DNA from: Chitinophagaceae bacterium IBVUCB1
GTDB lineage: Bacteria; Bacteroidota; Bacteroidia; Chitinophagales; Chitinophagaceae
Direction of reading: 5' to 3'
Assembly: GCA_002127285.1 (NCBI GenBank)
Contig: NFUW01000002.1
Coordinates: 1,647,630 to 1,711,629, forward strand
DNA: 64,000 bases
The notes under the pieces are model-generated. The model did not search any database, was not told the DNA's origin, and saw only the letters and a list, made by a program, of their open reading frames with translations. Position numbers and translations under genes: made by a program. Positions 1 to 64,000 of the stretch are shown here, piece after piece; positions within the stretch are counted from its first letter, which is position 1, and each line of letters begins with the position of its first letter.

Positions 1-135
1 ATGGACGTAAGCAGCAAGCTGATGTATGTAAAGATGGAAAGCGAAGTGATAAAACGCGCATCGGCATTGGGTATGAAGCCCATGGCGTTGCCTGCATATA
101 ACATAACGATAGACAGCAGTTTGTATAAACAATAA
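1..135 (+). CDS. FtsL-like cell division protein, C-terminal part (partial)
   Basis: An open frame runs from the window edge to a TAA at 133-135. The visible 44 residues end in IDSSLYKQ. The first codon of the window is ATG, but the gene probably begins upstream. In Bacteroidota dcw operons the gene between mraW (rsmH) and ftsI encodes a short bitopic FtsL-like protein that joins the FtsQ/FtsB divisome complex. The assignment rests on this position, 9 bases before ftsI, and on the small charged C-terminus; no diagnostic motif is visible in the fragment. Confidence 0.5.
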   Translation: MDVSSKLMYVKMESEVIKRASALGMKPMALPAYNITIDSSLYKQ

Positions 136-144
136 CAAGGGGTA

Positions 145-2232
145 GTGACCGTAAAGCAAGACATAAGGTTCAGGGTGTATGTAGCGTTTAGCTGCATTTG
201 CTTGTTAGGGCTCGCCATCGTACTGAAGGTAGCCTATATACAGGTGAATGAAGGCCCCGAACTGCGCAAGCTGGCAAAGAGTATGCACACGCGCAATACG
301 ACACTGCCTGCCGAGCGTGGTAATATATATACCGAGCAGGGCGCATTGCTATGCTCTACCATTCCGCAGTTTGATGTGCATGTAGATTTCTCCGTAATAA
401 AGGCAGATACGTTTTACAAACACGTAGATGCGTTGGCAGAAGGCATGGCTGTATTATTTAAAGACAAAACAGCCGAGGCGTATAAAAAAGCACTGACAGA
501 GGCATACAAAAAACAATCGCGCTACTGGCTGCTCAAAAAGAACCTGCCTTATTACGATTATCAGGCATTGCGCAGCCTGCCCATCTTTAATAAAGGCAAA
601 AGGCGTGGCGGTTTTATAGAAGACCCCAACATCAAGCGCATCAACCCATACGGCATGCTGGCATACCGCACCATCGGATTGTGGAGAGAAAACAGCCAGA
701 CGGTTGGTATGGAGCGCACTTACGATAGTGTATTGCGTGGCGAAAACGGTACACGTATAGAGCGCAAAGAAACAGGCGGTGTATGGATGCCTTTAGAAGG
801 CAGCGAGGTAGAGCCGCAAAACGGTAAAGACCTTGTAACTACATTGGATATAGGTGTGCAGGAAGTAGCCGAACACTCGCTGAAAAGTGTACTGGAACAA
901 TACGAATGTGCATATGGGACTTGTGTGGTGATGGAAGTACAAACGGGCAAGATACGCGCACTGGTAAACCTCGGCAGGCAAAAAGACGGAACCTACTGGG
1001 AAGACCTGAACTATGCCATGATGCCTACGGAGCCCGGCTCTACCTTCAAACTGATGACCTTGCTGGCATTGCTGAGCGATAAGTATGTAACTATAGATAG
1101 CGTAGTAGATTGTCAGGGTGGTGTAGCGCATTTCAGTAATCTCACCGTAAAAGACTCTCATCTTGGTTTACATAGATTGAGCATCAAGAATGCATTCGCG
1201 CAATCATCAAACGTAGCGATGGCAAAGCTGGGGTATCAATATTACCAATCGAACCCCAAAAAATATTTAGGGCATCTGCATAAGCTGCACCTTGATACGA
1301 AAACAGGCATAGACCTGACAGGCGAGCGTTCGCCCCGCGTAAAACGTCCCGGACAAAGCGACTGGAGTGCAACCACACTGCCGTGGATGGCCTATGGCTA
1401 CGAGATAATGATAACACCGCTGCATACCTGCATGGTATATAACGCGGTAGCAAACGGTGGCAAGCTGATGCGCCCCTACCTGATAAGTGAGGTGAGGGAG
1501 TATGGCAAAACCATCAGGAAATATGAACCAACTGTACTGGAAGAACAAGTTGCCGATACGTCTGCCATACGCCAGTTGCAAGACTGTATGAAAGAAGTAG
1601 CACTGACAGGCACTGCCAAACATATACGCAGCCCGTTCTATAGCATAGCGGGCAAAACAGGTACCGCACAAGTAGCGGATAAGGGGATACAATACAGCGA
1701 TGGTGTTTATCAGGGTTCGTTTGTAGGATATTTTCCTGCCGAAAGGCCCAAGTACACCATTGCTGTTGTTATTCGTACCAAGCCACGCTCGGGTGCATAC
1801 TATGGTGGTACGATAGCCGCGCCTGTGTTCAGGATGATAGCAGACAAAGTATTTGCCGCCAGCAAAGGATGGACAGGACCGCTTGACAGCATTGCAAAAC
1901 ATGGCGATAAAAAGCTGATAGCCAACAACGCATCTGCCGCCAGTTACGATGTACTGCTGCGCCGCATGGGTAGCAAAGCACCTGAAATGCCCAACAACGT
2001 AATAATAAAAGCTGCTACTGATAGCAATAAAAAAATGGTGGTGCAACCTGCAAAAATATATGCAGGGCAAGTGCCTGATGTAAGCGGGCTGGGATTGAAA
2101 GATGCGGTTTACCTGCTGGAAAAACAAGGTATGAAAGTAGTGGTACGCGGCAGAGGTAGGGTGTATGCGCAATCTGTACCTGCGGGAACAAGAATTAATA
2201 AAGGACAAAACATAGTGCTGCAACTAAGCTAA
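145..2232 (+). CDS. ftsI: Septal peptidoglycan transpeptidase (PBP3/FtsI family) with C-terminal PASTA domain
   Basis: This is a 695-residue class B penicillin-binding protein that cross-links septal peptidoglycan in the periplasm. One N-terminal membrane helix spans about residues 10-30. A dimerisation domain follows, then the transpeptidase domain with the three penicillin-binding motifs: STFK at 299-302 (catalytic Ser299), SSN at 354-356 and KTGT at 504-507. The last ~55 residues (VPDVSGLGLKDAV onward) form one PASTA domain, as in SpoVD-type members. The start is GTG at 145, nine bases after the previous stop, and the N-terminus it gives fits a bitopic PBP. The stop codon directly abuts the murE ATG, consistent with one dcw transcript. 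Confidence 0.93.
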   Translation: MTVKQDIRFRVYVAFSCICLLGLAIVLKVAYIQVNEGPELRKLAKSMHTRNTTLPAERGNIYTEQGALLCSTIPQFDVHVDFSVIKADTFYKHVDALAEGMAVLFKDKTAEAYKKALTEAYKKQSRYWLLKKNLPYYDYQALRSLPIFNKGKRRGGFIEDPNIKRINPYGMLAYRTIGLWRENSQTVGMERTYDSVLRGENGTRIERKETGGVWMPLEGSEVEPQNGKDLVTTLDIGVQEVAEHSLKSVLEQYECAYGTCVVMEVQTGKIRALVNLGRQKDGTYWEDLNYAMMPTEPGSTFKLMTLLALLSDKYVTIDSVVDCQGGVAHFSNLTVKDSHLGLHRLSIKNAFAQSSNVAMAKLGYQYYQSNPKKYLGHLHKLHLDTKTGIDLTGERSPRVKRPGQSDWSATTLPWMAYGYEIMITPLHTCMVYNAVANGGKLMRPYLISEVREYGKTIRKYEPTVLEEQVADTSAIRQLQDCMKEVALTGTAKHIRSPFYSIAGKTGTAQVADKGIQYSDGVYQGSFVGYFPAERPKYTIAVVIRTKPRSGAYYGGTIAAPVFRMIADKVFAASKGWTGPLDSIAKHGDKKLIANNASAASYDVLLRRMGSKAPEMPNNVIIKAATDSNKKMVVQPAKIYAGQVPDVSGLGLKDAVYLLEKQGMKVVVRGRGRVYAQSVPAGTRINKGQNIVLQLS

Positions 2233-3699
2233 ATGATACTGCTGAAAGACATATTGACGGGATTGGAAACTGTACGCATAGCAGGCGATACGGCAGCAGA
2301 AGTGCTTGCGCTGAGTATTGATAGCCGCAAAGTGCAGGCGGGTACGGTGTTTATAGCCATAGCAGGTACATCGGTAGACGGGCATCAGTATATAGACAAA
2401 GCCATAGCGCAAGGTGCGAGTGTGATAGTATGCGAAAAAATGCCTGCAACTACTAACGATAGTGTTGTGTATGTGCAGGTGAAAGACAGCGCGTATGCGG
2501 CAGGTAAAATGGCAGATGCTTTTTACGGCAACCCATCGGCAAGAATGAAGGTAGTAGGCGTAACAGGTACGAATGGTAAGACCACGACCACCACACTGCT
2601 CTACAAGCTCTTCAAAGCATTGGGTTATAAATGCGGTTTGATTTCGACCGTGCAAAACCATATAGATGAGGTAGTAGAACTTGCTACGCATACCACACCC
2701 GATGCCATATCGGTACAGCAACTACTTGGCCGTATGGCAGATGCGGGATGCGAGTATGTGTTTATGGAAGTAAGCTCTCACGCTATACATCAGCAACGTA
2801 TAGCAGGCTTGCGTTTTGCAGGGGCAGCGTTTACCAACATCACACACGACCATCTGGATTATCATAAAACATTTGACGAGTATATACGTGTAAAGAAGCA
2901 GTTGTTTGACAGCCTGCCCGATACGGCATTTGCACTAACCAATGCAGATGATAAACGTGGCATGGTGATGCTGCAAAATACCAAAGCAGATAAACATGCT
3001 TACAGCCTGAAAGTACCTGTAACATTCAAAGGCAAAGTGCTGGAGAACAACCTGACAGGATTGGTGATGATGGTGGACAACCACGAGGCGCACTTCAGGA
3101 TGATAGGCACATTCAATGCATACAACCTGCTGGCAGTATATGGTATAGCCGTGCTGCTGGGCGAAGATAAGATGCAGGTACTATCAGTATTGAGCAATCT
3201 GCATGGTGCTACGGGTAGGTTTGAAACCTTGCAATCAGATAAAGACAGCATACTGGGTATAGTGGACTATGCGCATACACCCGATGCATTGATAAATGTA
3301 CTGGCAACCATCAACCAACTACGCACCAAAGGGCAGCAACTGATAACCGTTGTGGGCTGCGGTGGCGACAGGGATAGTGCCAAACGCCCCATCATGGCAG
3401 AGGTGGCTTGTGAGCATAGCGACAGAGCTATACTGACAGCAGACAATCCGCGCAGCGAAGACCCCGAATCTATACTGAATGAAATGGAAGCAGGTTTATC
3501 TGCCGCGCAAAAAAGAAAAGCATTAAGAATAACAGACAGGAGAGAAGCGATTAAGACAGCCTGCGCGTTGGCACAACCCGAAGACATTATACTGGTAGCA
3601 GGCAAAGGACACGAAACCTATCAGGAAATAAAAGGTGTGAAGCACCCATTTGACGATAGAGAAGTATTAACGGAAGCATTTAAAACACTGAATAAGTAA
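2233..3699 (+). CDS. murE: UDP-MurNAc-L-Ala-D-Glu:meso-DAP ligase MurE
   Basis: This cytoplasmic Mur ligase adds the third stem-peptide residue in an ATP-dependent step. The 488 residues match the usual length. The N-terminal UDP-binding domain is followed by the ATP-binding P-loop TGTNGKTT at 111-118. The motif DNPR at 404-407 is the established signature for meso-diaminopimelate, so the peptidoglycan is predicted to be DAP-type. The ATG follows the ftsI stop with no gap, which suggests translational coupling. MraY starts 12 bases downstream. Confidence 0.95.
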   Translation: MILLKDILTGLETVRIAGDTAAEVLALSIDSRKVQAGTVFIAIAGTSVDGHQYIDKAIAQGASVIVCEKMPATTNDSVVYVQVKDSAYAAGKMADAFYGNPSARMKVVGVTGTNGKTTTTTLLYKLFKALGYKCGLISTVQNHIDEVVELATHTTPDAISVQQLLGRMADAGCEYVFMEVSSHAIHQQRIAGLRFAGAAFTNITHDHLDYHKTFDEYIRVKKQLFDSLPDTAFALTNADDKRGMVMLQNTKADKHAYSLKVPVTFKGKVLENNLTGLVMMVDNHEAHFRMIGTFNAYNLLAVYGIAVLLGEDKMQVLSVLSNLHGATGRFETLQSDKDSILGIVDYAHTPDALINVLATINQLRTKGQQLITVVGCGGDRDSAKRPIMAEVACEHSDRAILTADNPRSEDPESILNEMEAGLSAAQKRKALRITDRREAIKTACALAQPEDIILVAGKGHETYQEIKGVKHPFDDREVLTEAFKTLNK

Positions 3700-3710
3700 C
3701 AACATAGCTG

Positions 3711-4982
3711 ATGCTGTATTATCTGTTTACATATCTGCGAGAAAACTTCGGCATGTTCGGTGCAGGGATGTTTTATTACATCACCTTCCGTGCGGCGATG
3801 GCTATCATCTTGTCGCTGGTGATAACCACCGTGCTGGGCAAGAACCTCATCAACTACCTGCGCCGCAAGCAGATAGGCGAAACCGTGCGCGATTTGGGAC
3901 TGGAAGGCGAAACACAAAAGAAAGGCACACCTACTATGGGTGGCATCATCATCATAGCTGCTATACTGATACCTACGTTGCTGTTTGCGCGTATAGAGAA
4001 TGTGTACATCCTGCTGATGATAATGAGTACCGTGTGGCTGGGCTTGGTTGGGTTTATAGATGACTACATCAAAGTGTTCAGGAAAAATAAAGAAGGACTG
4101 GCAGGCAGGTTCAAGATAATGGGGCAGGTAGGCTTGGGTGCTATTATTGGCTTGACGCTGTATTACAATGACCACGTAGTAGTAACTCGTGAGGTAAAAG
4201 AAAACACGGCCGTAGTATATAACGCCAGCGAAGAACAAGTAGGTAATACTTATACCCGCAAAGACCAGAATGGTACAGACCATCACTATGCAACTGTAAA
4301 GAGCGTAACGACAACCATACCATTTGTAAAAACACACGAATTCAACTACGCAGCCATAGCGCAGGTGTTTGGCAAGGGTGCGGTGAAAACAGCTACTCCT
4401 ATTATATATGTACTGTTCGTCATCTTCATCATCACCGCCGTATCAAACGGTGCGAATATTACAGATGGTATAGACGGGCTGGCAACGGGTGTATCTGCCA
4501 TCATAGGTATCTGCCTCGGTGTGTTTGCTTATGTATCGGGCAACTATGTATTTGCAGGTTACCTCAACATCATGCACATACCCAATCTGGGTGAGCTATC
4601 CATATTTATCGGTGCATTCATTGGTGCATGTGTAGGCTTCTTGTGGTACAATGCCTATCCCGCGCAGGTTTTCATGGGCGATACGGGCAGCCTTGCATTG
4701 GGTGGCATCATCGCATCGCTCGCCATAATAGTGAGGAAAGAATTGCTGATACCTATTATATGCGGCATCTTTCTGGTTGAGAATTTATCGGTGATGATAC
4801 AGGTTGCATACTTCAAACACACGAAGAAAAAGTATGGCGAAGGACGGAGAATATTCCTGATGTCGCCGCTGCACCATCACTACCAAAAGAAAGGCTACCA
4901 CGAAAGTAAGATTGTTACAAGGTTTTGGATTATAGGCATCATGCTGGCGGTATTGAGCATTGCAACACTTAAAATGAGATAG
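3711..4982 (+). CDS. mraY: Phospho-MurNAc-pentapeptide translocase MraY
   Basis: MraY is an integral membrane enzyme that transfers phospho-MurNAc-pentapeptide to undecaprenyl phosphate to make lipid I. Family motifs are visible: GTPTMGG near residue 65, an aspartate-rich [13 protein letters not shown] segment, [15 protein letters not shown], and [11 protein letters not shown]. The [16 protein letters not shown] segment near the C-terminus carries the catalytic-face histidines. At 423 residues it is longer than the ~360 of Gammaproteobacterial MraY. The extra length is a hydrophilic insertion at about residues 155-215 that Bacteroidota MraY proteins commonly carry. The TAG stop overlaps the murD GTG by one base. 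Confidence 0.95.
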
Positions 4983-6340
4983 TGAACAACGGACAACAAA
5001 AACGATTGGTAATACTGGGCGCTGCCGAAAGTGGCGTAGGTGCGGCTTTGCTGGGTAAACAGCAAGGTTGGGATGTTTTTGTTACCGATGGCGGTATGCT
5101 GAAAGACGCATACAAAACCACACTGGCTGACGCTGGTATTGTGTATGAAGAGGGTGCGCATAGTATGGATAAAATACTGAATGCCGACTGCGTGGTGAAA
5201 AGCCCCGGCATACCCGACAAAGCCCCTGTAGTAAAAGCAATACGCGAAGCAGGTATAGAAGTATGCAGCGAGATAGAATTTGGCTACCGCTACAAAGGTG
5301 ATAGCAAGATAATAGCCATCACGGGCAGTAATGGTAAGAGTACTACAACCAAGCTGACACATCACCTGCTGAAAGACGCGGGTTATGATGTCGCACTGGT
5401 AGGTAATATAGGCTACAGTTTTGCGAGACAGATAGCAGAGAAGCCTGCCGCATGGTATGTGATAGAAGTAAGCAGCTTTCAGTTGGATGATATACACAAG
5501 TTTCGTCCTGATGTTGCAGTGCTGCTCAATATCACTCCAGACCATCTTGACAGATATGAATACCAATTCGACAACTACATACACTCAAAATTCCGCATCA
5601 CCGAAAACCAAAGGGATACAGACTATTTTATTACTAACATGGATGACAAGGTAATAACCCATCATCTTGCTAACCATTCCATTCATTCACACACAATTTA
5701 TTTTACGATGAGCGAACTACAACAACCGAACGAGGGAGGCTTTATTCAGAACGAACAGATGAACATCCGCTACGACGGAGAAGAACTGAACATGTCTATT
5801 CATGATCTTTCTTTAAAAGGCAGGCACAATCAATACAACAGCATGGCAGCAGGTATATCGGCACGCATTGCGGGCATTCGCAAAGAAAAAATAAGGGAAA
5901 GTTTCGCATCATTTGAAGGACTGGAACACAGACTGGAGTTTGTGGCTACCGTGCGTGGTGTAGATTACATCAACGATAGCAAGGCTACTAATGTAAACTC
6001 CGTGTGGTTTGCATTAGAGAGCATGAAGCAGCCAACTATACTGATACTGGGCGGGCAAGACAAGGGCAATGACTACAACGAAATAATGGACCTCGTAAAA
6101 GAAAAAGTAAAAGCCATTGTGTGTATGGGTATAGACAACAAACCGATACACGATGCTTTTGATGGTGTGGTGGAAAATATAGTAGATACACAAAGTGCCA
6201 AAGACGCTGTAAAAGCAGCGTACGCGTTGGCAGATAAGGGCGATGCCGTATTGCTGTCGCCGGCATGTGCCAGCTTCGATTTGTTTAAAAACTACGAAGA
6301 CCGTGGCCGCTTGTTTAAAGAAGCCGTACGCGAATTGTAA
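4982..6340 (+). CDS. murD: UDP-MurNAc-L-alanine:D-glutamate ligase MurD
   Basis: MurD is the cytoplasmic Mur ligase that adds D-glutamate, the second stem-peptide residue. It has 452 residues, a Rossmann-like N-terminus (VILGAAESGVGAALL), the P-loop TGSNGKST at 114-121, a central domain with NITPDHLDRY, and a C-terminal domain with LILGGQDKGNDY. The start is a GTG whose first base is the last base of the mraY TAG stop. That one-base overlap and the immediate N-terminal Rossmann motif support this start. The next gene, ftsW, begins 26 bases after the stop. Confidence 0.94.
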   Translation: MNNGQQKRLVILGAAESGVGAALLGKQQGWDVFVTDGGMLKDAYKTTLADAGIVYEEGAHSMDKILNADCVVKSPGIPDKAPVVKAIREAGIEVCSEIEFGYRYKGDSKIIAITGSNGKSTTTKLTHHLLKDAGYDVALVGNIGYSFARQIAEKPAAWYVIEVSSFQLDDIHKFRPDVAVLLNITPDHLDRYEYQFDNYIHSKFRITENQRDTDYFITNMDDKVITHHLANHSIHSHTIYFTMSELQQPNEGGFIQNEQMNIRYDGEELNMSIHDLSLKGRHNQYNSMAAGISARIAGIRKEKIRESFASFEGLEHRLEFVATVRGVDYINDSKATNVNSVWFALESMKQPTILILGGQDKGNDYNEIMDLVKEKVKAIVCMGIDNKPIHDAFDGVVENIVDTQSAKDAVKAAYALADKGDAVLLSPACASFDLFKNYEDRGRLFKEAVREL

Positions 6341-6366
6341 TTGATAAAAGAGCAAAAGGAAACGAG

Positions 6367-7566
6367 ATGAACAAATTGTTGAACCGTACAAAAGGAGACA
6401 AAGTAATATGGGGGGTAGTACTCGTACTATCTTTCATAAGCCTGCTTGCCGTGTATAGCTCAACAGGTTCATTGGCATTCCGTATGTCGAAAGACTCCAG
6501 CTATTACCTGATGAAACACCTGCTGGTATTAGTTTTGGGATTAGGTATTATATATGGTGTGCATAAAGTAAACTATACAAAATTCGCCCGTATTGCTATA
6601 CTGCTCTACCTGCTTAGTTTACCGTTACTGATATATACACTGTTTTTCGGCATGACGTTGAACGAGGGTTCACGCTGGATAAAGCTGCCTGTTATCAATG
6701 TAACATTCCAGACATCAGACCTTGCCAAGCTGGCATTGTTCATGTTCCTCGCGCGCATACTTAGTATCAAGCAGAATGTGATTAAGGATTGGAAACGAGG
6801 CTTCATCCCCGTATTGATCCCAGTACTCGTAACCTGCGCGCTGATTGCACCTGCCAACCTCTCTACCGCATTGATGCTTGGCTTCACCTGCTGCATATTG
6901 TTCTTTATAGGTAGGGTGCGTGTACTGCATATTGTGTTGCTGGCGTTGGTAGGTATCATGGGTGTAACGGGATTGTTTTTGGTATCGAAAGCAACAGGCT
7001 TTGGGCGTGCCGCTACATGGGAGCAACGTATCAAAGACTTTACAGGTGGTAATAAAACCGAAGACGGCAAAAAGAAAGAAGACGTGTTTCAGGTGCAGCA
7101 GGCAAAGATAGCCATTGCCAATGGCGGGCTTACAGGTCGCGGTCCCGGCAAGAGCCTGCAACGCAATTTTCTGCCGCATCCTTATTCCGATTTTATTTAT
7201 TCAATAATAGTTGAAGAATACGGGCTGGTAGGCGGTGCATTTGTAGTGATACTGTACCTGCTGTTTTTGTGGCGCAGCATACAAATTTTCAGGCGTTGCC
7301 CGTATGCATTTGGTGCTTTTCTGGCAGTTGGGTTAAGCATCACGCTCGTGTTTCAGGCTATGCTGAATATGGCGGTAAACGTACACTTAGTACCTGTAAC
7401 GGGTTTAACGCTGCCACTCGTTAGTATGGGTGGTTCGTCTATCTGGTTTACCAGCATCGCTATTGGTGTGGTGTTGAGTGTCAGCAAATATGTAGATGAA
7501 AACGAGGGCAAGAAAAAAATAAATGAAGAAACAAAAGTGAAAACACCTAAACCCGCTTTGGCATAA
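6367..7566 (+). CDS. ftsW: Septal peptidoglycan polymerase FtsW (SEDS family)
   Basis: FtsW is a multi-spanning SEDS glycosyltransferase that polymerises lipid II at the septum together with FtsI. The 399-residue protein has about ten hydrophobic segments. The conserved NEGSRWIKLP motif follows the fourth segment, and the SDFIYSIIVEEYGLVGG and PLVSMGGSS motifs lie in the last third. A large charged loop at about residues 215-245 (ATWEQRIKDFTGGN) lies outside the membrane segments. The C-terminus is a lysine-rich tail. The stop abuts the murG ATG directly. Confidence 0.93.
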   Translation: MNKLLNRTKGDKVIWGVVLVLSFISLLAVYSSTGSLAFRMSKDSSYYLMKHLLVLVLGLGIIYGVHKVNYTKFARIAILLYLLSLPLLIYTLFFGMTLNEGSRWIKLPVINVTFQTSDLAKLALFMFLARILSIKQNVIKDWKRGFIPVLIPVLVTCALIAPANLSTALMLGFTCCILFFIGRVRVLHIVLLALVGIMGVTGLFLVSKATGFGRAATWEQRIKDFTGGNKTEDGKKKEDVFQVQQAKIAIANGGLTGRGPGKSLQRNFLPHPYSDFIYSIIVEEYGLVGGAFVVILYLLFLWRSIQIFRRCPYAFGAFLAVGLSITLVFQAMLNMAVNVHLVPVTGLTLPLVSMGGSSIWFTSIAIGVVLSVSKYVDENEGKKKINEETKVKTPKPALA

Positions 7567-8664
7567 ATGAATAACAAACGCATCATAATAGCAGGTGGCG
7601 GCACGGGCGGGCATATCTTCCCCGCAGTAGCTATAGGTCATGCGTTGCAGCAAATGCAACCTGATACGGAACTGCTGTTTGTTGGTGCAAAGGGAAAGAT
7701 GGAAATGGAGAAAGTGCCGCAAGCGGGCTTCAGGATAGTGGGTTTGGATATTGCAGGCTTTAACAGGAGCAATATGTTGAAGAACCTGTTGCTGCCATAT
7801 AAAATATTAAAGAGCGCGTTGCAGGCAAGGAGCATCATCAAAGACTTTAAGCCCAATGCGGTAGTGGGTGTAGGTGGTTATGCCAGCTTCCCCGTGCTGA
7901 ACGCTGCGCAAGGTATGGGCATACCTACTTTGATACAGGAACAAAATTCTTACGCAGGTAAGAGTAATAAAATACTAAGCAGGAAAGCAAAAGCGGTATG
8001 TGTGGCATACGAGAAGATGGACAAGTTTTTCCCTGCCGACAGGTTGATACTGACAGGCAATCCCGTGCGTAGCAATATATCGCAGTCAACACTGGATAGG
8101 GCAGACGGGCAGGCTTGGCTTGGGATGAACAATGTTAAGAAAACCATCCTTGTAGTGGGTGGCAGCCTCGGTGCTAAGTCTATCAACGAAGCGATAGATG
8201 GAAGCCTTGAAGAGCTGCTGGCGCAGGATGTGCAGATAGTATGGCAAACAGGTAAGCCCTACTACGAGCAGGCAAAACAAAGAGCAGCCGTATTTGGTGA
8301 TAAGGTAAAAGTATATGACTTCATCCGCGAAATGGATTATGCGTATGCGGCGGCAGATGTGGTGGTGTCGAGGGCGGGGGCATTGGCAATAGCAGAGCTC
8401 TGCATTGTAGCAAAGCCTGTCATATTCGTACCATACCCTTTTGCAGCCGAAGACCATCAGACAAGTAATGCGATGGCATTGGTAGAGCATAATGCGGCCA
8501 TGATGGTAAAGGACAGCGATGCGAAAACGGAACTGGTAAAGAAATTGAAAATGCTGCTGCAAGATGCATCTATGCAGCAGATAATGGTGAAAGCTTTGAA
8601 AGCATTAGCCATCAAAGATGCGGATAAAAGAATAGCTGAAAAAGTATTAGCGATAGCGCAATGA
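7567..8664 (+). CDS. murG: Lipid II synthase MurG (GlcNAc transferase)
   Basis: MurG transfers GlcNAc from UDP-GlcNAc to lipid I on the cytoplasmic face of the membrane. The GT-B fold is recognisable. The N-terminal glycine-rich loop GGGTGGHIFPAVAIG begins at residue 9, the EQNSYAGKSNKIL segment follows, and the C-terminal donor-binding region contains SRAGALAIAELC. The 365-residue length is normal for the family. The ATG lies immediately after the ftsW TAA, and the last four bases (ATGA) overlap the murC start, so translation is probably coupled on both sides. Confidence 0.95.
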   Translation: MNNKRIIIAGGGTGGHIFPAVAIGHALQQMQPDTELLFVGAKGKMEMEKVPQAGFRIVGLDIAGFNRSNMLKNLLLPYKILKSALQARSIIKDFKPNAVVGVGGYASFPVLNAAQGMGIPTLIQEQNSYAGKSNKILSRKAKAVCVAYEKMDKFFPADRLILTGNPVRSNISQSTLDRADGQAWLGMNNVKKTILVVGGSLGAKSINEAIDGSLEELLAQDVQIVWQTGKPYYEQAKQRAAVFGDKVKVYDFIREMDYAYAAADVVVSRAGALAIAELCIVAKPVIFVPYPFAAEDHQTSNAMALVEHNAAMMVKDSDAKTELVKKLKMLLQDASMQQIMVKALKALAIKDADKRIAEKVLAIAQ

Positions 8665-10016
8665 ATGTAAGGAGTTTGAAACGGGTTTATTTCGTAGGTA
8701 TCGGTGGTATCGGTATGAGTGCCCTTGCGCGCTTCTTCCGCAATCAGGGTGCCGTGGTTAATGGCTACGACCGTACCGAAACGGCTCTTACAAAACAATT
8801 AGCGGCAGAGGGTATGGGTGTGCATTATACAGATGATGTGAACCTGCTAGATAAAGAAGCAGAGCTGGTTGTATATACACCCGCCATACCCAAAGACCAT
8901 GCAGGTTTGAATTGGTATCGCGATAACGGATATGCAGTGTATAAGCGCAGCGATGCGTTGCAATGGATAACGGAAGCATTGTTCTCGGTAACGGTAGCAG
9001 GCACACATGGTAAGACAACTGTATCTACCATGATAGCCTACCTGCTGCGCGAAACGGGATACGGCTGCAATGCGTTCCTTGGTGGTATATCTGTAAACTA
9101 CAACAGCAACTACTGGAGCAGCGACAATGCAACCGCCGTGATAGAAGCAGACGAATACGACAGGAGTTTCCTGAAACTGTTTCCCGATATAGCAGTGCTG
9201 ACTGCGATGGATGCAGACCACTTGGATATATATGGTACGGCGGAAGAAGTGGAAGCCGCGTTTATTCAATATACGCACAACATAAAAGCAGGTGGTACGC
9301 TGATAGCCAAGCACGGATTGCATAGGGCAAAAGACCTGAAAGCATCCAACACCATCACCTACAGTCTGCAAAACGATGCGGCTGATGTATATGGTGCCAA
9401 CATTGTGCAAAAAGACGGCGGCTATACGTTTGACGTGATAATAAAAGACAGGATAATAAACGGTGTGCAACTGCCCATTGGTGGCATGCACAATATAGAA
9501 AATGCTATTGCAGCGATTGCAGTAACGCAACTGTTAAAAATAGATGCCGATAAAGTAAAAGAAGCGCTGGCAGGTTTTAAAGGTATCAAACGCCGCTTTG
9601 AATATGTGTTGAAAGATGATAAGATGGTGTTTATAGACGACTATGCACATCATCCCGAAGAGTTGGCTGCATTGATACAAAGTGCTAAGCGTTTGTTTGC
9701 TGGGCGCAGGTGTGTTGTAGCTTTTCAGCCGCATCTCTTTAGCCGCACACGCGACTTTGCCGATGGTTTTGCCAACAGCCTCAGCATGGCAGACGAAGTG
9801 ATATTGCTGGATATATACCCCGCGCGCGAATTGCCGATAGCAGGTGTTACATCGCAGATGATAGCGGAGAAGATGACAGCACCCTGCACAGTATTGAGCA
9901 AAGAAGGATTGTTGGAATATGTAAAAGCAGCACCGCTCGATATGCTGATAACGGCAGGTGCGGGCGATATAGATAAACTGGTGAACCCTATTAAAGAAAT
10001 ACTGGAAAATAAATAA
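8661..10016 (+). CDS. murC: UDP-MurNAc:L-alanine ligase MurC
   Basis: MurC commits UDP-MurNAc to stem-peptide synthesis by adding L-alanine. It has 451 residues. The N-terminal Rossmann segment YFVGIGGIGMSALARFF is followed by the P-loop GTHGKTT starting at residue 114, the central motif EADEYDRSFL, and DDYAHHPEEL in the C-terminal domain, which is typical of MurC/Mpl. DDYAHHP alone does not exclude Mpl, but the position between murG and ftsQ does. The start overlaps murG by four bases, and the TAA shares one base with the ftsQ ATG. Confidence 0.94.
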   Translation: MNVRSLKRVYFVGIGGIGMSALARFFRNQGAVVNGYDRTETALTKQLAAEGMGVHYTDDVNLLDKEAELVVYTPAIPKDHAGLNWYRDNGYAVYKRSDALQWITEALFSVTVAGTHGKTTVSTMIAYLLRETGYGCNAFLGGISVNYNSNYWSSDNATAVIEADEYDRSFLKLFPDIAVLTAMDADHLDIYGTAEEVEAAFIQYTHNIKAGGTLIAKHGLHRAKDLKASNTITYSLQNDAADVYGANIVQKDGGYTFDVIIKDRIINGVQLPIGGMHNIENAIAAIAVTQLLKIDADKVKEALAGFKGIKRRFEYVLKDDKMVFIDDYAHHPEELAALIQSAKRLFAGRRCVVAFQPHLFSRTRDFADGFANSLSMADEVILLDIYPARELPIAGVTSQMIAEKMTAPCTVLSKEGLLEYVKAAPLDMLITAGAGDIDKLVNPIKEILENK

Positions 10017-11164
10017 TGAGCGAAAAGCGCAAAATATCGGTTCGTAAAATAATGCAGACACTGGTTACCGTGTTGGTAACGGGTGCGTGTATTACGGCGA
10101 TGCTGAGCGCGGCTCGCAAGCAAGATGCACAGCATATCAAAGATTTCAGCATCAATATAAAGAATGAAAAGTATGGCTTTATAGACAAAGCGGAAGTGAA
10201 GTACAAGCTGCTGCACGATAAGGATGTAGATGTAAGAAAAATATCGCTTGGTAAGCTGAACATAGGCAAGATGGAAGAAGCGGTAGCAACCAATCCGTGG
10301 GTAGCAGATGCGCAGGTGTATGTGGATAATGAAAAAGTAGTACACGTAAACCTGACGCAACGAGTACCTGTTGTACGCTTATTCGACCAGTCGGGTAATA
10401 GTTATTATCTGGACAACACGCTGGCTGCTATGCCGCTAAGCGACAGGTACATACATTATATCACAGTAGTAACCAATGTACCCGTATTGAAGAACGACAG
10501 CATGGGTAATGCCTTGAAAGCACAGATAGTGAAATTGGTAAAGCATATAGAGCGTGATAGCTTTTGGGCAGCGCAGGTATCGCAGGTAATAATGGACGAT
10601 GACAAGAATTTTGAATTAGTACCTGTATTGGGCAACCACCGAATATTGATAGGTGATACAACAAACCTCAAAGAAAAATTTGAAAACCTGTATGCTTTCT
10701 ACAAAAAAGTGATGGTGCGTATAGGTTGGGATAAATACGAAGTGCTGGACGTGAGGTACAAGGGGCAGGTAGTAGCATCGCCCGCACTGCCTTGGAAACC
10801 GCCGACAGACAAGGCGATGAGCAACATGAACTGGGTAAAGAGCATCATTGGTAATGATACCAATAAAGTAGTAGCACCATTGCCCAAGCCTGTAACACTG
10901 CAACCGCAGGCAAGTGCTGTAACGGTTGCGAAACCAGCACCAGCAAGCACTGCTGCGCCAACAACGACCAAGCCAGTAGCAAAACCTACAGCGCCTAAAC
11001 CGGTAGCCAAACCCGCACCAACGGCAACAAAACAACCGGAGCCGAAAGCGACTATAAAGAAAGAAGATAAAAAGACGGAGCCAAAGAAACAGGATAACAA
11101 AGAGAAACCGAAACAAAAAGAGCAAAACAAAGAAGAACAAAAACCAAAGTATTTGTATCAGTAA
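10016..11164 (+). CDS. ftsQ: Cell division protein FtsQ/DivIB with long low-complexity C-terminus
   Basis: FtsQ is a bitopic divisome scaffold that links FtsL/FtsB to later proteins. A short cytoplasmic N-terminus and one membrane helix (about residues 16-34) precede a POTRA-like region and the beta domain (to about residue 275). Sequence identity within the family is low, so the call leans on its place between murC and ftsA. The last ~100 residues are low complexity. First comes a Pro/Ala/Thr/Lys-rich stretch with repeated KPxxKP units, then an almost purely Lys/Glu/Gln/Asn tail ending KPKYLYQ. This tail would lie in the periplasm. Confidence 0.85.
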   Translation: MSEKRKISVRKIMQTLVTVLVTGACITAMLSAARKQDAQHIKDFSINIKNEKYGFIDKAEVKYKLLHDKDVDVRKISLGKLNIGKMEEAVATNPWVADAQVYVDNEKVVHVNLTQRVPVVRLFDQSGNSYYLDNTLAAMPLSDRYIHYITVVTNVPVLKNDSMGNALKAQIVKLVKHIERDSFWAAQVSQVIMDDDKNFELVPVLGNHRILIGDTTNLKEKFENLYAFYKKVMVRIGWDKYEVLDVRYKGQVVASPALPWKPPTDKAMSNMNWVKSIIGNDTNKVVAPLPKPVTLQPQASAVTVAKPAPASTAAPTTTKPVAKPTAPKPVAKPAPTATKQPEPKATIKKEDKKTEPKKQDNKEKPKQKEQNKEEQKPKYLYQ

Positions 11165-11198
11165 AAAGAAACATTAACAGCTTTAAACGCGACGCAAT

Positions 11199-12602
11199 AT
11201 GAGTAAAAAAGAGCAACCCATCATTGTCGGCCTCGACATAGGAACTACCAAAGTGGTAGCCATAGCAGGCCGAAAAAACGAGTATGGCAAACTGGAGATA
11301 CTCGGTTTTGGTAAATCGGAATCGCAAGGTGTGAGCCACGGTGTGGTGATGAACATCGAGCAGTGTATCCGTTCCATAGAGCAGGCAATAGAGAAATGCC
11401 TGTTGTCGAACCCCAATCTCGAAATCAAAGAAGTGTATGTTGGTATTGCAGGGCAGCACATCAAGAGCCTGCAAACACGCGGCGACCGTGTACGCACACG
11501 CACAGATGAAGAGATAACCAAAGAAGATATAGACCTGCTGGTGCGCGACCAGTATAAAACATACATACCTGCCGGAGACCAGATAATAGACATCGTACCG
11601 CAGGAGTTTATGGTAGATAGCACACCGAATGTAATAGATCCCGTAGGTATGAGTGGTGTGAAAATCGGTGCGAATTTCCACATTGTTACGGGCGACCGTA
11701 ATGCCATACGCAACATCAAGCGTTGTGTGGACAAAGCCAACCTGAACACAAGGGATTTGGTATTACAGCCACTGGCATCTGCCGCAGCGGTTATGAATGA
11801 CGAAGACCTTGAAGCAGGTGTAGCCATCGTAGATATAGGTGGTGGCACTACCGATATGGCAGTATTCTACGACGGTGTGTTGAAACACACGGCGGTGATA
11901 CCTTATGCAGGTGTTAACATCACCAACGATATACGTAACGGGCTGGGTGTACTGCGTGCGCAGGCAGAACAGATGAAAGTACAATTCGGTACTGCATTGG
12001 CAGACGAGGCGAATGCCAATGCGTATATCACCATCCCTGGCCTGCGTGGATTGCCACCAAAGGAAATATCTGTTAAGAACCTTGCCAATATTATAGAGGC
12101 ACGTATGAAAGAGATATTGGACTATGTAGTATATCACCTGAAGCAGATAGGGCTGGATAAGAAGCTGTATGGCGGTGTGATACTGACTGGCGGTGGTGCA
12201 CAATTAAAACACCTGATACAACTTACGGAGTATGTAACGGGTATGGGTGCACGTGTAGGTTTCCCCAACGAGCATCTGGCAGGTAATGACAGCGAAGCGA
12301 TGATGAATCCCATGTATTCTACCTGTATTGGTTTGATACTGCGTGGCTACCACGACTACGAAAACGGCAGACTCCGTTTTGTGGGCGAGGGCGGCAATAT
12401 CATGCACATCAGCGCGGAAGAAGCGAAAGTGATTGCTGACAACCTGAAGACAGTAGAAGATACGGTAGGCGAAGAAGAGGAAGTAACGGCAAAGTCGAAC
12501 AAGCAAGTAAGACGTAGCGAAAACTTCAAAAAACTGTTTGACGGCTTCAAAGGCAAATTCATGAAGCTGTTTGAAGAAGTAGATGATCAGGAAATGGAAT
12601 AA
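11199..12602 (+). CDS. ftsA: Cell division actin homologue FtsA
   Basis: FtsA tethers FtsZ to the membrane and recruits later divisome proteins. The 467 residues show the actin-fold nucleotide motifs: phosphate 1 GLDIGTTKVVAIAGR near the N-terminus, phosphate 2 VDIGGGTTDMAVF at about residue 210, and adenosine GGVILTGGGAQL at about residue 328. The C-terminal FKKLFDGFKGKFMKLFEEV is a plausible amphipathic membrane-targeting helix, with an acidic stretch before it. It starts 34 bases after ftsQ and is followed 65 bases later by ftsZ, the largest gaps in the operon. Confidence 0.95.
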   Translation: MSKKEQPIIVGLDIGTTKVVAIAGRKNEYGKLEILGFGKSESQGVSHGVVMNIEQCIRSIEQAIEKCLLSNPNLEIKEVYVGIAGQHIKSLQTRGDRVRTRTDEEITKEDIDLLVRDQYKTYIPAGDQIIDIVPQEFMVDSTPNVIDPVGMSGVKIGANFHIVTGDRNAIRNIKRCVDKANLNTRDLVLQPLASAAAVMNDEDLEAGVAIVDIGGGTTDMAVFYDGVLKHTAVIPYAGVNITNDIRNGLGVLRAQAEQMKVQFGTALADEANANAYITIPGLRGLPPKEISVKNLANIIEARMKEILDYVVYHLKQIGLDKKLYGGVILTGGGAQLKHLIQLTEYVTGMGARVGFPNEHLAGNDSEAMMNPMYSTCIGLILRGYHDYENGRLRFVGEGGNIMHISAEEAKVIADNLKTVEDTVGEEEEVTAKSNKQVRRSENFKKLFDGFKGKFMKLFEEVDDQEME

Positions 12603-12667
12603 CGACTAAAAAAATTCACAACTATTCATAACACATTGTATTACTAACCCAACAAAAAACAAATCGT

Positions 12668-14365
12668 ATGATACATTTCGAAATCCCAAAAAATCAATCA
12701 TCTATCCTGAAAGTGATAGGTGTTGGCGGTGGTGGCAGCAATGCCGTAAACTACATGCACAGCCTCGGTATTGATGGCGTTGATTTTGTAATCTGCAATA
12801 CAGACTCGCAGGCATTGGCTTTGAGTCCCGTTGCAAATAAGATACAATTAGGCCCGCACCTTACACAAGGTTTGGGTGCAGGTGCCAATCCCGAAATCGG
12901 CAAGCAGGCAAGCGAAGAAAGTAATGAGGATATATCGAAGATATTGAAAGTAAATACCCGTATGGCATTCATTACCGCAGGTATGGGCGGTGGCACAGGT
13001 ACGGGTGGTGCCCCTGTTGTTGCAAAAATATGCCGCGACCTCGGCATATTGACAGTTGGTATTGTTACCACACCATTTACCTACGAAGGACGCAAGCGCC
13101 TGAAGCAGGCACAAGATGGTATAGACCGTATGCGAGAGCATGTAGATACCATTCTTATCATATCGAACGACAAACTGCGCCAGCAATGCGGCAATCTGCC
13201 ATTCACGCAGGCATTTGCCAAAGCAGATGATGTACTGGCTACGGCTGCTAAGTGTATTACAGATGTTATTACTTCTACAGGACAGATAAATGTGGACTTT
13301 GCAGACGTTTGCACGGTAATGAAAAACGGCGGCGTAGCCATACTGGGTAGCGCACAAGTGGGTGGTGAAAACCGTGCATTGCATGCAGTAGAGCAGGCAT
13401 TGAATTCGCCATTGCTGAACGATAGCGATATACGCGGGGCTAAATGGATATTACTCAACATTACATCCAGCGCGGGCGAACATGAGCATACGATGGACGA
13501 AGCTGAAGCAATACAAGCTTTTGTACAAGAGCAGGCAGGCGATAATTGCGATGTGATACTGGGTATGGGACACGACCCCAACTTGGGCGATAAGATTGCG
13601 GTTACCATTATTGCTACGGGCTTCAACCACAAAGAGCTGAACATGGAAATTCCTGAAAAAAGCAATCAGCCAGAAAAGATAGTGGTGGCACTTGGTGATG
13701 TAAATGCTAATATACCTGCTACTGCACCCGTTGCGGAAGCGCCTAAAGCAACAGTACATACGATGGCACCAACGCTGGTAGAGATGCCTGTAGAGCAAAA
13801 AGCGGTCGTAATAGATGCAAAGCCTGCTTTTCCCGTAACGGAGCAGAAAGAAGTCTTTACGCTTGATACAACACCTGCCGCACCTGTAGCAGAAGCACCT
13901 GTTGAGCAAACGCCTGCTGCTGAAGTAACGGTAACACCCGTAGCAGAAACGCCAACACCTGTTGTAGCAGCACAACAAGAAGAAACAATACAGCTTGTAA
14001 TAAAGAATGAACAGCCCGCAGCGCCTGCACCAGTTGCAGAAGCACCTGTTACTAAAGTAGGAGAGCGTGTACTAACGGCTGATGAGATAGAAGAAAGGCA
14101 ACGCTTTGAAGACCAGAAGCGCGCGTTGGAAGAAAGAGCAGAACGCTTGCGCCGCATGAGCTTTAATATCAAAACAAATGAAAGCAGTGATGATATAGAG
14201 AATGTGCCTGCGTATGTTCGTCAGAATAAGCAGATAGATAATGGTGTAGCATCTTCAGATACCTTTTACAGTGGCTATACTGTAGGAGTTAACGAACAGC
14301 AAAACAACAATCAGGCAAGCATACAAACCATCAATACATTCCTTGATGGTAAGAAGCCTGATTAA
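12668..14365 (+). CDS. ftsZ: Cell division GTPase FtsZ with extended C-terminal tail
   Basis: FtsZ is the tubulin-like GTPase that forms the Z-ring. The N-terminal GVGGGGSNAVNYM segment and the tubulin signature GGGTGTGG at 107-114 mark the GTPase domain (to about residue 325). At 565 residues the protein is much longer than the usual 350-450. A Pro/Ala/Val/Thr/Glu-rich linker spans about 345-460, followed by a charged, probably helical segment (EIEERQRFEDQKRALEERAE). A conserved-peptide-like IENVPAYVRQN follows at about 515. About 40 further residues come after that peptide, which is normally near the end. A strong terminator follows. Confidence 0.95.
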   Translation: MIHFEIPKNQSSILKVIGVGGGGSNAVNYMHSLGIDGVDFVICNTDSQALALSPVANKIQLGPHLTQGLGAGANPEIGKQASEESNEDISKILKVNTRMAFITAGMGGGTGTGGAPVVAKICRDLGILTVGIVTTPFTYEGRKRLKQAQDGIDRMREHVDTILIISNDKLRQQCGNLPFTQAFAKADDVLATAAKCITDVITSTGQINVDFADVCTVMKNGGVAILGSAQVGGENRALHAVEQALNSPLLNDSDIRGAKWILLNITSSAGEHEHTMDEAEAIQAFVQEQAGDNCDVILGMGHDPNLGDKIAVTIIATGFNHKELNMEIPEKSNQPEKIVVALGDVNANIPATAPVAEAPKATVHTMAPTLVEMPVEQKAVVIDAKPAFPVTEQKEVFTLDTTPAAPVAEAPVEQTPAAEVTVTPVAETPTPVVAAQQEETIQLVIKNEQPAAPAPVAEAPVTKVGERVLTADEIEERQRFEDQKRALEERAERLRRMSFNIKTNESSDDIENVPAYVRQNKQIDNGVASSDTFYSGYTVGVNEQQNNNQASIQTINTFLDGKKPD

Positions 14366-14402
14366 TCAACAGTCTCTTTTGTTATATTTCATATTGCGTA
14401 AC

Positions 14403-14432
14403 AGCTCCCCTTTTCTAAGGGGAGCTTTTTTT
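14403..14432 (+). terminator. Rho-independent terminator of the dcw operon
   Basis: The arms AGCTCCCC (14403-14410) and GGGGAGCT (14419-14426) form an 8-bp perfect stem followed by six T residues. It lies 37 bases after the ftsZ stop and ends the division operon. Confidence 0.9.
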
Positions 14433-14459
14433 GTGGGTGCATACTTGCTTACTGCATGA

Positions 14460-14538
14460 ATTAATTGTTAAGCCAGTATGAACGTAGTGTTGCCGCAATC
14501 ATAAATCTCTATGAAGTTTGGTGCGTGTAACAATTAAT
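14460..14538. repeat. 11-bp perfect inverted repeat upstream of the choice-of-anchor I gene
   Basis: ATTAATTGTTA at 14460-14470 is repeated in inverse as TAACAATTAAT at 14528-14538, with further partial matching outside the arms (TGCA on both sides). The 57-base spacer has no gene. The repeat could be an operator pair or the ends of a tiny non-coding element; nothing decides between these. Confidence 0.5.
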
Positions 14539-14579
14539 AGTGCATTGCTGACATTTCTTTGCAGCAAAATGAAAATAGT

Positions 14580-17270
14580 ATGAAGAAATTGTTACTCGCT
14601 ATGTCGGTTTTGCTGGCTTGCTTTCATGCCGATGCACAAGTAATAGCGCATCAGGGTTTTGATGCAGCACAAACCAATACATGGGGCTTTACACCAACGC
14701 CCGCCCCTTATAATTTTCCATCATTGAACGATGTATGGGCAGATACTACTGCGCTGGGCAATACCAACAGCGGCAATGTACCGATACTTGCAGCACCGCA
14801 GGGTACACGTTTCTGGGCTATCAACGATTTAGAAAATCCGGTTACTACATCTTTGGGTGCGCCATTTTTTCATTTCCTCGATTTTGCGCCTGTTAGCCTG
14901 AACCCGCTAACTGAATATACAGTAAAGTTCAGGTACTTTACACACATAGTAGGTGGTAGTGGCGACTCAACCGGTTATATCGTTGAGTTTAATAATGGTA
15001 CTACATGGAATGCAGCAAACTATGTAAACCTGCCGTTTGCCAATAAAATATGGGATTCTGTAAGCATCCCAGTGCCTCTTGGCAGCACATTTGTAAGGTT
15101 GCGTGTACGCACCCGCCTGAATGGTAATGACGACTGGATAGGCTACGACGCTTTTCAGGTAGTGGCAGGTGCTACGATATTGCCAACAACCGTACAATTG
15201 AGGCAGAACCTGTTCATCTTTGACGAAGCATCTGATACGGCAAGGATAGGTGTGGTTATATCAAACAAAAACAATTCGGTAACTACTACCGTAAATGTAA
15301 ATTACCTACACAATTTTACAACAGTTGACGGCGGCGATATTCAGGTGTTAGACAATGTGATTGGTTTTGGCCCATTGTTATCAGATACACAATTTGTAAG
15401 GGTAATTATCAAGAATGATAATGTAAAAGAAGTAACCGAATACTTTGGTCTGGAACTATCTAATCCTGTAAACGGCATATTGGGTAGTACAAGAAAAGCC
15501 ATAGTATATATCAGAGACAATGACTACACAGCACCCGTTGCACGCAAGAACATAGAAATGCAGCATTTGGGCAGCTATCCTATCAATATAGCAGGTTCAT
15601 CGGCAGAGATAGTAGCGTTTGATAGTGCTGCAAATAAATTGTACGTAGTCAATTCTTTAAAGAACAGGCTGCACATACTCGATTTTAATAACCCTGCTGC
15701 GCTTACACAAACTACCAGTATAGACATGAGTACTTATGGTGGTGGTATCAACTCTGTAGCCGTGCGCAAAGGTATTGTTGCCATAGCTGTAGAGGCATTG
15801 CCCAAAACAGATAGTGGTAAAGTAGTGTTTTTGGATGCTGCGGGTACTTTCCTGAAAGAAATAAAGACAGGTGCATTGCCCGATATGATAACATTTACAC
15901 CCGATGGTAAATATGTATTAACCGCAAATGAGGGCGAACCGAATGACAACTATTCTATAGACCCTGAGGGAAGTATCACGATGGTGGACCTGCAAAATGG
16001 TGTTGCTAATGCTACAGGATTCACTGTACAGTTTACTAAATTCAATGGATCTGAACCCGCATTGCGCAATCTGGGCATACGCATATTTGGTGTAGGTGCC
16101 AATGCTGCAAGAGATTTTGAACCTGAATACATCACCGTATCTAAAAACAGCGATAAAGCATGGATAACTCTGCAAGAAAATAATGCCATAGCCGTATTGG
16201 ATATTGCCAATAAAGACATCACGGGTTTGTTTCCGTTGCGTACGTCAGACCATAGTAAAGCTGGCTTTGCATTGGATGCTAGCGATAATAACGGACAAGT
16301 AATGATAGCTAACTGGCCTGTAAGGGGTATGTATATGCCCGATGCAATCGCCAACTTCACCGTAGGTAATAATACCTATTTAGTAACAGCTAATGAGGGT
16401 GATGCAAGGGAATATGCCGCGCTTACAGAAGAGAGCCGCATAGGTTCAAGTACTTATGTATTAGACCCAGTTAAGTTTCCACATGCAGATTTGATGAAAG
16501 CCAATCACAACCTCGGCAGGCTGAATGCGGTGCGTACATCCGGCGATACGGATAATGATGGCGACTTTGACGAAATACACGTATTGGGTAGCCGCAGCTT
16601 CAGTATTTGGAATGCGGAAAGCGGTGCAAGAGTATATGATGCAGGTCAGGATTTGGAACAGATAACATTGGCAGACCCTAAGTTTGGCAAACTCTTCAAT
16701 GCAAGCAATGATGGTAACACAACTAAAAACCGCAGCGATAATAAAGGACCCGAGCCCGAAGGAGTAGCAGTAGGTGTTATCAACGATACTACCTATGCGT
16801 TTGTAGCATTAGAGCGTATTGGCGGTGTGATGGCGTATAATGTACAAAACCCAACAGCCCCTGTGTTTGTTCAATACATCAATACAAGAGATACAGCTAC
16901 CTATGGTGGCGATAATGGTTGCGAAGGTATCATCTTCCTGCACGAAAAAGAAAATAAACATGGCAAGCACTATGTGATAACAGCCAACGAAATAAGCGGT
17001 ACCATAGCCGTGTTTGAAGTAAAAGCTACAAAGCCACCAACAGGCAATGTGAAGAATGTAGAACTGCCGGCATTTAATGCATATCCTAATCCCGTACAGA
17101 ATGGTGTGCTTTACTTCAGCCAAACTATAACTGGCGGCGTATATGATATGGCAGGTAAAAAAGTAGCATCTTTTGAACATGCTAACAGCGTAAATACCAC
17201 CTCATTGGCAAAAGGCATATATACGATACAAGCACAAGGATTTGCTACCCAAAAAGTAGTGATACAGTAA
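14580..17270 (+). CDS. Secreted choice-of-anchor I family protein with Calx-beta and T9SS sorting domains
   Basis: This is an 896-residue secreted protein. The ATG at 14580 gives a clean Sec signal peptide (MKKLLLAMSVLLACFHADAQ); a TTG seven codons upstream is possible but less likely. Domains in order: a jelly-roll-like N-terminal region (about 22-190), a Calx-beta-like repeat (about 200-315, ending VYIRDND), and a long beta-propeller-like choice-of-anchor I region (about 325-810, with ANEGEPNDN and ANEGDAREY). A T9SS type A sorting domain (AYPNPVQNGVLYFS onward) ends the protein, so it should cross the outer membrane by T9SS and be surface attached or released. The family is often annotated alkaline phosphatase-like, but no enzymatic activity is supported here. 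Confidence 0.82.
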   Translation: MKKLLLAMSVLLACFHADAQVIAHQGFDAAQTNTWGFTPTPAPYNFPSLNDVWADTTALGNTNSGNVPILAAPQGTRFWAINDLENPVTTSLGAPFFHFLDFAPVSLNPLTEYTVKFRYFTHIVGGSGDSTGYIVEFNNGTTWNAANYVNLPFANKIWDSVSIPVPLGSTFVRLRVRTRLNGNDDWIGYDAFQVVAGATILPTTVQLRQNLFIFDEASDTARIGVVISNKNNSVTTTVNVNYLHNFTTVDGGDIQVLDNVIGFGPLLSDTQFVRVIIKNDNVKEVTEYFGLELSNPVNGILGSTRKAIVYIRDNDYTAPVARKNIEMQHLGSYPINIAGSSAEIVAFDSAANKLYVVNSLKNRLHILDFNNPAALTQTTSIDMSTYGGGINSVAVRKGIVAIAVEALPKTDSGKVVFLDAAGTFLKEIKTGALPDMITFTPDGKYVLTANEGEPNDNYSIDPEGSITMVDLQNGVANATGFTVQFTKFNGSEPALRNLGIRIFGVGANAARDFEPEYITVSKNSDKAWITLQENNAIAVLDIANKDITGLFPLRTSDHSKAGFALDASDNNGQVMIANWPVRGMYMPDAIANFTVGNNTYLVTANEGDAREYAALTEESRIGSSTYVLDPVKFPHADLMKANHNLGRLNAVRTSGDTDNDGDFDEIHVLGSRSFSIWNAESGARVYDAGQDLEQITLADPKFGKLFNASNDGNTTKNRSDNKGPEPEGVAVGVINDTTYAFVALERIGGVMAYNVQNPTAPVFVQYINTRDTATYGGDNGCEGIIFLHEKENKHGKHYVITANEISGTIAVFEVKATKPPTGNVKNVELPAFNAYPNPVQNGVLYFSQTITGGVYDMAGKKVASFEHANSVNTTSLAKGIYTIQAQGFATQKVVIQ

Positions 17271-17298
17271 GTAATAATCAGGTTGAATAGTTTTGTGA

Positions 17299-17327
17299 AT
17301 AGCCCTGTGTTTACAGGGCTATTTTTC
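17299..17327 (+). terminator. Rho-independent terminator
   Basis: ATAGCCCTGT (17299-17308) pairs with ACAGGGCTAT (17313-17322) around a four-base loop and is followed by a T-run. It ends the choice-of-anchor I gene transcript. Confidence 0.88.
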
Positions 17328-17630
17328 TACCCTTTTGTCATAATAGTTTCATATTCAATAAGATGACAAAGTGTTGTGCCAACGTTTTGTAAAGGAAAAA
17401 CGTCTATATTTACAATCCCCTGTAATAAAATGGCGGAACGAAGCAGGCGCAGGAATATTGTATTTACAGTTTGGCGCGGTATTTGTTTTAACATTTTTGA
17501 AGGATTGGAGCAATAAGATTCAAAAATTTACGTTAATAACTCTTAAAACTAATTGCATATAAGGCAACTTCTACATTAAAAACCACAAAATGGCCTGAAC
17601 TATACGTTCAAAAAATTAGGTAGAAGTATT
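17328..17630. other. Gene-free stretch upstream of the sigma factor gene
   Basis: About 300 bases without a convincing gene. A 63-codon open frame at 17371-17562 has no family resemblance or sensible start context. TTTGTCAT near 17334 and ATGACAAA near 17363 form a short inverted repeat. TATATTTA at 17405-17412 is one base from the TAnnTTTG promoter box; if used, it would give a leader of over 200 bases to the sigma factor gene. Confidence 0.5.
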
Positions 17631-18215
17631 ATGCAGTTAATCCAACAATGTTCTGACGCTGAACTGGTTCATGCCTTTATACAGGGCGATGAAAAAGCAT
17701 TGGAAACCCTTGTGTACAGGTACAAAGACAAGATTTACACATCCATATATATGCTTGTGAAAGACAAGTATATGGCCGAAGATATTTTTCAGGACGCATT
17801 CCTGAAGATGATACGCACCATGCGCGATGGCCGCTATTCAGAGCAAGGCAAGTTTCTGCCTTGGGCTATCAGGGTGGCGCACAACTTGTGTATGGATCAC
17901 TTTCGCAAAGTGAAGCAAAATGTACAAATAACCCTGCCCGATGGTAAAGATATATCGGAGCTATTAGGTGCTGATACGCAAGGCGCGTCTGACAGGATAG
18001 AAACATTTCAGGTAAACCAAAGCATACGCCAACTGATAGAAGAACTGCCGGAAGAGCAGCGAGAAGTAATTGTGCTGCGTATGTATGGCGAACTAAGTTT
18101 TAAAGAAATAGCCGATATGACGGGCGTGAGCATCAATACGGCACTTGGCAGGATGCGTTACGGACTCATAAATCTTCGCAAAATGATACAAGACAGACAG
18201 GTGGTACTGCGCTGA
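17631..18215 (+). CDS. ECF-type RNA polymerase sigma factor
   Basis: This 194-residue sigma-70 family protein has only regions 2 and 4, the ECF layout. Region 2 spans about residues 20-95 (DKYMAEDIFQDAFLKMIRTM, LPWAIRVAHNLCMDHFRK). Region 4 spans about 130-185 with the helix-turn-helix LSFKEIADMTGVSINTALGRM and the usual LPEEQREVIVLR lead-in. No anti-sigma gene follows; the next gene, rsmE, begins 28 bases downstream. The target regulon is unknown. Confidence 0.9.
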   Translation: MQLIQQCSDAELVHAFIQGDEKALETLVYRYKDKIYTSIYMLVKDKYMAEDIFQDAFLKMIRTMRDGRYSEQGKFLPWAIRVAHNLCMDHFRKVKQNVQITLPDGKDISELLGADTQGASDRIETFQVNQSIRQLIEELPEEQREVIVLRMYGELSFKEIADMTGVSINTALGRMRYGLINLRKMIQDRQVVLR

Positions 18216-18243
18216 TGCTGCGATTTTTAGTTAATTTGCCTGC

Positions 18244-18966
18244 ATGGCAGCGTTACCGCTTTTTTATCATCCGCACCCGCTGAAAGTAGCGGGTATTATT
18301 CAGTTGGATGAAGATACCGCAAGGCATATTGTGCAGGTATTGCGTATGCAGGTAGGCGAGCCATTGCAACTTACAAACGGTGCAGGCGATGTGGCAGATG
18401 TGCTGATAACAGAAGCCGCTAAAAAAAAGTGTGCTGTAACCATAACCTATGTCAGACACCATCAAGCACCTGTACATAAACTGCATTTGGCAGTAGCGTT
18501 TACAAAAAATACAGCCCGCAACGAGTGGCTGCTTGAAAAAGCAACCGAGTTGGGCGTATGGAGCATCATACCAATTATAACCGCGCGTACCGAAAAAGAG
18601 CGCATACGCGAAGAAAGGTGGACGGGCATATTGGCTGCCGCCATGATGCAATCGCAACAGTATTATTTACCTAAATTATCCGCACCCATAAAATTGCAAC
18701 AAGTAATAGAGTTATATAAAGACATACCGCAAAAACTGATAGGGCATTGTATAGAAGGCATAGAACGCACTTCGCTAACCAATGCAATGCAAGCGGATAA
18801 AGAAACAATCGCGCTGGTAGGGCCGGAAGGAGATTTTACTACTGAGGAAGTGAATCAATGCGCGCAGCATGGATATACAGGTATAAGCATGGCCAGCCAA
18901 AGGCTGCGAACAGAAACGGCGGCTATGAATGTGTGCGCATATTTTAATACCATCAACAATGAATAG
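18244..18966 (+). CDS. rsmE: 16S rRNA m3U1498 methyltransferase RsmE
   Basis: RsmE is a SPOUT-class methyltransferase that methylates N3 of U1498 in 16S rRNA. The 240 residues show an N-terminal PUA-like part (DEDTARHIVQVLRMQVGE), the AFTKNTARNEWLLEKATELGV segment, and the C-terminal knot motifs ALVGPEGDFTTEEV and ASQRLRTETAAM. A TTAATTTG box (18231-18238, one mismatch to TAnnTTTG) ends only five bases before the ATG. The DUF4159 gene starts inside its last codons. Confidence 0.92.
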   Translation: MAALPLFYHPHPLKVAGIIQLDEDTARHIVQVLRMQVGEPLQLTNGAGDVADVLITEAAKKKCAVTITYVRHHQAPVHKLHLAVAFTKNTARNEWLLEKATELGVWSIIPIITARTEKERIREERWTGILAAAMMQSQQYYLPKLSAPIKLQQVIELYKDIPQKLIGHCIEGIERTSLTNAMQADKETIALVGPEGDFTTEEVNQCAQHGYTGISMASQRLRTETAAMNVCAYFNTINNE

Positions 18967-19624
18967 AGGCAAGTATATAATAACGATAATATTTACGGCA
19001 TTATGTATGCAAGCAGGTGCGCAGCAAATGAAACTGGCATTGTTGGTATATGGTGGTGGTGGCGATTGGTATGCCAACCCAACGGCTTTGAAAAACCTTG
19101 CAGGTTATTGCAACCAACAACTGAAAACAAAACTGGCTACGCAAGAAGCGCAAGTAGAAGTAGGCAGCCCCGATTTGTTTAATTATCCTTTTGTGCACAT
19201 GACAGGGCACGGACGATGGGCACTTACAGATGCGGAAGCACAAAATCTGCGTAAGTATTTAGAAGCAGGTGGTTTTCTGCATATAGATGATAATTACGGG
19301 CTGGATCCTTATGTGCGCCCAGCATTAAAAAAAGTGTTCCCTGAACTGAGTTTGGTTGAGTTACCATTTTCACACCCCATCTATCATACGGCGTTTGATT
19401 TTAATAACGGCTTACCTAAGATACATGAACACGATAAAAAGCCTGCTAAGGGATATGGGCTTGTATATAAAGGAAGGCTGGTTTGTTTTTACAGTTTTGA
19501 AACAGACCTTGGCGATGGTTGGGAAGACCCTGAAGTGCACCGTGAAAGCCCGCAGAAGCATATTGAAGCACTGCAAATGGGAGCCAACTTAGTACAGTAT
19601 GCGTTTAATGGTGCTACACCTTAG
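18959..19624 (+). CDS. Exported DUF4159 family protein
   Basis: This is a 221-residue protein with a Sec signal peptide (MNRGKYIITIIFTALCMQAGAQ). The ATG at 18959 is preferred over an upstream frame opening at 18929 because it gives the signal peptide; it overlaps the end of rsmE by eight bases. Recognisable DUF4159 features are ALLVYGGGGDWYANP, the HMTGHGRWALTDAEAQNLRKYLEAGGFLHIDDNYG block and the SHPIYH segment. The biochemical function of the family is not established. The gene ends tail-to-tail with the glycosyltransferase gene, overlapping by 11 bases. Confidence 0.85.
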   Translation: MNRGKYIITIIFTALCMQAGAQQMKLALLVYGGGGDWYANPTALKNLAGYCNQQLKTKLATQEAQVEVGSPDLFNYPFVHMTGHGRWALTDAEAQNLRKYLEAGGFLHIDDNYGLDPYVRPALKKVFPELSLVELPFSHPIYHTAFDFNNGLPKIHEHDKKPAKGYGLVYKGRLVCFYSFETDLGDGWEDPEVHRESPQKHIEALQMGANLVQYAFNGATP

Positions 19625-20741
19625 TAGCTTGCATGATGGTTAATACTTTAGCCGCAATTTTATCCCAATTGTATGTGTCGTAAAAACTTTGAGGTATAAC
19701 GGGTTGTATGCTTGCAGCCTGAATGATTTTATCTGTAAATGCATCCCAGTCGTAGTCGGGTGTTACTAATAAGTTGTTGCCGCAAACTTCGGGCATTAAT
19801 CCCGCAGCGCCGGCAGTGCTGCTTACCACTACTTTATTATAGCCCAATGCTTCAACAGCTTTTGTTTTGATGCCACCACCTGTCATTACAGGGTTCAGCA
19901 TAATGTCGCAGGCATTCAGGAAGGTGTCTAACACGGGTATGAATCCCATGTATTGTACTTGTGGTAGGGTAGCTATTTTTTGTTGCAATTCATCAGACAG
20001 CCCTTTACCGGCAATAAATATTTTATAAGCAAAACCTTTGGCATTAAGTCTCGGTACTATTTCCTCTAAAATATAGTTGACAGCCTCTACGTTTGGTTGG
20101 TAATTGAGCGCACCTAAAAAATATAGCCAAGGTATGGATGCATCTGTACCTGTTTCTTGTGCAAATTCTTTTCTTGCAGATGCTTTGTTAGTGGGCGGTG
20201 CAGATAGGTTTGTGCCATAAGGAATGATGTGGCATTTGCGTTCGTTCAGTTTATAATTGCTCAACGCCCATTCTTTGTCTTCGGGTGTTATCAGGAACAC
20301 ACCATCTGCTTTTCGCATAGCGTATTGCTCGTACCAATGCATGATGCGCCACCATAGTTTGCCCATTGTCCTAAACCTGTCCGACTCAATATTATGGCTG
20401 CGCATAAACCATGGAATATGCAATGACTTGCTGAGCGATATGGCAGTAGGTGCCATGTATGGGTGGTCGCAATAGATGTATTGGGCATTGGTTTGTTTTG
20501 CCAGTTGCTTTAGTTCTTTCAGTTTGGCAAGTGGCAGGTAGCGCGATGCTTTTGGTGGAAATATGCGATGGATGGTAAAACTGTATTTTGATTCATCATC
20601 ATTATCCGCCGTGCCAGCCATATTGTCGTTGCACAATTTGCCTATGTGATGGTGCATATCTACAATGCCAAGATGCCCCCCACTGGTAGCAGGCAATATC
20701 CTGTAAGGAACAATACTGAGTATGCTGATTTTATGCGGCAT
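19614..20741 (-). CDS. Glycosyltransferase (GT-B fold, family 4-like)
   Basis: A 375-residue cytoplasmic glycosyltransferase. The N-terminal acceptor half opens MPHKISILSIVPYRILPATSGGHLGI with the typical glycine-rich loop. The C-terminal donor half carries LMLNPVMTGGGIKTKAVEALGYNKVVVSS, the E-x-x-A-type region of GT4 proteins. The start is placed at the ATG at 20741, since a TATATTTA box on the same strand lies at 20750-20757, inside the longer TTG-initiated frame (20780). Acceptor and sugar are unknown; surface glycan or T9SS-linked glycosylation are only possibilities. Confidence 0.8.
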   Translation of the reverse strand: MPHKISILSIVPYRILPATSGGHLGIVDMHHHIGKLCNDNMAGTADNDDESKYSFTIHRIFPPKASRYLPLAKLKELKQLAKQTNAQYIYCDHPYMAPTAISLSKSLHIPWFMRSHNIESDRFRTMGKLWWRIMHWYEQYAMRKADGVFLITPEDKEWALSNYKLNERKCHIIPYGTNLSAPPTNKASARKEFAQETGTDASIPWLYFLGALNYQPNVEAVNYILEEIVPRLNAKGFAYKIFIAGKGLSDELQQKIATLPQVQYMGFIPVLDTFLNACDIMLNPVMTGGGIKTKAVEALGYNKVVVSSTAGAAGLMPEVCGNNLLVTPDYDWDAFTDKIIQAASIQPVIPQSFYDTYNWDKIAAKVLTIMQATKV

Positions 20742-20787
20742 TAAAGGGGTAAATATAGGTATTAGCGGTAAATGTTGCAAAGAAGCA

Positions 20788-21642
20788 TTAATGCTGTATC
20801 GTTATGAGCTTTGTGCTTGAAATAGAGGCCGACTGTAGTGATAGTAAATACAAGCCATTAGGTATGGCAGATGTATTGATGTTTATTATGCCGGAAGATG
20901 GATTGGATGCTTCTGCATATAAAGTGTTGCCATGCAGGTTGTAAAGTTGAATCCGGATATTATCATTCTCAGGTACAGAAATATGAATGATGTCATCTGC
21001 AGGGTTTGGGTTGATGCGTATTATCTGGTTGATGTTTTTCTTTTGAATACCAGTGCCTTGTGGTATAGAATCTTGCAGGGCGATTGACATAGGAGTACCT
21101 GCTTTGTCGTTGCTGGGTTGTCCGTTATTATCTACCGCGTTTACGATGGCATACAGTGTCAGCCTGCCCGATGATGATACAGGTGACAGCCATTCAATGT
21201 TGTCCTCGAACCAACCTGTAGTGTCGGCCATGATGCGGGTATAGCTCTCTGCAATATGAGGGTTGTTCTGCGGAAAGCCGTACCCGTAATTGCCAAAAGA
21301 TGTGAATACCCCTTTGGGTTTATTATTGCTATCGAGCAGTAGCATCTGATATCCGAATGTGGTATAGCTGCTGTGCCTGCCACGTATAGTGATGATATAA
21401 GTTTGTGCAGATGTATAGTAAGTTGCTGTATCACCAATAGATTGCCCTTTTGCCCTGATGCTGATGTTGCTGATTGTAGTATCTGAGCCACCGTTGTGGC
21501 AGTTGCCGCAGTTGCCTGCGTTGGGGCTGCCTGTCTGATTGCCCAAGCCGCCATGTGCAGGGCCGCCATGATAGGCACTAAGTGTAATGATGACAAACGC
21601 CGCAACTAATATGCCCGATATGCTACGCTTGTACGGTATCAT
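20788..21642 (-). CDS. Secreted reeler-like (choice-of-anchor V) protein with one CxxCH motif and T9SS sorting domain
   Basis: This is a 284-residue exported protein. The N-terminal hydrophobic signal (about 7-23) is followed by GGLGNQTGSPNAGNCGNCHNGG, which contains a CGNCH haem c attachment motif in the context seen in choice-of-anchor V/reeler-like domains. A beta-rich middle runs to about residue 195. The C-terminal INPNPADDIIHISVPENDNIRIQLYNLHG is a T9SS type A sorting domain. The ATG overlaps the stop of the upstream gene (ATGA), so the two are probably translated together. Whether haem is bound is not shown by sequence alone. Confidence 0.75.
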   Translation of the reverse strand: MIPYKRSISGILVAAFVIITLSAYHGGPAHGGLGNQTGSPNAGNCGNCHNGGSDTTISNISIRAKGQSIGDTATYYTSAQTYIITIRGRHSSYTTFGYQMLLLDSNNKPKGVFTSFGNYGYGFPQNNPHIAESYTRIMADTTGWFEDNIEWLSPVSSSGRLTLYAIVNAVDNNGQPSNDKAGTPMSIALQDSIPQGTGIQKKNINQIIRINPNPADDIIHISVPENDNIRIQLYNLHGNTLYAEASNPSSGIININTSAIPNGLYLLSLQSASISSTKLITIQH

Positions 21643-23156
21643 TTTTTAGCCGTGTTTTTAAGCACTATACACGGTATGCCCCCGTTTACCCATTTGTTTA
21701 CAAGTCCGTTATCGGGTATTACTTCAAAAGCCAGTGAGCCGAGTATAATGTCTTCATCACCATCTTTGTCGTAGTCCGCTACGTCCATTACTATCCACCT
21801 GCCAAGTGTCGGGTCGTCTATGGTAGATGCAGTAAAATTATTTTTACCATCGTTTTGAAGGTACACGAAGCTCTCTTCGGGCTGATGCGCATAGTCAGGA
21901 AAAAATGAAATGGCGGCAATGTCTATATCGCCATCTTTGTCGTAGTCGGCAGGTATGGCTGCATACGCGCCGTTCAGGTGATAAAAGAAGGATTGTTTGA
22001 AATGGTTTTGTCCGTCGTTCAGGTAAACGTATATGCCGTGATAGTGTTTTAGTATAGGTTTGAAATCGGCGTTATCGCCCGCGGTATAGATGATGTCATC
22101 ATAGCCGTCTCCATTAAAATCGTATAACTTAAAAAAGCTGGAACCATTAGATGGCGGAAAACGCAACGCAGCCTCTTCTCTGAATTTCCCATTTCCCTCG
22201 TTATAATAGATATATATCCCTTCATCTCCCTGCCCGAAGAGGGCAATGATGTCTTGTTTGTTATCGTCGTTCAGGTCTTTGATATATGCTTTGATAGCAC
22301 CGGGTTTGTTGCGCAATATGTTTTTGGTAAAGCTGCCATCGCCATTGTTATGCCACCATGCCAGCTTGCCTGTCCACTTTGCAAACTCGCAGGTAACGAT
22401 GTCCATTTGTTTATCGCCGTCAAGGTCTGCATAGGCACTATGAACGGGTCGTTGCAGCGAGTCTATTACTTTGAACGGTTGCCTGTTGGGTACTTTTGGT
22501 AATGACAAAATAAAACCACTATTCATATCCGTTGGCGAGAATGAACCCATGACAGTGAGTAGTAATTCTTCTGGAAATTCCTCTGCCCATACTGCGCCTT
22601 CTTTTACTTTGGCAGCCTGTATCAATTTCAAATCGTTTGACAATACGTTGAGCGATTGCGAATTAGCATCGCCTATGTAGATGGTATTATCAGTATTGAA
22701 CTTTACATACGTAACGGATGGTGGCGATAGCTTGTAAGATGGTATCACAACTTCAAATTGTTTCAGCCCCCTGCTGATGGTTTTAGCCGGTGGTGCAATG
22801 GATTTTTCGGGTGCGTTGGCAAGGTAGTATTGTTTTATGGCTTCCCATTCTTCATTACTCAATACAGGTTTTTCAGGAAATACGCCAGTTTGCTTTACAA
22901 TATCCCTGCCAGGGCCATCTTCCAGTAATACATCTATCAGCGAATCGTGCTCTACAATACCAAGAAATACACCCATGCGTGGTAGCATATAGGTTTGCCA
23001 GGAATACTTATCCAGCAAATCGGGCGATGGTACCACATGGCAACTGCCGCAATATGCATCGGCTAATTGTTTGCCATTATCAGTACTGCCCTCATTGCTA
23101 TTGCAGCCAAGGACTATGAATGAAAAAGTAATGCCAGTGAGTATGTATCTCTTCAT
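21639..23156 (-). CDS. Lipoprotein with cytochrome-like CxxCH motif and FG-GAP/VCBS repeats
   Basis: A 505-residue lipoprotein. The ATG at 23156 gives MKRYILTGITFSFIVLGC, a signal peptide with lipobox; an upstream extension to 23204 has none. A CGSCH motif follows soon after (LADAYCGSCHVVP), with a small cytochrome c-like segment to about residue 110. The rest is a chain of FG-GAP/VCBS-type repeats with calcium-loop-like D-x-D/N-G-D motifs (DLDGDKQMDIV, DLNDDNKQDII, DFNGDGYDDII, DYDKDGDIDIA, DYDKDGDEDII), predicted to form a beta-propeller. It is coupled by ATGA to the next gene, which also bears a single CxxCH. Confidence 0.78.
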   Translation of the reverse strand: MKRYILTGITFSFIVLGCNSNEGSTDNGKQLADAYCGSCHVVPSPDLLDKYSWQTYMLPRMGVFLGIVEHDSLIDVLLEDGPGRDIVKQTGVFPEKPVLSNEEWEAIKQYYLANAPEKSIAPPAKTISRGLKQFEVVIPSYKLSPPSVTYVKFNTDNTIYIGDANSQSLNVLSNDLKLIQAAKVKEGAVWAEEFPEELLLTVMGSFSPTDMNSGFILSLPKVPNRQPFKVIDSLQRPVHSAYADLDGDKQMDIVTCEFAKWTGKLAWWHNNGDGSFTKNILRNKPGAIKAYIKDLNDDNKQDIIALFGQGDEGIYIYYNEGNGKFREEAALRFPPSNGSSFFKLYDFNGDGYDDIIYTAGDNADFKPILKHYHGIYVYLNDGQNHFKQSFFYHLNGAYAAIPADYDKDGDIDIAAISFFPDYAHQPEESFVYLQNDGKNNFTASTIDDPTLGRWIVMDVADYDKDGDEDIILGSLAFEVIPDNGLVNKWVNGGIPCIVLKNTAKK

Positions 23157-23449
23157 ATACAGTGAACAAACCTGCAATGTATATATTCGCCTGTCGTGCG
23201 GCAATGTTGTTGTATTTCCTTTATGTTATTTTTTAGCACGATATTTGTTTGATAGTGTTTTGTTCGCCAACAGGCAGGTTTCAACATCCGAATATTAGAC
23301 AAAACAGCAGTACACAAGCAGATACTTCATACATGTTCGCGGATAACAATTAAATAATCCATTGTTTACAGATGCATTACACATCGCTAACATTGGCAAA
23401 ACTATTAGTTAACACTGCTGAAAGACATTTGCATCAAAATTAAACCGCG
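23157..23449. promoter_or_regulatory. Divergent intergenic region upstream of the PhoX-like gene
   Basis: This 293-base stretch separates two divergent genes. On the plus strand, GACATTTG at 23424-23431 is one base from TAnnTTTG and 18 bases before the ATG. TAACATTG (23388-23395) and TAACACTG (23410-23417) form a direct repeat with exactly 22-bp spacing just upstream, a plausible activator site. On the minus strand, CAGGTTTG (23167-23174) is a one-mismatch box for the lipoprotein gene. No gene is seen. Confidence 0.45.
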
Positions 23450-25312
23450 ATGAAGAAATTATTTTTACTTACAGCAATGACAGCAGCTGTGTGTATGGAA
23501 GCTGAAGCACAATTACAGTTTCCGGTACACATTAGCGGACAATGGACTACGCAAACGGTATGGATGCCGAAATCTCCACTGAAACAACAAGTGATATTTG
23601 TTGGTGGTGTTGATACGGTACAAACTACAGCAGTATATGGCAACCCTGCGGGCAAAGCCATAGCTAAACAATGGCACGATTATATCGGTTTCGTGAAAGA
23701 CAGCACTGCACCCGGCGATTTGGGTTGGGTTATCGTGAATCACGAAATGACAACAAAAGACGACAAAAACGGTGATGGTGGCGGTATGACTACCTTCAAA
23801 CTGCGTAAGAAAGCTAACAAAGATTTGGAAGTTGTTACAACTACATTGCCAGACGGACGTACTGGTAAATTCTTTAATGTTGACTTTGCAGGTACTACTG
23901 GTGAAACTGGTATGAACTGCGGTGGTATTACTAAAGGTGGACGTATATGGACTGCAGAAGAATGGATGCAGAGCAGCAACCCCGGCATATATGCAGGTGG
24001 TAATGGCTATCGCGATACATCTGATTTCGTCATAGGAACTACTACACCTGCTGGTTTTGCAGCTTTCAACGGCAGAACTATCAAGCGTTTCCAAAACCTG
24101 AACTGGATGGTTGAGGTTGACATAAAAACAGGTAAAGCTATCCGCAAGCAGTACAACTGGGGTCGTGCAGGTTGGGAAGGTGGTGTTATCATGGCTGATA
24201 ACAAAACAGTGTATCTGTTTGAAGATGCTTCTCCGGGTATTCTCGCAAAATTCGTAGCTAACACTGCTAACGACTTTACTACAGGTCAATTGTATGTTTA
24301 CAAGCATGATGCTACACCAAGCAAATGGATAACAATCGAAAACAATCTGGACACATTATTGAACCTGAATACTGTAGCTATCCGTCGTGGTGCTACTATG
24401 TTCAATCGCCTGGAGTGGGGTGCACAGCACAATGGTAAAATTTACATCTGCGAAACAGGACGTGACGGTTTTAACTTTAACTCAGGTATAGCATTGAACG
24501 GTGTTGTATCTCCATCATTGGTTGATGGATACAAGGCTCGCTTTGCGATTGTAAATGGTGTTTCTTTCCCCGGTACAAATGCTGCTGCCGCAGACTCTGT
24601 ACGTGTAGGTAAATTCTTCGATTACTATGGTCGTGTAATAGAGTTTGACCCTGCAACGGATAACGTACGTTCATTTATAGAAGGTGGTCCTTTCAAATCG
24701 AGCTCTACATCAGACCAATTGCCTCTGTATCCTGAAAAGCACTTGTCTAACCCCGATGGTATCGACTTCTTCACTTTCGGTAGCAAAACCTATATGATGA
24801 TACAGGAAGACCTGAACGGTACGAGCTACAACCGTATGCCTAACGGACTGACAGGTACAGTTTGCGAAGCGTATCTGGTAGATATGTCAATTCCTGCGCC
24901 AACCATCAACGATTTGCAACGTCTGACTGCTTGCTCACCCGGTGCAGAAATTACAGGCGGTATGCAGATAGATTATGAAACTATCCTGTTCAATGCACAA
25001 CACCCAAATACAAGTAACGTAGCACCTTACAACAATTCACTGACGTATGCTATTACTGGTTTCGATACTACTAAGCCTGTAACAAGTGTAATGCCACTGG
25101 AAGTGAAGTCTAAAAACTTCACTATTTATCCAAACCCTGTATCGCGCGAGTTGCACATCAGCCAGCCAATGGATGTAGCCATCTACAACATGAACGGCCA
25201 ACGCCTGAAAGTGTTGCGCAACGTACAGAAAGTAGACGTGTCTGATATGGCTGCCGGTGTTTACTTCATTCGCAGTGCAGATGGCGAAACACTGAAGTTT
25301 ATCGTTGAATAA
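23450..25312 (+). CDS. PhoX-type alkaline phosphatase family protein (DUF839) with T9SS sorting domain
   Basis: A 620-residue secreted protein with signal peptide (to about residue 20). PhoX hallmarks are the VNHE segment at 96-99 and GMNCGGITKGGRIWTAEEW, where Cys157 and Glu170-Glu171 align with the metal-site cysteine and glutamates of PhoX. PhoX enzymes are Ca/Fe-dependent phosphomonoesterases, so release of phosphate outside the cell is inferred. The C-terminus (IYPNPVSRELHISQP onward) is a T9SS type A sorting domain rather than the Tat route of proteobacterial PhoX. Codon use looks different from its neighbours (more CGT, ATC, AAC, GGT), suggesting high expression. A strong terminator follows. 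Confidence 0.8.
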   Translation: MKKLFLLTAMTAAVCMEAEAQLQFPVHISGQWTTQTVWMPKSPLKQQVIFVGGVDTVQTTAVYGNPAGKAIAKQWHDYIGFVKDSTAPGDLGWVIVNHEMTTKDDKNGDGGGMTTFKLRKKANKDLEVVTTTLPDGRTGKFFNVDFAGTTGETGMNCGGITKGGRIWTAEEWMQSSNPGIYAGGNGYRDTSDFVIGTTTPAGFAAFNGRTIKRFQNLNWMVEVDIKTGKAIRKQYNWGRAGWEGGVIMADNKTVYLFEDASPGILAKFVANTANDFTTGQLYVYKHDATPSKWITIENNLDTLLNLNTVAIRRGATMFNRLEWGAQHNGKIYICETGRDGFNFNSGIALNGVVSPSLVDGYKARFAIVNGVSFPGTNAAAADSVRVGKFFDYYGRVIEFDPATDNVRSFIEGGPFKSSSTSDQLPLYPEKHLSNPDGIDFFTFGSKTYMMIQEDLNGTSYNRMPNGLTGTVCEAYLVDMSIPAPTINDLQRLTACSPGAEITGGMQIDYETILFNAQHPNTSNVAPYNNSLTYAITGFDTTKPVTSVMPLEVKSKNFTIYPNPVSRELHISQPMDVAIYNMNGQRLKVLRNVQKVDVSDMAAGVYFIRSADGETLKFIVE

Positions 25313-25333
25313 AAATGGTTAATGATAGTTTTA

Positions 25334-25364
25334 CCGAAGCCCCTCAACAGGGCTTCGGTTTTTT
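25334..25364 (+). terminator. Rho-independent terminator after the PhoX-like gene
   Basis: CCGAAGCCC (25334-25342) pairs with GGGCTTCGG (25350-25358) and is followed by TTTTTT. It separates the PhoX-like gene from the peroxidase gene 28 bases downstream. Confidence 0.9.
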
Positions 25365-25391
25365 GGTTTATAAGAAAGACAGTTTAACGAG

Positions 25392-27329
25392 ATGAAGAAA
25401 ATATATGTATTGCTATTAGTCATTATGGTTGTGTGCCTTGCTTTTACTGCTTTTAATCAGGCAGATAAACAGGCTGCCATCACGGTTAAAGAAAGACATA
25501 CGCAAAGGCTGGATGCGTTTATCAATGGCTTGCAAGTGTTTAGAGATGCTTTACAGGTTGCTGATACAAATAGCGGTACAGAACCATTGCAACAGCAGTT
25601 TTTACAGGTAAGAAAAGCATTTAAGCATTGGGAGTATTTGGGTGAATACCTTGACCCTCAATTTGTGAAAGACAATGTAAACGGTGCGCCACTGCCAAAA
25701 TTAGAGCGCAACACCTTTGGCATAACAGTTATGCAACCCAAGGGTATGCAGCAAATAGACGATATGCTGTATGGCAATACACTGGCAGAAAGCAAAGAAG
25801 AGCTATTGACACATACCGACAAAATACTAAACGCACTGAAAGATTATAAAAACCTGCCTGTTGCTATATACGATAGAATAGTGTTTGAAGCCGCACGAAC
25901 TGAATTTATCAGGTTATATACTTTAGGACTTACCGGTTTTGACGTGCCGGGTTCCGGCAACTCTATACCCGATGCTATCAACGTATTGCAAACCATAGAG
26001 CAGGATATGCTGCTGTATAAACCACTGTTTGAAAAAACGGATAAAATAAAAACGACCACATTTTACACAACGCTCAACAAGAGCATTGCATATCTGCAAG
26101 CAAATAATGATTTCGACAAGCTGGATAGATTGGAGTTTCTTACTACCTACCTGAATCCGATGTTTGATGGATTGCTGCAACTGCACAAAGCATCTGGTGT
26201 AGAGATGCTGCACGAAACTACGCAAGCGTTTTTGCTGCCCCCATATAACCACCAATCCGGTAATTTATTTGCCAATGATTTTCTAAACCCGTTTAAGTAT
26301 ATAGGGCTGCCGCAAGAATTATATACTAAAGAATTGATAGAGCTTGGCAAAACACTTTTTTATGACCCTGTATTATCTTCCAAAAACAACCGTGCCTGTG
26401 CCAGTTGTCACAATCCTTCATTGGCGTTTACGGATGGTAATGCAAAGAGTACTGCTCTTGATTTTGATGGAACGGTAGAGCGCAATGCCCCAACGCTGAT
26501 TAATTGTGTATATAGCGAACGCTTTTTTCATGATATGCGTACAGATGTGCTGGAAGCTCAGATAGAACACGTGCTTACCAATCGCAAAGAGTTTGATACG
26601 GATATGTTGTCTATTATAGATAAACTGAAGGACAGTAAAGAATATACAACACTATTTGAGGCAGGGCTCAAAAATTATAAAGGCGAAAAAATAAGCCCGC
26701 AGGGCATTACGTTTGCACTCTCTGCTTATGTTACTTCTTTAAGAGGGTTCAACTCCACATTTGATAAATATGTGCGCGGCGAAACGAAAAGCATCGGTGC
26801 AGATGTGAGAAGAGGGTATAACCTGTTTATGGGCAAAGCAGTGTGCGGCACTTGTCATTTTGCGCCCGTGTTTAACGGCACGGTACCACCCAGATACGAA
26901 GAGAGTGAAAGCGAAGTACTTGGCGTACCCGCAAATCCGTATGCGAAACAACCTGTATTAGACCCTGACCTTGGCAGGGCAAAAGGTATGCTGAAAGACA
27001 ATGTGTATTTCTACGAATACTCATTCAAAACACCCACGGTGCGCAATATAGCCCTTACAGCACCATACATGCACAACGGCGCATACAAAACACTGGACGA
27101 TATACTTGATTTTTATAACAAGGGTGGTGGTGATGGCATCGGCATCAAACTGGAGCACCAGACATTACCATTTGATAGCCTGAGCCTGAACAAGCAAGAG
27201 ATGAAAGATATTATCGCCTTCATGAAGTCGTTAACGGATACCGCTAATATGACAAGTAAACCTGCCCACCTGCCCAAATTTGAAAAACAAACCGCGCTGA
27301 ACAGCCGGAAAGTAGGCGGAGAATATTGA
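25392..27329 (+). CDS. Di-haem cytochrome c peroxidase/MauG family protein with N-terminal extra domain
   Basis: A 645-residue exported protein. After an N-terminal hydrophobic signal, residues about 30-310 form an all-helical domain resembling the imelysin-like extension found in some Bacteroidota peroxidases. The C-terminal ~330 residues are the di-haem CcpA/MauG fold. Haem motifs are CASCH at 336-340 and CGTCH at 485-489, followed by PTVRNIALTAPYMHNGAYKTLDDILDFYNKGGG, the usual distal region. The family reduces hydrogen peroxide or oxidises protein substrates; which applies here is unknown. It lies directly after the PhoX-like gene, but a terminator lies between them. Confidence 0.87.
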   Translation: MKKIYVLLLVIMVVCLAFTAFNQADKQAAITVKERHTQRLDAFINGLQVFRDALQVADTNSGTEPLQQQFLQVRKAFKHWEYLGEYLDPQFVKDNVNGAPLPKLERNTFGITVMQPKGMQQIDDMLYGNTLAESKEELLTHTDKILNALKDYKNLPVAIYDRIVFEAARTEFIRLYTLGLTGFDVPGSGNSIPDAINVLQTIEQDMLLYKPLFEKTDKIKTTTFYTTLNKSIAYLQANNDFDKLDRLEFLTTYLNPMFDGLLQLHKASGVEMLHETTQAFLLPPYNHQSGNLFANDFLNPFKYIGLPQELYTKELIELGKTLFYDPVLSSKNNRACASCHNPSLAFTDGNAKSTALDFDGTVERNAPTLINCVYSERFFHDMRTDVLEAQIEHVLTNRKEFDTDMLSIIDKLKDSKEYTTLFEAGLKNYKGEKISPQGITFALSAYVTSLRGFNSTFDKYVRGETKSIGADVRRGYNLFMGKAVCGTCHFAPVFNGTVPPRYEESESEVLGVPANPYAKQPVLDPDLGRAKGMLKDNVYFYEYSFKTPTVRNIALTAPYMHNGAYKTLDDILDFYNKGGGDGIGIKLEHQTLPFDSLSLNKQEMKDIIAFMKSLTDTANMTSKPAHLPKFEKQTALNSRKVGGEY

Positions 27330-27356
27330 TAGATGAGAGCTACAGTTACAATAATA

Positions 27357-27384
27357 AAGGAGCCTGAAAAGGCTCCTTGCTTGT
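27357..27384. terminator. Hairpin terminator between the peroxidase gene and the opposing small gene
   Basis: AAGGAGCC (27357-27364) pairs with GGCTCCTT (27371-27378) around a six-base loop. The following T-tract is weak (GCTTGTCT). It sits between two converging genes and may serve both. Confidence 0.65.
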
Positions 27385-27409
27385 CTATTAACCGTCTATG
27401 GTATTCGTG

Positions 27410-27538
27410 TCATTTCTTTACGATAAAGTAGCCCACTGCCAGCCATACCAAACCTTTTGTGAGAAAGAACATAAATCCCCAAAAGCCGATTTTGCGCAGC
27501 TATTTGATGGCTTTATGCTGTTTCATGATTGTTTCCAT
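27410..27538 (-). pseudogene. Small membrane-protein gene interrupted by an in-frame TAG
   Basis: Read on the minus strand from an ATG at 27538, the frame gives METIMKQHKAIK, then TAG (27502-27500), then 29 further residues LRKIGFWGFMFFLTKGLVW and so on to TGA at 27412-27410. The second part is a convincing single membrane helix with a basic end, of the kind seen in 35-45-residue Bacteroidota membrane proteins. The ATG overlaps the stop of the upstream monooxygenase gene (TAATG), as expected for a coupled real gene. Either a nonsense mutation broke the gene, TAG is read through, or translation starts internally (ATG inside the helix). Too short for routine ORF calling. Confidence 0.55.
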
Positions 27539-27867
27539 TAGTTAGCTATTATTTGATAGGTTTTGAAATCGCTGCTCATAGGGGCAGGCTTACCTTCTGC
27601 TTTGGCTTTTGCAAGGTCTTCAAATCCGCGTTTATGTCCTTCGATAAAAGCTTCAGAGCGCGTCCATGATTTAAAGGCATCTTCCGTTTCCCAGTAGCTA
27701 ACTATCAGGTAGCTATCACCCTCTTTTTCAGGGCGCAGTACGTGCATTTCTATAAAACCCTGCATAGCGTCAATAGCTTTTGCACGAGAGCCAAACAGGT
27801 ATTCAAATCGTTCTTTATACTCGGGGCTGCAATTGATGTAATTGACAGCAACAAATTTTTTATCCAT
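27538..27867 (-). CDS. Antibiotic biosynthesis monooxygenase (ABM) family protein, haem-degrading type
   Basis: A 109-residue protein of the dimeric alpha-beta barrel (ABM) fold. The N-terminal strand VAVNYINC holds an Asn, and the helix-loop VSYWETEDAFKSWTRSEAFIEGHKR is typical of HmoA/HmoB/IsdG-like haem-degrading monooxygenases. The family assignment is firm; the haem-degrading role is inferred from these residues. A TAGTTTTG promoter box lies upstream on the minus strand (27888-27895). The stop overlaps the start of the interrupted small membrane-protein gene. Confidence 0.78.
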   Translation of the reverse strand: MDKKFVAVNYINCSPEYKERFEYLFGSRAKAIDAMQGFIEMHVLRPEKEGDSYLIVSYWETEDAFKSWTRSEAFIEGHKRGFEDLAKAKAEGKPAPMSSDFKTYQIIAN

Positions 27868-27887
27868 TCTATTGCTTGATTAGGACA

Positions 27888-27895
27888 CAAAACTA
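27888..27895 (-). promoter_or_regulatory. -7 promoter box of the ABM monooxygenase gene
   Basis: TAGTTTTG on the minus strand fits the Bacteroidota TAnnTTTG consensus and ends 20 bases before the ATG. No clear -33 TTG is seen at the usual spacing. Confidence 0.6.
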
Positions 27896-27955
27896 TGTCT
27901 GTCATCAAACAGTCATTTTCTAAATAAGGAAAAGCATTTGCAAAAACAGGAAAAC

Positions 27956-28663
27956 CTAACCCTGTATGTGGATGGATATAACAATGGTGCGGGTAGTAAT
28001 CTGGTCTATGGCATTGCCAAGTGGTATTTTTTTGTCGTCAAACTTAGCATTCATCAGCCCTTGGCTTAGCTTTATTTCGGGTGCAAAGATGAAGTTGGGA
28101 TAATAAAACTCAAATCCCACGCCTATCTCATAACCAAGGTCGAAAGGTTTTACTTTTATAAACTCATCCGTTCTGCGAGAGCGTGCATTGGCAGCTAAGT
28201 CAATATCAAACTTGCCACCGCCTATTGCATAAAAACGAAAATTGTTCACTCGCTCGCTTTTAAATTTCAGTTGTAGTGGCAAGTGCATATAAATAGACTC
28301 AACAGAACGGTTGCTGCTGCTGTCTGTACCCAGGCTGCTGCGCATCAGCAATGATGTAGGTTTATCTGCAAACGATAGTGAGGGTATAAAACGTAAATCA
28401 ACAAATTTGCTGAGGCGCAGGTTGCCCATCAGGCCAAGGTTGAACCCCGGGCCAAAACGGCTTTGTATGGTTTTGAACGTGTCGGTATCTGTAAACGATT
28501 GGCTGTACCTGAAACGGAATGTACTGAAGTTTACACCGAATGTAATGCCGAAATAATAGGCTTTATCATCGTGCTCGGGCATGTTTTGGATAACACGCTG
28601 CGCATCGGCAGGCATTGCAGACAAACTTAGCAGTATAATTAATATGATATTGCGCAAACGCAT
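27956..28663 (-). CDS. porT: PorT-family outer membrane beta-barrel protein (T9SS component)
   Basis: A 235-residue protein with a signal peptide (MRLRNIILIILLSLSAMPADAQ) and alternating beta-strand pattern. The block VESIYMHLPLQLKFKSERVNNFRFYAIGGGKFDIDLAANARSR, followed by PFDLGYEIGVGFEFYYPNFIFAPEIKLSQGLMN, matches what is known of PorT/SprT, an outer membrane protein required for type IX secretion. In many Bacteroidota porT sits beside ubiE; here ubiE is about 6 kb away. A TATCTTCG box (28692-28699, minus strand), one mismatch from consensus, lies 28 bases upstream. Confidence 0.75.
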   Translation of the reverse strand: MRLRNIILIILLSLSAMPADAQRVIQNMPEHDDKAYYFGITFGVNFSTFRFRYSQSFTDTDTFKTIQSRFGPGFNLGLMGNLRLSKFVDLRFIPSLSFADKPTSLLMRSSLGTDSSSNRSVESIYMHLPLQLKFKSERVNNFRFYAIGGGKFDIDLAANARSRRTDEFIKVKPFDLGYEIGVGFEFYYPNFIFAPEIKLSQGLMNAKFDDKKIPLGNAIDQITTRTIVISIHIQG

Positions 28664-28765
28664 TGTAGTTGGCTAAGATAACGCTTTAGTACGAAGATAC
28701 AGTATGTATTGACTTACACAAATGCAACACGGATATGCTTTTATGTGATTATTTAACAATCCTGT

Positions 28766-29185
28766 TTAAGCAGGTATCTTTTCTTTACTGCGCTGCTCCA
28801 ACACAAAATCCGGCCCGAAAGTCAGTTTCTTCAAAGCGGGACTTTTCTTATCCATCATCCGCCAAAAGGGGGCAATCTTACTAGTGGCTTTTCCTTTCTG
28901 AAATTCTTCATAGGCATTTTCTGCTACTATACGCAGGAAGATGCCGGATGTAACAGGGCATGTAAATTCGGCATTATATTCTGCCGCAAGGTCTTTACGC
29001 ATTTGTTGCAGGCTGGTGTGTGTGCCTTTGGGAATATGCCTTACATAATCATCAACTATGGCAGGCGTAGCTATCAGCATAGTAGCTCCGGCGGGTATAT
29101 CTGCAAAGTCTTTATCAACACGTTTTACTTCTGGCTCGGCATCGGGGTTCATTTTTTCTGCCCATGTTTTTCTTTTGTATGCCAT
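28766..29185 (-). CDS. MGMT-family (alkyltransferase-like) protein
   Basis: A 139-residue protein resembling the small proteins annotated as MGMT family: KTWAEKM at the N-terminus, ATPAIVDDYVRHIPKGTHTSLQQMRKDLA, TCPVTSGIFLRIVAENAYEE, and FWRMMDKKSPALKK. The classical PCHR active-site box of O6-alkylguanine transferases is absent; the only candidate cysteine is in TCPVTSG. DNA repair activity is therefore doubtful, and a DNA-binding or sensing role is possible. The assignment is from recalled family resemblance. Its promoter box overlaps the terminator of metF. Confidence 0.55.
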   Translation of the reverse strand: MAYKRKTWAEKMNPDAEPEVKRVDKDFADIPAGATMLIATPAIVDDYVRHIPKGTHTSLQQMRKDLAAEYNAEFTCPVTSGIFLRIVAENAYEEFQKGKATSKIAPFWRMMDKKSPALKKLTFGPDFVLEQRSKEKIPA

Positions 29186-29204
29186 GATTATCGGTTTTGC
29201 TGTA

Positions 29205-29212
29205 CAAAAATA
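29205..29212 (-). promoter_or_regulatory. -7 promoter box of the MGMT-family gene
   Basis: TATTTTTG on the minus strand fits TAnnTTTG, ends 19 bases before the ATG, and has TTG 16 bases upstream (29231-29229). It lies inside the T-tract of the metF terminator. Confidence 0.6.
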
Positions 29213-29238
29213 AAGGTTGTTATTAAAACAACCTTTTC
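29208..29238 (-). terminator. metF terminator that contains the metF stop codon
   Basis: On the minus strand AAAGGTTGTT and AACAACCTTT form a 10-bp perfect stem followed by ATTTTT. The upstream arm is the last metF codons and the loop holds the TAA stop (29225-29223). Confidence 0.8.
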
Positions 29239-30176
29239 AAAACATTATATACCACCATCGGTTTGCCAAGAGTATAGAAGTGCAGCACGGGTGCATTGTT
29301 GGCAAGCAGGTCTTTACATTGATTATATAGCCATTCTTCGCCTATTTTATCGCCCGCATCTGCCGATTTCGATTTCATCATTTCGTTCACCAAATCAACC
29401 GGTACTTCTACATTGAAGATGCTGGGTATGGTAGTTAATTGTTTTTGGCCTGTAAGCGGCTTCAGTCCGGGTACTACAGGCACAGTAATGCCACTATCCG
29501 CACAACGCTTCAGGAAGTTATAATAATGCGCGTTGTTGAAGAACATTTGGGTAACGATATAGTCTGCACCCAAATCTACTTTGCGCTTCAGGTAATACAT
29601 ATCCGTATCTGCATTGGGCGATTCAAAATGCTTTTCAGGGTAGCCGGCTACGCCTATGCAGAAGTCGGTTTTTACACCATCTATAATGTCTTCTTCCAGA
29701 TATTTACCATTGTTCAGCTCTACTACCTGCTTTACCAAATCTTCGGCAAAGCGATGCCCTTTGGGGTTGGCAGTAAAAAATTTTTCGTTAGCAGCCGCAT
29801 CACCACGTAGTGCCAATACATTCTTTACACCAAGAAAGTTGAGGTCTATCAAGGCATTTTCCGTTTCCTCTTTTGTAAAACCACCGCATATCAGGTGGGG
29901 TATAGCCTCTATCTTATAACGGTTCATCAGCGCAGCACAGATGCTAACCGTACCCGGGCGTTTTCTGATTTCTATTTGTTCAAAACTGCCATCAGTACGT
30001 TTTTTCAATACCTGCTCTGCACGATGGTAGGTAACGTTTACAAATGCTGGTTTGAACTCCATTAACGGGTCCAGATGGTTGAATATGGAATGGATGCCCT
30101 TACCTTTTGTAGGGGGCAAAATTTCAAGCGAAACGATAGGCCCTTTGGCCTGCGAAAGATGATCCGTAACTTTCAT
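29223..30176 (-). CDS. metF: Methylenetetrahydrofolate reductase MetF
   Basis: MetF is a flavoprotein that reduces 5,10-methylene-THF to 5-methyl-THF for methionine synthesis. The 317 residues show SLEILPPTKGKG (catalytic Glu region), NVTYHRAEQ, HLICGGFTKEETENALIDL, NVLALRGDA and ADYIVTQMFFNNAHYYNFL, all typical. The start is placed at the ATG at 30176. A TTG four codons upstream (30188) is excluded because it overlaps a TATTTTTG promoter box (30186-30193). The gene stands alone, without metH beside it, and its stop codon lies within its own terminator. Confidence 0.92.
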   Translation of the reverse strand: MKVTDHLSQAKGPIVSLEILPPTKGKGIHSIFNHLDPLMEFKPAFVNVTYHRAEQVLKKRTDGSFEQIEIRKRPGTVSICAALMNRYKIEAIPHLICGGFTKEETENALIDLNFLGVKNVLALRGDAAANEKFFTANPKGHRFAEDLVKQVVELNNGKYLEEDIIDGVKTDFCIGVAGYPEKHFESPNADTDMYYLKRKVDLGADYIVTQMFFNNAHYYNFLKRCADSGITVPVVPGLKPLTGQKQLTTIPSIFNVEVPVDLVNEMMKSKSADAGDKIGEEWLYNQCKDLLANNAPVLHFYTLGKPMVVYNVLKRLF

Positions 30177-30185
30177 AACAGTTGG

Positions 30186-30193
30186 CAAAAATA
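30186..30193 (-). promoter_or_regulatory. -7 promoter box of metF
   Basis: TATTTTTG on the minus strand matches TAnnTTTG. It ends nine bases before the metF ATG, so the mRNA leader would be only a few bases. Confidence 0.6.
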
Positions 30194-30301
30194 GTTAATC
30201 CTGCTTCTTTTTTTGCTATTGTTTTATACTTAATCAACACGGTAAACGTTAATATACATTAATGTAAAATGGCATGTAGCCTATAATACAAGGCATATTG
30301 C

Positions 30302-30309
30302 TATTTTTG
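30302..30309 (+). promoter_or_regulatory. -7 promoter box of lptB
   Basis: TATTTTTG matches TAnnTTTG and ends 17 bases before the TTG start codon of the ABC ATPase gene. Confidence 0.6.
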
Positions 30310-30326
30310 TAAAAAACAGGCAGGTT

Positions 30327-31088
30327 TTGGGTAACAGCAGCTTAAAAATAACAACGAAGGGCCTTTACAAACGCTACCGTAGCCGTACGGTGGTAAACAA
30401 TGTGTCTTTTGAGGTGAACCAAGGTGAAATAGTGGGTTTGCTGGGGCCGAATGGTGCAGGTAAAACTACTTCATTCTATATGGTAGTGGGGTTGGTAAAG
30501 CCCGATGAGGGCAATGTGTACCTGAACGACTTGGATATTACTAGCTTGCCAATGTATAAACGTGCCCAAATGGGTATTGGCTATCTGCCGCAAGAGGCAT
30601 CCGTATTTCGTAAGCTGAGTGTGGAAGATAATATCAGTGCTGTGCTGGAAATGACTAAGCTGACCAAAGGCGAACAACAACAAAAACTGGAATCGCTGCT
30701 CGAGGAGTTTCGCCTGACGCATGTACGTAAAAGCCCCGGCGATGTGTTGAGTGGTGGCGAACGCCGCCGTACGGAAATAGCCCGCGCACTGGCTGTTGAC
30801 CCGAAATTTATATTGCTCGATGAACCTTTTGCAGGTATAGACCCCATAGCAGTAGAGGATATACAGACCATAGTAGCCCGTCTCAAATTCAAAAATATAG
30901 GTATTCTGATAACCGACCACAACGTACAGGAAACGCTTTCCATCACCGACCGTGCATACCTGTTGTTTGAAGGTAAAATACTGAAAGCAGGTGTTGCAGA
31001 AGAACTGGCAGCAGACGAGCAGGTGCGTAAAGTGTACCTTGGCCAGCATTTTGAGCTGAAACGCAAGGACTATAGTAATAGTTTTTAG
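30327..31088 (+). CDS. lptB: LPS export ABC transporter ATPase LptB
   Basis: This is the ATPase of the LptBFG complex that extracts LPS from the inner membrane. The 253 residues show Walker [10 protein letters not shown] from residue 40, Q-loop [14 protein letters not shown], signature [15 protein letters not shown], Walker [14 protein letters not shown] and switch HNVQET, with the ordering and [14 protein letters not shown] motifs specific to LptB. The start is a TTG (30327); no ATG or GTG precedes the first conserved strand, and the promoter box just upstream leaves no room for a longer protein. No other lpt genes are adjacent. Confidence 0.92.
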
Positions 31089-31161
31089 CCTCGGGCATCA
31101 GGTGGATAAGAACTACAGGCTTCGCAAAACGGAATTATATTTCTATTTTAGGATTTGAAAG

Positions 31162-32676
31162 ATGAGCATAATCAGCCCTGCTATAAAAGGATATATGAAG
31201 TTGCGCCTGAGCGCGATAGACAACTTCATGCACAATCCTGTAGATACGCAGCAGCAGGTGTTTAACAACCTGATAGGCTCGGCACAGTTTACCGAATACG
31301 GCAAAAAATACGGGTTTGATAAGATAAACGGGGTGAATGACTATAAAAAAGCCGTTCCGATAAACGATTATGATACATTAAAGCCTTATATACACCGCAT
31401 ATTGGAGGGCGAACAGAACCTGCTTTGGCCATCGCCCATCAACTGGTTTGCCAAATCGAGCGGTACTACCAGCGATAAAAGCAAGTTTATACCCATCAGC
31501 AAAGAGTCGCTGGACGATAACCATTATAAAGGTGGTAAAGATGTGCTGACGCTTTATCTGAAGCAGTTTCCCGATTCAAAAATGATGTCGGGCAAATGCC
31601 TTGTAATAGGTGGCAGCCATCAGATAAACCAACTGAATGCCGATTCGTTTTTTGGAGACCTGTCTGCCGTCATGTTGCAAAACATGCCATTGTATGCGCA
31701 AACCATCCGTACGCCCGATTTATCAATTGCCCTGATGGACGAGTGGGAGCAGAAGATAGAGATGATGGCGCATACCACTATACAAGAAAATGTTACTTAT
31801 ATAGCAGGCGTGCCTACATGGACGATTGTACTGATAAAACGCATCCTCGAAATATCAGGTGCTAAACATCTGCACGATGTTTGGCCTAATCTGGAATTGT
31901 ATATACATGGTGGTGTCAGCTTTAAGCCATACAGAGAGCAGTTTCAGCAATTTATCCCCTCGTCATCCATGCATTACTACGAAACCTATAATGCATCAGA
32001 GGGGTTCTTTGCCGCACAAGACCATACAGATGCAGATGGTATGTTATTGTTTCTGAACCACGGCATTTACTACGAGTTTATGCCAATGGAAGAGTATGGC
32101 AAAGACAATCCGCAAACACTAAGCCTGAAAGAAGTAGAACTTAATAAAAACTATGCGTTGGTACTGAATACCAATGGTGGTTTGTGGCGATACTTAGTAG
32201 GCGATACCATACAGTTTACTTCACTCAATCCTTACAGGATAAGAGTAAGCGGCAGGTTGAAACATTTTATCAATGCATTTGGCGAAGAAGTGATTATTGA
32301 TAACAGCGACCATGCAATAGCCGAGGCTTGCAAACAAACGGGAGCTATAGTCAATGATTATTCCGCCGCACCTGTATATATGACGGGCGAGAGCAATGGC
32401 GCACACGAATGGATTATTGAATTTGAAAACCTGCCTTGTCCGCTTGATGTATTTACTGCTGCTTTGGACGGTGAATTAAAAAAAGTAAATAGCGACTACG
32501 AGGCCAAACGCCATAAGGATATCGCACTCCGTATGCCAATAGTCCACATCATGCCCAAAGACGGATTTAAACATTGGTTGAAAGACAAAGGCAAACTGGG
32601 CGGTCAACACAAAGTGCCGCGACTGAGTAATGAACGCAAGTATCTGGAAGAAATGATACCTTACATAAAAAAATAA
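31162..32676 (+). CDS. GH3 auxin-responsive promoter family protein (acyl-adenylating ligase-like)
   Basis: A 504-residue protein of the GH3 fold, a branch of the ANL adenylating enzymes. The ATP-binding loop SSGTTSDKSKFIP lies near residue 95. The YYETYNASEGFFAAQ and YRIRVSGRLKHFINAFGEEV segments are characteristic. Plant members conjugate amino acids to auxins or jasmonate; bacterial substrates are unknown. Related proteins are common in Bacteroidota as single genes. There is no signal peptide, so it is cytoplasmic. It is followed 11 bases later by a TauE-like transporter gene, but a functional link is not evident. Confidence 0.85.
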   Translation: MSIISPAIKGYMKLRLSAIDNFMHNPVDTQQQVFNNLIGSAQFTEYGKKYGFDKINGVNDYKKAVPINDYDTLKPYIHRILEGEQNLLWPSPINWFAKSSGTTSDKSKFIPISKESLDDNHYKGGKDVLTLYLKQFPDSKMMSGKCLVIGGSHQINQLNADSFFGDLSAVMLQNMPLYAQTIRTPDLSIALMDEWEQKIEMMAHTTIQENVTYIAGVPTWTIVLIKRILEISGAKHLHDVWPNLELYIHGGVSFKPYREQFQQFIPSSSMHYYETYNASEGFFAAQDHTDADGMLLFLNHGIYYEFMPMEEYGKDNPQTLSLKEVELNKNYALVLNTNGGLWRYLVGDTIQFTSLNPYRIRVSGRLKHFINAFGEEVIIDNSDHAIAEACKQTGAIVNDYSAAPVYMTGESNGAHEWIIEFENLPCPLDVFTAALDGELKKVNSDYEAKRHKDIALRMPIVHIMPKDGFKHWLKDKGKLGGQHKVPRLSNERKYLEEMIPYIKK

Positions 32677-32687
32677 GATAATTGCGA

Positions 32688-33431
32688 ATGGATATATTGT
32701 TCTTGTTGTTTCTCATATTATCGCTTATAGCAGAGATATTAGGAACAATAGGTGGATTTGGCTCCTCGGTCTTTTTTGTGCCATTCGCTAATTTGTTTAT
32801 AGATTTCAAATCTGTATTAGGTGTTACAGCTATATTCCACCTGTCAAGTAATATTTCAAAACTTTATTTATTCAGAGAAGGGCTAAATAAGCAACTATTG
32901 GTGCAAATAGGAATACCTGCAGTTGTATTTGTTATCATCGGTGGTTTTTTGAGTAAGTATGTTGATGAAGTAATATTGCAAATTAGCTTTTCAATTTTCA
33001 TAATCATTACCAGTCTGTTTTTTTTGATATTCAAACATTTTGTTGTTTCCCCGAATAAGCGAAATGCAATGATAGGGGGTACATTGTCAGGCTTTTTAGC
33101 AGGTGTACTGGGTACAGGTGGTGCCATCAGAGGCATTACGATGGTGGCATTTAATATTGAAAAATCAACATTTGTAGCCACTTCAGCAGCAATCGATTTC
33201 GCAGTCGATTTTTCACGCACCATAGTCTACATATACAATGGTTATATACAACAAGCACATGCAAAATATATAGTCGGTTTATTGATAATTGGTTTTGTAG
33301 GTTCTTGGCTTGGAAAAAGATTACTGCAAACTATTCCGCAAAAGAAGTTTAGGATGGTAGTATTATTAATGTTACTGGCAGTGGGTCTGTTTTCATTAGT
33401 AAACACTATCAATAATCATAGTTCTATATGA
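32688..33431 (+). CDS. TauE/SafE family membrane transporter
   Basis: A 247-residue integral membrane protein with about eight hydrophobic helices. The glycine-rich N-terminal helix IAEILGTIGGFGSSVFFVPFANLF and the mid-protein GGTLSGFLAGVLGTGGAIRGI form the inverted repeat typical of sulphite exporter TauE/SafE proteins. Substrate is unknown; the family moves small anions such as sulphite or sulphoacetate. The ATG at 32688 is preferred to a TTG two codons upstream. The gene is visibly more A+T-rich than its neighbours. Confidence 0.8.
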   Translation: MDILFLLFLILSLIAEILGTIGGFGSSVFFVPFANLFIDFKSVLGVTAIFHLSSNISKLYLFREGLNKQLLVQIGIPAVVFVIIGGFLSKYVDEVILQISFSIFIIITSLFFLIFKHFVVSPNKRNAMIGGTLSGFLAGVLGTGGAIRGITMVAFNIEKSTFVATSAAIDFAVDFSRTIVYIYNGYIQQAHAKYIVGLLIIGFVGSWLGKRLLQTIPQKKFRMVVLLMLLAVGLFSLVNTINNHSSI

Positions 33432-33463
33432 CAAATATCATGTGCTTTCAGTCAGTCTGTTGC

Positions 33464-33471
33464 TATGTTTG
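33464..33471 (+). promoter_or_regulatory. -7 promoter box
   Basis: TATGTTTG matches TAnnTTTG and ends 18 bases before the ATG at 33490. It supports the shorter start for the downstream gene, since the longer frame opens upstream of it. Confidence 0.6.
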
Positions 33472-33489
33472 CGATACAAAGAAAATAAT

Positions 33490-33879
33490 ATGGCTACAAC
33501 ACAAACCAGCATTAAGCACTTGAATAATGAACACACCGATTGGCTGCGAGGTTTGGGATTCTACAAAGACGAAATGCAGATTATGAAAAACAGGCTTACC
33601 GAAGTGGCAGGCAAGAATACAGGGAGCGAGGCCGTCAGTATGCTGAATCACTTTGAAAACCAAATCGCGTTGCAAACCACTAATATTGATACCTTAAAGC
33701 ACGATATCAATAATAACCTTGGAGAAATTGCTGCTCAGTTAAATGATAATACACCCGGTTATATTGAGCAAAGTTTGGCTGATAAGCATAATGCGCTGCG
33801 CGACCAATATTACACACAGGAAAAAATTGTAAATGAGCTAAGGCATGAGTTTTATCGCTATGCCGCAAAGTGGATGTAG
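33490..33879 (+). CDS. Conserved hypothetical coiled-coil protein
   Basis: A 129-residue soluble, strongly helical protein rich in Gln, Asn, Glu and Lys, with heptad-like spacing over most of its length and no signal peptide. The start is the ATG at 33490, downstream of a TATGTTTG box; an upstream in-frame opening at 33442 would precede the promoter. Function is not recognised. A bidirectional terminator follows, so it is likely a monocistronic gene. Confidence 0.7.
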   Translation: MATTQTSIKHLNNEHTDWLRGLGFYKDEMQIMKNRLTEVAGKNTGSEAVSMLNHFENQIALQTTNIDTLKHDINNNLGEIAAQLNDNTPGYIEQSLADKHNALRDQYYTQEKIVNELRHEFYRYAAKWM

Positions 33880-33885
33880 AATGCA

Positions 33886-33926
33886 CAAGCCCTCTCTGTA
33901 GTAATCTGTATGCAGAGAGGGTTTGT
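33886..33926. terminator. Bidirectional terminator between the coiled-coil gene and engB
   Basis: CCCTCTCTG (33890-33898) pairs with CAGAGAGGG (33913-33921), extended by A/T pairs on both sides. It lies between two converging genes. Confidence 0.75.
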
Positions 33927-34549
33927 TATTCTTGTGTACTATTTACTTCTTCATCATACTGCTGGTTCAGTTCGTCTATAAAGCCCAGCATATCTTTGCG
34001 CCCCAGAAATTTTACTGTACTGGTAAGAAAGCTTCGGGGTATAAACTCCCATTCCTGTTTCATAGTATCTATAAAATGGCGCACGTTTTTAGCAGCCTCG
34101 CGTTGGGTGCTTTTATCAGCTTTTGTAAATACCATATTGAAGGGGATGCCCCAATCTCCCAGTTTGCGGAGAAAAGCGAGGTCCAGTTCCTGTGGTTTGT
34201 GGCGGCTGTCTATTAACACAAAAACTGTTACAAGATTTTCGCGTTTTTGCAGGTAATTGTTAATCATTTTCTCCCACGATGCGCGCTGGCTTTGCGATAC
34301 TTTGGCATAGCCATATCCCGGCAAGTCAACCAGGTACCATGCGTCATTTATCAAAAAATGGTTGATAAGCTGCGTTTTGCCGGGGCTGGCAGATGTTTTT
34401 GCCAGTTTGGTTTGGTTCGTCAGCATATTGATGAGTGACGACTTACCAACATTGGAGCGGCCAATGAAAGCATATTCCGGCCTGTCGGGTTTAGGGCAAT
34501 CTTCAACCTTGGGGCTGCTGATTAAATATTTTGCTGAACGTATTTCCAT
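33926..34549 (-). CDS. engB: Ribosome biogenesis GTPase EngB/YsxC
   Basis: A 207-residue TRAFAC-class GTPase needed for 50S subunit assembly. The G motifs are G1 GRSNVGKS at 30-37, G3 DLPGYG at 75-80 and G4 TKAD at 142-145. The spacing and the GYGYAKVS continuation are specific to EngB. It is divergent from ubiE, with 29 bases between their start codons. Confidence 0.94.
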   Translation of the reverse strand: MEIRSAKYLISSPKVEDCPKPDRPEYAFIGRSNVGKSSLINMLTNQTKLAKTSASPGKTQLINHFLINDAWYLVDLPGYGYAKVSQSQRASWEKMINNYLQKRENLVTVFVLIDSRHKPQELDLAFLRKLGDWGIPFNMVFTKADKSTQREAAKNVRHFIDTMKQEWEFIPRSFLTSTVKFLGRKDMLGFIDELNQQYDEEVNSTQE

Positions 34550-34564
34550 TACTGATGCTTGCCG

Positions 34565-34572
34565 TACTTTTG
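34565..34572 (+). promoter_or_regulatory. -7 promoter box of ubiE
   Basis: TACTTTTG matches TAnnTTTG and ends six bases before the ubiE ATG, leaving at most a few bases of leader. Confidence 0.55.
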
Positions 34573-34578
34573 CACCTG

Positions 34579-35334
34579 ATGCAGAACGATTATAATGCTA
34601 ACCCCGCTGCAAAGGTGGTGCCTGATGCGGGTTCAAATTTAAGCAAGAAAGCGCAGGTTGCCGATATGTTTAATAACATAGCGGGTAAATATGACTTTTT
34701 GAACCACTTTCTGTCGTTAGGTATTGATAAAGGCTGGCGCAGGAAAGCGATAGCAGAAGTAGCCAAAGTGAGCCCCAAAACCATACTGGACGTAGCTACC
34801 GGCACGGCCGACCTTGCCATTGCCGCATCGAAACTGAACCCCGAAAAGATAACAGGTGTTGATATTGCTGACCAGATGCTGGAAGTAGGGCGGGGCAAGA
34901 TTGCAGAACAAGGATTAACAAAGATTATAACCCTTCAAAACGGTGATAGCGAGGCCATGCCATTTGCTGATAACAGCTTTGATGCGGTTACTTGTGCATA
35001 CGGGGTGCGCAATTTTGAGCATCTGGAAGCAGGGCTAAAAGAAATGAGCCGTGTGATGCGTACCGGGGGCAAGCTGGCAATACTGGAATTTTCTAATCCG
35101 CAGCAGTTTCCGATAAAACAACTATACAAATTCTATTTCAAGTATATACTGCCATTGCTCGGCAAGATGGTGTCTAAACACAGCCGTGCCTATACTTATC
35201 TGCCCGAAAGTGTGATGGCTTTTCCTGAAGGCAAAGTGTTTTGCGATACCTTGCAGCGTTGCGGGTTTGCAGATGCAAAAGCACGCCCGTTGACTTTGGG
35301 AATTACTACTTTATATACTGCTACCAAAAAATAA
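34579..35334 (+). CDS. ubiE: Demethylmenaquinone methyltransferase MenG/UbiE
   Basis: A SAM-dependent methyltransferase that performs the last methylation in menaquinone synthesis. The 251 residues contain KAQVADMFNNIAGKYDFLNHFLSLGIDKGWRRKAI, the SAM motif LDVATGTADLAI, VTCAYGVRNFEHLEAGL and KLAILEFSNP, all family-typical. The ATG at 34579 fits the usual Bacteroidota N-terminus; an earlier opening at 34531 would overlap the engB start and lies upstream of the promoter box. The stop codon is part of the downstream terminator stem. Confidence 0.93.
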   Translation: MQNDYNANPAAKVVPDAGSNLSKKAQVADMFNNIAGKYDFLNHFLSLGIDKGWRRKAIAEVAKVSPKTILDVATGTADLAIAASKLNPEKITGVDIADQMLEVGRGKIAEQGLTKIITLQNGDSEAMPFADNSFDAVTCAYGVRNFEHLEAGLKEMSRVMRTGGKLAILEFSNPQQFPIKQLYKFYFKYILPLLGKMVSKHSRAYTYLPESVMAFPEGKVFCDTLQRCGFADAKARPLTLGITTLYTATKK

Positions 35335-35363
35335 GCCGATGAAAATTCATCGGCTTATTTTTT
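35327..35363. terminator. Bidirectional terminator containing the ubiE stop codon
   Basis: ATAAGCCGATGAA (35331-35343) and TTCATCGGCTTAT (35346-35358) form a perfect 13-bp stem flanked by A and T runs. The ubiE TAA (35332-35334) is inside the stem. It also serves the opposing beta-lactamase gene. Confidence 0.9.
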
Positions 35364-35370
35364 AGCAACA

Positions 35371-36225
35371 CTATTTTATTGCCCCGAAATCTTTTAGTAC
35401 AGACTTCAAGACTTCAACCCTTACGGATGGCCAGTCTTTGGTGGTATCGCTAACAGGTGCATCAAAGTTCATGGCAAAGAAGTAGGGGTACATGCGTATA
35501 TCGCTTTTGTTCATAGATTTTTCATGTTCTTTTACGCGCTCTATTTTTTCAATAAAACCCACAACCCACATCACGTTTGACGAGGTACGAATGCCCCAGC
35601 CCGTTTTGTAATATAGTTTATAGTCAGGTGTTTCTTCTTGCAGCATCATGCTTTTTACAATACGCTGTGTGCGCTCTGCAAAAGGCAGTTCGGCAAAATA
35701 CATACGTTTCAGAAAGCCAACCTGCTCGTCGGCAGAAATTTGCAACGAATCGTTGAGCCAAAACATATCTATACCACCTTTCATGTTTCTGTTGCCATAC
35801 TCGCATGTGTCAAGGTAGTGCTGCATCAGATCGGGGCCTATACGGCGGGCTATTTCCTGATAGTAGTTTACACAACTTATCTTAAAAGCCTCGCGCATAT
35901 TCATGTCTTTATTCCACTCAGTCATACGGCGGGGTATGCTATCCCATTTTATTATCAGCGATTCGTCTGGTGCTACACCTGTTTCCAATGCTACCAGCGA
36001 ATTGAATATTTTGAATGTAGATGCAGGCAGGTAACGTTGCAGGCAGCGTTCTTTGTTGTAGTAATAAACTGCTTCATGGTTATTATCTCGCAATATGAAA
36101 CAACTGTTTTTGATGCCTTGAGCCTCAAAATATTTGCCCCATTCGGGTTTATCGTGCAACCTGCTTTCGCGGCAACTGCTGATAAATAATGTGGCAACTA
36201 TGGCGAATATCAATCCGAAACGCAT
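35371..36225 (-). CDS. Class D (OXA-type) beta-lactamase family lipoprotein
   Basis: A 284-residue periplasmic protein. The N-terminus MRFGLIFAIVATLFISSC has a lipobox, so it should be lipid-anchored. Class D motifs are all present: STFK at 69-72 (acylated Ser69, Lys72 as candidate carbamylated base), SCV at 117-119, YGN at 143-145, Trp156 and KTG at 207-209. This supports a real OXA-fold serine hydrolase; beta-lactam hydrolysis is likely but BlaR-like sensing or another role is not excluded. It stands alone with a good promoter box, with no mobile element beside it. Confidence 0.85.
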   Translation of the reverse strand: MRFGLIFAIVATLFISSCRESRLHDKPEWGKYFEAQGIKNSCFILRDNNHEAVYYYNKERCLQRYLPASTFKIFNSLVALETGVAPDESLIIKWDSIPRRMTEWNKDMNMREAFKISCVNYYQEIARRIGPDLMQHYLDTCEYGNRNMKGGIDMFWLNDSLQISADEQVGFLKRMYFAELPFAERTQRIVKSMMLQEETPDYKLYYKTGWGIRTSSNVMWVVGFIEKIERVKEHEKSMNKSDIRMYPYFFAMNFDAPVSDTTKDWPSVRVEVLKSVLKDFGAIK

Positions 36226-36245
36226 ACCTGATTTGAATTAGGGGG

Positions 36246-36253
36246 CAAAGATA
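36246..36253 (-). promoter_or_regulatory. -7 promoter box of the class D beta-lactamase gene
   Basis: TATCTTTG on the minus strand matches TAnnTTTG, 20 bases before the ATG. No clear -33 element. Confidence 0.6.
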
Positions 36254-36296
36254 GGGTGAATAATAACTATGTTGTAAATTGGTGAAAATTATAGCT

Positions 36297-36785
36297 ATGA
36301 AAAAAATATGGATAGTGTTTATGTTTTTGCTGCTAAGTGCGGCTAATACCTACGCACAAAATGCAAAGATGCAATATGATGCCCCTAAAGATATACGTGT
36401 CATAATCGGCAACTATTTTGTGTACATGACGCTCGGCGATATAAAAGAGGCCTTTATGCAACTACCGCAACCTGTGCAGCAGAAATATGCCGAACTGATG
36501 GATGTACCCAATGGGGTGAAAGCCACTATCAACATCATACAGGGCAGCAAAGCGCAGGCTAGTATTATGGAACCTGTAGTGCAGCGCCACGTTGGCGGCT
36601 ATTTGCTAAAGCAGGGTATGGCATATATAGAAACAAAGGATGAAAAGAAAGTAACCGAACTGGAAGTGAAAGAAGGGGCAGCATTTACAGATGATGCAGG
36701 TTTTGAAGTACGACAGATAACGTTCTACGACCCCAAAACAAAAAAGACAGTTTTTACAGGTACTATCAATAATACGTTTAAGTAA
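36297..36785 (+). CDS. Hypothetical exported protein
   Basis: A 162-residue protein with a clear Sec signal peptide (MKKIWIVFMFLLLSAANTYAQ) when started at the ATG at 36297 rather than the in-frame GTG at 36279. The mature part is a mix of short helices and strands with no cysteines or recognised motif. It begins 71 bases from the divergent beta-lactamase gene and ends three bases from the converging M23 peptidase gene. Function not recognised. Confidence 0.7.
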   Translation: MKKIWIVFMFLLLSAANTYAQNAKMQYDAPKDIRVIIGNYFVYMTLGDIKEAFMQLPQPVQQKYAELMDVPNGVKATINIIQGSKAQASIMEPVVQRHVGGYLLKQGMAYIETKDEKKVTELEVKEGAAFTDDAGFEVRQITFYDPKTKKTVFTGTINNTFK

Positions 36786-36788
36786 ACA

Positions 36789-37763
36789 TTAGTCGAAAGA
36801 CTGATTGTTAGCTGCCGCAATTTTTACCATTCTTTCATAGTCGGTAGCTGTCAGGTCGTTGAAGAAGAAGTGTATCGGGTCTATTTTTTCGCCATAGCGT
36901 ATCACCTCGTAGTGGCAATGAGGTCCGGTACTCTTGCCCGAAGAGCCCACCCATCCTATCACTTGCCCGCGTTTGATGCGTTCGCCAACACGCGATTTTA
37001 TTTTTACCATGTGCCCGTATAGCGTTTCGTAGCCATAGCCATGGTTAACGATAACATGATAGCCGTAGCCGCTATTGTCGTAATTCGCTTCTTTTACAAC
37101 ACCATCCCCGGTAGCATAAATGGGAGTGCCCATAGCGGCGGTAAAATCAATACCGGTGTGCATTTTGGGTGTTTTATAAATAGGGTCTATCCGGTAGCCA
37201 AAGCCCGATGCAACCCTGTCAAGCGATTTGTTTGAAACGGGCTGTATGGCTGGTATGGCTGTTAACATGGCCTGCTTGGCTTTTACCAGACTCTCCAGCG
37301 TATCATACGATTTCTGCTGAATAAACAATCGGTGTTTTAAGTCAGATACCTGATTGTTCATACTTTCAATCAATAAGTCGGACGATGTGTAAGCAAACTG
37401 GTCTGCATCTGCTATACTGTATTTTTTGCCATGCCTGATGCTATCTGGTAGGGGGGCAGATTCAAATACACCACGATATATATTGTTGTCCCTGTCTTCC
37501 AGTTCGGCTACTGTTTTGTGCAGGGTATTGATTTCTTTTTGCAGCGATAAATACTCCTCTTTCAAACTGCGTATCTCGGTGCGCAGTGTTTTTTCTTTAG
37601 GAGAGTCAAGAAAGCGGAAGGCGATAGAAACTATAATGATAGAAGTAACCAACGCAGCAGATATAAAACCCAAAACACGCAAGGCCTTGGCTTGCCAAGA
37701 TGTCTCCAGCTTTTCAAACCGATGCGTATCTGTATTATAATAATATTTCCTGACCCTTTTCAA
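36789..37763 (-). CDS. M23 (LytM/peptidase) family cell-wall hydrolase
   Basis: A 324-residue bitopic protein. The N-terminus KRVRKYYYNTDTHRFEKLE is the typical cytoplasmic start of Bacteroidota M23 proteins, followed by one membrane helix (about 29-50), a coiled coil (about 55-165) and the LytM domain. Zinc ligands are His202 and Asp206 (HTGID) and His284 (HCH). The start is uncertain: a TTG at 37763 is chosen because the upstream in-frame stretch to 37961 contains a terminator hairpin and promoter boxes and does not look coding. A 10-codon frame (37792-37760) ends on this TTG (TTGA). It would cleave peptidoglycan cross-links or activate amidases. Confidence 0.82.
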   Translation of the reverse strand: MKRVRKYYYNTDTHRFEKLETSWQAKALRVLGFISAALVTSIIIVSIAFRFLDSPKEKTLRTEIRSLKEEYLSLQKEINTLHKTVAELEDRDNNIYRGVFESAPLPDSIRHGKKYSIADADQFAYTSSDLLIESMNNQVSDLKHRLFIQQKSYDTLESLVKAKQAMLTAIPAIQPVSNKSLDRVASGFGYRIDPIYKTPKMHTGIDFTAAMGTPIYATGDGVVKEANYDNSGYGYHVIVNHGYGYETLYGHMVKIKSRVGERIKRGQVIGWVGSSGKSTGPHCHYEVIRYGEKIDPIHFFFNDLTATDYERMVKIAAANNQSFD

Positions 37764-37792
37764 ACACCCCTGTTTGGGGTAAAAATAACCAT
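37760..37792 (-). other. Possible 10-codon leader frame overlapping the M23 start
   Basis: ATG at 37792 encodes MVIFTPNRGV and stops at TGA (37762-37760), which overlaps the presumed TTG start of the M23 gene. It begins about seven bases after the -7 box. It may be a leader peptide with coupled re-initiation, or the real N-terminus if one base in the neighbouring G-run is missing. Confidence 0.35.
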
Positions 37793-37798
37793 TTGCCC

Positions 37799-37806
37799 CA
37801 AAACTA
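37799..37806 (-). promoter_or_regulatory. -7 promoter box of the M23 peptidase gene
   Basis: TAGTTTTG on the minus strand matches TAnnTTTG. It lies just downstream of the RNA terminator hairpin, giving the peptidase gene its own promoter. Confidence 0.55.
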
Positions 37807-37824
37807 ATTGTATGCCCGCTTGTT

Positions 37825-37927
37825 AAATAATACGGGCTCCATGAAAGGAGCCCGCTGCTTTCGCACGGGGTGATAATGGGTGCATTATCAAGGTAAAAGT
37901 AGCCGTATGGCAATACACAGCTAATAC
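37825..37927 (-). ncRNA. Candidate structured small RNA or leader upstream of the M23 gene
   Basis: Read on the minus strand, about 100 bases fold into successive hairpins. H1 (37900-37923) has UGUAU/AUACG plus UAGC/GCUA arms and a UGCC loop. H2 (37871-37890) has an 8-bp stem UGAUAAUG/CAUUAUCA. H3 (37851-37869) has CCCG-UGC/GCA-CGGG with a GAAA loop. A terminator hairpin (37833-37854) shares CGGG with H3, so the two exclude each other. A CAGTTTTG box (37931-37938, one mismatch) would start the RNA right before H1. No known family was recognised. It could be a small RNA or an attenuator for the peptidase gene. Confidence 0.45.
37833..37854 (-). terminator. Terminator hairpin ending the candidate small RNA
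   Basis: CGGGCTCC and GGAGCCCG form a perfect 8-bp stem with a six-base loop; on the minus strand it is followed by the weak T-tract TATTATTT. Confidence 0.65.
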
Positions 37928-38075
37928 CATCAAAACTGTATTTTCTGCTAAGTACTGGCACGTAGCTCTATTCTTACATCTGTTGTTGAAAGTGCTGACA
38001 GATGATATGTGTAATAATATTATCTGTATAGGGTTTTAACACATTGTGGTGACTGATATTGCCCGTGTGTTTTGT

Positions 38076-38083
38076 TATATTTG
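38076..38083 (+). promoter_or_regulatory. -7 promoter box of the gldF-gldG unit
   Basis: TATATTTG matches TAnnTTTG, 31 bases before the gldF ATG at 38115. It lies inside the longer upstream open frame (from 38046), which supports the shorter start. Confidence 0.6.
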
Positions 38084-38114
38084 CCATCCCTTACACAAAA
38101 GGGGTTCAGCATAT

Positions 38115-38867
38115 ATGCGCAGCATTTTTATAAAAGAGATAAATTCCTTTTTCAGCTCCATAGTAGGCTATGTTGCTATCTTGGTTTTTTTGGTGGCTTG
38201 CGGTTTGTTTATATGGGTGATGCCGGAATCTACCATCCTGAGAACGGATGGCTATGCTACATTAGATAGCTTTTTTCAACTGGCACCTTGGTTTTTGATG
38301 TTATTGATACCGGCGGTTACTATGCGTTCATTCGCAGACGAATTCAGAAGCGGTACGATTGAATGGTTGCAAACAAAACCATTAAAAGATACAGACATTA
38401 TTCTGGGCAAGTATTTCGCGTCATTGGTATTAGTGTTGTTTGCGCTGTTGCCTACGCTTATTTATGTGTACACCATCAGCAATCTGGCAGCAGAGGGCAA
38501 TAGTATAGATGGCGGCGGCATAGCAGGTTCTTATTTCGGTTTGTTTTTTCTGATTGCTGGCTTTACCGCTGTAGGTATATTTTGCTCATCGCTTGCAAAT
38601 AACCAGATAGTTGGTTTTTTAATTGCCTTGTTTGCGTGCTACTTGTTGTATAGTGGTTTTGAGTCGCTTAGCAAAGTGCCTGCATTCGTTAATGGTATTG
38701 ATTATTATCTGGGCATGGTTGGCATGTCGTTTCATTACGATTCCATCAGCCGTGGATTTATTGATACCCGCGATGTCATTTATTTTTTGTCAATAGTCGT
38801 ATTGTTTATATCGCTCACCCGTTTATCGCTCAGCAGCCGCACTTGGGATAAGGCTGTACAGGATTGA
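38115..38867 (+). CDS. gldF: Gliding motility ABC transporter permease GldF
   Basis: A 250-residue membrane protein with six hydrophobic helices. The N-terminus MRSIFIKEINSFFSSIVGYVAILVF and the block MRSFADEFRSGTIEWLQTKPLKDTDIILGKYFASL are typical of GldF and of ABC-2 permeases generally. GldF acts with GldG and the ATPase GldA, which is not in this window; the trio is linked to gliding in flavobacteria, though Gld ABC genes also occur in non-gliders. GldG follows after seven bases. Confidence 0.88.
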   Translation: MRSIFIKEINSFFSSIVGYVAILVFLVACGLFIWVMPESTILRTDGYATLDSFFQLAPWFLMLLIPAVTMRSFADEFRSGTIEWLQTKPLKDTDIILGKYFASLVLVLFALLPTLIYVYTISNLAAEGNSIDGGGIAGSYFGLFFLIAGFTAVGIFCSSLANNQIVGFLIALFACYLLYSGFESLSKVPAFVNGIDYYLGMVGMSFHYDSISRGFIDTRDVIYFLSIVVLFISLTRLSLSSRTWDKAVQD

Positions 38868-38874
38868 TTAGCTT

Positions 38875-40608
38875 ATGTCAAAACTCAATACAAACAAACG
38901 AAAATCGCAGGTTCGGCTGGCTATTATACGCTTGCTGATGCTGGTTGCCATATTGATAGGTATTAATATACTGGCCGCGCGTTTCCATACAGGCATAGAC
39001 CTTACTAAAGAAAAAAGGTTTACCCTGTCTCAGCCAACAAAAAATATGCTGAGCAGCATGAAAGATGTAGCCGTATTCACGGTTTATCTCAAAGGCAACT
39101 TTCCTGCAGGTTATCAACGCTTAGCAGAAGCCACACGCGAAAAGCTGGAATCATTCAGGAGTGTTGCAGGCAAAAAAATCATTTACAGATTTGTCAATCC
39201 TTTTGAGGGAAAGAGCGAAGAGGAAAAAGTATTAATATCTAAAGAGCTTGCCGAAAAAGGAATATATGGTGTGAACCTGAAAATAGCTGACGAGTCGGAA
39301 GGCTATAGCGAAAAATGGGTGTTCCCCTATGTGCTGGTACAATATAAAAACAGCGAAACATCCGTAAACCTGTACGACGAGGTGCAGTGGATGAATACTT
39401 GGGAAAACCTGATAAAGTCTGAAAATCAACTGGAATACAAACTTGCATCTGCCATCAACAGGCTCGACCAACCTGCAAAACCCGAAATAGCTTATATAGT
39501 AGGGCATGGCGAGTCGCTTGGTATTCAAACCTACGATTTGCTGCAATCGCTGGGCGTACAGTATAAGGTAGATACGTTCGACCTGACAACTAATTACTAT
39601 ATACCCAAATCATACAAAGCCATCATTATCAACAGGCCAACAACACCTATTGACGACCGTGAGAAGTTTAAGATAGACCAGTATGTGATGGAAGGCGGAA
39701 AAGTATTGTGGGCTATAGACCAACTCTATACCCCGATGGATAGCCTTAATAAATCACAACAGTTCATGACGCTGGACTATGGGCTGGAGCTGGATGATAT
39801 GTTGTTTAAATATGGCGTTCGTGTCAATCTGGATGTGATAGAAGATTTGCAATGCCTGCAATTACCTATTATAGTTGGCGCGCAAAGCGGTAAACCGCAA
39901 ATGCAACTCAGGCCATGGATGTTTTACCCGATTTTTGCTCCAGCAGGTCAGCACCCTATTGTCAAAAACTTAAGTGGCATATTCGGCAGGTTTGCAAGCA
40001 GCATAGATACGGTAGCCAACCCCGAGGTGAAGAAAACCATCCTGCTCCAATCATCCAAATACAGCCGCGTAGAGGCGTTTCCTGTTAGGGTAAGCCTGAG
40101 CGTATTAAATTATCCGTTACCACCCGATATGTTTACAAAACCCTACCAGTCATCTGCCGTGTTGCTGGAAGGTAAGTTCAGGTCGGCATTTGAAAACAGG
40201 CTTGCGCCTGGATTCATAAAACTGCTGGAAGATTCGCTGAAAAGAAAATTCCGTACTGTATCAGATACGGCAACGAGCATGATAGTAGTATCTGACGGCG
40301 AGATGTTTGAAAACGATTTTTCGCAGTCGCAGGGTATAATGGAAATGGGCTACTGGAAGTTTACTCAAACAAGGTTCGAGAACAAGGAATTTTTGCTGAA
40401 TTGCATTGAATACCTGACAGATAATACAGGCTTGCTCGAGGCTCGTGTAAAAGACCTGAAGCTGCGTATGCTGGACCGTAAGCGTGTAAAGGATGAAAAA
40501 GCAAAATGGAGAGTGATAAATATTGGCGTGCCCATAGCATTGATACTTGTTTTTGCTTCGGCATATATGTTCTTCCGCAAGCGCAGGTACGAGAAAAAAG
40601 CTGTTTAA
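38875..40608 (+). CDS. gldG: Gliding motility-associated ABC transporter component GldG
   Basis: A 577-residue protein with one N-terminal helix (about 17-35) and one near the C-terminus (about 547-565). The large periplasmic part between them contains RFTLSQPTKNMLSSMKDVAVFTVYLKGNFPAGYQRL and a GHGESLGIQTYDLLQSLG segment typical of the ABC-type uncharacterised GldG family (PF09822-like). It probably forms a complex with GldF. The next gene, a DUF4340 protein, is a usual neighbour of such components. Confidence 0.88.
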   Translation: MSKLNTNKRKSQVRLAIIRLLMLVAILIGINILAARFHTGIDLTKEKRFTLSQPTKNMLSSMKDVAVFTVYLKGNFPAGYQRLAEATREKLESFRSVAGKKIIYRFVNPFEGKSEEEKVLISKELAEKGIYGVNLKIADESEGYSEKWVFPYVLVQYKNSETSVNLYDEVQWMNTWENLIKSENQLEYKLASAINRLDQPAKPEIAYIVGHGESLGIQTYDLLQSLGVQYKVDTFDLTTNYYIPKSYKAIIINRPTTPIDDREKFKIDQYVMEGGKVLWAIDQLYTPMDSLNKSQQFMTLDYGLELDDMLFKYGVRVNLDVIEDLQCLQLPIIVGAQSGKPQMQLRPWMFYPIFAPAGQHPIVKNLSGIFGRFASSIDTVANPEVKKTILLQSSKYSRVEAFPVRVSLSVLNYPLPPDMFTKPYQSSAVLLEGKFRSAFENRLAPGFIKLLEDSLKRKFRTVSDTATSMIVVSDGEMFENDFSQSQGIMEMGYWKFTQTRFENKEFLLNCIEYLTDNTGLLEARVKDLKLRMLDRKRVKDEKAKWRVINIGVPIALILVFASAYMFFRKRRYEKKAV

Positions 40609-40610
40609 CG

Positions 40611-40618
40611 TAATTTTG
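40611..40618 (+). promoter_or_regulatory. -7 promoter box before the DUF4340 gene
   Basis: TAATTTTG matches TAnnTTTG, 12 bases before the ATG. It suggests that the DUF4340 gene can be transcribed apart from gldF-gldG. Confidence 0.5.
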
Positions 40619-40630
40619 TAAGATCAGGAG

Positions 40631-41719
40631 ATGAAGAAAACCTTAGTTTATTTTGCAGGGCTGATACTGATAGCATTGGCTGTTTGGTATTTTGTATTCA
40701 GGAACAAAACAGGCTTTGCATCAGACGAAGCGGGTTTTACCATTGAAGATACCAGTGCCATCGGCAAGATATTTCTTGCAGATAAGAAAGGTAATACCAT
40801 ATTGCTGGAGCGCAAAGAAACCGGCTGGTTGCTCAATGGTCAGCATAAGGTGTTGCAAGCTTCACTCAACACATTGCTATACACACTCAAAAGCCAGGTA
40901 GCGCAATACCCTGTAAACGAAAACGCGTACAACAATGTGATAACCATGCTGGCAGGCGAAAGCATAAAAGTGGAAGTGTATGATAAGGACGGTGATAAAA
41001 TGATGGTGTTTTATGTAGTAGGGCAGGCAGGCAACAATCAGGGTAGCTATATGATGATGGATGGATCGGATATGCCTTATGTGGTGCAGATACCCGGCTT
41101 TGAGGGCTATGTGTCATCGCGCTATACTACCAATATAAAAGACTGGAGAGACCGTATTGTTTTTGACATAGCACAAGCAAACCTGCAGTCTGTTAAACTG
41201 TCTTATCCAAACGAACCGCTAAATAATTTTGTATTTAAGAAAGACAATAACGGCTATATGCTTGAAGCAGAGCCTGCCCTTATCGCAGGTAAGCAAATAA
41301 ATAAAAGGCGCGCAGATGTGTATAGCAGGTTTTTTGAGAAAGTGTATTGCGAAGGCTTTATTAACGGCACCATCAGGCTCGATTCTGTTATCAAAAATGT
41401 GCCGCTTATGTGTACGATAGAAGCAACAGCTGCCAACGGGGAAACACAACAGGCAGATGTATATTGGATGCCGCTGAACAGACGCAGCAAAAACATGCTT
41501 ACACCATTCCCCGGTATAGATAACCAATTCGATGCCGACCGTTTTTATGCCGTCATCAATAATCGAAAAGATACGGTTATCATACAACGACTTACGTTTG
41601 ATAAAATATTCCGTAAGGCATACGAGTTTTACGAGGCAGATGATACTTCCGGAAGCAGAGAAATAATAGAAGTGCCGAAAGGTGCAGGAAACGTAATAAA
41701 AACAGGATCCGGGAAATAG
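40631..41719 (+). CDS. DUF4340 domain-containing membrane-anchored protein
   Basis: A 362-residue protein with one N-terminal helix (about 5-22) and a periplasmic beta-rich region. The IGKIFLADKKGNTILLERKETGWLLNG segment is the DUF4340 hallmark. Proteins of this family sit next to GldG-like ABC components in many phyla, so it is likely an accessory of that transporter; the precise role is unknown. Its TAG stop lies in the loop of the downstream terminator. Confidence 0.82.
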   Translation: MKKTLVYFAGLILIALAVWYFVFRNKTGFASDEAGFTIEDTSAIGKIFLADKKGNTILLERKETGWLLNGQHKVLQASLNTLLYTLKSQVAQYPVNENAYNNVITMLAGESIKVEVYDKDGDKMMVFYVVGQAGNNQGSYMMMDGSDMPYVVQIPGFEGYVSSRYTTNIKDWRDRIVFDIAQANLQSVKLSYPNEPLNNFVFKKDNNGYMLEAEPALIAGKQINKRRADVYSRFFEKVYCEGFINGTIRLDSVIKNVPLMCTIEATAANGETQQADVYWMPLNRRSKNMLTPFPGIDNQFDADRFYAVINNRKDTVIIQRLTFDKIFRKAYEFYEADDTSGSREIIEVPKGAGNVIKTGSGK

Positions 41720-41731
41720 CCCGGATTTTTC
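41707..41731 (+). terminator. Terminator after the DUF4340 gene, with the stop codon in its loop
   Basis: ATCCGGG (41707-41713) pairs with CCCGGAT (41720-41726), followed by TTTTC. The TAG stop (41717-41719) lies in the loop. Confidence 0.85.
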
Positions 41732-41761
41732 TTTTCTATTATATAATTTTAGGATAGTAAG

Positions 41762-44284
41762 ATGATTATGATGCAAAGGCCCGGCGCAGAGCAGTTAAAG
41801 AAATGGTGTAATGGCACAATGCTGTTGCACGAAAACGATATTGCAATAGAAGAACTGGTGATAGACACCCGTAAAGTGGCTGAACCCGAAAACGCGCTGT
41901 TCATCGCCTTGCAAACAAGCAGAAGGGATGGACATAGCTTTATACCACAAGCTTACGAAAAAGGCATCCGCAATTTCTTAGTGTCGCAGGATGTGGATGT
42001 GCAGCCATATCAGGGCGCCTGTTTCATAAAAGTAAACGATACATTAGCTGCGCTACAGCAAATTGCTGCAGGTTACAGAAAACAGTTTGATATACCTGTT
42101 ATAGGCATTACCGGCAGCAATGGCAAAACGGTAGTGAAAGAGTGGTTGTATCAACTACTTGAGGAAACATACAACACAGTTCGCAGCCCCAAAAGCTACA
42201 ATTCGCAGATTGGTGTACCACTATCCGTTTGGCTGCTGCAACCACAGCAGCAACTCGCCATATTTGAGGCGGGGATATCGCAGCCCGACGAAATGCAAAG
42301 GCTGGAAAAAATTATTCAGCCTACCATTGGTGTGTTTACGAATATAGGCGAGGCACATAGCGAGGGCTTCCTGAATATGCGGCAGAAGATAAATGAAAAG
42401 TTAGGGCTATTCAGGCATGTGCAGCAGATGGTTTATTGTATAGATTATCCTGAATTGAATGAAGTCATCGTTCACTACAAGAGTAATGTTCGCAACCATG
42501 ATGGCGAACAGCCTTTGAGGCTTTTTACATGGTCGCAGAAAAACGTAGAGGCTGATTTATATGTAGAAAACACATCGTCTGCCGCCGGAAAGACCACCAT
42601 CAATGCCATTTATGAACAACAACCTCTTAGCATAACGATTCCGTTTAATGATGCGGCTTCTATAGAAAATGCCATCCATTGTTGGGCTGTTATGTTGCTG
42701 CTGGCGTTGCCACAAGAAACGATTGCAGAGCGTATGCAGCGTTTACAGCCTGTATCTATGCGGTTGGAATTGAGACACGGTATCAACGACTGCACCATTA
42801 TCAACGATACCTATAATTCGGATATGACATCGCTGCTGATAGCACTTGATTATCTGGAGCAGCAAAAACAACATCAGCAACGTACGGTAATTTTATCAGA
42901 CCTGTTGCAGATAGCCCGTCCCGATGCAGAGTTGTATGAAGAAGTTGCCGAATTGCTAGGCCGTATGAATATTCAAAGGTTCATAGGCATAGGCCCTGCA
43001 TTGTATAAACACAAAGCACTCTTCAGGCAGCATAAAAAACTCCGCAGCATCTTTTTCAAGTCAACAGACGATTTTTTGAAAAAATTTCACCTGATAAGTT
43101 TCGATAACGAAGCTATACTGCTGAAGGGCGCGCGTGTATTTACATTTGAAAAGATAGATATGCTGCTTGAGCAGCAAGTACATCAAACCGTATTGTCTAT
43201 AAATCTATCATCGCTTACGCATAATCTGAACGTGTTCAGAAGCAAACTAAAGCCACGAGTAAAAGTAATGGCAATGGTAAAAGCATTCTCTTACGGTAGT
43301 GGCAGTTACGAAATAGCTCACTTGTTGCAATATTCAGGCGTAGATTATTTGTCGGTAGCATACACGGATGAAGGTATTACGCTACGCAGGGCGGGTATTA
43401 CTATGCCAATCATGGTCATGAGCCCCGATGCTACCTCTTTCGACAGGATGATAGCATGGAAGTTGGAACCTGAGATTTACAACGTGCGCTCGCTCGAATT
43501 GTTTACGAGCATAGCCCAAACCCTGCAAGTAAAAAACTACCCCATACACATCAAGCTGGATACAGGTATGCACCGCCTCGGCTTTATGCCGCATGAGTTG
43601 GAAGCGCTGATGGAGCATTGCGACAATAACCCGCATATACAAATAGCCAGTGTGTTCAGCCATCTGGCAGCAAGCGAAGACCCTGCGTTAGACCACTTTA
43701 CCGCGCATCAGAAAGAACAGTTTGAGCAAATGAGCCATGCGCTGCTGACGAGGCTGCCTAATAAACCCCTAAGGCATTTATGCAATTCTGCCGCCATAGC
43801 ACGTCACCCCGATATGCACTACGATATGGTAAGGTTGGGCTTAGGGCTGTATGGAATAGACGGCAGCAAAATATTGCAGAAAGAACTACGGCAAATCAGC
43901 ACACTCAAAACAACCATCGCGCAGATAAAAGAAATACCGGCAGGCGAAACGGTAGGGTATGGTAGAAAAGGCTTTGTAGATAAAGATACTCGCATTGCCA
44001 CTATCAGCATAGGTTATGCAGACGGCTACCCGCGTGCATTGGGCAATGGTAAAGCACATGTACTTGTACAAGGCAAGCCTGCCAAGTTGGTAGGTGTAGT
44101 TTGTATGGATATGTGCATGATAGACGTAACGGATATACCCGAAGCGAAAGAGGGCGATGAGGTAACTATTTTTGGCCCGCAGCTACCACTTACAAAGCTG
44201 TCAGAATGGGCAGATACCATACCATACGAAATGATGACAGGTATATCGCAACGCGTGAAGCGGGTGTACGAGAATGAGGTGTAA
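41762..44284 (+). CDS. murF-alr: Bifunctional MurF (D-Ala-D-Ala adding enzyme)/alanine racemase fusion
   Basis: An 840-residue cytoplasmic fusion. Residues 1 to about 465 form MurF, with the P-loop GITGSNGKTVVKEW and NDTYNSDMTSLLIAL. Residues from about 472 to the end form a PLP-dependent alanine racemase with the Schiff-base lysine Lys507 in AMVKAFSYGSG and the C-terminal VGYGRKGFVDKDTRIATISIGYADGYPR and GVVCMDMCMIDVTD segments. The fusion makes D-alanine and joins D-Ala-D-Ala to the UDP-MurNAc-tripeptide. MurF is missing from the dcw operon at the window start, so this gene supplies it. The fusion is known in Bacteroidota. Confidence 0.94.
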   Translation: MIMMQRPGAEQLKKWCNGTMLLHENDIAIEELVIDTRKVAEPENALFIALQTSRRDGHSFIPQAYEKGIRNFLVSQDVDVQPYQGACFIKVNDTLAALQQIAAGYRKQFDIPVIGITGSNGKTVVKEWLYQLLEETYNTVRSPKSYNSQIGVPLSVWLLQPQQQLAIFEAGISQPDEMQRLEKIIQPTIGVFTNIGEAHSEGFLNMRQKINEKLGLFRHVQQMVYCIDYPELNEVIVHYKSNVRNHDGEQPLRLFTWSQKNVEADLYVENTSSAAGKTTINAIYEQQPLSITIPFNDAASIENAIHCWAVMLLLALPQETIAERMQRLQPVSMRLELRHGINDCTIINDTYNSDMTSLLIALDYLEQQKQHQQRTVILSDLLQIARPDAELYEEVAELLGRMNIQRFIGIGPALYKHKALFRQHKKLRSIFFKSTDDFLKKFHLISFDNEAILLKGARVFTFEKIDMLLEQQVHQTVLSINLSSLTHNLNVFRSKLKPRVKVMAMVKAFSYGSGSYEIAHLLQYSGVDYLSVAYTDEGITLRRAGITMPIMVMSPDATSFDRMIAWKLEPEIYNVRSLELFTSIAQTLQVKNYPIHIKLDTGMHRLGFMPHELEALMEHCDNNPHIQIASVFSHLAASEDPALDHFTAHQKEQFEQMSHALLTRLPNKPLRHLCNSAAIARHPDMHYDMVRLGLGLYGIDGSKILQKELRQISTLKTTIAQIKEIPAGETVGYGRKGFVDKDTRIATISIGYADGYPRALGNGKAHVLVQGKPAKLVGVVCMDMCMIDVTDIPEAKEGDEVTIFGPQLPLTKLSEWADTIPYEMMTGISQRVKRVYENEV

Positions 44285-44346
44285 AAAGTTGTACATTTAA
44301 CTATCGTTAGTAATTATTTTTCTGCAAAAACAATATAAAATTGAAT

Positions 44347-44592
44347 ATGAGTATGAAAACATTAACTATAGTTATGAGTGTCATAAGCCTGACATTTGTA
44401 TACGGATGTTCTCAATCAATAACAGGTACTGTGTCTGACGGCAGTAAGCAAGCGGCTCCTGTTACTAGTTCAGCAGGTAGTGTTGGAAATACGCAAAACA
44501 ATACATCTGCTGTTCAGCAGGGAAATAATACACAGCAAGTGCAGCTCAATACACCTGTAAACAAAGAGAAGGTTTCTACGCTTTCAGAATAA
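44347..44592 (+). CDS. Small hypothetical lipoprotein
   Basis: An 81-residue protein. The signal MSMKTLTIVMSVISLTFVYGC ends in a lipobox with Cys21. The mature part is only ~60 residues, low complexity and rich in Ser, Thr, Asn and Gln. ATG at 44353 is an alternative start. A TATTTTTC box (44315-44322) with TTG 23 bases upstream is a weak promoter candidate. It ends six bases from the converging recR. Function unknown. Confidence 0.65.
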   Translation: MSMKTLTIVMSVISLTFVYGCSQSITGTVSDGSKQAAPVTSSAGSVGNTQNNTSAVQQGNNTQQVQLNTPVNKEKVSTLSE

Positions 44593-44598
44593 ATATTG

Positions 44599-45228
44599 TT
44601 ATGAATTTTTGCCCAAGGTAACGTAATTGTCAATAGGCAAACGCTTGGCAATACTTCTTGCCAGTGTCATTTCATCTGCATATTCAAGCTCTCCGCCAAA
44701 AGATATACCCCGTGCAATTGTAGTGATTTTTACGGGTAAATCAGCCACTTGTTTGGCTATATAATACACTGTAGTGTCGCCTTCGATAGTAGGGCTCAAT
44801 GCCATGATTAATTCTTGTGTATCGTTGTTTTTTGCCCTGTGATACAGCGTGGAAATATTTAATTGGTCGGGACCTATGCCATCTAATGGAGATAATATAC
44901 CGCCCAACAGATGATAGAGCCCATTGTATTGCCCTGTACTTTCAACAGCAATTACATCCCGTATAGATTCAACTACACAAATTTGTGTTTTATCTCTTGC
45001 AGGGTTGCTGCATATATCACAAAGTAAGGTGTCAGATACATTGTGACATTGTTTACAAAATACAATACTATCCCGCATATCAGAAATGGCCTTTGTAAAA
45101 GCATGTACATTTTCCTTTTCTAACTTCAATAGATGCAACACCATACGCAAAGCAGTTTTTTTGCCTATGCCTGGTAGTTTTGAAAACTCATTAACTGCAT
45201 CTTCTATCAACTTTGATGAAAAAACCAT
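44599..45228 (-). CDS. recR: Recombination mediator RecR
   Basis: RecR works with RecF/RecO to load RecA on gapped DNA. The 209 residues include the helix-hairpin-helix LPGIGKKTALRM, the C4 zinc finger CKQCHNVSDTLLCDIC and the Toprim region ICVVESIRDVIAVESTGQYNGLYHLLGG. A TAAATTTA box (45233-45240) ends four bases before the ATG on this strand. The gene is monocistronic by appearance, with a strong terminator upstream. Confidence 0.94.
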   Translation of the reverse strand: MVFSSKLIEDAVNEFSKLPGIGKKTALRMVLHLLKLEKENVHAFTKAISDMRDSIVFCKQCHNVSDTLLCDICSNPARDKTQICVVESIRDVIAVESTGQYNGLYHLLGGILSPLDGIGPDQLNISTLYHRAKNNDTQELIMALSPTIEGDTTVYYIAKQVADLPVKITTIARGISFGGELEYADEMTLARSIAKRLPIDNYVTLGKNS

Positions 45229-45249
45229 TACATAAATTTACGTTTAGTT

Positions 45250-45299
45250 TAATCAATAAAAAATCGGGCAGAAATTTCTGCCCGATTTTTTATTGATTA
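45250..45299. terminator. Perfect 50-bp palindrome acting as terminator
   Basis: Arms of 25 bases with no spacer, centred between 45274 and 45275 on GAAA/TTTC. The core is AAATCGGGCAGAAA/TTTCTGCCCGATTT, flanked by A6 and T6 runs, so it can end transcription on both strands. It lies between recR and the upstream T9SS cargo gene, both on the minus strand. Confidence 0.8.
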
Positions 45300-45308
45300 G
45301 TTAATATA

Positions 45309-46043
45309 CTATTTCTGTACGTTGAATTTAATGACTTGCTTATCGTCATTTACAAACATTTCCATGATATATAAGCCATTTGCAAGACCAGACACATCAA
45401 GTTTAAACTCCTGCTCACCAAATAAATTCTTACCAAACTCATTGGTCATTACAGTTTTGCCTGTCATATCTTTTACCACAGCTCTTGCATCAGATGCCGA
45501 AGTGAATTTGTACTTGACAGATGCGTAATTTGAAGCGGGGTTAGGGTAAATAGAAAGGCCATTTTTATTATTAGCAACATTTCCTACGCTTGCAGGTGGC
45601 ATTTGCTTGAAGTTAAGTGTAAAGCAGTTTTTGTTATTTGCAACTGATGGGTCTGAAAATACTGTTGAGCCACGTTTAACCCACATACTGTCACACCAGT
45701 TGTAAGGATTAGGAGTAGGACCTGAAGTGAAAAATGCTGTATCCCTGAAATAAACTGTATCACCTACAGGCACACCCGCAGTAGGCAAAGTAAGCCTTAC
45801 TACGTTGTTCCCACCTGTTGTGTAAGCTCTCCTTAACAAGATGGTATCTGTAGATTGTACTAAAGCAGTAGGTCCGATATTTCTAAAGCCCCACTGAATA
45901 ATCATACCATAGCTGCCGGATGTATTCCATCTTACGGTATCACCATTTTTCCAGTTGAATGTAATAAGTTGCATATCAGTTTGCGCGGAAGTTTTTCCTG
46001 CAAATGCAATAAGAACAATTAAAAGAAAGTAAATACGCTTCAT
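45309..46043 (-). CDS. Secreted protein with T9SS sorting domain
   Basis: A 244-residue protein starting at the ATG at 46043, which gives MKRIYFLLIVLIAFAGKTSAQ as signal peptide; the longer frame to 46127 lacks one. The mature part (about 22-160) is beta-rich and without recognised motif, with one Cys pair. The C-terminal LSIYPNPASNYASVKYKF region to the end is a T9SS type A sorting domain, so it is a T9SS cargo. A TATCTTTA box (46067-46074, one mismatch) lies upstream. Confidence 0.75.
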   Translation of the reverse strand: MKRIYFLLIVLIAFAGKTSAQTDMQLITFNWKNGDTVRWNTSGSYGMIIQWGFRNIGPTALVQSTDTILLRRAYTTGGNNVVRLTLPTAGVPVGDTVYFRDTAFFTSGPTPNPYNWCDSMWVKRGSTVFSDPSVANNKNCFTLNFKQMPPASVGNVANNKNGLSIYPNPASNYASVKYKFTSASDARAVVKDMTGKTVMTNEFGKNLFGEQEFKLDVSGLANGLYIMEMFVNDDKQVIKFNVQK

Positions 46044-46182
46044 TTTTGAGGTTTTAATGTGAGCGTTAAAGATAGGCAAAAACTGAAATAAAATACTACC
46101 ATACCTGTTAGTTTGGTTCAAAAACATCTACTTATTAACCCAACATTAAATACATGACAATCAAATTGCCCTTGCATGACAA

Positions 46183-46512
46183 TTAGGTGAGCTTTTCATT
46201 ATCTCTATGCCTGTTTGCATCCCGTATATTTTTCTTTTCAAAGTTCTTTTGCAGGGCTTCTGTCAGGTTTACGCCCGTTTGGTTGGCAAGGCACAGCAAT
46301 ACCCACAGCACATCTGCCATTTCATCTGCCAGTTCCTTGTTTTTATCTGTTTCTTTAAAAGACTGCTCGCCGTATGTACGCACCATCAGCCTTGCCAGTT
46401 CCCCCGTTTCTTCCATCAGTATGCCCAGGTTGGTAAGTTCATTGAAGTAACGTACTCCTGCTGTTTTTATCCATGCATCCACCTGTTGTTGCGCTTGTTC
46501 TATGGTCATCAT
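46183..46512 (-). CDS. MazG-like nucleotide pyrophosphohydrolase
   Basis: A 109-residue all-helical protein of the MazG/all-alpha NTP-PPase superfamily. The two metal-binding acidic clusters are visible: EETGELARLMVR and ELADEMADVLWVLLCLANQ. Such enzymes hydrolyse NTPs to NMP and pyrophosphate, often non-canonical or excess nucleotides. It is a single-domain form, and its substrate is unknown. Confidence 0.85.
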   Translation of the reverse strand: MMTIEQAQQQVDAWIKTAGVRYFNELTNLGILMEETGELARLMVRTYGEQSFKETDKNKELADEMADVLWVLLCLANQTGVNLTEALQKNFEKKNIRDANRHRDNEKLT

Positions 46513-46644
46513 CCTGTATTTTAAGATTATTTAGTGATTTTCGGGGTTATTTGTCAATTTTCACAAAATAATAGAAATTACCTGTCTATTTTTAATGAAT
46601 GCAGGCATACATAACCTGCTGGAAAAACTTTTTGATTAAATAAG

Positions 46645-47607
46645 ATGAACTACGCATCGGATATAGACGCAGCCAAGGCCCTGCAACAAAAATTCTCTGT
46701 CATCAAACAAGCCATCGGCAAGGTGATTGTAGGGCAAGACGAAGTAATAGACAAACTCATCATATCTATCCTCTGCAACGGTCATAGCCTGTTGGTAGGC
46801 GTGCCTGGGCTGGCAAAAACTTTGCTGGTAAAGACTGTAGCAGATGTAATGGATTTATCTTTCAAGCGCATACAGTTTACACCAGACCTGATGCCGAGCG
46901 ACATTGTAGGTGCAGAGATACTGGACGAGAGCAGACAATTCCGCTTTGTAAAAGGGCCTGTATTTGCCAACATCATCTTGGCAGATGAGATAAATCGCAC
47001 GCCCCCAAAAACACAATCTGCACTATTAGAAGCCATGCAGGAACGCAACGTAACCGCTGGTGGTACGTTATACAAATTGCCCGCGCCTTTCTTTGTATTG
47101 GCGACACAAAACCCCATAGAACAGGAAGGCACATACCCGCTACCTGAGGCACAGCTCGACCGTTTTATGTTCCAGATATGGCTCGACTATCCCAGTTTTG
47201 CAGAGGAAGTAATGATAGTGCGAAATACTACAGGTGCGGCGGCTGTAGAGCTACCCAAAGTATTGACGAGTGAAGACATCCTATACTTTCAGGATTTGGT
47301 GCGCCGCGTACCTGTGCCAGATAATGTACTGGAATATGCAGTAGGTTTGGTACAGAAAACACGTCCTGCCAATAGTACTGCACCCGAAGCGGCAAAACAG
47401 TATATCTCTTATGGTGCAGGTCCTCGCGCTTCGCAATACTTGATACTGGGTGCTAAATGCCATGCTTTACTTAATGGCAAATATTCGCCCGATATAGAAG
47501 ATGTACAGGCAATGGCATTAGCAGTACTCCGCCACCGTGTGGTGCGCAATTACAAAGCAGAGGCAGAAGGAATAACACAGGAGAGGTTGATAAAAGGTTT
47601 GTTATAG
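46645..47607 (+). CDS. MoxR-family AAA+ ATPase
   Basis: A 320-residue AAA+ protein. Walker A is GVPGLAKT, Walker B is ILADEINRTPPKTQSALLEAMQE (the MoxR signature), and sensor 1 is VLATQNPIEQEGTYPLPEAQLDRF. MoxR proteins usually act as chaperones with a DUF58/von Willebrand A partner encoded next door. Here no such gene follows: the next gene is a DinB-like protein beyond a repeat-rich gap. Confidence 0.9.
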   Translation: MNYASDIDAAKALQQKFSVIKQAIGKVIVGQDEVIDKLIISILCNGHSLLVGVPGLAKTLLVKTVADVMDLSFKRIQFTPDLMPSDIVGAEILDESRQFRFVKGPVFANIILADEINRTPPKTQSALLEAMQERNVTAGGTLYKLPAPFFVLATQNPIEQEGTYPLPEAQLDRFMFQIWLDYPSFAEEVMIVRNTTGAAAVELPKVLTSEDILYFQDLVRRVPVPDNVLEYAVGLVQKTRPANSTAPEAAKQYISYGAGPRASQYLILGAKCHALLNGKYSPDIEDVQAMALAVLRHRVVRNYKAEAEGITQERLIKGLL

Positions 47608-47722
47608 TAGAAAGTAGGGAGTATAGAGTAGAAAGTTTGTTTTTGTAAACAGTTTCCAGAAGTATCGTTTATTTTCTACTTACGACTCACAACTCACCAC
47701 TTACGACTTAATACTAACTAAT
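47608..47722. repeat. Intergenic stretch of short degenerate repeats
   Basis: The left part (47608-47637) is purine-rich with repeated TAGAAAGT/GTAGAAAG-like units. The right part (47673-47719) is built of ACTTACGACT/ACTCAC units in tandem (ACTTACGACTCAC, AACTCACCACTTACGACTT). TTTTCTACTTAC on the right is roughly complementary to the left units. It looks like a dispersed intergenic repeat of unknown nature rather than regulatory DNA. Confidence 0.5.
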
Positions 47723-48199
47723 ATGGAAAATGTAGAACACAAAGCTTCTTTTCTGAAGAACGAATTTGTAAAGACTTTATCAAGCATCAATCCTGAAATG
47801 AAAGGATTGTGGGGTAAAATGAACGTGCAGCAAATGGTAGAGCACATGAGTTTTTCATTTCGTCAGGCAAACGGCAAGGATAAATACAGCCTGCTGACAC
47901 CAGAAGAAAACGTTGCTAAAGCGCAGGCTTTTCTGATGACAGATAAGCCTTTCAGAGAAAATACACCCAACGCCATCATTGGCGAAAATACCATACCAGA
48001 AAAAAATGCAAGCATCGCCGATGCGCTCAACGAATTGCAAACTGAAATCAATGATTTCTTCGCGTTGTTTGATGCGCAACCCGATGCTGTCATTACCAAT
48101 CCATTTTTTGGCGACCTCAATTACGAAATGTGGGTACAGCTACTGCACAAGCATAGCTTGCACCACCTACGGCAGTTTGGAATAACCACAAATCCCTAA
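47723..48199 (+). CDS. DinB-like/DUF1569 family protein
   Basis: A 158-residue helical protein. MNVQQMVEHMSFSFRQANGK and LLHKHSLHHLRQFG carry histidines in the positions expected for a DinB/YfiT-type metal site. The function of DUF1569 proteins is not established. It overlaps the end of nhaA by four bases tail-to-tail. Confidence 0.7.
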   Translation: MENVEHKASFLKNEFVKTLSSINPEMKGLWGKMNVQQMVEHMSFSFRQANGKDKYSLLTPEENVAKAQAFLMTDKPFRENTPNAIIGENTIPEKNASIADALNELQTEINDFFALFDAQPDAVITNPFFGDLNYEMWVQLLHKHSLHHLRQFGITTNP

Positions 48200-49365
48200 A
48201 CAGTTTTAGTTTTCTGCATACTTAAAAAAATATAACCTGCAATACCTGCCAACGACGATGCGCCAATGATGGCCACCTTGGCTATCAGTTGCGTTTCTTC
48301 GTCGTCAAATGCCAGCGTAGCCATAAAGATAGACATGGTAAAGCCTATGCCGGCTATTAAACCCATACCCAATAACTGCGGACGTTTCATGCCCGTTGGC
48401 AGGTTAGCAATTTTTAGCCTTACTGCCGTCATGCTAAACAAGTATATACCCAATGGCTTACCCACCACCAAGCCCATCGTTATGCCGTGATGCACTACAG
48501 ACGAGTATATGCTACTGAAATCAGCAGGTAATATGATAGCAGTATTAGCCAGTGCAAACAATGGTAGAATAATAAAATTGACAGGGTCGTGCAGCGAGTG
48601 TTCCAATTCTTCTATCTTATGCAGTGGAATGGTAAAAGCCAATAACACCCCCGCTATCGTGGCGTGTACGCCTGAATTATAAACGCAATACCAAAGCAGC
48701 ATGCCAAGCGCGAAATAGAGGTAATAGCGTTTTACTTTCAACAGATTCATACTTGTAAGTACAGCCATAATGATACCCGCATACAATAAATAGTTCCATT
48801 GCAAATTGCCGGCATAGAATAGAGCAATGGTGAGTATGCCACCTAAGTCGTCAATAATAGCAAGAGCCATCAGAAATATCTTTACCGATATAGATACTCG
48901 GTTGCCTAATAATGACAGTATGCCTAATGAAAACGCGATGTCTGTTGCCATCGGTATGCCCCACCCGCTGCTATAGTCGGTATTGCCGCACCATATTGTA
49001 TAGATAAGTGCTGGTACAACCATACCACCTGCTGCACCTATCACCGGCAGCAGCGATTTTTTCAGGCTGTTCAGTTCGCCAACCAGCAATTCCCTTTTTA
49101 TTTCCAAACCCACCAGCAGAAAGAATAGAGCCATCAGCGCATCGTTGATGATGTGCAATATGCTATGTGGCAGGTGTATTTCGGGCATGGGCATAGTCAA
49201 CTCCCGTTGCCAGAAGGCAACATATACATCACCCCATTGTGTGTTACTCACTATCAATGATATGGTCGTAACGCATATCAACACAATACCTACCGAACGG
49301 CTATCATGTATAAACTCCATGATGGGTGAAACAATTCTGTCTTTTAACCTTAATCGGCTTGCCAT
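48196..49365 (-). CDS. nhaA: Na+/H+ antiporter NhaA
   Basis: A 389-residue integral membrane antiporter that exports sodium in exchange for protons. Typical motifs are FFLLVGLEIKRELLVGEL, MATDIAFSLGILSLLG and the ion-binding ALAIIDDLGGI (Asp pair). A TATTTTTG box (49370-49377) ends only four bases before the ATG, so the mRNA may be leaderless. It diverges from the 5'-nucleotidase C-terminal-domain gene. Confidence 0.93.
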   Translation of the reverse strand: MASRLRLKDRIVSPIMEFIHDSRSVGIVLICVTTISLIVSNTQWGDVYVAFWQRELTMPMPEIHLPHSILHIINDALMALFFLLVGLEIKRELLVGELNSLKKSLLPVIGAAGGMVVPALIYTIWCGNTDYSSGWGIPMATDIAFSLGILSLLGNRVSISVKIFLMALAIIDDLGGILTIALFYAGNLQWNYLLYAGIIMAVLTSMNLLKVKRYYLYFALGMLLWYCVYNSGVHATIAGVLLAFTIPLHKIEELEHSLHDPVNFIILPLFALANTAIILPADFSSIYSSVVHHGITMGLVVGKPLGIYLFSMTAVRLKIANLPTGMKRPQLLGMGLIAGIGFTMSIFMATLAFDDEETQLIAKVAIIGASSLAGIAGYIFLSMQKTKTV

Positions 49366-49369
49366 GCTT

Positions 49370-49377
49370 CAAAAATA
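49370..49377 (-). promoter_or_regulatory. -7 promoter box of nhaA
   Basis: TATTTTTG on the minus strand matches TAnnTTTG and lies four bases from the ATG. Confidence 0.5.
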
Positions 49378-49430
49378 ATCATTCTTCAAAGGATAAAATT
49401 AGCTTAATACAGCACTATCTTCATGCTCCA

Positions 49431-49438
49431 TAGTTTTG
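49431..49438 (+). promoter_or_regulatory. -7 promoter box of the 5'-nucleotidase C-terminal-domain gene
   Basis: TAGTTTTG matches TAnnTTTG and ends seven bases before the ATG at 49446. Confidence 0.55.
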
Positions 49439-49445
49439 TGTTTAG

Positions 49446-50186
49446 ATGCGTTTAGGCGTTATATATATATCGTTGGCTTTAGCATTGGCAACAGCTTGCC
49501 ACCAACCACGTTATATATTAGAACAAAGCAGCAAACACTATGCGGTAGGTAAAGATGGAACAGCGGATAGCAGTTTCACTAGTTTTTTACTACCCTACAA
49601 GCAACGTATGGATAGCACTATGCAGCTTGTTATTGGCTATACCGATACAGTATTAACAAAAGCACAACCCGAGTCTGCACTTGGTAATTTTGTAGCCGAT
49701 GCCATGCTGCAGGCAGCAAGACAGGTGAATACTCAAACTGATGCAGCAGTTTGTAATCAGGGTGGGTTACGGATACCCTATATAGAGGCGGGCAACATCA
49801 CCACTGGCAAGATCTACGAACTGATGCCGTTTGACAACGCGCTTACCATCGTTGAAATAAACGGTAAAGTATTGATACAATGGTGTCATCACATGGCGGC
49901 TGCCAAAGGTTGGCCTGTCAGTGGCATTAGCTATGCTATCAAAGAAGGCAAGGCAATTAATATTCAAATCAACGGCAAGCCGATAGACGAGAACGCTACC
50001 TACATCATTGCCACCAACGATTATCTGGCAACGGGTGGCGATAAATGCAGTTTCCTCATACCATTGAAAGCCACGCCTTGCAACCTGTTTATTCGGGATG
50101 TATTGATAGATTATGTAAAGGCGCTGCAAAAAGCAAATAAACCACTGCATCCGTATATAGAAAAAAGGGTACGCTATGCTGAATAG
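49446..50186 (+). CDS. 5'-nucleotidase C-terminal domain lipoprotein (substrate-binding half)
   Basis: A 246-residue protein corresponding to the C-terminal half of UshA-type 5'-nucleotidases: LGNFVADAMLQAARQ, AVCNQGGLRIPYIEAGNITTGKIYELMPFDNALTIVEINGK, and YIIATNDYLATGGD. The N-terminus MRLGVIYISLALALATAC has a lipobox, so it should be a Sec-exported lipoprotein. The metallophosphoesterase half is the next gene, overlapping by 11 bases and in reversed order compared with the single-chain enzyme. The two products probably assemble into one periplasmic nucleotidase. Confidence 0.85.
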   Translation: MRLGVIYISLALALATACHQPRYILEQSSKHYAVGKDGTADSSFTSFLLPYKQRMDSTMQLVIGYTDTVLTKAQPESALGNFVADAMLQAARQVNTQTDAAVCNQGGLRIPYIEAGNITTGKIYELMPFDNALTIVEINGKVLIQWCHHMAAAKGWPVSGISYAIKEGKAINIQINGKPIDENATYIIATNDYLATGGDKCSFLIPLKATPCNLFIRDVLIDYVKALQKANKPLHPYIEKRVRYAE

Positions 50187-51105
50187 AAGAAGTTTTATCA
50201 AAAAAACATCCATCGGCGCGGGTTTGCTGGCAGCAGGCGGCTTCCCTTTTCAAAGTTTTGCCGGCAGTACTAAAAAACTGACAATCCTGCATACCAATGA
50301 TGTGCATAGCAGGCTCGATGCCTTTCCGCAAGATGGGGGCAAGCTGGCAGGTATGGGTGGTGTGGCTGCACGTGCTGCACTCATATCGCAGATACGTGCC
50401 GAAGGCGGCCATGTACTGCTACTGGATGCAGGCGATATGTTACAAGGCACACCCTACTTCAATATGTACAAAGGCGAACCCGAAATAAAAGCCATGAGCA
50501 TGATGGGCTATGATGCCTGCACAATGGGCAATCACGATTTCGACGCAGGTATTGAGGGTTTCGCTCGGTTGCTGCCTTATGCAAATTTCCCCGTCTTAGT
50601 AGCCAATTACGATTTTACTGACACACCGTTGGAACACAAAGTGCCGCCTTATACCATCATCAAAAAAGGGGGCTTGAAAATCGGCATTTTCGGGTTGGGA
50701 ATAGAGCTGGACGGCTTGGTTTCGAGGGCGGCATCCGGCAATACAAAATATAACAACCCCATACAGGTAGCCAAGCAGGTTTCTGAACAACTAAAAAAGG
50801 ATGAGAAATGCGATATGGTCATCTGCCTCTCTCATCTCGGGTTTGAATATGAAACAAATAAAATAAGTGATAAAACTATTGCAAAAGAAACCGAATATAT
50901 AGACCTGATTATTGGTGGCCATACCCATACATTCCTCGACACGCCTGCGATACAGCGAAACTTGGCAGGCAGGGAAACAGTGATTAATCAGGTAGGTTGG
51001 GGTGGCGTTCGCCTAGGCAGGCTCGATTATGTTTTTGGCACAAAAAATGATGCCAAACTCCACAAAACCAATTCTGTAAACATTAACAAAGAAACAAGTG
51101 GCTAA
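50176..51105 (+). CDS. 5'-nucleotidase metallophosphoesterase domain protein, Tat-type signal
   Basis: A 309-residue protein with the catalytic half of UshA-like nucleotidases: ILHTNDVHSR (metal ligands), LLDAGDMLQGTPYF, MGNHDFDAG, CLSHLGFEYE and IIGGHTHTFL. The N-terminus MLNRRSFIKKTSIGAGLLAAGG is a twin-arginine signal, unlike the Sec lipoprotein signal of its partner gene. It ends soon after the phosphoesterase domain, so substrate binding must come from the preceding gene product or another protein. Confidence 0.88.
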   Translation: MLNRRSFIKKTSIGAGLLAAGGFPFQSFAGSTKKLTILHTNDVHSRLDAFPQDGGKLAGMGGVAARAALISQIRAEGGHVLLLDAGDMLQGTPYFNMYKGEPEIKAMSMMGYDACTMGNHDFDAGIEGFARLLPYANFPVLVANYDFTDTPLEHKVPPYTIIKKGGLKIGIFGLGIELDGLVSRAASGNTKYNNPIQVAKQVSEQLKKDEKCDMVICLSHLGFEYETNKISDKTIAKETEYIDLIIGGHTHTFLDTPAIQRNLAGRETVINQVGWGGVRLGRLDYVFGTKNDAKLHKTNSVNINKETSG

Positions 51106-51344
51106 TCATTTTTTTTTTCAACAAATTGTTAGCAACTTCGTTCCCCTGCCAAAGATTAGGGCAGGAACAAACCAAACGACAAGAAGAGGAGATTTCGAGG
51201 CGTCAGGCAAATTAAATTGAAGGCGAGGAAAGTGTTGATGAAACCCGTAAAAAAGAAATTATTTTATCGGGGTAGTAAAATCGGCGCACTACTATTGCCG
51301 AGTTTTGAAAAAATGATATTAACTTGAAGATTGCGTAGCCAAAT
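51106..51344. other. Gene-free region upstream of dnaA
   Basis: About 240 bases. A run of ten T residues follows the previous stop. A stem of CCTGCC/GGCAGG type lies at 51144-51166. GAGTTTTG at 51300-51307, one mismatch from TAnnTTTG, is a candidate dnaA promoter box. I see no cluster of DnaA boxes (TTATCCACA-like), so there is no support for an origin here. A 29-codon basic frame at 51238-51327 is not convincing. Confidence 0.45.
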
Positions 51345-52823
51345 ATGGATAACAACCTTTACGATACTTCTAATAAAGTTTTAAACGAAGCAGAAGCAGC
51401 TTGGGATAAATGCCTGAACATTATCAAGGATAATGTGAACTGGCGTACGTACCAAACCTGGTTCGAACCTATAAAGGCTGTAGCATTAGCAAACAACATC
51501 CTGACACTGCAAGTACCCAGTCAGTTTTTCTACGAATGGCTTGAGGAGCATTTTGTAGAATTGCTCGGCAAAACGATCAAGCGTGTTTTAGGAAAAGACG
51601 GCAGGCTTGAATACCGCATACTGATGGAAGGCAATTCGCAACAGCGCAATCCCGCATCTATCAACATGCCCGGCAGCACCTACAACAAACCATCAAAAGA
51701 TAATAACTATGTGGATATGCCCCTTAAATGGGACGACCCGCATAATATAAAAACCCCCTATGCGATACCCGGGCTGAAGCGTATGCAGATAGACCCGCAA
51801 TTAAATGCCAACTACACATTTGATAATTATGTAGAGGGCGATTGCAACCGTGTGGCACGCTCTGCTGGTCAGCACGTAGCACAAAAGCCCGGCGCAACTG
51901 CCTTTAATCCATTAGTGATATTCGGCGGTGTAGGTTGGGGCAAAACCCACCTTATACAGGCAATAGGCAATGATGTACGCAGGCTGCACCCAAACAAAGC
52001 GGTGCTGTACGTAAGTGCAGAGAAGTTCATCAACCAGTTTATTGAGCATTCAAAGAATAATGAAGTAAATGATTTCATCCATTTCTATCAATTGATAGAT
52101 GTGCTGATAGTGGACGATATTCATTTATTTGTGCCTGCTGCCAAAACGCAGGATGTATTCTTTGCCATCTTCAACCACCTGCACCAAAGCGGCAAGCAGA
52201 TAATACTGACAAGCGATACGCCACCCAAAGATTTGGAAGGTATGCAGGAACGCCTGCTAAGCCGTTTCCGTTGGGGGTTGAATGCAGACATACAAGCACC
52301 CGACTTTGAAACACGCCAGCATATATTGCAGGTAAAGATGAAGCAGGAAGGGCTTGAAATACCCGACGAAGTGGTAAAGTACGTGGCATATAATGTACAA
52401 AGCAATGTACGCGAACTGGAAGGTGCGTTGATAGCCCTGTTTGCACAAGCTACGCTGAACAAGAAAGAGATAGACATAGACCTTGCCAAGCGTGTGATGA
52501 AGAATTTTGTGAAGACATCGGCACGCGAACTGACAATCGAGAACATACAAAAAATGGTTTGCGATTACTTCCACCTGCCATACGACAGATTACTGGCTAA
52601 AACCCGTAAGCGAGAAGTAGTACAGGCTCGCCAGATAACCATGTACCTTGCCAAGAAGTTTACCAAAAGCTCGCTCAAAAACATCGGCGAACATTTTGGC
52701 GGCTTCGACCATACTACAGTCATACACTCTTGCCAAACGGTTGAAAACCTGATGGATACCGACAGCGAATACAAAGAACACATGCTGGAACTGCAACAGA
52801 AAGTGCAACTGGCAAGTATATAA
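51345..52823 (+). CDS. dnaA: Chromosomal replication initiator DnaA
   Basis: A 492-residue initiator ATPase. Domain I (about 10-90) includes WRTYQTWFEPIKAVAL. Domain III has Walker A GGVGWGKTH from residue 194, with Trp198 where most DnaA proteins have Leu or Thr, and Walker B LIVDDIHLF. Domain IV carries the DNA-binding signature IGEHFGGFDHTTVIHSCQ. A clear terminator follows, and neither dnaN nor recF is adjacent, as often in Bacteroidota. Confidence 0.95.
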   Translation: MDNNLYDTSNKVLNEAEAAWDKCLNIIKDNVNWRTYQTWFEPIKAVALANNILTLQVPSQFFYEWLEEHFVELLGKTIKRVLGKDGRLEYRILMEGNSQQRNPASINMPGSTYNKPSKDNNYVDMPLKWDDPHNIKTPYAIPGLKRMQIDPQLNANYTFDNYVEGDCNRVARSAGQHVAQKPGATAFNPLVIFGGVGWGKTHLIQAIGNDVRRLHPNKAVLYVSAEKFINQFIEHSKNNEVNDFIHFYQLIDVLIVDDIHLFVPAAKTQDVFFAIFNHLHQSGKQIILTSDTPPKDLEGMQERLLSRFRWGLNADIQAPDFETRQHILQVKMKQEGLEIPDEVVKYVAYNVQSNVRELEGALIALFAQATLNKKEIDIDLAKRVMKNFVKTSARELTIENIQKMVCDYFHLPYDRLLAKTRKREVVQARQITMYLAKKFTKSSLKNIGEHFGGFDHTTVIHSCQTVENLMDTDSEYKEHMLELQQKVQLASI

Positions 52824-52844
52824 ACATACTAACCGATAGTTATA

Positions 52845-52869
52845 AAAACCGGCTTATTGCCGGTTTTTT
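52845..52869 (+). terminator. dnaA terminator
   Basis: AACCGGC and GCCGGTT arms around a TTATT loop (52847-52865), followed by a T-run, 22 bases after the stop. Confidence 0.9.
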
Positions 52870-52959
52870 CATTTTTTACAATGTTCACGCCAAGATTTTG
52901 ATGCGAATAACCGTCTATCATATCAAACAAGTTTTTCAAAAACCTTAAATGCAGATTTT

Positions 52960-53502
52960 ATGAAGTACACATTAATGACTATTTGCGCGGCACTGGCTAT
53001 CAGCATCACCAGTTGTTCAAAACTACACAACAACAACACGCCAGGTACATCAGCAAATGCCGGCAACAACTCTTCTAAGAGTGGTACAGGTACTGGCAGT
53101 ACTATTGACACCAAGAAACCACCAATAGATACATCTGGCGGTGGTGGAAATGATATTGTTACAGATCCGAATTGCGAAGGTATCTTCTGTACTACAGAGT
53201 TCAGGATGATAGACCTGAAAGTAACAGATGCTACGGGTGCTACCGTGCTGTTGTCATCATTCCATACAGAAGACATGGCTGGTAACAAACTACCTGCAAG
53301 CCTTTACGAATATGATAGTTACAGGCAAGCCTATGTTGTATTCAACGATTCGTGGGTACTTGGAAATCAGAATACCACAAAACAAGTACGCTTCGTGGGT
53401 TACAAAGGAAGCATTAAGGTAGTAGATGAAGTATACACCATAGCTACAGATTGCTGCCACATAGAGAAAACTGCAGGCAAAGACGCGGTAACACTGCCAT
53501 AG
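52960..53502 (+). CDS. Hypothetical lipoprotein
   Basis: A 180-residue protein. MKYTLMTICAALAISITSC ends in a lipobox. A flexible Ser/Thr/Gly/Asn-rich linker (about 20-65) is followed by a compact beta-rich domain (about 68-178) with four cysteines (CEGIFC and DCCHIEK), possibly two disulphides. No family is recognised. It lies just before the second ECF sigma factor gene but has its own spacing. Confidence 0.65.
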   Translation: MKYTLMTICAALAISITSCSKLHNNNTPGTSANAGNNSSKSGTGTGSTIDTKKPPIDTSGGGGNDIVTDPNCEGIFCTTEFRMIDLKVTDATGATVLLSSFHTEDMAGNKLPASLYEYDSYRQAYVVFNDSWVLGNQNTTKQVRFVGYKGSIKVVDEVYTIATDCCHIEKTAGKDAVTLP

Positions 53503-53604
53503 AAATGGCTTTAAGAGGATATAGTATGTAGCAGCATTGTAAAATAAACAGTGCTGCTGCGTTGTATAAAAACGGTACAGTATTATTGGCATTGCAAAAA
53601 CGAC

Positions 53605-54171
53605 GTGGCGCAGGAATATACAGAACACGAACTGATTGAAGGCTGCAAAAGACAGCAACCAAAAGTGCAGGAGTATCTATACAAAAGATACTATAGCGAC
53701 TTTATGAAAGTATGTATGCGCTATGCCCCCACTGTACACGATGCGGAACAATGGCTGAATGATGGATTTTATAAAGTGTTTACAAAAGTGGGGATGTTTG
53801 ATGGCAAAGGCTCGTTTGAAGGATGGATGAAGCGTGTATTGGTAAACACCTGCCTCGACCAGTTGCGACTCAGTAAAAAGCAATCTGCATTACAGTTTAA
53901 AGAAGTAGAAGAAAATACTGTATCTGTTTTGTCTGTACACATTCAAAACGATGCATTGCAAAGCCTATGTTTTAAAGAAATCATCAGTGCATTGCAACAA
54001 CTACCCGAAACCTATCGCACGGTTTTCAACCTGCATGTTTTCGACGGCTTGGGGCATAAAGAAATAGCGGCACAACTGAATATAAAAGAAGGTACATCTC
54101 ATTGGTATCTGAATAAGGCAAGAGAAATGATGAAAGAGAAAATATCACAACAAACACTTAAAAACAAGTGA
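53605..54171 (+). CDS. ECF-type RNA polymerase sigma factor
   Basis: A 188-residue sigma factor with region 2 (EQWLNDGFYKVFTKVGMFDGKGSFEGWMKRVLVNTCLDQLR) and region 4 (LPETYRTVFNLHVFDGLGHKEIAAQLNIKEGTSHWYLNKAREMM). The start is placed at a GTG at 53605: a TATTATTG box (53581-53588) with TTG 16 bases upstream lies inside the longer TTG-initiated frame (53551). The stop is one base from the next gene, a membrane/beta-barrel protein that is probably its regulator or effector. Confidence 0.85.
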   Translation: MAQEYTEHELIEGCKRQQPKVQEYLYKRYYSDFMKVCMRYAPTVHDAEQWLNDGFYKVFTKVGMFDGKGSFEGWMKRVLVNTCLDQLRLSKKQSALQFKEVEENTVSVLSVHIQNDALQSLCFKEIISALQQLPETYRTVFNLHVFDGLGHKEIAAQLNIKEGTSHWYLNKAREMMKEKISQQTLKNK

Positions 54172-54172
54172 T

Positions 54173-55276
54173 ATGAGCAATAATGAATTTGATAAGATAC
54201 TGCAGCGTGTGGTTGACGATGAAACCATCCCGTTCAACGATGCCAACTGGCAACGTATGCAGGCTATGATGGATGATAGAAAAGACACTAAGAAGCTTCT
54301 TATACTGCCTATTATCTATCAATCTCATGCAGCCGCAGCTGCTGTATTATTCGCAGTAGTGGGCATACTGTCATATTACACATCGCAGCAAAGCAGCATT
54401 GTTGTAAAAAAGAATAGTACCTTCCGCCAAGCCATACCCTCAACTCCACCCGCTATCATTACAGATGATACGGTTGTTGCTCCAAATACATACACATCGT
54501 CAGTTACCACGAGCAAACAAGCAAAGCAAATTGATAAGAAAATAACACCTAAAACCGCCATCAATCAAGAGATAGAAAATAATATTGCCGTAACCAACGA
54601 TGAAGCAACACATACGCCAACTACTACTATCAAACCAGAAAAAAAATACGAACACTTACCGCTGTACATGCCCTATCAGGAACAGCCCAAAACAGCCGGT
54701 GCGGTTTTCGGCATCAATACAGGCATGGCAGTACACCAAGCCAATAGCGGTTTTGCAGCCGGTGTTACTATCAAAAACAAGATAACCAACCGTATATCCA
54801 TACAAACAGGTTTAGGCTTTGTACAAGGCAGGCAAAATGTATCGGTGAAGCATACAAACATTACAGAAGAACCTATTGTCATCATATCTGACACTTCACA
54901 AACTATGGGTATTCAACGCACTGTAACCGAAAGTTATGAGCAATACAGCCGTAATCTGCCTTATGTACAGTTTAACCCCGGTGTTTCGTTCAAACTGACA
55001 AAAAAAATACACATCGTAGCAGGTGCAGATATACAACGCATCATTACAGACGATGCAACACTGCGCGGCATGAACGAGCATCTTGCCACCATCGGCAAAA
55101 AAATACCTAAAACAGACGTTGGTACTACCATCAGCCTCAGCTACCTGATTACTAAAAACATTGGCGCAGGTGTCAGTTACCGCAACAGCCTTGCCGGCAA
55201 AGCAGATGATAATACGGAATACATTAAACGGAATTATTTTTTGTTTCAAATGCAGTATATATTTAACAGGCAATAA
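54173..55276 (+). CDS. Sigma-linked protein: cytoplasmic N-terminus, one membrane helix, C-terminal beta-barrel-like domain
   Basis: A 367-residue protein encoded one base after the ECF sigma gene. Residues 1-42 are a soluble acidic segment (FDKILQRVVDDETIPFNDANWQRMQAMMDDRK) similar in style to anti-sigma N-termini. A membrane helix spans about 50-66, and a Thr/Lys-rich linker runs to about 155. The final ~190 residues look like an outer membrane beta-barrel family domain (GINTGMAVHQANSGFAAGVTIKNKITNRISIQTGLGF and so on, ending FLFQMQYIFNRQ). Such sigma/barrel pairs are frequent in Bacteroidota; the idea that it is an anti-sigma factor is inference. Confidence 0.65.
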   Translation: MSNNEFDKILQRVVDDETIPFNDANWQRMQAMMDDRKDTKKLLILPIIYQSHAAAAAVLFAVVGILSYYTSQQSSIVVKKNSTFRQAIPSTPPAIITDDTVVAPNTYTSSVTTSKQAKQIDKKITPKTAINQEIENNIAVTNDEATHTPTTTIKPEKKYEHLPLYMPYQEQPKTAGAVFGINTGMAVHQANSGFAAGVTIKNKITNRISIQTGLGFVQGRQNVSVKHTNITEEPIVIISDTSQTMGIQRTVTESYEQYSRNLPYVQFNPGVSFKLTKKIHIVAGADIQRIITDDATLRGMNEHLATIGKKIPKTDVGTTISLSYLITKNIGAGVSYRNSLAGKADDNTEYIKRNYFLFQMQYIFNRQ

Positions 55277-55288
55277 GCTTTGCCTGTT

Positions 55289-55876
55289 ATGGAACTGAAA
55301 GACGGCATCAAAACATACTACGCCAAATCGAGGGCTGCATGGCGTGCATGGCTCGATAAAAACCATGCGAAGGAAACATCCGTTTGGCTTATTATCTACA
55401 AAAAAGACAGCGGCGTAGCCAGTGTGTATTACCCCGAAGCGGTAGAAGAAGCCCTATGCTATGGCTGGATAGACAGTAAGCCCAACAAACGAGATGAACA
55501 GAGTTATTATCAATTCTTTTCAAAAAGAAACCCCAAAAGCAAGTGGAGTGGCATCAATAAAGCTAGTGTAGCAAGGCTTGAAAAAGCAGGGCTGATGATG
55601 CCTGCTGGCAGCAAGATGGTAGAACTGGCAAAAGCAACAGGTACTTGGGATGCACTAAACGATATTGATGCCATTGTAATACCTGCCGACCTGATGGCTG
55701 CATTGAAAAAGCATAAAGGCGCGTGGCAGCATTTCGATGCATTTCCCAAATCTGTAAAGCGCGGCATACTTGAGTGGATAACCAATGCCAAACGCCCCGA
55801 AACAAGGGCAAAACGCATTGCAGAAACAGCCGAAAAAGCCGCGCAAAACATACGCGCCAACCAGTACAGGCAGTAG
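55289..55876 (+). CDS. YdeI/OmpD-associated family protein
   Basis: A 195-residue protein of the YdeI/OmpD-associated family. Hallmarks are W(R)AWLDKNHAKETSVWLIIYKK, YPEAVEEALCYGWIDSKPN and YYQFFSKRNPKSKWSGINKASVARLEKAGLM. The ATG at 55289 is preferred over a TTG three codons upstream. A Lys/Arg-rich helical C-terminus resembles the family's bacteriocin-protection members. Biochemical function is not established. Confidence 0.82.
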   Translation: MELKDGIKTYYAKSRAAWRAWLDKNHAKETSVWLIIYKKDSGVASVYYPEAVEEALCYGWIDSKPNKRDEQSYYQFFSKRNPKSKWSGINKASVARLEKAGLMMPAGSKMVELAKATGTWDALNDIDAIVIPADLMAALKKHKGAWQHFDAFPKSVKRGILEWITNAKRPETRAKRIAETAEKAAQNIRANQYRQ

Positions 55877-55920
55877 TACTCATGGTGTTTTATGGTATAT
55901 GTACAGTGTCAAAAAATCTT

Positions 55921-55949
55921 TTGTTATTTCGCTAATACAGTTATCTTTG
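55921..55949 (+). promoter_or_regulatory. Strong promoter of the tRNA-Ser/tRNA-Pro unit
   Basis: TTG at 55921-55923 (within CTTTTG) is followed after 18 bases by TATCTTTG at 55942-55949. This is the only place in the window where both -33 and -7 elements fit the Bacteroidota consensus closely. Confidence 0.8.
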
Positions 55950-56011
55950 CAGTCCCCAAAAAGGGATTATCAATCGGCTAACATACTTTGTAGGCTTAGC
56001 TTGCGGGTAAT

Positions 56012-56100
56012 GGTGAGGTGGGTGAGAGGCCGAAACCAACAGTTTGCTAAACTGTCGTACGGGTCAAACCGTACCGCGGGTTCGAATCCCGCCCTCACCG
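56012..56100 (+). tRNA. tRNA-Ser (anticodon GCT)
   Basis: An 89-base class II tRNA. The acceptor stem GGTGAGG pairs with CCTCACC (56093-56099). The anticodon stem ACAGT/ACTGT holds loop TTGCTAA with anticodon GCT at 56046-56048. The long variable arm is GTACGG/CCGTAC, and the T arm is GCGGG TTCGAAT CCCGC. CCA is not encoded. It reads AGC/AGU serine codons. Confidence 0.95.
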
Positions 56101-56141
56101 CTGGAGTTTTTTTTCAGCGAAGATTGATTCCGGAAAAAGTT

Positions 56142-56215
56142 CGGGAAGTAGCGCAGGCCGGTAGCGCATCTGGTTTGGGACCAGGGGGTCGCAGGTTCGA
56201 ATCCTGTCTTCCCGA
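56142..56215 (+). tRNA. tRNA-Pro (anticodon TGG)
   Basis: A 74-base tRNA. The acceptor stem CGGGAAG pairs with CTTCCCG (56208-56214), with discriminator A. The anticodon loop TTTGGGA carries TGG at 56176-56178, and the T arm is CAGG TTCGAAT CCTG. CCA is not encoded. It lies 41 bases after tRNA-Ser and shares its promoter and terminator. Confidence 0.95.
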
Positions 56216-56224
56216 CTTGAAATG

Positions 56225-56254
56225 AAAACGCCACTCTGTTGAGTGGCGTTTTTT
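56225..56254. terminator. Bidirectional terminator after tRNA-Pro
   Basis: AAAACGCCACTC (56225-56236) pairs with GAGTGGCGTTTT (56241-56252) around a TGTT loop. It serves the tRNA unit and the converging VOC gene. Confidence 0.88.
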
Positions 56255-56256
56255 AT

Positions 56257-56607
56257 CTACAAAATGCTTTGCCCGAAAGTAAGCAGATTATTATCAGGGT
56301 CCAGAATAGAGAACTCTCGCTGCATCCAAAGTTTGTCTTCAATAGGGCTGCAAGCAACATCTTTCTCTTTCATTGTATTATACAGCGCATCAATATCGTT
56401 TGTGCGGATATATACCTGCCCGTAGTTCTCTTTAGGGTTCAAATCCTTAAATTCAAAAAAATGGATTTGAATATTGTCTTTTTCTACCATCAGGTAGCCA
56501 TCAAAATCGGCCATCCCAAAGTCTTTAAACCCCATTTGATTGATGTAGAAGTCTTTGGTAGTTGCCTTGTTGCGCATTGGCAGTTTCGGATTGATTGATG
56601 TGAGCAT
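56257..56607 (-). CDS. VOC superfamily (glyoxalase/bleomycin resistance-like) protein
   Basis: A 116-residue protein with the paired beta-alpha-beta-beta-beta modules of the vicinal oxygen chelate fold: INPKLPMRNKATTKDFYINQMGFKDFG, DNIQIHFFEFKDL, YIRTNDIDALYNTM, and REFSILDPDNNLLTFGQ. The arrangement is like bleomycin-binding proteins, which sequester rather than modify the drug; metal ligands are not complete, so enzymatic activity is uncertain. Confidence 0.8.
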   Translation of the reverse strand: MLTSINPKLPMRNKATTKDFYINQMGFKDFGMADFDGYLMVEKDNIQIHFFEFKDLNPKENYGQVYIRTNDIDALYNTMKEKDVACSPIEDKLWMQREFSILDPDNNLLTFGQSIL

Positions 56608-56615
56608 CGCTTTAA

Positions 56616-57332
56616 TTATTTGTTATTTACAACGGTATGTTTTTGCGGGTGTTTATGTAATGATGTAAGCGTAAACTGCATGCCTAATAAGCCTATTAAT
56701 ATAAAAGTGGTTACAATCGTATTCAACTTAGTTTCGGGTTTGCGAATACCATTAAAAAAATACAACGGTAGTAACACAAAAGTAGCAGTAAGTAATGTTA
56801 TTGACCACAAAACAGATGCCCCATGCCAATACTCAACTAAAAACAACGTGGATAAACAATATAAAACCCCAACTATGCAACCAACAGCTACAATCAATTT
56901 TTCTCTTTGAGAGCTAGCTTCTTTTGTTTTTAGTAAGAATAATAACGGTAAGAAAACAAAACTGAAGAATATGATACTGGGTATCAAAAACCAGTATGTT
57001 CCATTCCAATGCATTATCTTAAAAAAAGAACCGATAAAAAAGCCTGTTGTGCATAAGATGCCGCTTACAATCATGAGTTTTTTCATACCATAATAGTTTT
57101 TAAATGTTAATAATAAGATTGTTTCCTCTTCAATTTCAGCAAGACGTTCTTTGTAAAATGCCTCAATTATTTTTTGATAGCAGGCTTTAAAATCTCCATT
57201 CTCATCAAGCTGCCGTTCTATAATACAGCATATATGGTCAAGCAGATTTTGTTGCAAATCCGCTATCTCAATACCACGCTGTTTGATGTCATTGAGTATA
57301 TAATCTACCTGTTCATCTGTAATACGATACAT
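56616..57332 (-). CDS. Hypothetical multi-spanning membrane protein coupled to PadR
   Basis: A 238-residue protein. The N-terminal ~75 residues are soluble and helical (ITDEQVDYILNDIKQRGIEIADLQQNLLDHICCIIERQL), resembling the DUF1700/DUF1048-like regions found beside PadR genes. About six hydrophobic helices follow. The IGSFFKIMHWNGTYWFL turn recalls the KIMHWPG motif of GldL-type proteins, which may be coincidental. Its ATG overlaps the padR stop by one base (TAATG). The gene is A+T-rich. Probably the effector or target of the PadR repressor. Confidence 0.65.
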   Translation of the reverse strand: MYRITDEQVDYILNDIKQRGIEIADLQQNLLDHICCIIERQLDENGDFKACYQKIIEAFYKERLAEIEEETILLLTFKNYYGMKKLMIVSGILCTTGFFIGSFFKIMHWNGTYWFLIPSIIFFSFVFLPLLFLLKTKEASSQREKLIVAVGCIVGVLYCLSTLFLVEYWHGASVLWSITLLTATFVLLPLYFFNGIRKPETKLNTIVTTFILIGLLGMQFTLTSLHKHPQKHTVVNNK

Positions 57333-57673
57333 TATGCCAGCTTAGGTTTTATAGCTAATAAATCCTGCATGGTTTCTATAAATTCAGCAAACTCGTTTAC
57401 CCTTTCTTTTGCTTTCGTTTTTCCTTTGGGGCTCAGACTATAGTATTTGCGCACACGTTTACCAATATATTCCGTTTCTGTAGTTAGCAGTCCGTCTGCC
57501 TCTAAGGCGTGCAGCGTAGGATATAGTGCACCCTCTGTCAGTTGTATTCTGTCTTTGGTTATTTCCTTTACTGTTTGCGTTATCTCATAGCCATACATTT
57601 TCTTGTTCTCTGCAAGCAGTTTCAGTACAATGGTTTTGAGTGTACCCTTTATCAATTCTGATGAAAAAATCAT
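57332..57673 (-). CDS. PadR family transcriptional repressor
   Basis: A 113-residue winged-helix regulator. FSSELIKGTLKTIVLKLLAENKKMYGYEITQTVKE and LTEGALYPTLHALEADGLL are PadR signatures, followed by the wing TETEYIGKRVRKYYSLSPKG and a dimerisation helix. The ATG at 57673 fits the family N-terminus; an upstream frame to 57724 overlaps the putative operator. It is expected to repress its own operon. Confidence 0.9.
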   Translation of the reverse strand: MIFSSELIKGTLKTIVLKLLAENKKMYGYEITQTVKEITKDRIQLTEGALYPTLHALEADGLLTTETEYIGKRVRKYYSLSPKGKTKAKERVNEFAEFIETMQDLLAIKPKLA

Positions 57674-57691
57674 TATAATAGTTTTCTTGAG

Positions 57692-57732
57692 CGAATATAC
57701 ATAAGTTTTAAATACATAATACACTTATGTAT
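57692..57732. promoter_or_regulatory. PadR promoter with overlapping operator repeats
   Basis: ATACATAAG (57697-57705), ATACATAAT (57712-57720) and inverted CTTATGTAT (57724-57732) form one direct and two inverted half-site pairs. ATACATAA-N5-TTATGTAT is a perfect palindrome. The minus-strand -7-like box TATATTCG (57692-57699) overlaps the first half-site. Confidence 0.6.
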
Positions 57733-57776
57733 TAATTTTTTCTTTCCTTGTATTGAAAGACCGTACCTTCGCACCC

Positions 57777-59102
57777 ATGCAAAAGCTTTCGGTTGATACT
57801 ATACTGGCAAATCTGAAGATTGACAAGCTGAATGATATGCAGCTTGCCGCTATGGATGCAGGCAACCATCAGAACGACCTCGTGTTGCTATCAGCAACAG
57901 GTAGCGGCAAAACCATTGCTTTTTTGTTGCCGCTTGTAGCTGCGCTGGATGCTATGAACAAGCAAACGCAGGCATTGATAGTAGTGCCGTCTCGTGAGTT
58001 GGCACAACAGATAGAATTGGTATTCAAAAGCATGGGTACGGGCTTTAAAGTAACCTGCTGCTATGGCGGCCACAAGCGAGAGATTGAAGAAAACAACCTG
58101 ATAGAACCACCCGCACTGTTAATAGGCACGCCCGGCCGTTTATGCGACCATATACGCCGTGGCAGCATCACTACCGATAGCATCACTACCATCATCCTCG
58201 ATGAATTTGACAAGTCGCTGGAATTGGGTTTTCAGGAAGAAGTGGCTTTTATCATCAATGAATTGCCTAATATCAATAAGCGCATACTTACCTCTGCTAC
58301 AGAGGCTGTAGAGTTACCCGATTTTCTGCAATTAGACAATCCGCTACGCCTCAATTATCTGTCCGAAAAACTGACGGAATCATTAGGGCTTGAAATAAAA
58401 ACTGTAGCCGCAACCGATAAAGACAAACTGGAAACACTGCTGAAACTGATATGCCAGTTGGGCAATCGTTCCATGATTGTTTTCTGCAATCATCGCGAGT
58501 CTGTAGAGCGAACCGCACAATGGTTGGCAGAACAGGGCGTACTGAATGTGTTTTATCACGGAGCAATGGAGCAACGCGATAGGGACAGCGCATTGTTCAA
58601 ATTCCGAAGCGGAACGGCTAATATATTGGTAACGACAGACCTTGCTGCACGCGGGCTTGATATACCCAACATACGCTACATAGTACACTACCATCTGCCG
58701 CATACAGAAGATATTTTTACACACCGCAATGGGCGCACTGCCCGTATGGATGCCAGTGGCACGGCTATACTCATCCTTTCACCGGAAGAAATATTGCCGA
58801 AATATCTGGATGCAGATACTGTCGAGACAATTGAAGTGCAAGACGACAATCCCCTGCCCGAAAAGCCAAAATGGACAAGCCTCTTTATAGCAGCAGGTAA
58901 AAAAGATAAGGTGAACAAAGTGGACATCGTAGGCTTCCTGTCGCAGCAGGGAGAACTGAAAAAAGAAGACATCGGGCTGATAGAAGTAAAAGATTTCTTC
59001 TCCTTCGCAGCTATAAAAAAGATAAAAGCCAGCCATGCGCTGCACCTCATCAAAGACAAAAAGATAAAAGGCAAGAAAGTAAAAATAGCTGTAGCAAAAT
59101 AA
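57777..59102 (+). CDS. DEAD-box RNA helicase with DbpA-type RNA-binding domain
   Basis: A 441-residue helicase. Motifs: Q motif NDMQLAAM, I ATGSGKT, Ia PSRELAQQ, II written as DEFD instead of DEAD, III SAT, V ATDLAARGLD-like TTDLAARGLDIP, and VI HRNGRTAR. The last ~75 residues (WTSLFIAAGKKDKVNKVDIVGFLSQQG to the end) are a DbpA-like RNA-binding domain, which in E. coli DbpA targets 23S rRNA helix 92. The ATG at 57777 is preferred over an upstream TTG. A TACCTTCG box lies five bases before it. The stop codon is inside the terminator. Confidence 0.88.
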   Translation: MQKLSVDTILANLKIDKLNDMQLAAMDAGNHQNDLVLLSATGSGKTIAFLLPLVAALDAMNKQTQALIVVPSRELAQQIELVFKSMGTGFKVTCCYGGHKREIEENNLIEPPALLIGTPGRLCDHIRRGSITTDSITTIILDEFDKSLELGFQEEVAFIINELPNINKRILTSATEAVELPDFLQLDNPLRLNYLSEKLTESLGLEIKTVAATDKDKLETLLKLICQLGNRSMIVFCNHRESVERTAQWLAEQGVLNVFYHGAMEQRDRDSALFKFRSGTANILVTTDLAARGLDIPNIRYIVHYHLPHTEDIFTHRNGRTARMDASGTAILILSPEEILPKYLDADTVETIEVQDDNPLPEKPKWTSLFIAAGKKDKVNKVDIVGFLSQQGELKKEDIGLIEVKDFFSFAAIKKIKASHALHLIKDKKIKGKKVKIAVAK

Positions 59103-59130
59103 TAAGTGCCGCCAATGAGCGGCACTTATT
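59101..59130. terminator. Bidirectional terminator overlapping the helicase stop codon
   Basis: AATAAGTGCCGC (59101-59112) and GCGGCACTTATT (59119-59130) form a perfect 12-bp stem. The TAA stop (59100-59102) overlaps the left arm. Confidence 0.85.
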
Positions 59131-59141
59131 ATCAGTATTAA

Positions 59142-59648
59142 TTAAGGCTTGTATTCACCCATTTCGTCTGCACTCGGCCCGTAGCTACCCGGTATCGGAA
59201 TATCCAGCAGACGCAAATAAACACCCAACTGCGCACGATGATGCACTATCTGGCAATAGCAATGGCGTATGTTTTCAGCCACATTCAACTCACTGAGTAC
59301 TATATCTCCCTGACGCATTGTCCATATCCTTTCAAAATCTGCTTCACTGGCTTTTGATAGTTGTTCGTAACCTTCTTGCAAGCTTTTCTCTTGCAGCGCC
59401 AGCAAATCCGCAGTGCTACTTACTGGTGCAGGCACATAAGGTGTAGCAGCAAAGTCGAGCCCGTCTGTTGTTAGCACCATGGCTATCCATGCGGGTATTT
59501 CGGCTATATGGGTTGCCAGCTCTTTCAAAGGCATACTCTTAGGATGCGGTTTGTAATCAAACTTATCTGCGGGTACGATAGCTAAGAATTTCTTTGTGGT
59601 TGCAGCTTCATGTTGCATTTCTTTCAGCAATGCTTCAATTTGTGTCAT
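59142..59648 (-). CDS. DinB family protein, controlled by the WYL-locus operator
   Basis: A 168-residue four-helix-bundle protein of the DinB superfamily. KPHPKSMPLKELATHIAEIPAWIAM and the C-terminal CQIVHHRAQLGVYLRLLDIPIPGSYGPSADE contain the histidines of the metal site. DinB proteins often act as thiol-dependent metalloenzymes in stress or antibiotic responses. The ATG at 59648 is used; the longer frame is less likely. A TTGCTTTG box lies 25 bases upstream, and the 18-bp operator follows ten bases beyond it. Confidence 0.82.
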   Translation of the reverse strand: MTQIEALLKEMQHEAATTKKFLAIVPADKFDYKPHPKSMPLKELATHIAEIPAWIAMVLTTDGLDFAATPYVPAPVSSTADLLALQEKSLQEGYEQLSKASEADFERIWTMRQGDIVLSELNVAENIRHCYCQIVHHRAQLGVYLRLLDIPIPGSYGPSADEMGEYKP

Positions 59649-59673
59649 AGTATGTACGTTTTTGTTTAGAACA

Positions 59674-59681
59674 CAAAGCAA
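59674..59681 (-). promoter_or_regulatory. -7 promoter box of the DinB gene
   Basis: TTGCTTTG on the minus strand is one base from TAnnTTTG. It matches the TTGTTTTG box of the GyrI-like gene in sequence and in distance (ten bases) from the shared operator. Confidence 0.6.
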
Positions 59682-59691
59682 CAACCACCTG

Positions 59692-59709
59692 CTGACAGCC
59701 CTATGTCAG
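59692..59709. promoter_or_regulatory. Operator copy 1, CTGACAGCCCTATGTCAG
   Basis: An 18-bp site with CTGACA/TGTCAG half-sites and a GCCCTA centre, between the DinB gene and the WYL regulator gene. Its exact reverse complement occurs at 60719-60736. A likely binding site of the regulator encoded beside it. Confidence 0.75.
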
Positions 59710-59759
59710 TAGGATGCAGAAATTTTTTTAAAATATTTTCAAACTATCTTTACTCCATC

Positions 59760-60704
59760 ATGAACCGCCTCGACCGCATAACAGCCATACTCATTCAGCT
59801 ACAATCAAAAAAAGTAGTAAAAGCACAGGAAATAGCTGGCCGCTTCGGCATCAGCCTACGCACTGTGTATAGAGATGTCGCATCGCTTGAAGAAGCAGGC
59901 GTACCTATTATAGGAGAGGCTGGCGTTGGTTACAGCATTATGGATGGTTACAGGCTACCACCCGTCATGTTTACAAAAGAAGAAGCCATCACTTTTGTAA
60001 CGGCAGAAAAGTTCATTGATAAAATGACGGACAAAGCCACTGCGCAACAATACAAAGCAGCACTGTATAAGATAAAAGCCGTGCTGCGCAGCGCAGAAAA
60101 AGGCATGCTTGAAGATATAGAAGGTGCTATCCATGTATTTAAAAGAAACGCAAACCCACCCGCAGGCACGGGCAATCATATTTTCGACATATTGCAAAGC
60201 ATCAGCCAAAAGAAAGCCGTGCGTATTGTTTATTATACCAATCATTCAGAACAAATAAATGAAAGGCTGATAGAACCTGTTGGCATTTACTATGTAAATG
60301 GCTACTGGCATTTGGTTGCATGGTGCCATCTGCGCGATGGTTACCGCAATTTCAGGCTGGACAGGATAGAACAATTGCATAAAACAGATACGTCATTTAC
60401 CATAGCAACACCTACGCTTGAAGAATACCTGCACGATTTTTCGGGCAAACACAAGATGATTGAAATGGCAGTAGTGTTTGATAACAGTGTTGTGAAATAT
60501 ATTAAAGAGCAACGCCTCTACTATGGCTATGTAAGCGAAGAAAAAAAGAAAGATGTAACCGAAATGAAATTCATGGTTGCCCACCCCGAATATATTGCCA
60601 GTTGGTTACTCAGTTTCAAGAGCCAAGCAACCATCCTGTATCCGCAAAGTATGATAGACTTGATGAAAAACTGGGTAAAGGAGCTGCAAACGCATTATTC
60701 CTGA
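59760..60704 (+). CDS. YafY-type transcriptional regulator (HTH plus WYL domain)
   Basis: A 314-residue regulator. The N-terminal winged HTH is MNRLDRITAILIQLQSKKVVKAQEIAGRFGISLRTVYRDVASLEEAGVPI. The WYL domain (about 135-215) includes RIVYYTNHSEQINERLIEPVGIYYVNGYWHLVAWCHLRDGYRNFRLDRI. A WCX-like C-terminal domain follows. WYL domains bind small ligands or nucleic acid and control DNA binding. The ATG at 59760 fits the family start; a TATCTTTA box (59745-59752) ends just before it. Flanking genes (DinB and GyrI-like) carry the same operator, so this is a small local regulon. Confidence 0.9.
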   Translation: MNRLDRITAILIQLQSKKVVKAQEIAGRFGISLRTVYRDVASLEEAGVPIIGEAGVGYSIMDGYRLPPVMFTKEEAITFVTAEKFIDKMTDKATAQQYKAALYKIKAVLRSAEKGMLEDIEGAIHVFKRNANPPAGTGNHIFDILQSISQKKAVRIVYYTNHSEQINERLIEPVGIYYVNGYWHLVAWCHLRDGYRNFRLDRIEQLHKTDTSFTIATPTLEEYLHDFSGKHKMIEMAVVFDNSVVKYIKEQRLYYGYVSEEKKKDVTEMKFMVAHPEYIASWLLSFKSQATILYPQSMIDLMKNWVKELQTHYS

Positions 60705-60718
60705 AAAACATTTTACTG

Positions 60719-60736
60719 CTGACATAGGGCTGTCAG
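60719..60736. promoter_or_regulatory. Operator copy 2, CTGACATAGGGCTGTCAG
   Basis: Exact reverse complement of the site at 59692-59709, lying between the WYL regulator gene and the GyrI-like gene, ten bases upstream of its TTGTTTTG -7 box. Confidence 0.75.
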
Positions 60737-60746
60737 TACCCCGTCG

Positions 60747-60754
60747 TTGTTTTG
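60747..60754 (+). promoter_or_regulatory. -7 promoter box of the GyrI-like gene
   Basis: TTGTTTTG is one mismatch from TAnnTTTG, 20 bases before the ATG, with the operator ten bases upstream. The following TG....TAAACAAA also matches the DinB promoter. Confidence 0.6.
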
Positions 60755-60774
60755 TGCCATAAACAAATTAGATT

Positions 60775-61230
60775 ATGGAAATCAAAACACAAGCACCTGT
60801 TCAAGTACTTTCTGTAAACATCAAAACATCGCTAGCAACTATTCAAAAAGACACAGGCGAAACGCCCATGCATTTGTATGACGTAGCCACTAAAGCAGGG
60901 CTAGTACCCGCTGGCCCTCAAATATGGCGTTATGTAGGTGCAGATGGCAATAAAGACACAATTTTTTCGCTTGAAATGGCCCTGCCTGTTAGTGGTGTTG
61001 CAATAGGTACATCATTAGGTTATAATTTATCTGAAACGCCTTCATTTAAGTATGTTTCAACTATCCATCATGGCTCGTGGGACAACTTGTACCAAACCTA
61101 TGCACGGATTATTGCAGAATTACAAACCAATGGTCTGACAATGACTGACGAGTGCAGAGAAGTATATACAGTAGTGGATATGGAAAACCCTGCCAATAAT
61201 ATTACAGAAGTACAGATGGGTATTCAATAA
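60775..61230 (+). CDS. GyrI-like small-molecule binding protein
   Basis: A 151-residue protein consisting of one AraC-effector-binding/GyrI-like (SOUL-type) domain: VQVLSVNIKTSLATIQKDTGE, then PAGPQIWRYVG, and STIHHGSWDNLYQTYARIIAELQTNGL. Such stand-alone domains bind, and sometimes hydrolyse, hydrophobic or toxic compounds. Its promoter shares operator and spacing with the DinB gene, so both are probably induced by the same signal through the WYL regulator. Confidence 0.82.
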   Translation: MEIKTQAPVQVLSVNIKTSLATIQKDTGETPMHLYDVATKAGLVPAGPQIWRYVGADGNKDTIFSLEMALPVSGVAIGTSLGYNLSETPSFKYVSTIHHGSWDNLYQTYARIIAELQTNGLTMTDECREVYTVVDMENPANNITEVQMGIQ

Positions 61231-61375
61231 TCTGCGAATCACGAAACTAAATGTGTCGCAGAACAATCCTGATGATATGCCGTGGATGCCTATCGTGGCT
61301 ATTGCATCTTGCTAACGGTTTACTGAAAGGAATATCTAAGCCTTATTAATATTCACCTGTTGCCCTTTTTTGTTT

Positions 61376-61403
61376 ATGCCCCGATACATGTGTATTGGGG
61401 CAT
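61376..61403. terminator. Inverted repeat between converging genes, probable terminator
   Basis: ATGCCCC-G-ATACA and TGTAT-T-GGGGCAT form an imperfect stem with a TG turn. Neither strand has a good T-run right after it, so termination efficiency is unclear. Confidence 0.5.
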
Positions 61404-61411
61404 TGATAATA

Positions 61412-62404
61412 TTATTGCTTCACAATGCGTTGCACCATATATCCTTCTTCACTTTGGGCTTGCAGCAAATATACGCCGGTGGGTAGGCTACTGATGTCTA
61501 ATCGGTTAGCCCCCATCATCAACTGTCCGCTGATATTGGTCGAAGTACCGTTTGATGAAACAACGCGGTATGTTACTTTATTTTGTTCTGTATTGTTAAC
61601 AGTTATATTGCTTGTACTAACTGTATTTACAATGCTCACACCTTCCAATGTTTTAGTGATATTACCTACACCTGTAGGTATGGGTGTAAAGCGATATACC
61701 GTGCCATTTGCTGGGTATGCATTCAGCCCACCAGACACTGAAGTTAAATCAGTAGAGCTATCTATCGTCGGCGACATTTGATTGCCATTCAGATAGTACA
61801 TCTTTTCCAAATTGCCATTATCGTAATCAATGTTCTTAACATACCCAATCAATGATTTACCTGAAGACAAAAAGAAATAATCTGTAGGATGAGACACTTT
61901 TGAAGGCCCATAATGTAGCTCTACAACATTAGAGCCTTCATACAGCCATATTTGATAGGATACCGAATCATTATTTGTCGTGTATAAATCATACTCATCC
62001 CAAAAACCTGCGTTATGCACTTCCATTTTAAATATTCTGCTGCCCGCATTACCCGTTACAGCATACCTGATAGGGGATACGGCGTTTGTACCGCCTGCAT
62101 TACCTCTATCATATAAATCGGCCCCAGTAAGGAAGAAGCCAGATACATTACCAATCGTATCAGAGGCTGCAAATCCGCCGCCTATCATGCTGATTTTATT
62201 TATTTGCAGGCTTTCCATATTAAAGTTGAACCCGATAGGTGCGGTATAATATTCATCATCCCACAAATCGGTGCCAGTTAAAACAGTACCCATTGTAAGC
62301 GGTGTATAGGTAGCTGTTGATACACTTACCGTATAACGAAATTGAGCATCTGCTGACGCTGCAACCAAAACAATGAAGATGAGGGATGATACAATTTTTT
62401 TCAT
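61412..62404 (-). CDS. Secreted protein with T9SS sorting domain
   Basis: A 330-residue protein beginning MKKIVSSLIFIVLVAASADAQ (signal peptide; ATG at 62404, ten codons inside the longest frame). The mature part (about 22-240) is beta-sandwich-like, with GFNFNMESLQINKISMIGGGFAA and WLYEGSNVVELHYGPSKVS, segments common in secreted Bacteroidota proteins of unknown function. The last ~75 residues (ITVNNTEQNKVTYRVVSSNG to VQRIVKQ) form a T9SS type A sorting domain, although the usual YPNP motif is absent. Confidence 0.72.
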   Translation of the reverse strand: MKKIVSSLIFIVLVAASADAQFRYTVSVSTATYTPLTMGTVLTGTDLWDDEYYTAPIGFNFNMESLQINKISMIGGGFAASDTIGNVSGFFLTGADLYDRGNAGGTNAVSPIRYAVTGNAGSRIFKMEVHNAGFWDEYDLYTTNNDSVSYQIWLYEGSNVVELHYGPSKVSHPTDYFFLSSGKSLIGYVKNIDYDNGNLEKMYYLNGNQMSPTIDSSTDLTSVSGGLNAYPANGTVYRFTPIPTGVGNITKTLEGVSIVNTVSTSNITVNNTEQNKVTYRVVSSNGTSTNISGQLMMGANRLDISSLPTGVYLLQAQSEEGYMVQRIVKQ

Positions 62405-62560
62405 ACGTAGTTTTTTGTTGAGTGGAACGTGCAAGATGGCTTATATATTACAACCCCAACGTTAAGGAATTTGTAAAAAGAACGCCTTTAGTAGTAGATT
62501 TGAGGTGATATTTTGATAAATGGCAGCTACATTAGCTGATTGTTAATAAAATAACCAGTT

Positions 62561-63781
62561 TTGAATTTTACAGATTTCGGGTTTGATGACGATTTGATGG
62601 ATGGCATTGAGTCGATGGGATATAAGACAGCCACTCCTGTGCAAGCAGCTGTGATACCCAATATATTGGATGGTAAAGACATCATAGCCGCCGCGCAAAC
62701 TGGTACAGGCAAAACGGCCGCTTTCCTATTGCCACTTATTCAAAACATACTTTGGCACACCAAAGACGATAATCAGGTAAACGCGATGGTAATAGTACCT
62801 ACGCGCGAATTGGCTATACAGATAGTGCAGATATTAGAGGGTGTTTCTTATTACACACCCATCAGTTGTATAGCCATTTACGGCGGCAATAGTGGCGATT
62901 CCTTTGCTATCGAAAAGAAAGCCTTATCGCACGGGGCAGACATTGTAGTGTGTACACCGGGGCGTATGATATCGCACCTCAACATGGGTTATGTAAAAAT
63001 GCAGAGCCTCAAGTATCTGGTACTGGACGAGGCCGACCGTATGCTTGATATGGGTTTTTACGAAGACATCGTAAAAATAATATCGCACGCACCCAAGCAA
63101 AGGCAAAACCTCCTGTTCTCTGCTACCATGCCACCTGCCATACGCAAGCTGGCTAATACCATACTGAAAGACCCGATAGAGGTAAACATTGCCATATCTC
63201 GCCCCCCCGACAAGATGAAGCAAGGTGCTTTTCTGGTGCACGACGAGCAAAAAATACCATTGGTAAAACACATACTGCTGCAACGCGAATACAATAGCGT
63301 TCTGATTTTTTGCAGCAGCAAGCAAAGCGTGAAGCAACTGACCAAAGACCTGAAAAAACAAAAACTACCTGCAGATGAAATACACTCTGACCTTGAGCAG
63401 GAGCAACGTGAGCAGGTACTTATCAACTTCAAAAGCAAGCAACTGAAAATACTTGTAGCTACCGATATATTGAGCCGTGGTATTGATATTGAAGATATAG
63501 AACTTGTCATTAATTACGATGTACCACACGAGGGCGAAGATTATATACACCGCATCGGGCGTACTGCACGCGCTGCATCAACGGGTACTGCTTATACATT
63601 CATCAACGATAAAGAGCAATTCAAGTTTCACCGCATAGAGCAGTTATTAGGCCATCCTGTAGAAAAAATGCAAGTACCTGCCGAATTTGGCCCAACGCCC
63701 GAATACAAAACAGACTTCCGCAAACCTGGCAATAACAGGAATAAGAAGCGAAACCAAAAATTCAAGCGAAAACCAAGCTGA
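62561..63781 (+). CDS. DEAD-box RNA helicase, RhlE-like
   Basis: A 406-residue helicase. The start is a TTG (62561): MNFTDFGFDDDLMDGIESMGY from this codon is the standard N-terminus of Bacteroidota members, and no ATG lies in range. Motifs: Q ATPVQAAVIP, I AQTGTGKT, Ia PTRELAIQ, II DEADRML, III SAT, V ATDILSRGIDIE, VI HRIGRTAR. A basic tail (NNRNKKRNQKFKRKPS) may bind RNA. A second RhlE-like gene starts 107 bases downstream. Confidence 0.92.
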   Translation: MNFTDFGFDDDLMDGIESMGYKTATPVQAAVIPNILDGKDIIAAAQTGTGKTAAFLLPLIQNILWHTKDDNQVNAMVIVPTRELAIQIVQILEGVSYYTPISCIAIYGGNSGDSFAIEKKALSHGADIVVCTPGRMISHLNMGYVKMQSLKYLVLDEADRMLDMGFYEDIVKIISHAPKQRQNLLFSATMPPAIRKLANTILKDPIEVNIAISRPPDKMKQGAFLVHDEQKIPLVKHILLQREYNSVLIFCSSKQSVKQLTKDLKKQKLPADEIHSDLEQEQREQVLINFKSKQLKILVATDILSRGIDIEDIELVINYDVPHEGEDYIHRIGRTARAASTGTAYTFINDKEQFKFHRIEQLLGHPVEKMQVPAEFGPTPEYKTDFRKPGNNRNKKRNQKFKRKPS

Positions 63782-63804
63782 AAACAGGTTAAATAAATAA
63801 ACCC

Positions 63805-63812
63805 TACCTTTG
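63805..63812 (+). promoter_or_regulatory. -7 promoter box of the last helicase gene
   Basis: TACCTTTG matches TAnnTTTG and lies 76 bases before the ATG at 63889, giving a leader of about 70 bases, the longest clear leader in the window. Confidence 0.55.
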
Positions 63813-63888
63813 CATCCGTATTTACATTAACCGCTGACTTCCTACCTCATTAGTATTAATAAGTTATTAGCCGGCTACAATCTTACAG

Positions 63889-64000
63889 ATGACATTTAAA
63901 GAATTACACCTGATAGCACCCATATTAGATGCATTGGAAACTGAGGGCTATACCCAACCTACCCCCGTACAAGAGCAATCTATACCCATCATACTGCAAA
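63889..64000 (+). CDS. rhlE: DEAD-box RNA helicase, RhlE type (partial, cut by window end)
   Basis: Only the first 37 codons are present: MTFKELHLIAPILDALETEG, then YTQPTPVQEQSIPIILQ, which contains the Q motif PTPVQEQSIP. This matches the N-terminus of RhlE-type helicases. The gene continues beyond the window. It is the third DEAD-box gene within 6.3 kb and the second in tandem. Confidence 0.85.
   Translation, partial: MTFKELHLIAPILDALETEGYTQPTPVQEQSIPIILQ

What the first reader, a model, noticed from the sequence alone, without database searches (positions are those of the whole stretch)
59674..60775. Identical 18-bp operator at the same spacing from two promoters around a WYL regulator
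CTGACAGCCCTATGTCAG (59692-59709) and its exact reverse complement (60719-60736) flank the YafY/WYL regulator gene. In each case a TTGnTTTG -7 box follows after exactly ten bases, reading toward the DinB gene on one side and the GyrI-like gene on the other. TG....TAAACAAA after the box is also shared. This defines a three-gene regulon: ligand-sensing regulator, metal-dependent DinB-type protein and hydrophobic-compound-binding GyrI-like protein. It resembles a small detoxification or drug-response module. The asymmetric centre is conserved too, so more than the half-sites is under constraint.
Basis: partly seen in the sequence, partly recalled or inferred. Interest (0 to 1): 0.72.

Follow-up and report, generated by a model that had tools for sequence, protein, structure and literature searches.

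The report
Shared switch for DNA-damage detoxification genes
A short, lopsided DNA switch beside a stress regulator turns out to be used at the same promoter position in bacteria of at least six phyla, in front of genes that look like defences against DNA-damaging chemicals, and it most likely works as an activator site.

Summary
In detail: CTGACATAGGGCTGTCAG lies exactly 10 nt before a TTGnTTTG box at dinB and at gyrI, and nowhere else in the genome with up to 2 mismatches. It is not a local repeat. Downstream genes are rich in DinB/YfiT, glyoxalase, GyrI-like and AlkZ-like families, not seen among the listed families of 79 control genes. A core-free search of 395 Bacteroidota genomes (half-sites plus -7 box at fixed distance) gave 78 sites against 0 for the reversed pattern; the centre is asymmetric and points one way relative to the promoter. 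47 of 48 such genomes encode the regulator. The operator sits where a -35 element belongs and the -7 box is often weak, matching the DriD activation complex better than a repressor. Best explanation: an ssDNA-sensing WYL activator of a genotoxin-detoxification regulon, SiwR/DriD-like. Binding, activation and ligand are inferred, not shown. The regulator probably does not control itself here: two targets rather than three genes.

The parts
59142..59648 (-). dinB-like gene (DinB/YfiT four-helix protein, 168 aa), target 1; start codon 43 nt from the operator
   Evidence: PF05163 E 1.1e-9; AF2 model pLDDT 94.9, nearest solved folds DinB-like proteins 3gor, 3dka YjoA, 6iz2 DR0053
59674..59681 (-). 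-7 box TTGCTTTG of the dinB promoter, 10 nt after the operator
   Evidence: same spacing in relatives
59692..59709 (-). operator copy 1, CTGACATAGGGCTGTCAG reading towards dinB
59760..60704 (+). WYL regulator gene (HTH_11-WYL-WCX, 314 aa)
60719..60736 (+). operator copy 2, CTGACATAGGGCTGTCAG reading towards the gyrI-like gene, 14 nt after the regulator's stop codon
60747..60754 (+). -7 box TTGTTTTG of the gyrI-like promoter, 10 nt after the operator
60775..61230 (+). GyrI-like small-molecule-binding protein gene (151 aa), target 2; start codon 38 nt from the operator
   Evidence: PF06445 E 2.5e-7

Best explanation
The 18-bp element is the binding site of the neighbouring WYL regulator, presumably a homodimer, which acts as an activator. 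Its two wHTH domains read the half-sites CTGACA/TGTCA. The site covers about -40 to -23, so the place of the -35 element is its centre, and the directional centre (A8, G11, Y12) faces sigma region 4 and sets which way transcription goes. The promoters have no -33/-35 box and often a poor -7 box (TTnnTTTG), so they stay low until DNA damage yields single-stranded DNA, which binds the WYL domain (Arg169, 192, 196, 199, 202) and lets the regulator anchor RNA polymerase. The products (DinB/YfiT, GyrI-like; glyoxalase and AlkZ-like in relatives) bind, hydrolyse or repair the effects of DNA-reactive small molecules. Shown here: site, spacing, directionality, co-occurrence with the regulator, families of the downstream genes, Arg conservation. 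Inferred: binding, activation, ssDNA as signal, the sigma-4 role, detoxification.
For: Regulator link: WYL homologue (phmmer E<=1e-3) in 60 of 115 loci fetched only by the 18-mer. WYL-anchored check: 23 of the 29 nearest homologues in the phylum have a site with at most 1 mismatch to CTGACAWANNGYTGTCAN within the fetched ~1.5-kb flanks, and 23 of 23 have T[AT]nnnT at 10-11 nt; half-sites with at most 1 mismatch occur in 23 of 29 loci against 5 of 580 shuffles. 47 of 48 genomes with the composite promoter carry the regulator at E<=1e-20 against 104 of 347 others, Fisher p 4e-21, relatedness not corrected. 40 of 41 genomes whose site had no WYL gene in the fetched locus encode one. Directional geometry: T[AT]nnTTTG at exactly 10 nt in 42 of 116 sites on one side, 0 on the mirrored side; core-free composite 78 sites in 395 genomes (2 are the window's), reversed control 0; A8 75/78, G11 73/78, Y12 78/78, mirrored centre 0/78. 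Activator sign: 24 of 42 boxes are TTnnTTTG; TTTG just upstream of the operator in only 6 of 116. The DriD cryo-EM preprint describes sites at one distance from -10, overlapping a poor -35, with sigma-4 at the site's centre and no autoregulation. Fold: best PDB matches PafBC-RNAP and DriD-ssDNA-DNA, ranks 1-11, before the first CapW/BrxR at 12. Arg169, Arg192, Arg196 and Phe198 in 52 of 52, Arg199 44, Arg202 49; Arg199/202 align with PafC R201/R204. Downstream families: DinB 18, DinB_2 15, glyoxalase 10, GyrI-like 8, AlkZ-like 3 of 84; none among the 25 families listed for 79 control genes.
Against: No binding, expression or ligand data. An inverted repeat over a promoter also suits a repressor. 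36 of 116 sites lack T[AT]nnnT at 10-11 nt (some have GAnnTTTG or CAnnTTTG there, one is cut by the locus end). The mirrored side shows T[AT]nnnT in 20 of 116, above the 4.7% background, probably from A/T-rich upstream runs. Six of 29 WYL-anchored loci lack a site with at most 1 mismatch, and many of the 29 are from one genus, so they are not independent. G418 has a site but no regulator at E<=1e-20, G194 the composite without one. The TSS is not mapped, so -40 to -23 is inferred. Two WYL genes among 27 downstream genes suggest autoregulation in some relatives. AF2 pTM is 0.63 and TM-scores to PafBC/DriD among ranks 1-11 are 0.29-0.54 by query length, so the domain arrangement is uncertain.
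Confidence: 0.66

Rival explanations
1. The WYL regulator is a repressor (BrxR/CapW-like): the dimer on the operator blocks RNA polymerase, and a ligand (nucleic acid or drug) releases it.
For: The known WYL regulators of phage defence are repressors (discussion of PMC10693628; their use of inverted repeats is recalled). CapW and BrxR also match the model, from rank 12 on. The operator covers the promoter.
Against: Spacing to the -10/-7 box is fixed and the centre is directional, which steric blocking does not need. No -35/-33 box is seen and 24 of 42 boxes lack the A of the -7 consensus. The operator is usually downstream of the regulator gene, not at its promoter (55 of 59 pairs).
Confidence: 0.22
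2. The site is read by a different transcription factor, and the WYL gene is one more neighbour or target.
For: 55 of 115 loci show no WYL homologue in the fetched stretch; 2 of 27 downstream genes in the composite set are WYL genes.
Against: Genome-level co-occurrence; 40 of 41 searched genomes with such loci encode the regulator; at least 23 of 41 have it within 1 kb of a copy of the operator; the WYL-anchored search finds the site.
Confidence: 0.07
3. The regulator is an activator of the same promoters, but the signal is an electrophile, antibiotic or other small molecule bound by the WYL or WCX domain, not ssDNA; the targets are general xenobiotic binders. (This differs from the best explanation only in the signal, so the odds overlap with it.)
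For: Downstream families include glyoxalase, GyrI-like and RidA, efflux parts and an epoxide hydrolase.
Against: The arginines PafBC needs for ssDNA are conserved; the WYL activators PafBC, DriD and SiwR bind ssDNA. Some downstream genes are DNA-repair proteins: three AlkZ-like, one UvrB/Mfd-type.
Confidence: 0.25

Closest known systems
SiwR of Mycobacterium smegmatis (PMC10693628; abstract, passages and sections 7, 12, 15 read)
   Same: WYL regulator beside DinB-superfamily genes in divergent layout, imperfect palindrome of similar length (19 bp) in the promoter, glyoxalase-like genes in some relatives
   Different: SiwR's palindrome spans -10 to -35 with a conserved GGA at -26; here the 18-mer ends 10 nt before the -7 box and its consensus holds no GGA. 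The letters of the SiwR palindrome were not available.
DriD of Caulobacter crescentus (PMC12340889, preprint, passages read)
   Same: Homodimeric WYL activator; sites all at one distance from -10, overlapping a poor -35; sigma-4 at the centre of the site; driD gene not autoregulated, divergent operon activated
   Different: DriD controls didA, bapE, dnaG, recJ and others; its three promoter probes as printed show no CTGACA-N6-TGTCA
PafBC of mycobacteria (PMC11804915, passages read)
   Same: WYL arginines for ssDNA; best match by sequence profile and by fold
   Different: Heterodimer, -26 motif, sigma adaptation; here one regulator gene and a palindromic site
BrxR / CapW
   Same: wHTH-WYL regulators matching the model
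   Different: Repressors of phage-defence systems; no phage-defence family among the 25 listed families of the downstream genes

Membership tests
WYL-domain transcription factors | wHTH plus WYL (plus WCX) domains | tested here: met
   PF08279, PF13280 E 2.9e-21, PF25583; PafBC E 1.1e-47 by profile
SiwR-type module | WYL regulator adjacent to a DinB-superfamily gene under a palindromic promoter site | tested here: met
   window and relatives
SiwR-type module | conserved GGA at -26 of the target promoter | tested here: not met
   neither the window's operator nor the consensus holds GGA in any register, and the 10-nt spacer shows no strong conservation. TSS unmapped
SiwR-type module | same palindrome sequence as SiwR's | not testable with these tools
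   the letters were not in the text sections and passages read; figures and supplement are not held
DriD-type activation | site at fixed distance from -10 and centred on the -35 position, poor promoter boxes | tested here: met
   numbering inferred from the -7 box
DriD-type activation | same DNA target sequence | tested here: not met
   probe sequences printed in PMC12340889, read by eye, show no CTGACA-N6-TGTCA
ssDNA-activated WYL activators | Arg pair R-x-x-R of the WYL domain (PafC R201/R204, SiwR R204/R207) | tested here: met
   Arg199 44/52 (4 Lys), Arg202 49/52 (3 Lys), Arg196 52/52
ssDNA-activated WYL activators | binds ssDNA and raises transcription on DNA damage | not testable with these tools
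   needs protein
PafBC | heterodimer of PafB and PafC | tested here: not met
   one regulator gene flanked by dinB and gyrI-like; no second WYL gene beside it
DinB/YfiT metalloenzymes | three-His metal site | tested here: inconclusive
   His47, His136, His137 in 14 of 14; position 133 not His in 13 of 14; motif recalled

The most novel reading that the evidence does not exclude
A LexA-independent, ssDNA-triggered genotoxin-detoxification regulon that is older than several bacterial phyla, run by one WYL activator subfamily through an operator that replaces the -35 element and whose asymmetric centre, read by sigma-4, sets the direction of transcription.
Probability: 0.4. Interest if true: 0.85.

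Novelty: new variant of a known kind. Interest (0 to 1): 0.68.

Why it matters
The same 18 letters are found beside the same kind of regulator in Bacteroidota, Verrucomicrobiota, Pseudomonadota, Chloroflexota, Deinococcota and Rhodothermota (the scan asked for these letters; bases 7, 9, 10 and 18 vary in other copies). That gives an immediate way to list the targets of a large, little-studied regulator family, and to propose a shared purpose for DinB/YfiT, GyrI-like and AlkZ-like proteins. It also predicts a testable rule for such WYL activators: half-sites for the regulator, lopsided centre for direction.

Tried and rejected
Extended palindrome: flanks cTV and tRg are weakly conserved around the 18-mer, suggesting a 24-bp site; not pursued. 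Weak sites in the own genome: nothing besides the two copies up to 1 mismatch, chance level up to 3, so no further targets claimed. Mirrored promoters: 20 of 116 sites show T[AT]nnnT upstream; printed out, they are mostly A/T runs. CTGACA-N6-TGTCAG alone is too loose: 53 of 395 genomes match, many with unrelated A/T centres, and the reversed control also matches in some. The idea that the centre is conserved only because the regulator's stop codon lies in it (TGA or TAG, 20 of 59 pairs) was rejected, since the centre is kept where no regulator gene overlaps. Tree of 54 regulators (53 beside a site, and the window's): clustered by phylum, 7 changes against 25.2 shuffled, with Pseudomonadota in more than one place; neither pure descent nor wide transfer is shown. 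Literature: no paper of the library held the operator strings tried; in the listings of searches, judged by title and abstract start, SiwR, PafBC and DriD work is the nearest. The library holds open-licence PMC papers only.

Rows dropped: the window's own sites were left out of counts over L035-L149, but are inside (2 of 78 sites, 1 of 48 genomes). Downstream genes were counted for 84 of 116 sites (a gene reading away within 160 nt and at least 80 aa). One search scanned 27 proteins from L240-L269: the window's own L243 was left out, L245 and L246 had no such gene; many are from one genus. Alignment A4 holds 52 of 54 regulators (L038 and L066, over-long frames, left out). 42 of the 55 loci without a WYL homologue were given; at least one (L112) lacks it only because the fetched stretch ends before it. 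The family tables show 25 of 49, 105 and 34 families; hidden control families have one member each.

Full report
Observation. Each is followed after exactly ten bases by TTGnTTTG, reading towards dinB or gyrI.

Not a local oddity. By record title 66 sites are Bacteroidota, 30 Verrucomicrobiota, 9 Pseudomonadota, 3 Chloroflexota, 2 Bacillota, 2 Deinococcota, one each Chlorobiota, Spirochaetota and Rhodothermota, and one unassigned. About 15 chance matches would be expected in the whole collection (my estimate, uniform bases), so a few scattered hits may be chance. The window's regulator finds a homologue in 60 of 115 loci, in six named phyla: none in the Bacillota, Chlorobiota and Spirochaetota loci. 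In 55 of 59 regulator-site pairs the regulator gene lies upstream of the operator, reading towards it, and in 20 its stop codon lies inside the operator.

Geometry. Oriented as CTGACATAGGGYTGTCAG, T[AT]nnTTTG starts exactly 10 nt downstream in 42 of 116 sites (all Bacteroidota) and in none at that spacing on the mirrored side. T[AT]nnnT at 10 or 11 nt occurs in 80 of 116, against 4.7% background and 20 of 116 on the mirrored side; 36 sites lack it. Where box and gene are both called (62 sites) the median start is 43 nt from the operator; in the window the distances are 43 and 38 nt.

From the protein. The 29 nearest homologues in Bacteroidota outside the window (151 of 395 genomes have a match) were checked: 23 have a site with at most one mismatch to CTGACAWANNGYTGTCAN, all 23 have the -10-like box at 10-11 nt and 20 have T[AT]nnTTTG at 10 nt. 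The consensus was partly drawn from these loci, and many are from one genus.

Core-free test. CTGACA-N6-TGTCA-N11-TWNNTTTG was searched in 395 Bacteroidota genomes: 78 sites in 48 genomes (the window's two included), none for the reversed pattern. The unconstrained centre is A8 in 75, G11 in 73, Y12 in 78 of 78, and never the mirror image. Because the pattern demands C at base 1, mirrored sites could be seen only if fully palindromic; the fair test of direction is 42 against 0 above. 47 of the 48 genomes carry the regulator at E<=1e-20, against 104 of 347 without the composite (relatedness not corrected).

Regulon in trans. Of the 55 loci without a WYL homologue, 42 (41 genomes) were searched: the degenerate operator occurs 1 to 6 times per genome (at least once by construction), its reversed control never; 40 of 41 genomes encode a regulator of this family, and at least 23 have it within 1 kb of a copy of the operator.

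Downstream genes. Of 84 proteins, 18 match DinB and 15 DinB_2 (the two models can match one protein), 10 glyoxalase, 8 GyrI-like, 7 Zn_ribbon_2, 4 OmdA/YdeI, 4 RidA, 3 AlkZ-like, 3 Cass2, 2 mycothiol S-transferase. For 79 genes more than 1.5 kb away on the same loci the commonest family has 3 members, and none of the above is among the 25 families listed; a single hidden hit each is possible. The 42 targets without WYL in the locus show DinB, GyrI-like, OmdA, glyoxalase and all three AlkZ-like. In the composite set 19 of 27 match DinB, 2 GyrI-like, 2 WYL. Single cases include a UvrB/Mfd-type protein cut by the locus end (L081), a weak AlkD-like match (L097, E 9e-5), an epoxide hydrolase (L070) and efflux parts (L122, L139). 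Published: some GyrI-like proteins hydrolyse cyclopropane DNA alkylators (PMC5684135, abstract), and AlkZ-like genes in gene clusters lie near VOC and DinB proteins (PMC9040887, passages). This fits defence against DNA-reactive natural products; the substrates of the window's proteins are unknown.

Mechanism. With the -7 box starting at -12, the operator covers about -40 to -23 and the -35 position is its centre. Many boxes are weak: 24 of 42 are TTnnTTTG (TAnnTTTG as Bacteroidota consensus is recalled). The DriD cryo-EM preprint reports the same plan: sites at one distance from -10, overlapping a poor -35, sigma-4 at the centre, divergent operon activated, no autoregulation (PMC12340889, passages). 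The AF2 model of the regulator (pLDDT 88.6, pTM 0.63) is nearest PafBC-RNAP and DriD-ssDNA-DNA structures, at modest TM-scores. The arginines that PafBC needs for ssDNA are kept. Hence an activator set off by ssDNA is preferred to a repressor; neither sign nor signal is shown.

Known or new. WYL activators of DinB-like genes are known (SiwR). The operator, its spread, its directional centre and the regulon across phyla were not found in the searches made (open-licence PMC only). I rate it a new variant of a known kind.

Noticed in passing
window 59099-59132: Hairpin with a 14-bp stem and 6-nt loop (dG -21.3 kcal/mol, z -7.8) between the converging DEAD-box helicase gene and dinB, perhaps a two-way terminator.
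   Followed up: partly
L048, L052, L053, L061, L077, L084, L090, L098, L118, L119: 10 of 52 aligned regulators beside the operator are only 228-261 aa and, judged by length, lack the WCX part, yet go with the same operator; WCX may be dispensable for site recognition.
   Followed up: partly
L035-L149, operator bases 2-4 and 7-9: The regulator's stop codon lies inside the operator in 20 of 59 pairs (ending at base 4 in 11, at base 9 in 9).
   Followed up: partly
alignment A1 (84 downstream genes; which loci was not told by the call): Seven of 84 downstream proteins match the putative zinc-ribbon family PF12674; its link to the regulon is unexplained.
   Followed up: no
window 57332-57724 (-), 57753-59102 (+), 62561-63781 (+): A PadR-like short frame and two DEAD-box helicase genes flank the region; read from the translations only.
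   Followed up: no
G403 (genome of L060, Cohnella sp. REN36): This Bacillota genome has 11 matches to the regulator family at E<=1e-20 but only two copies of the degenerate operator, so paralogues there may read other sites.
   Followed up: no
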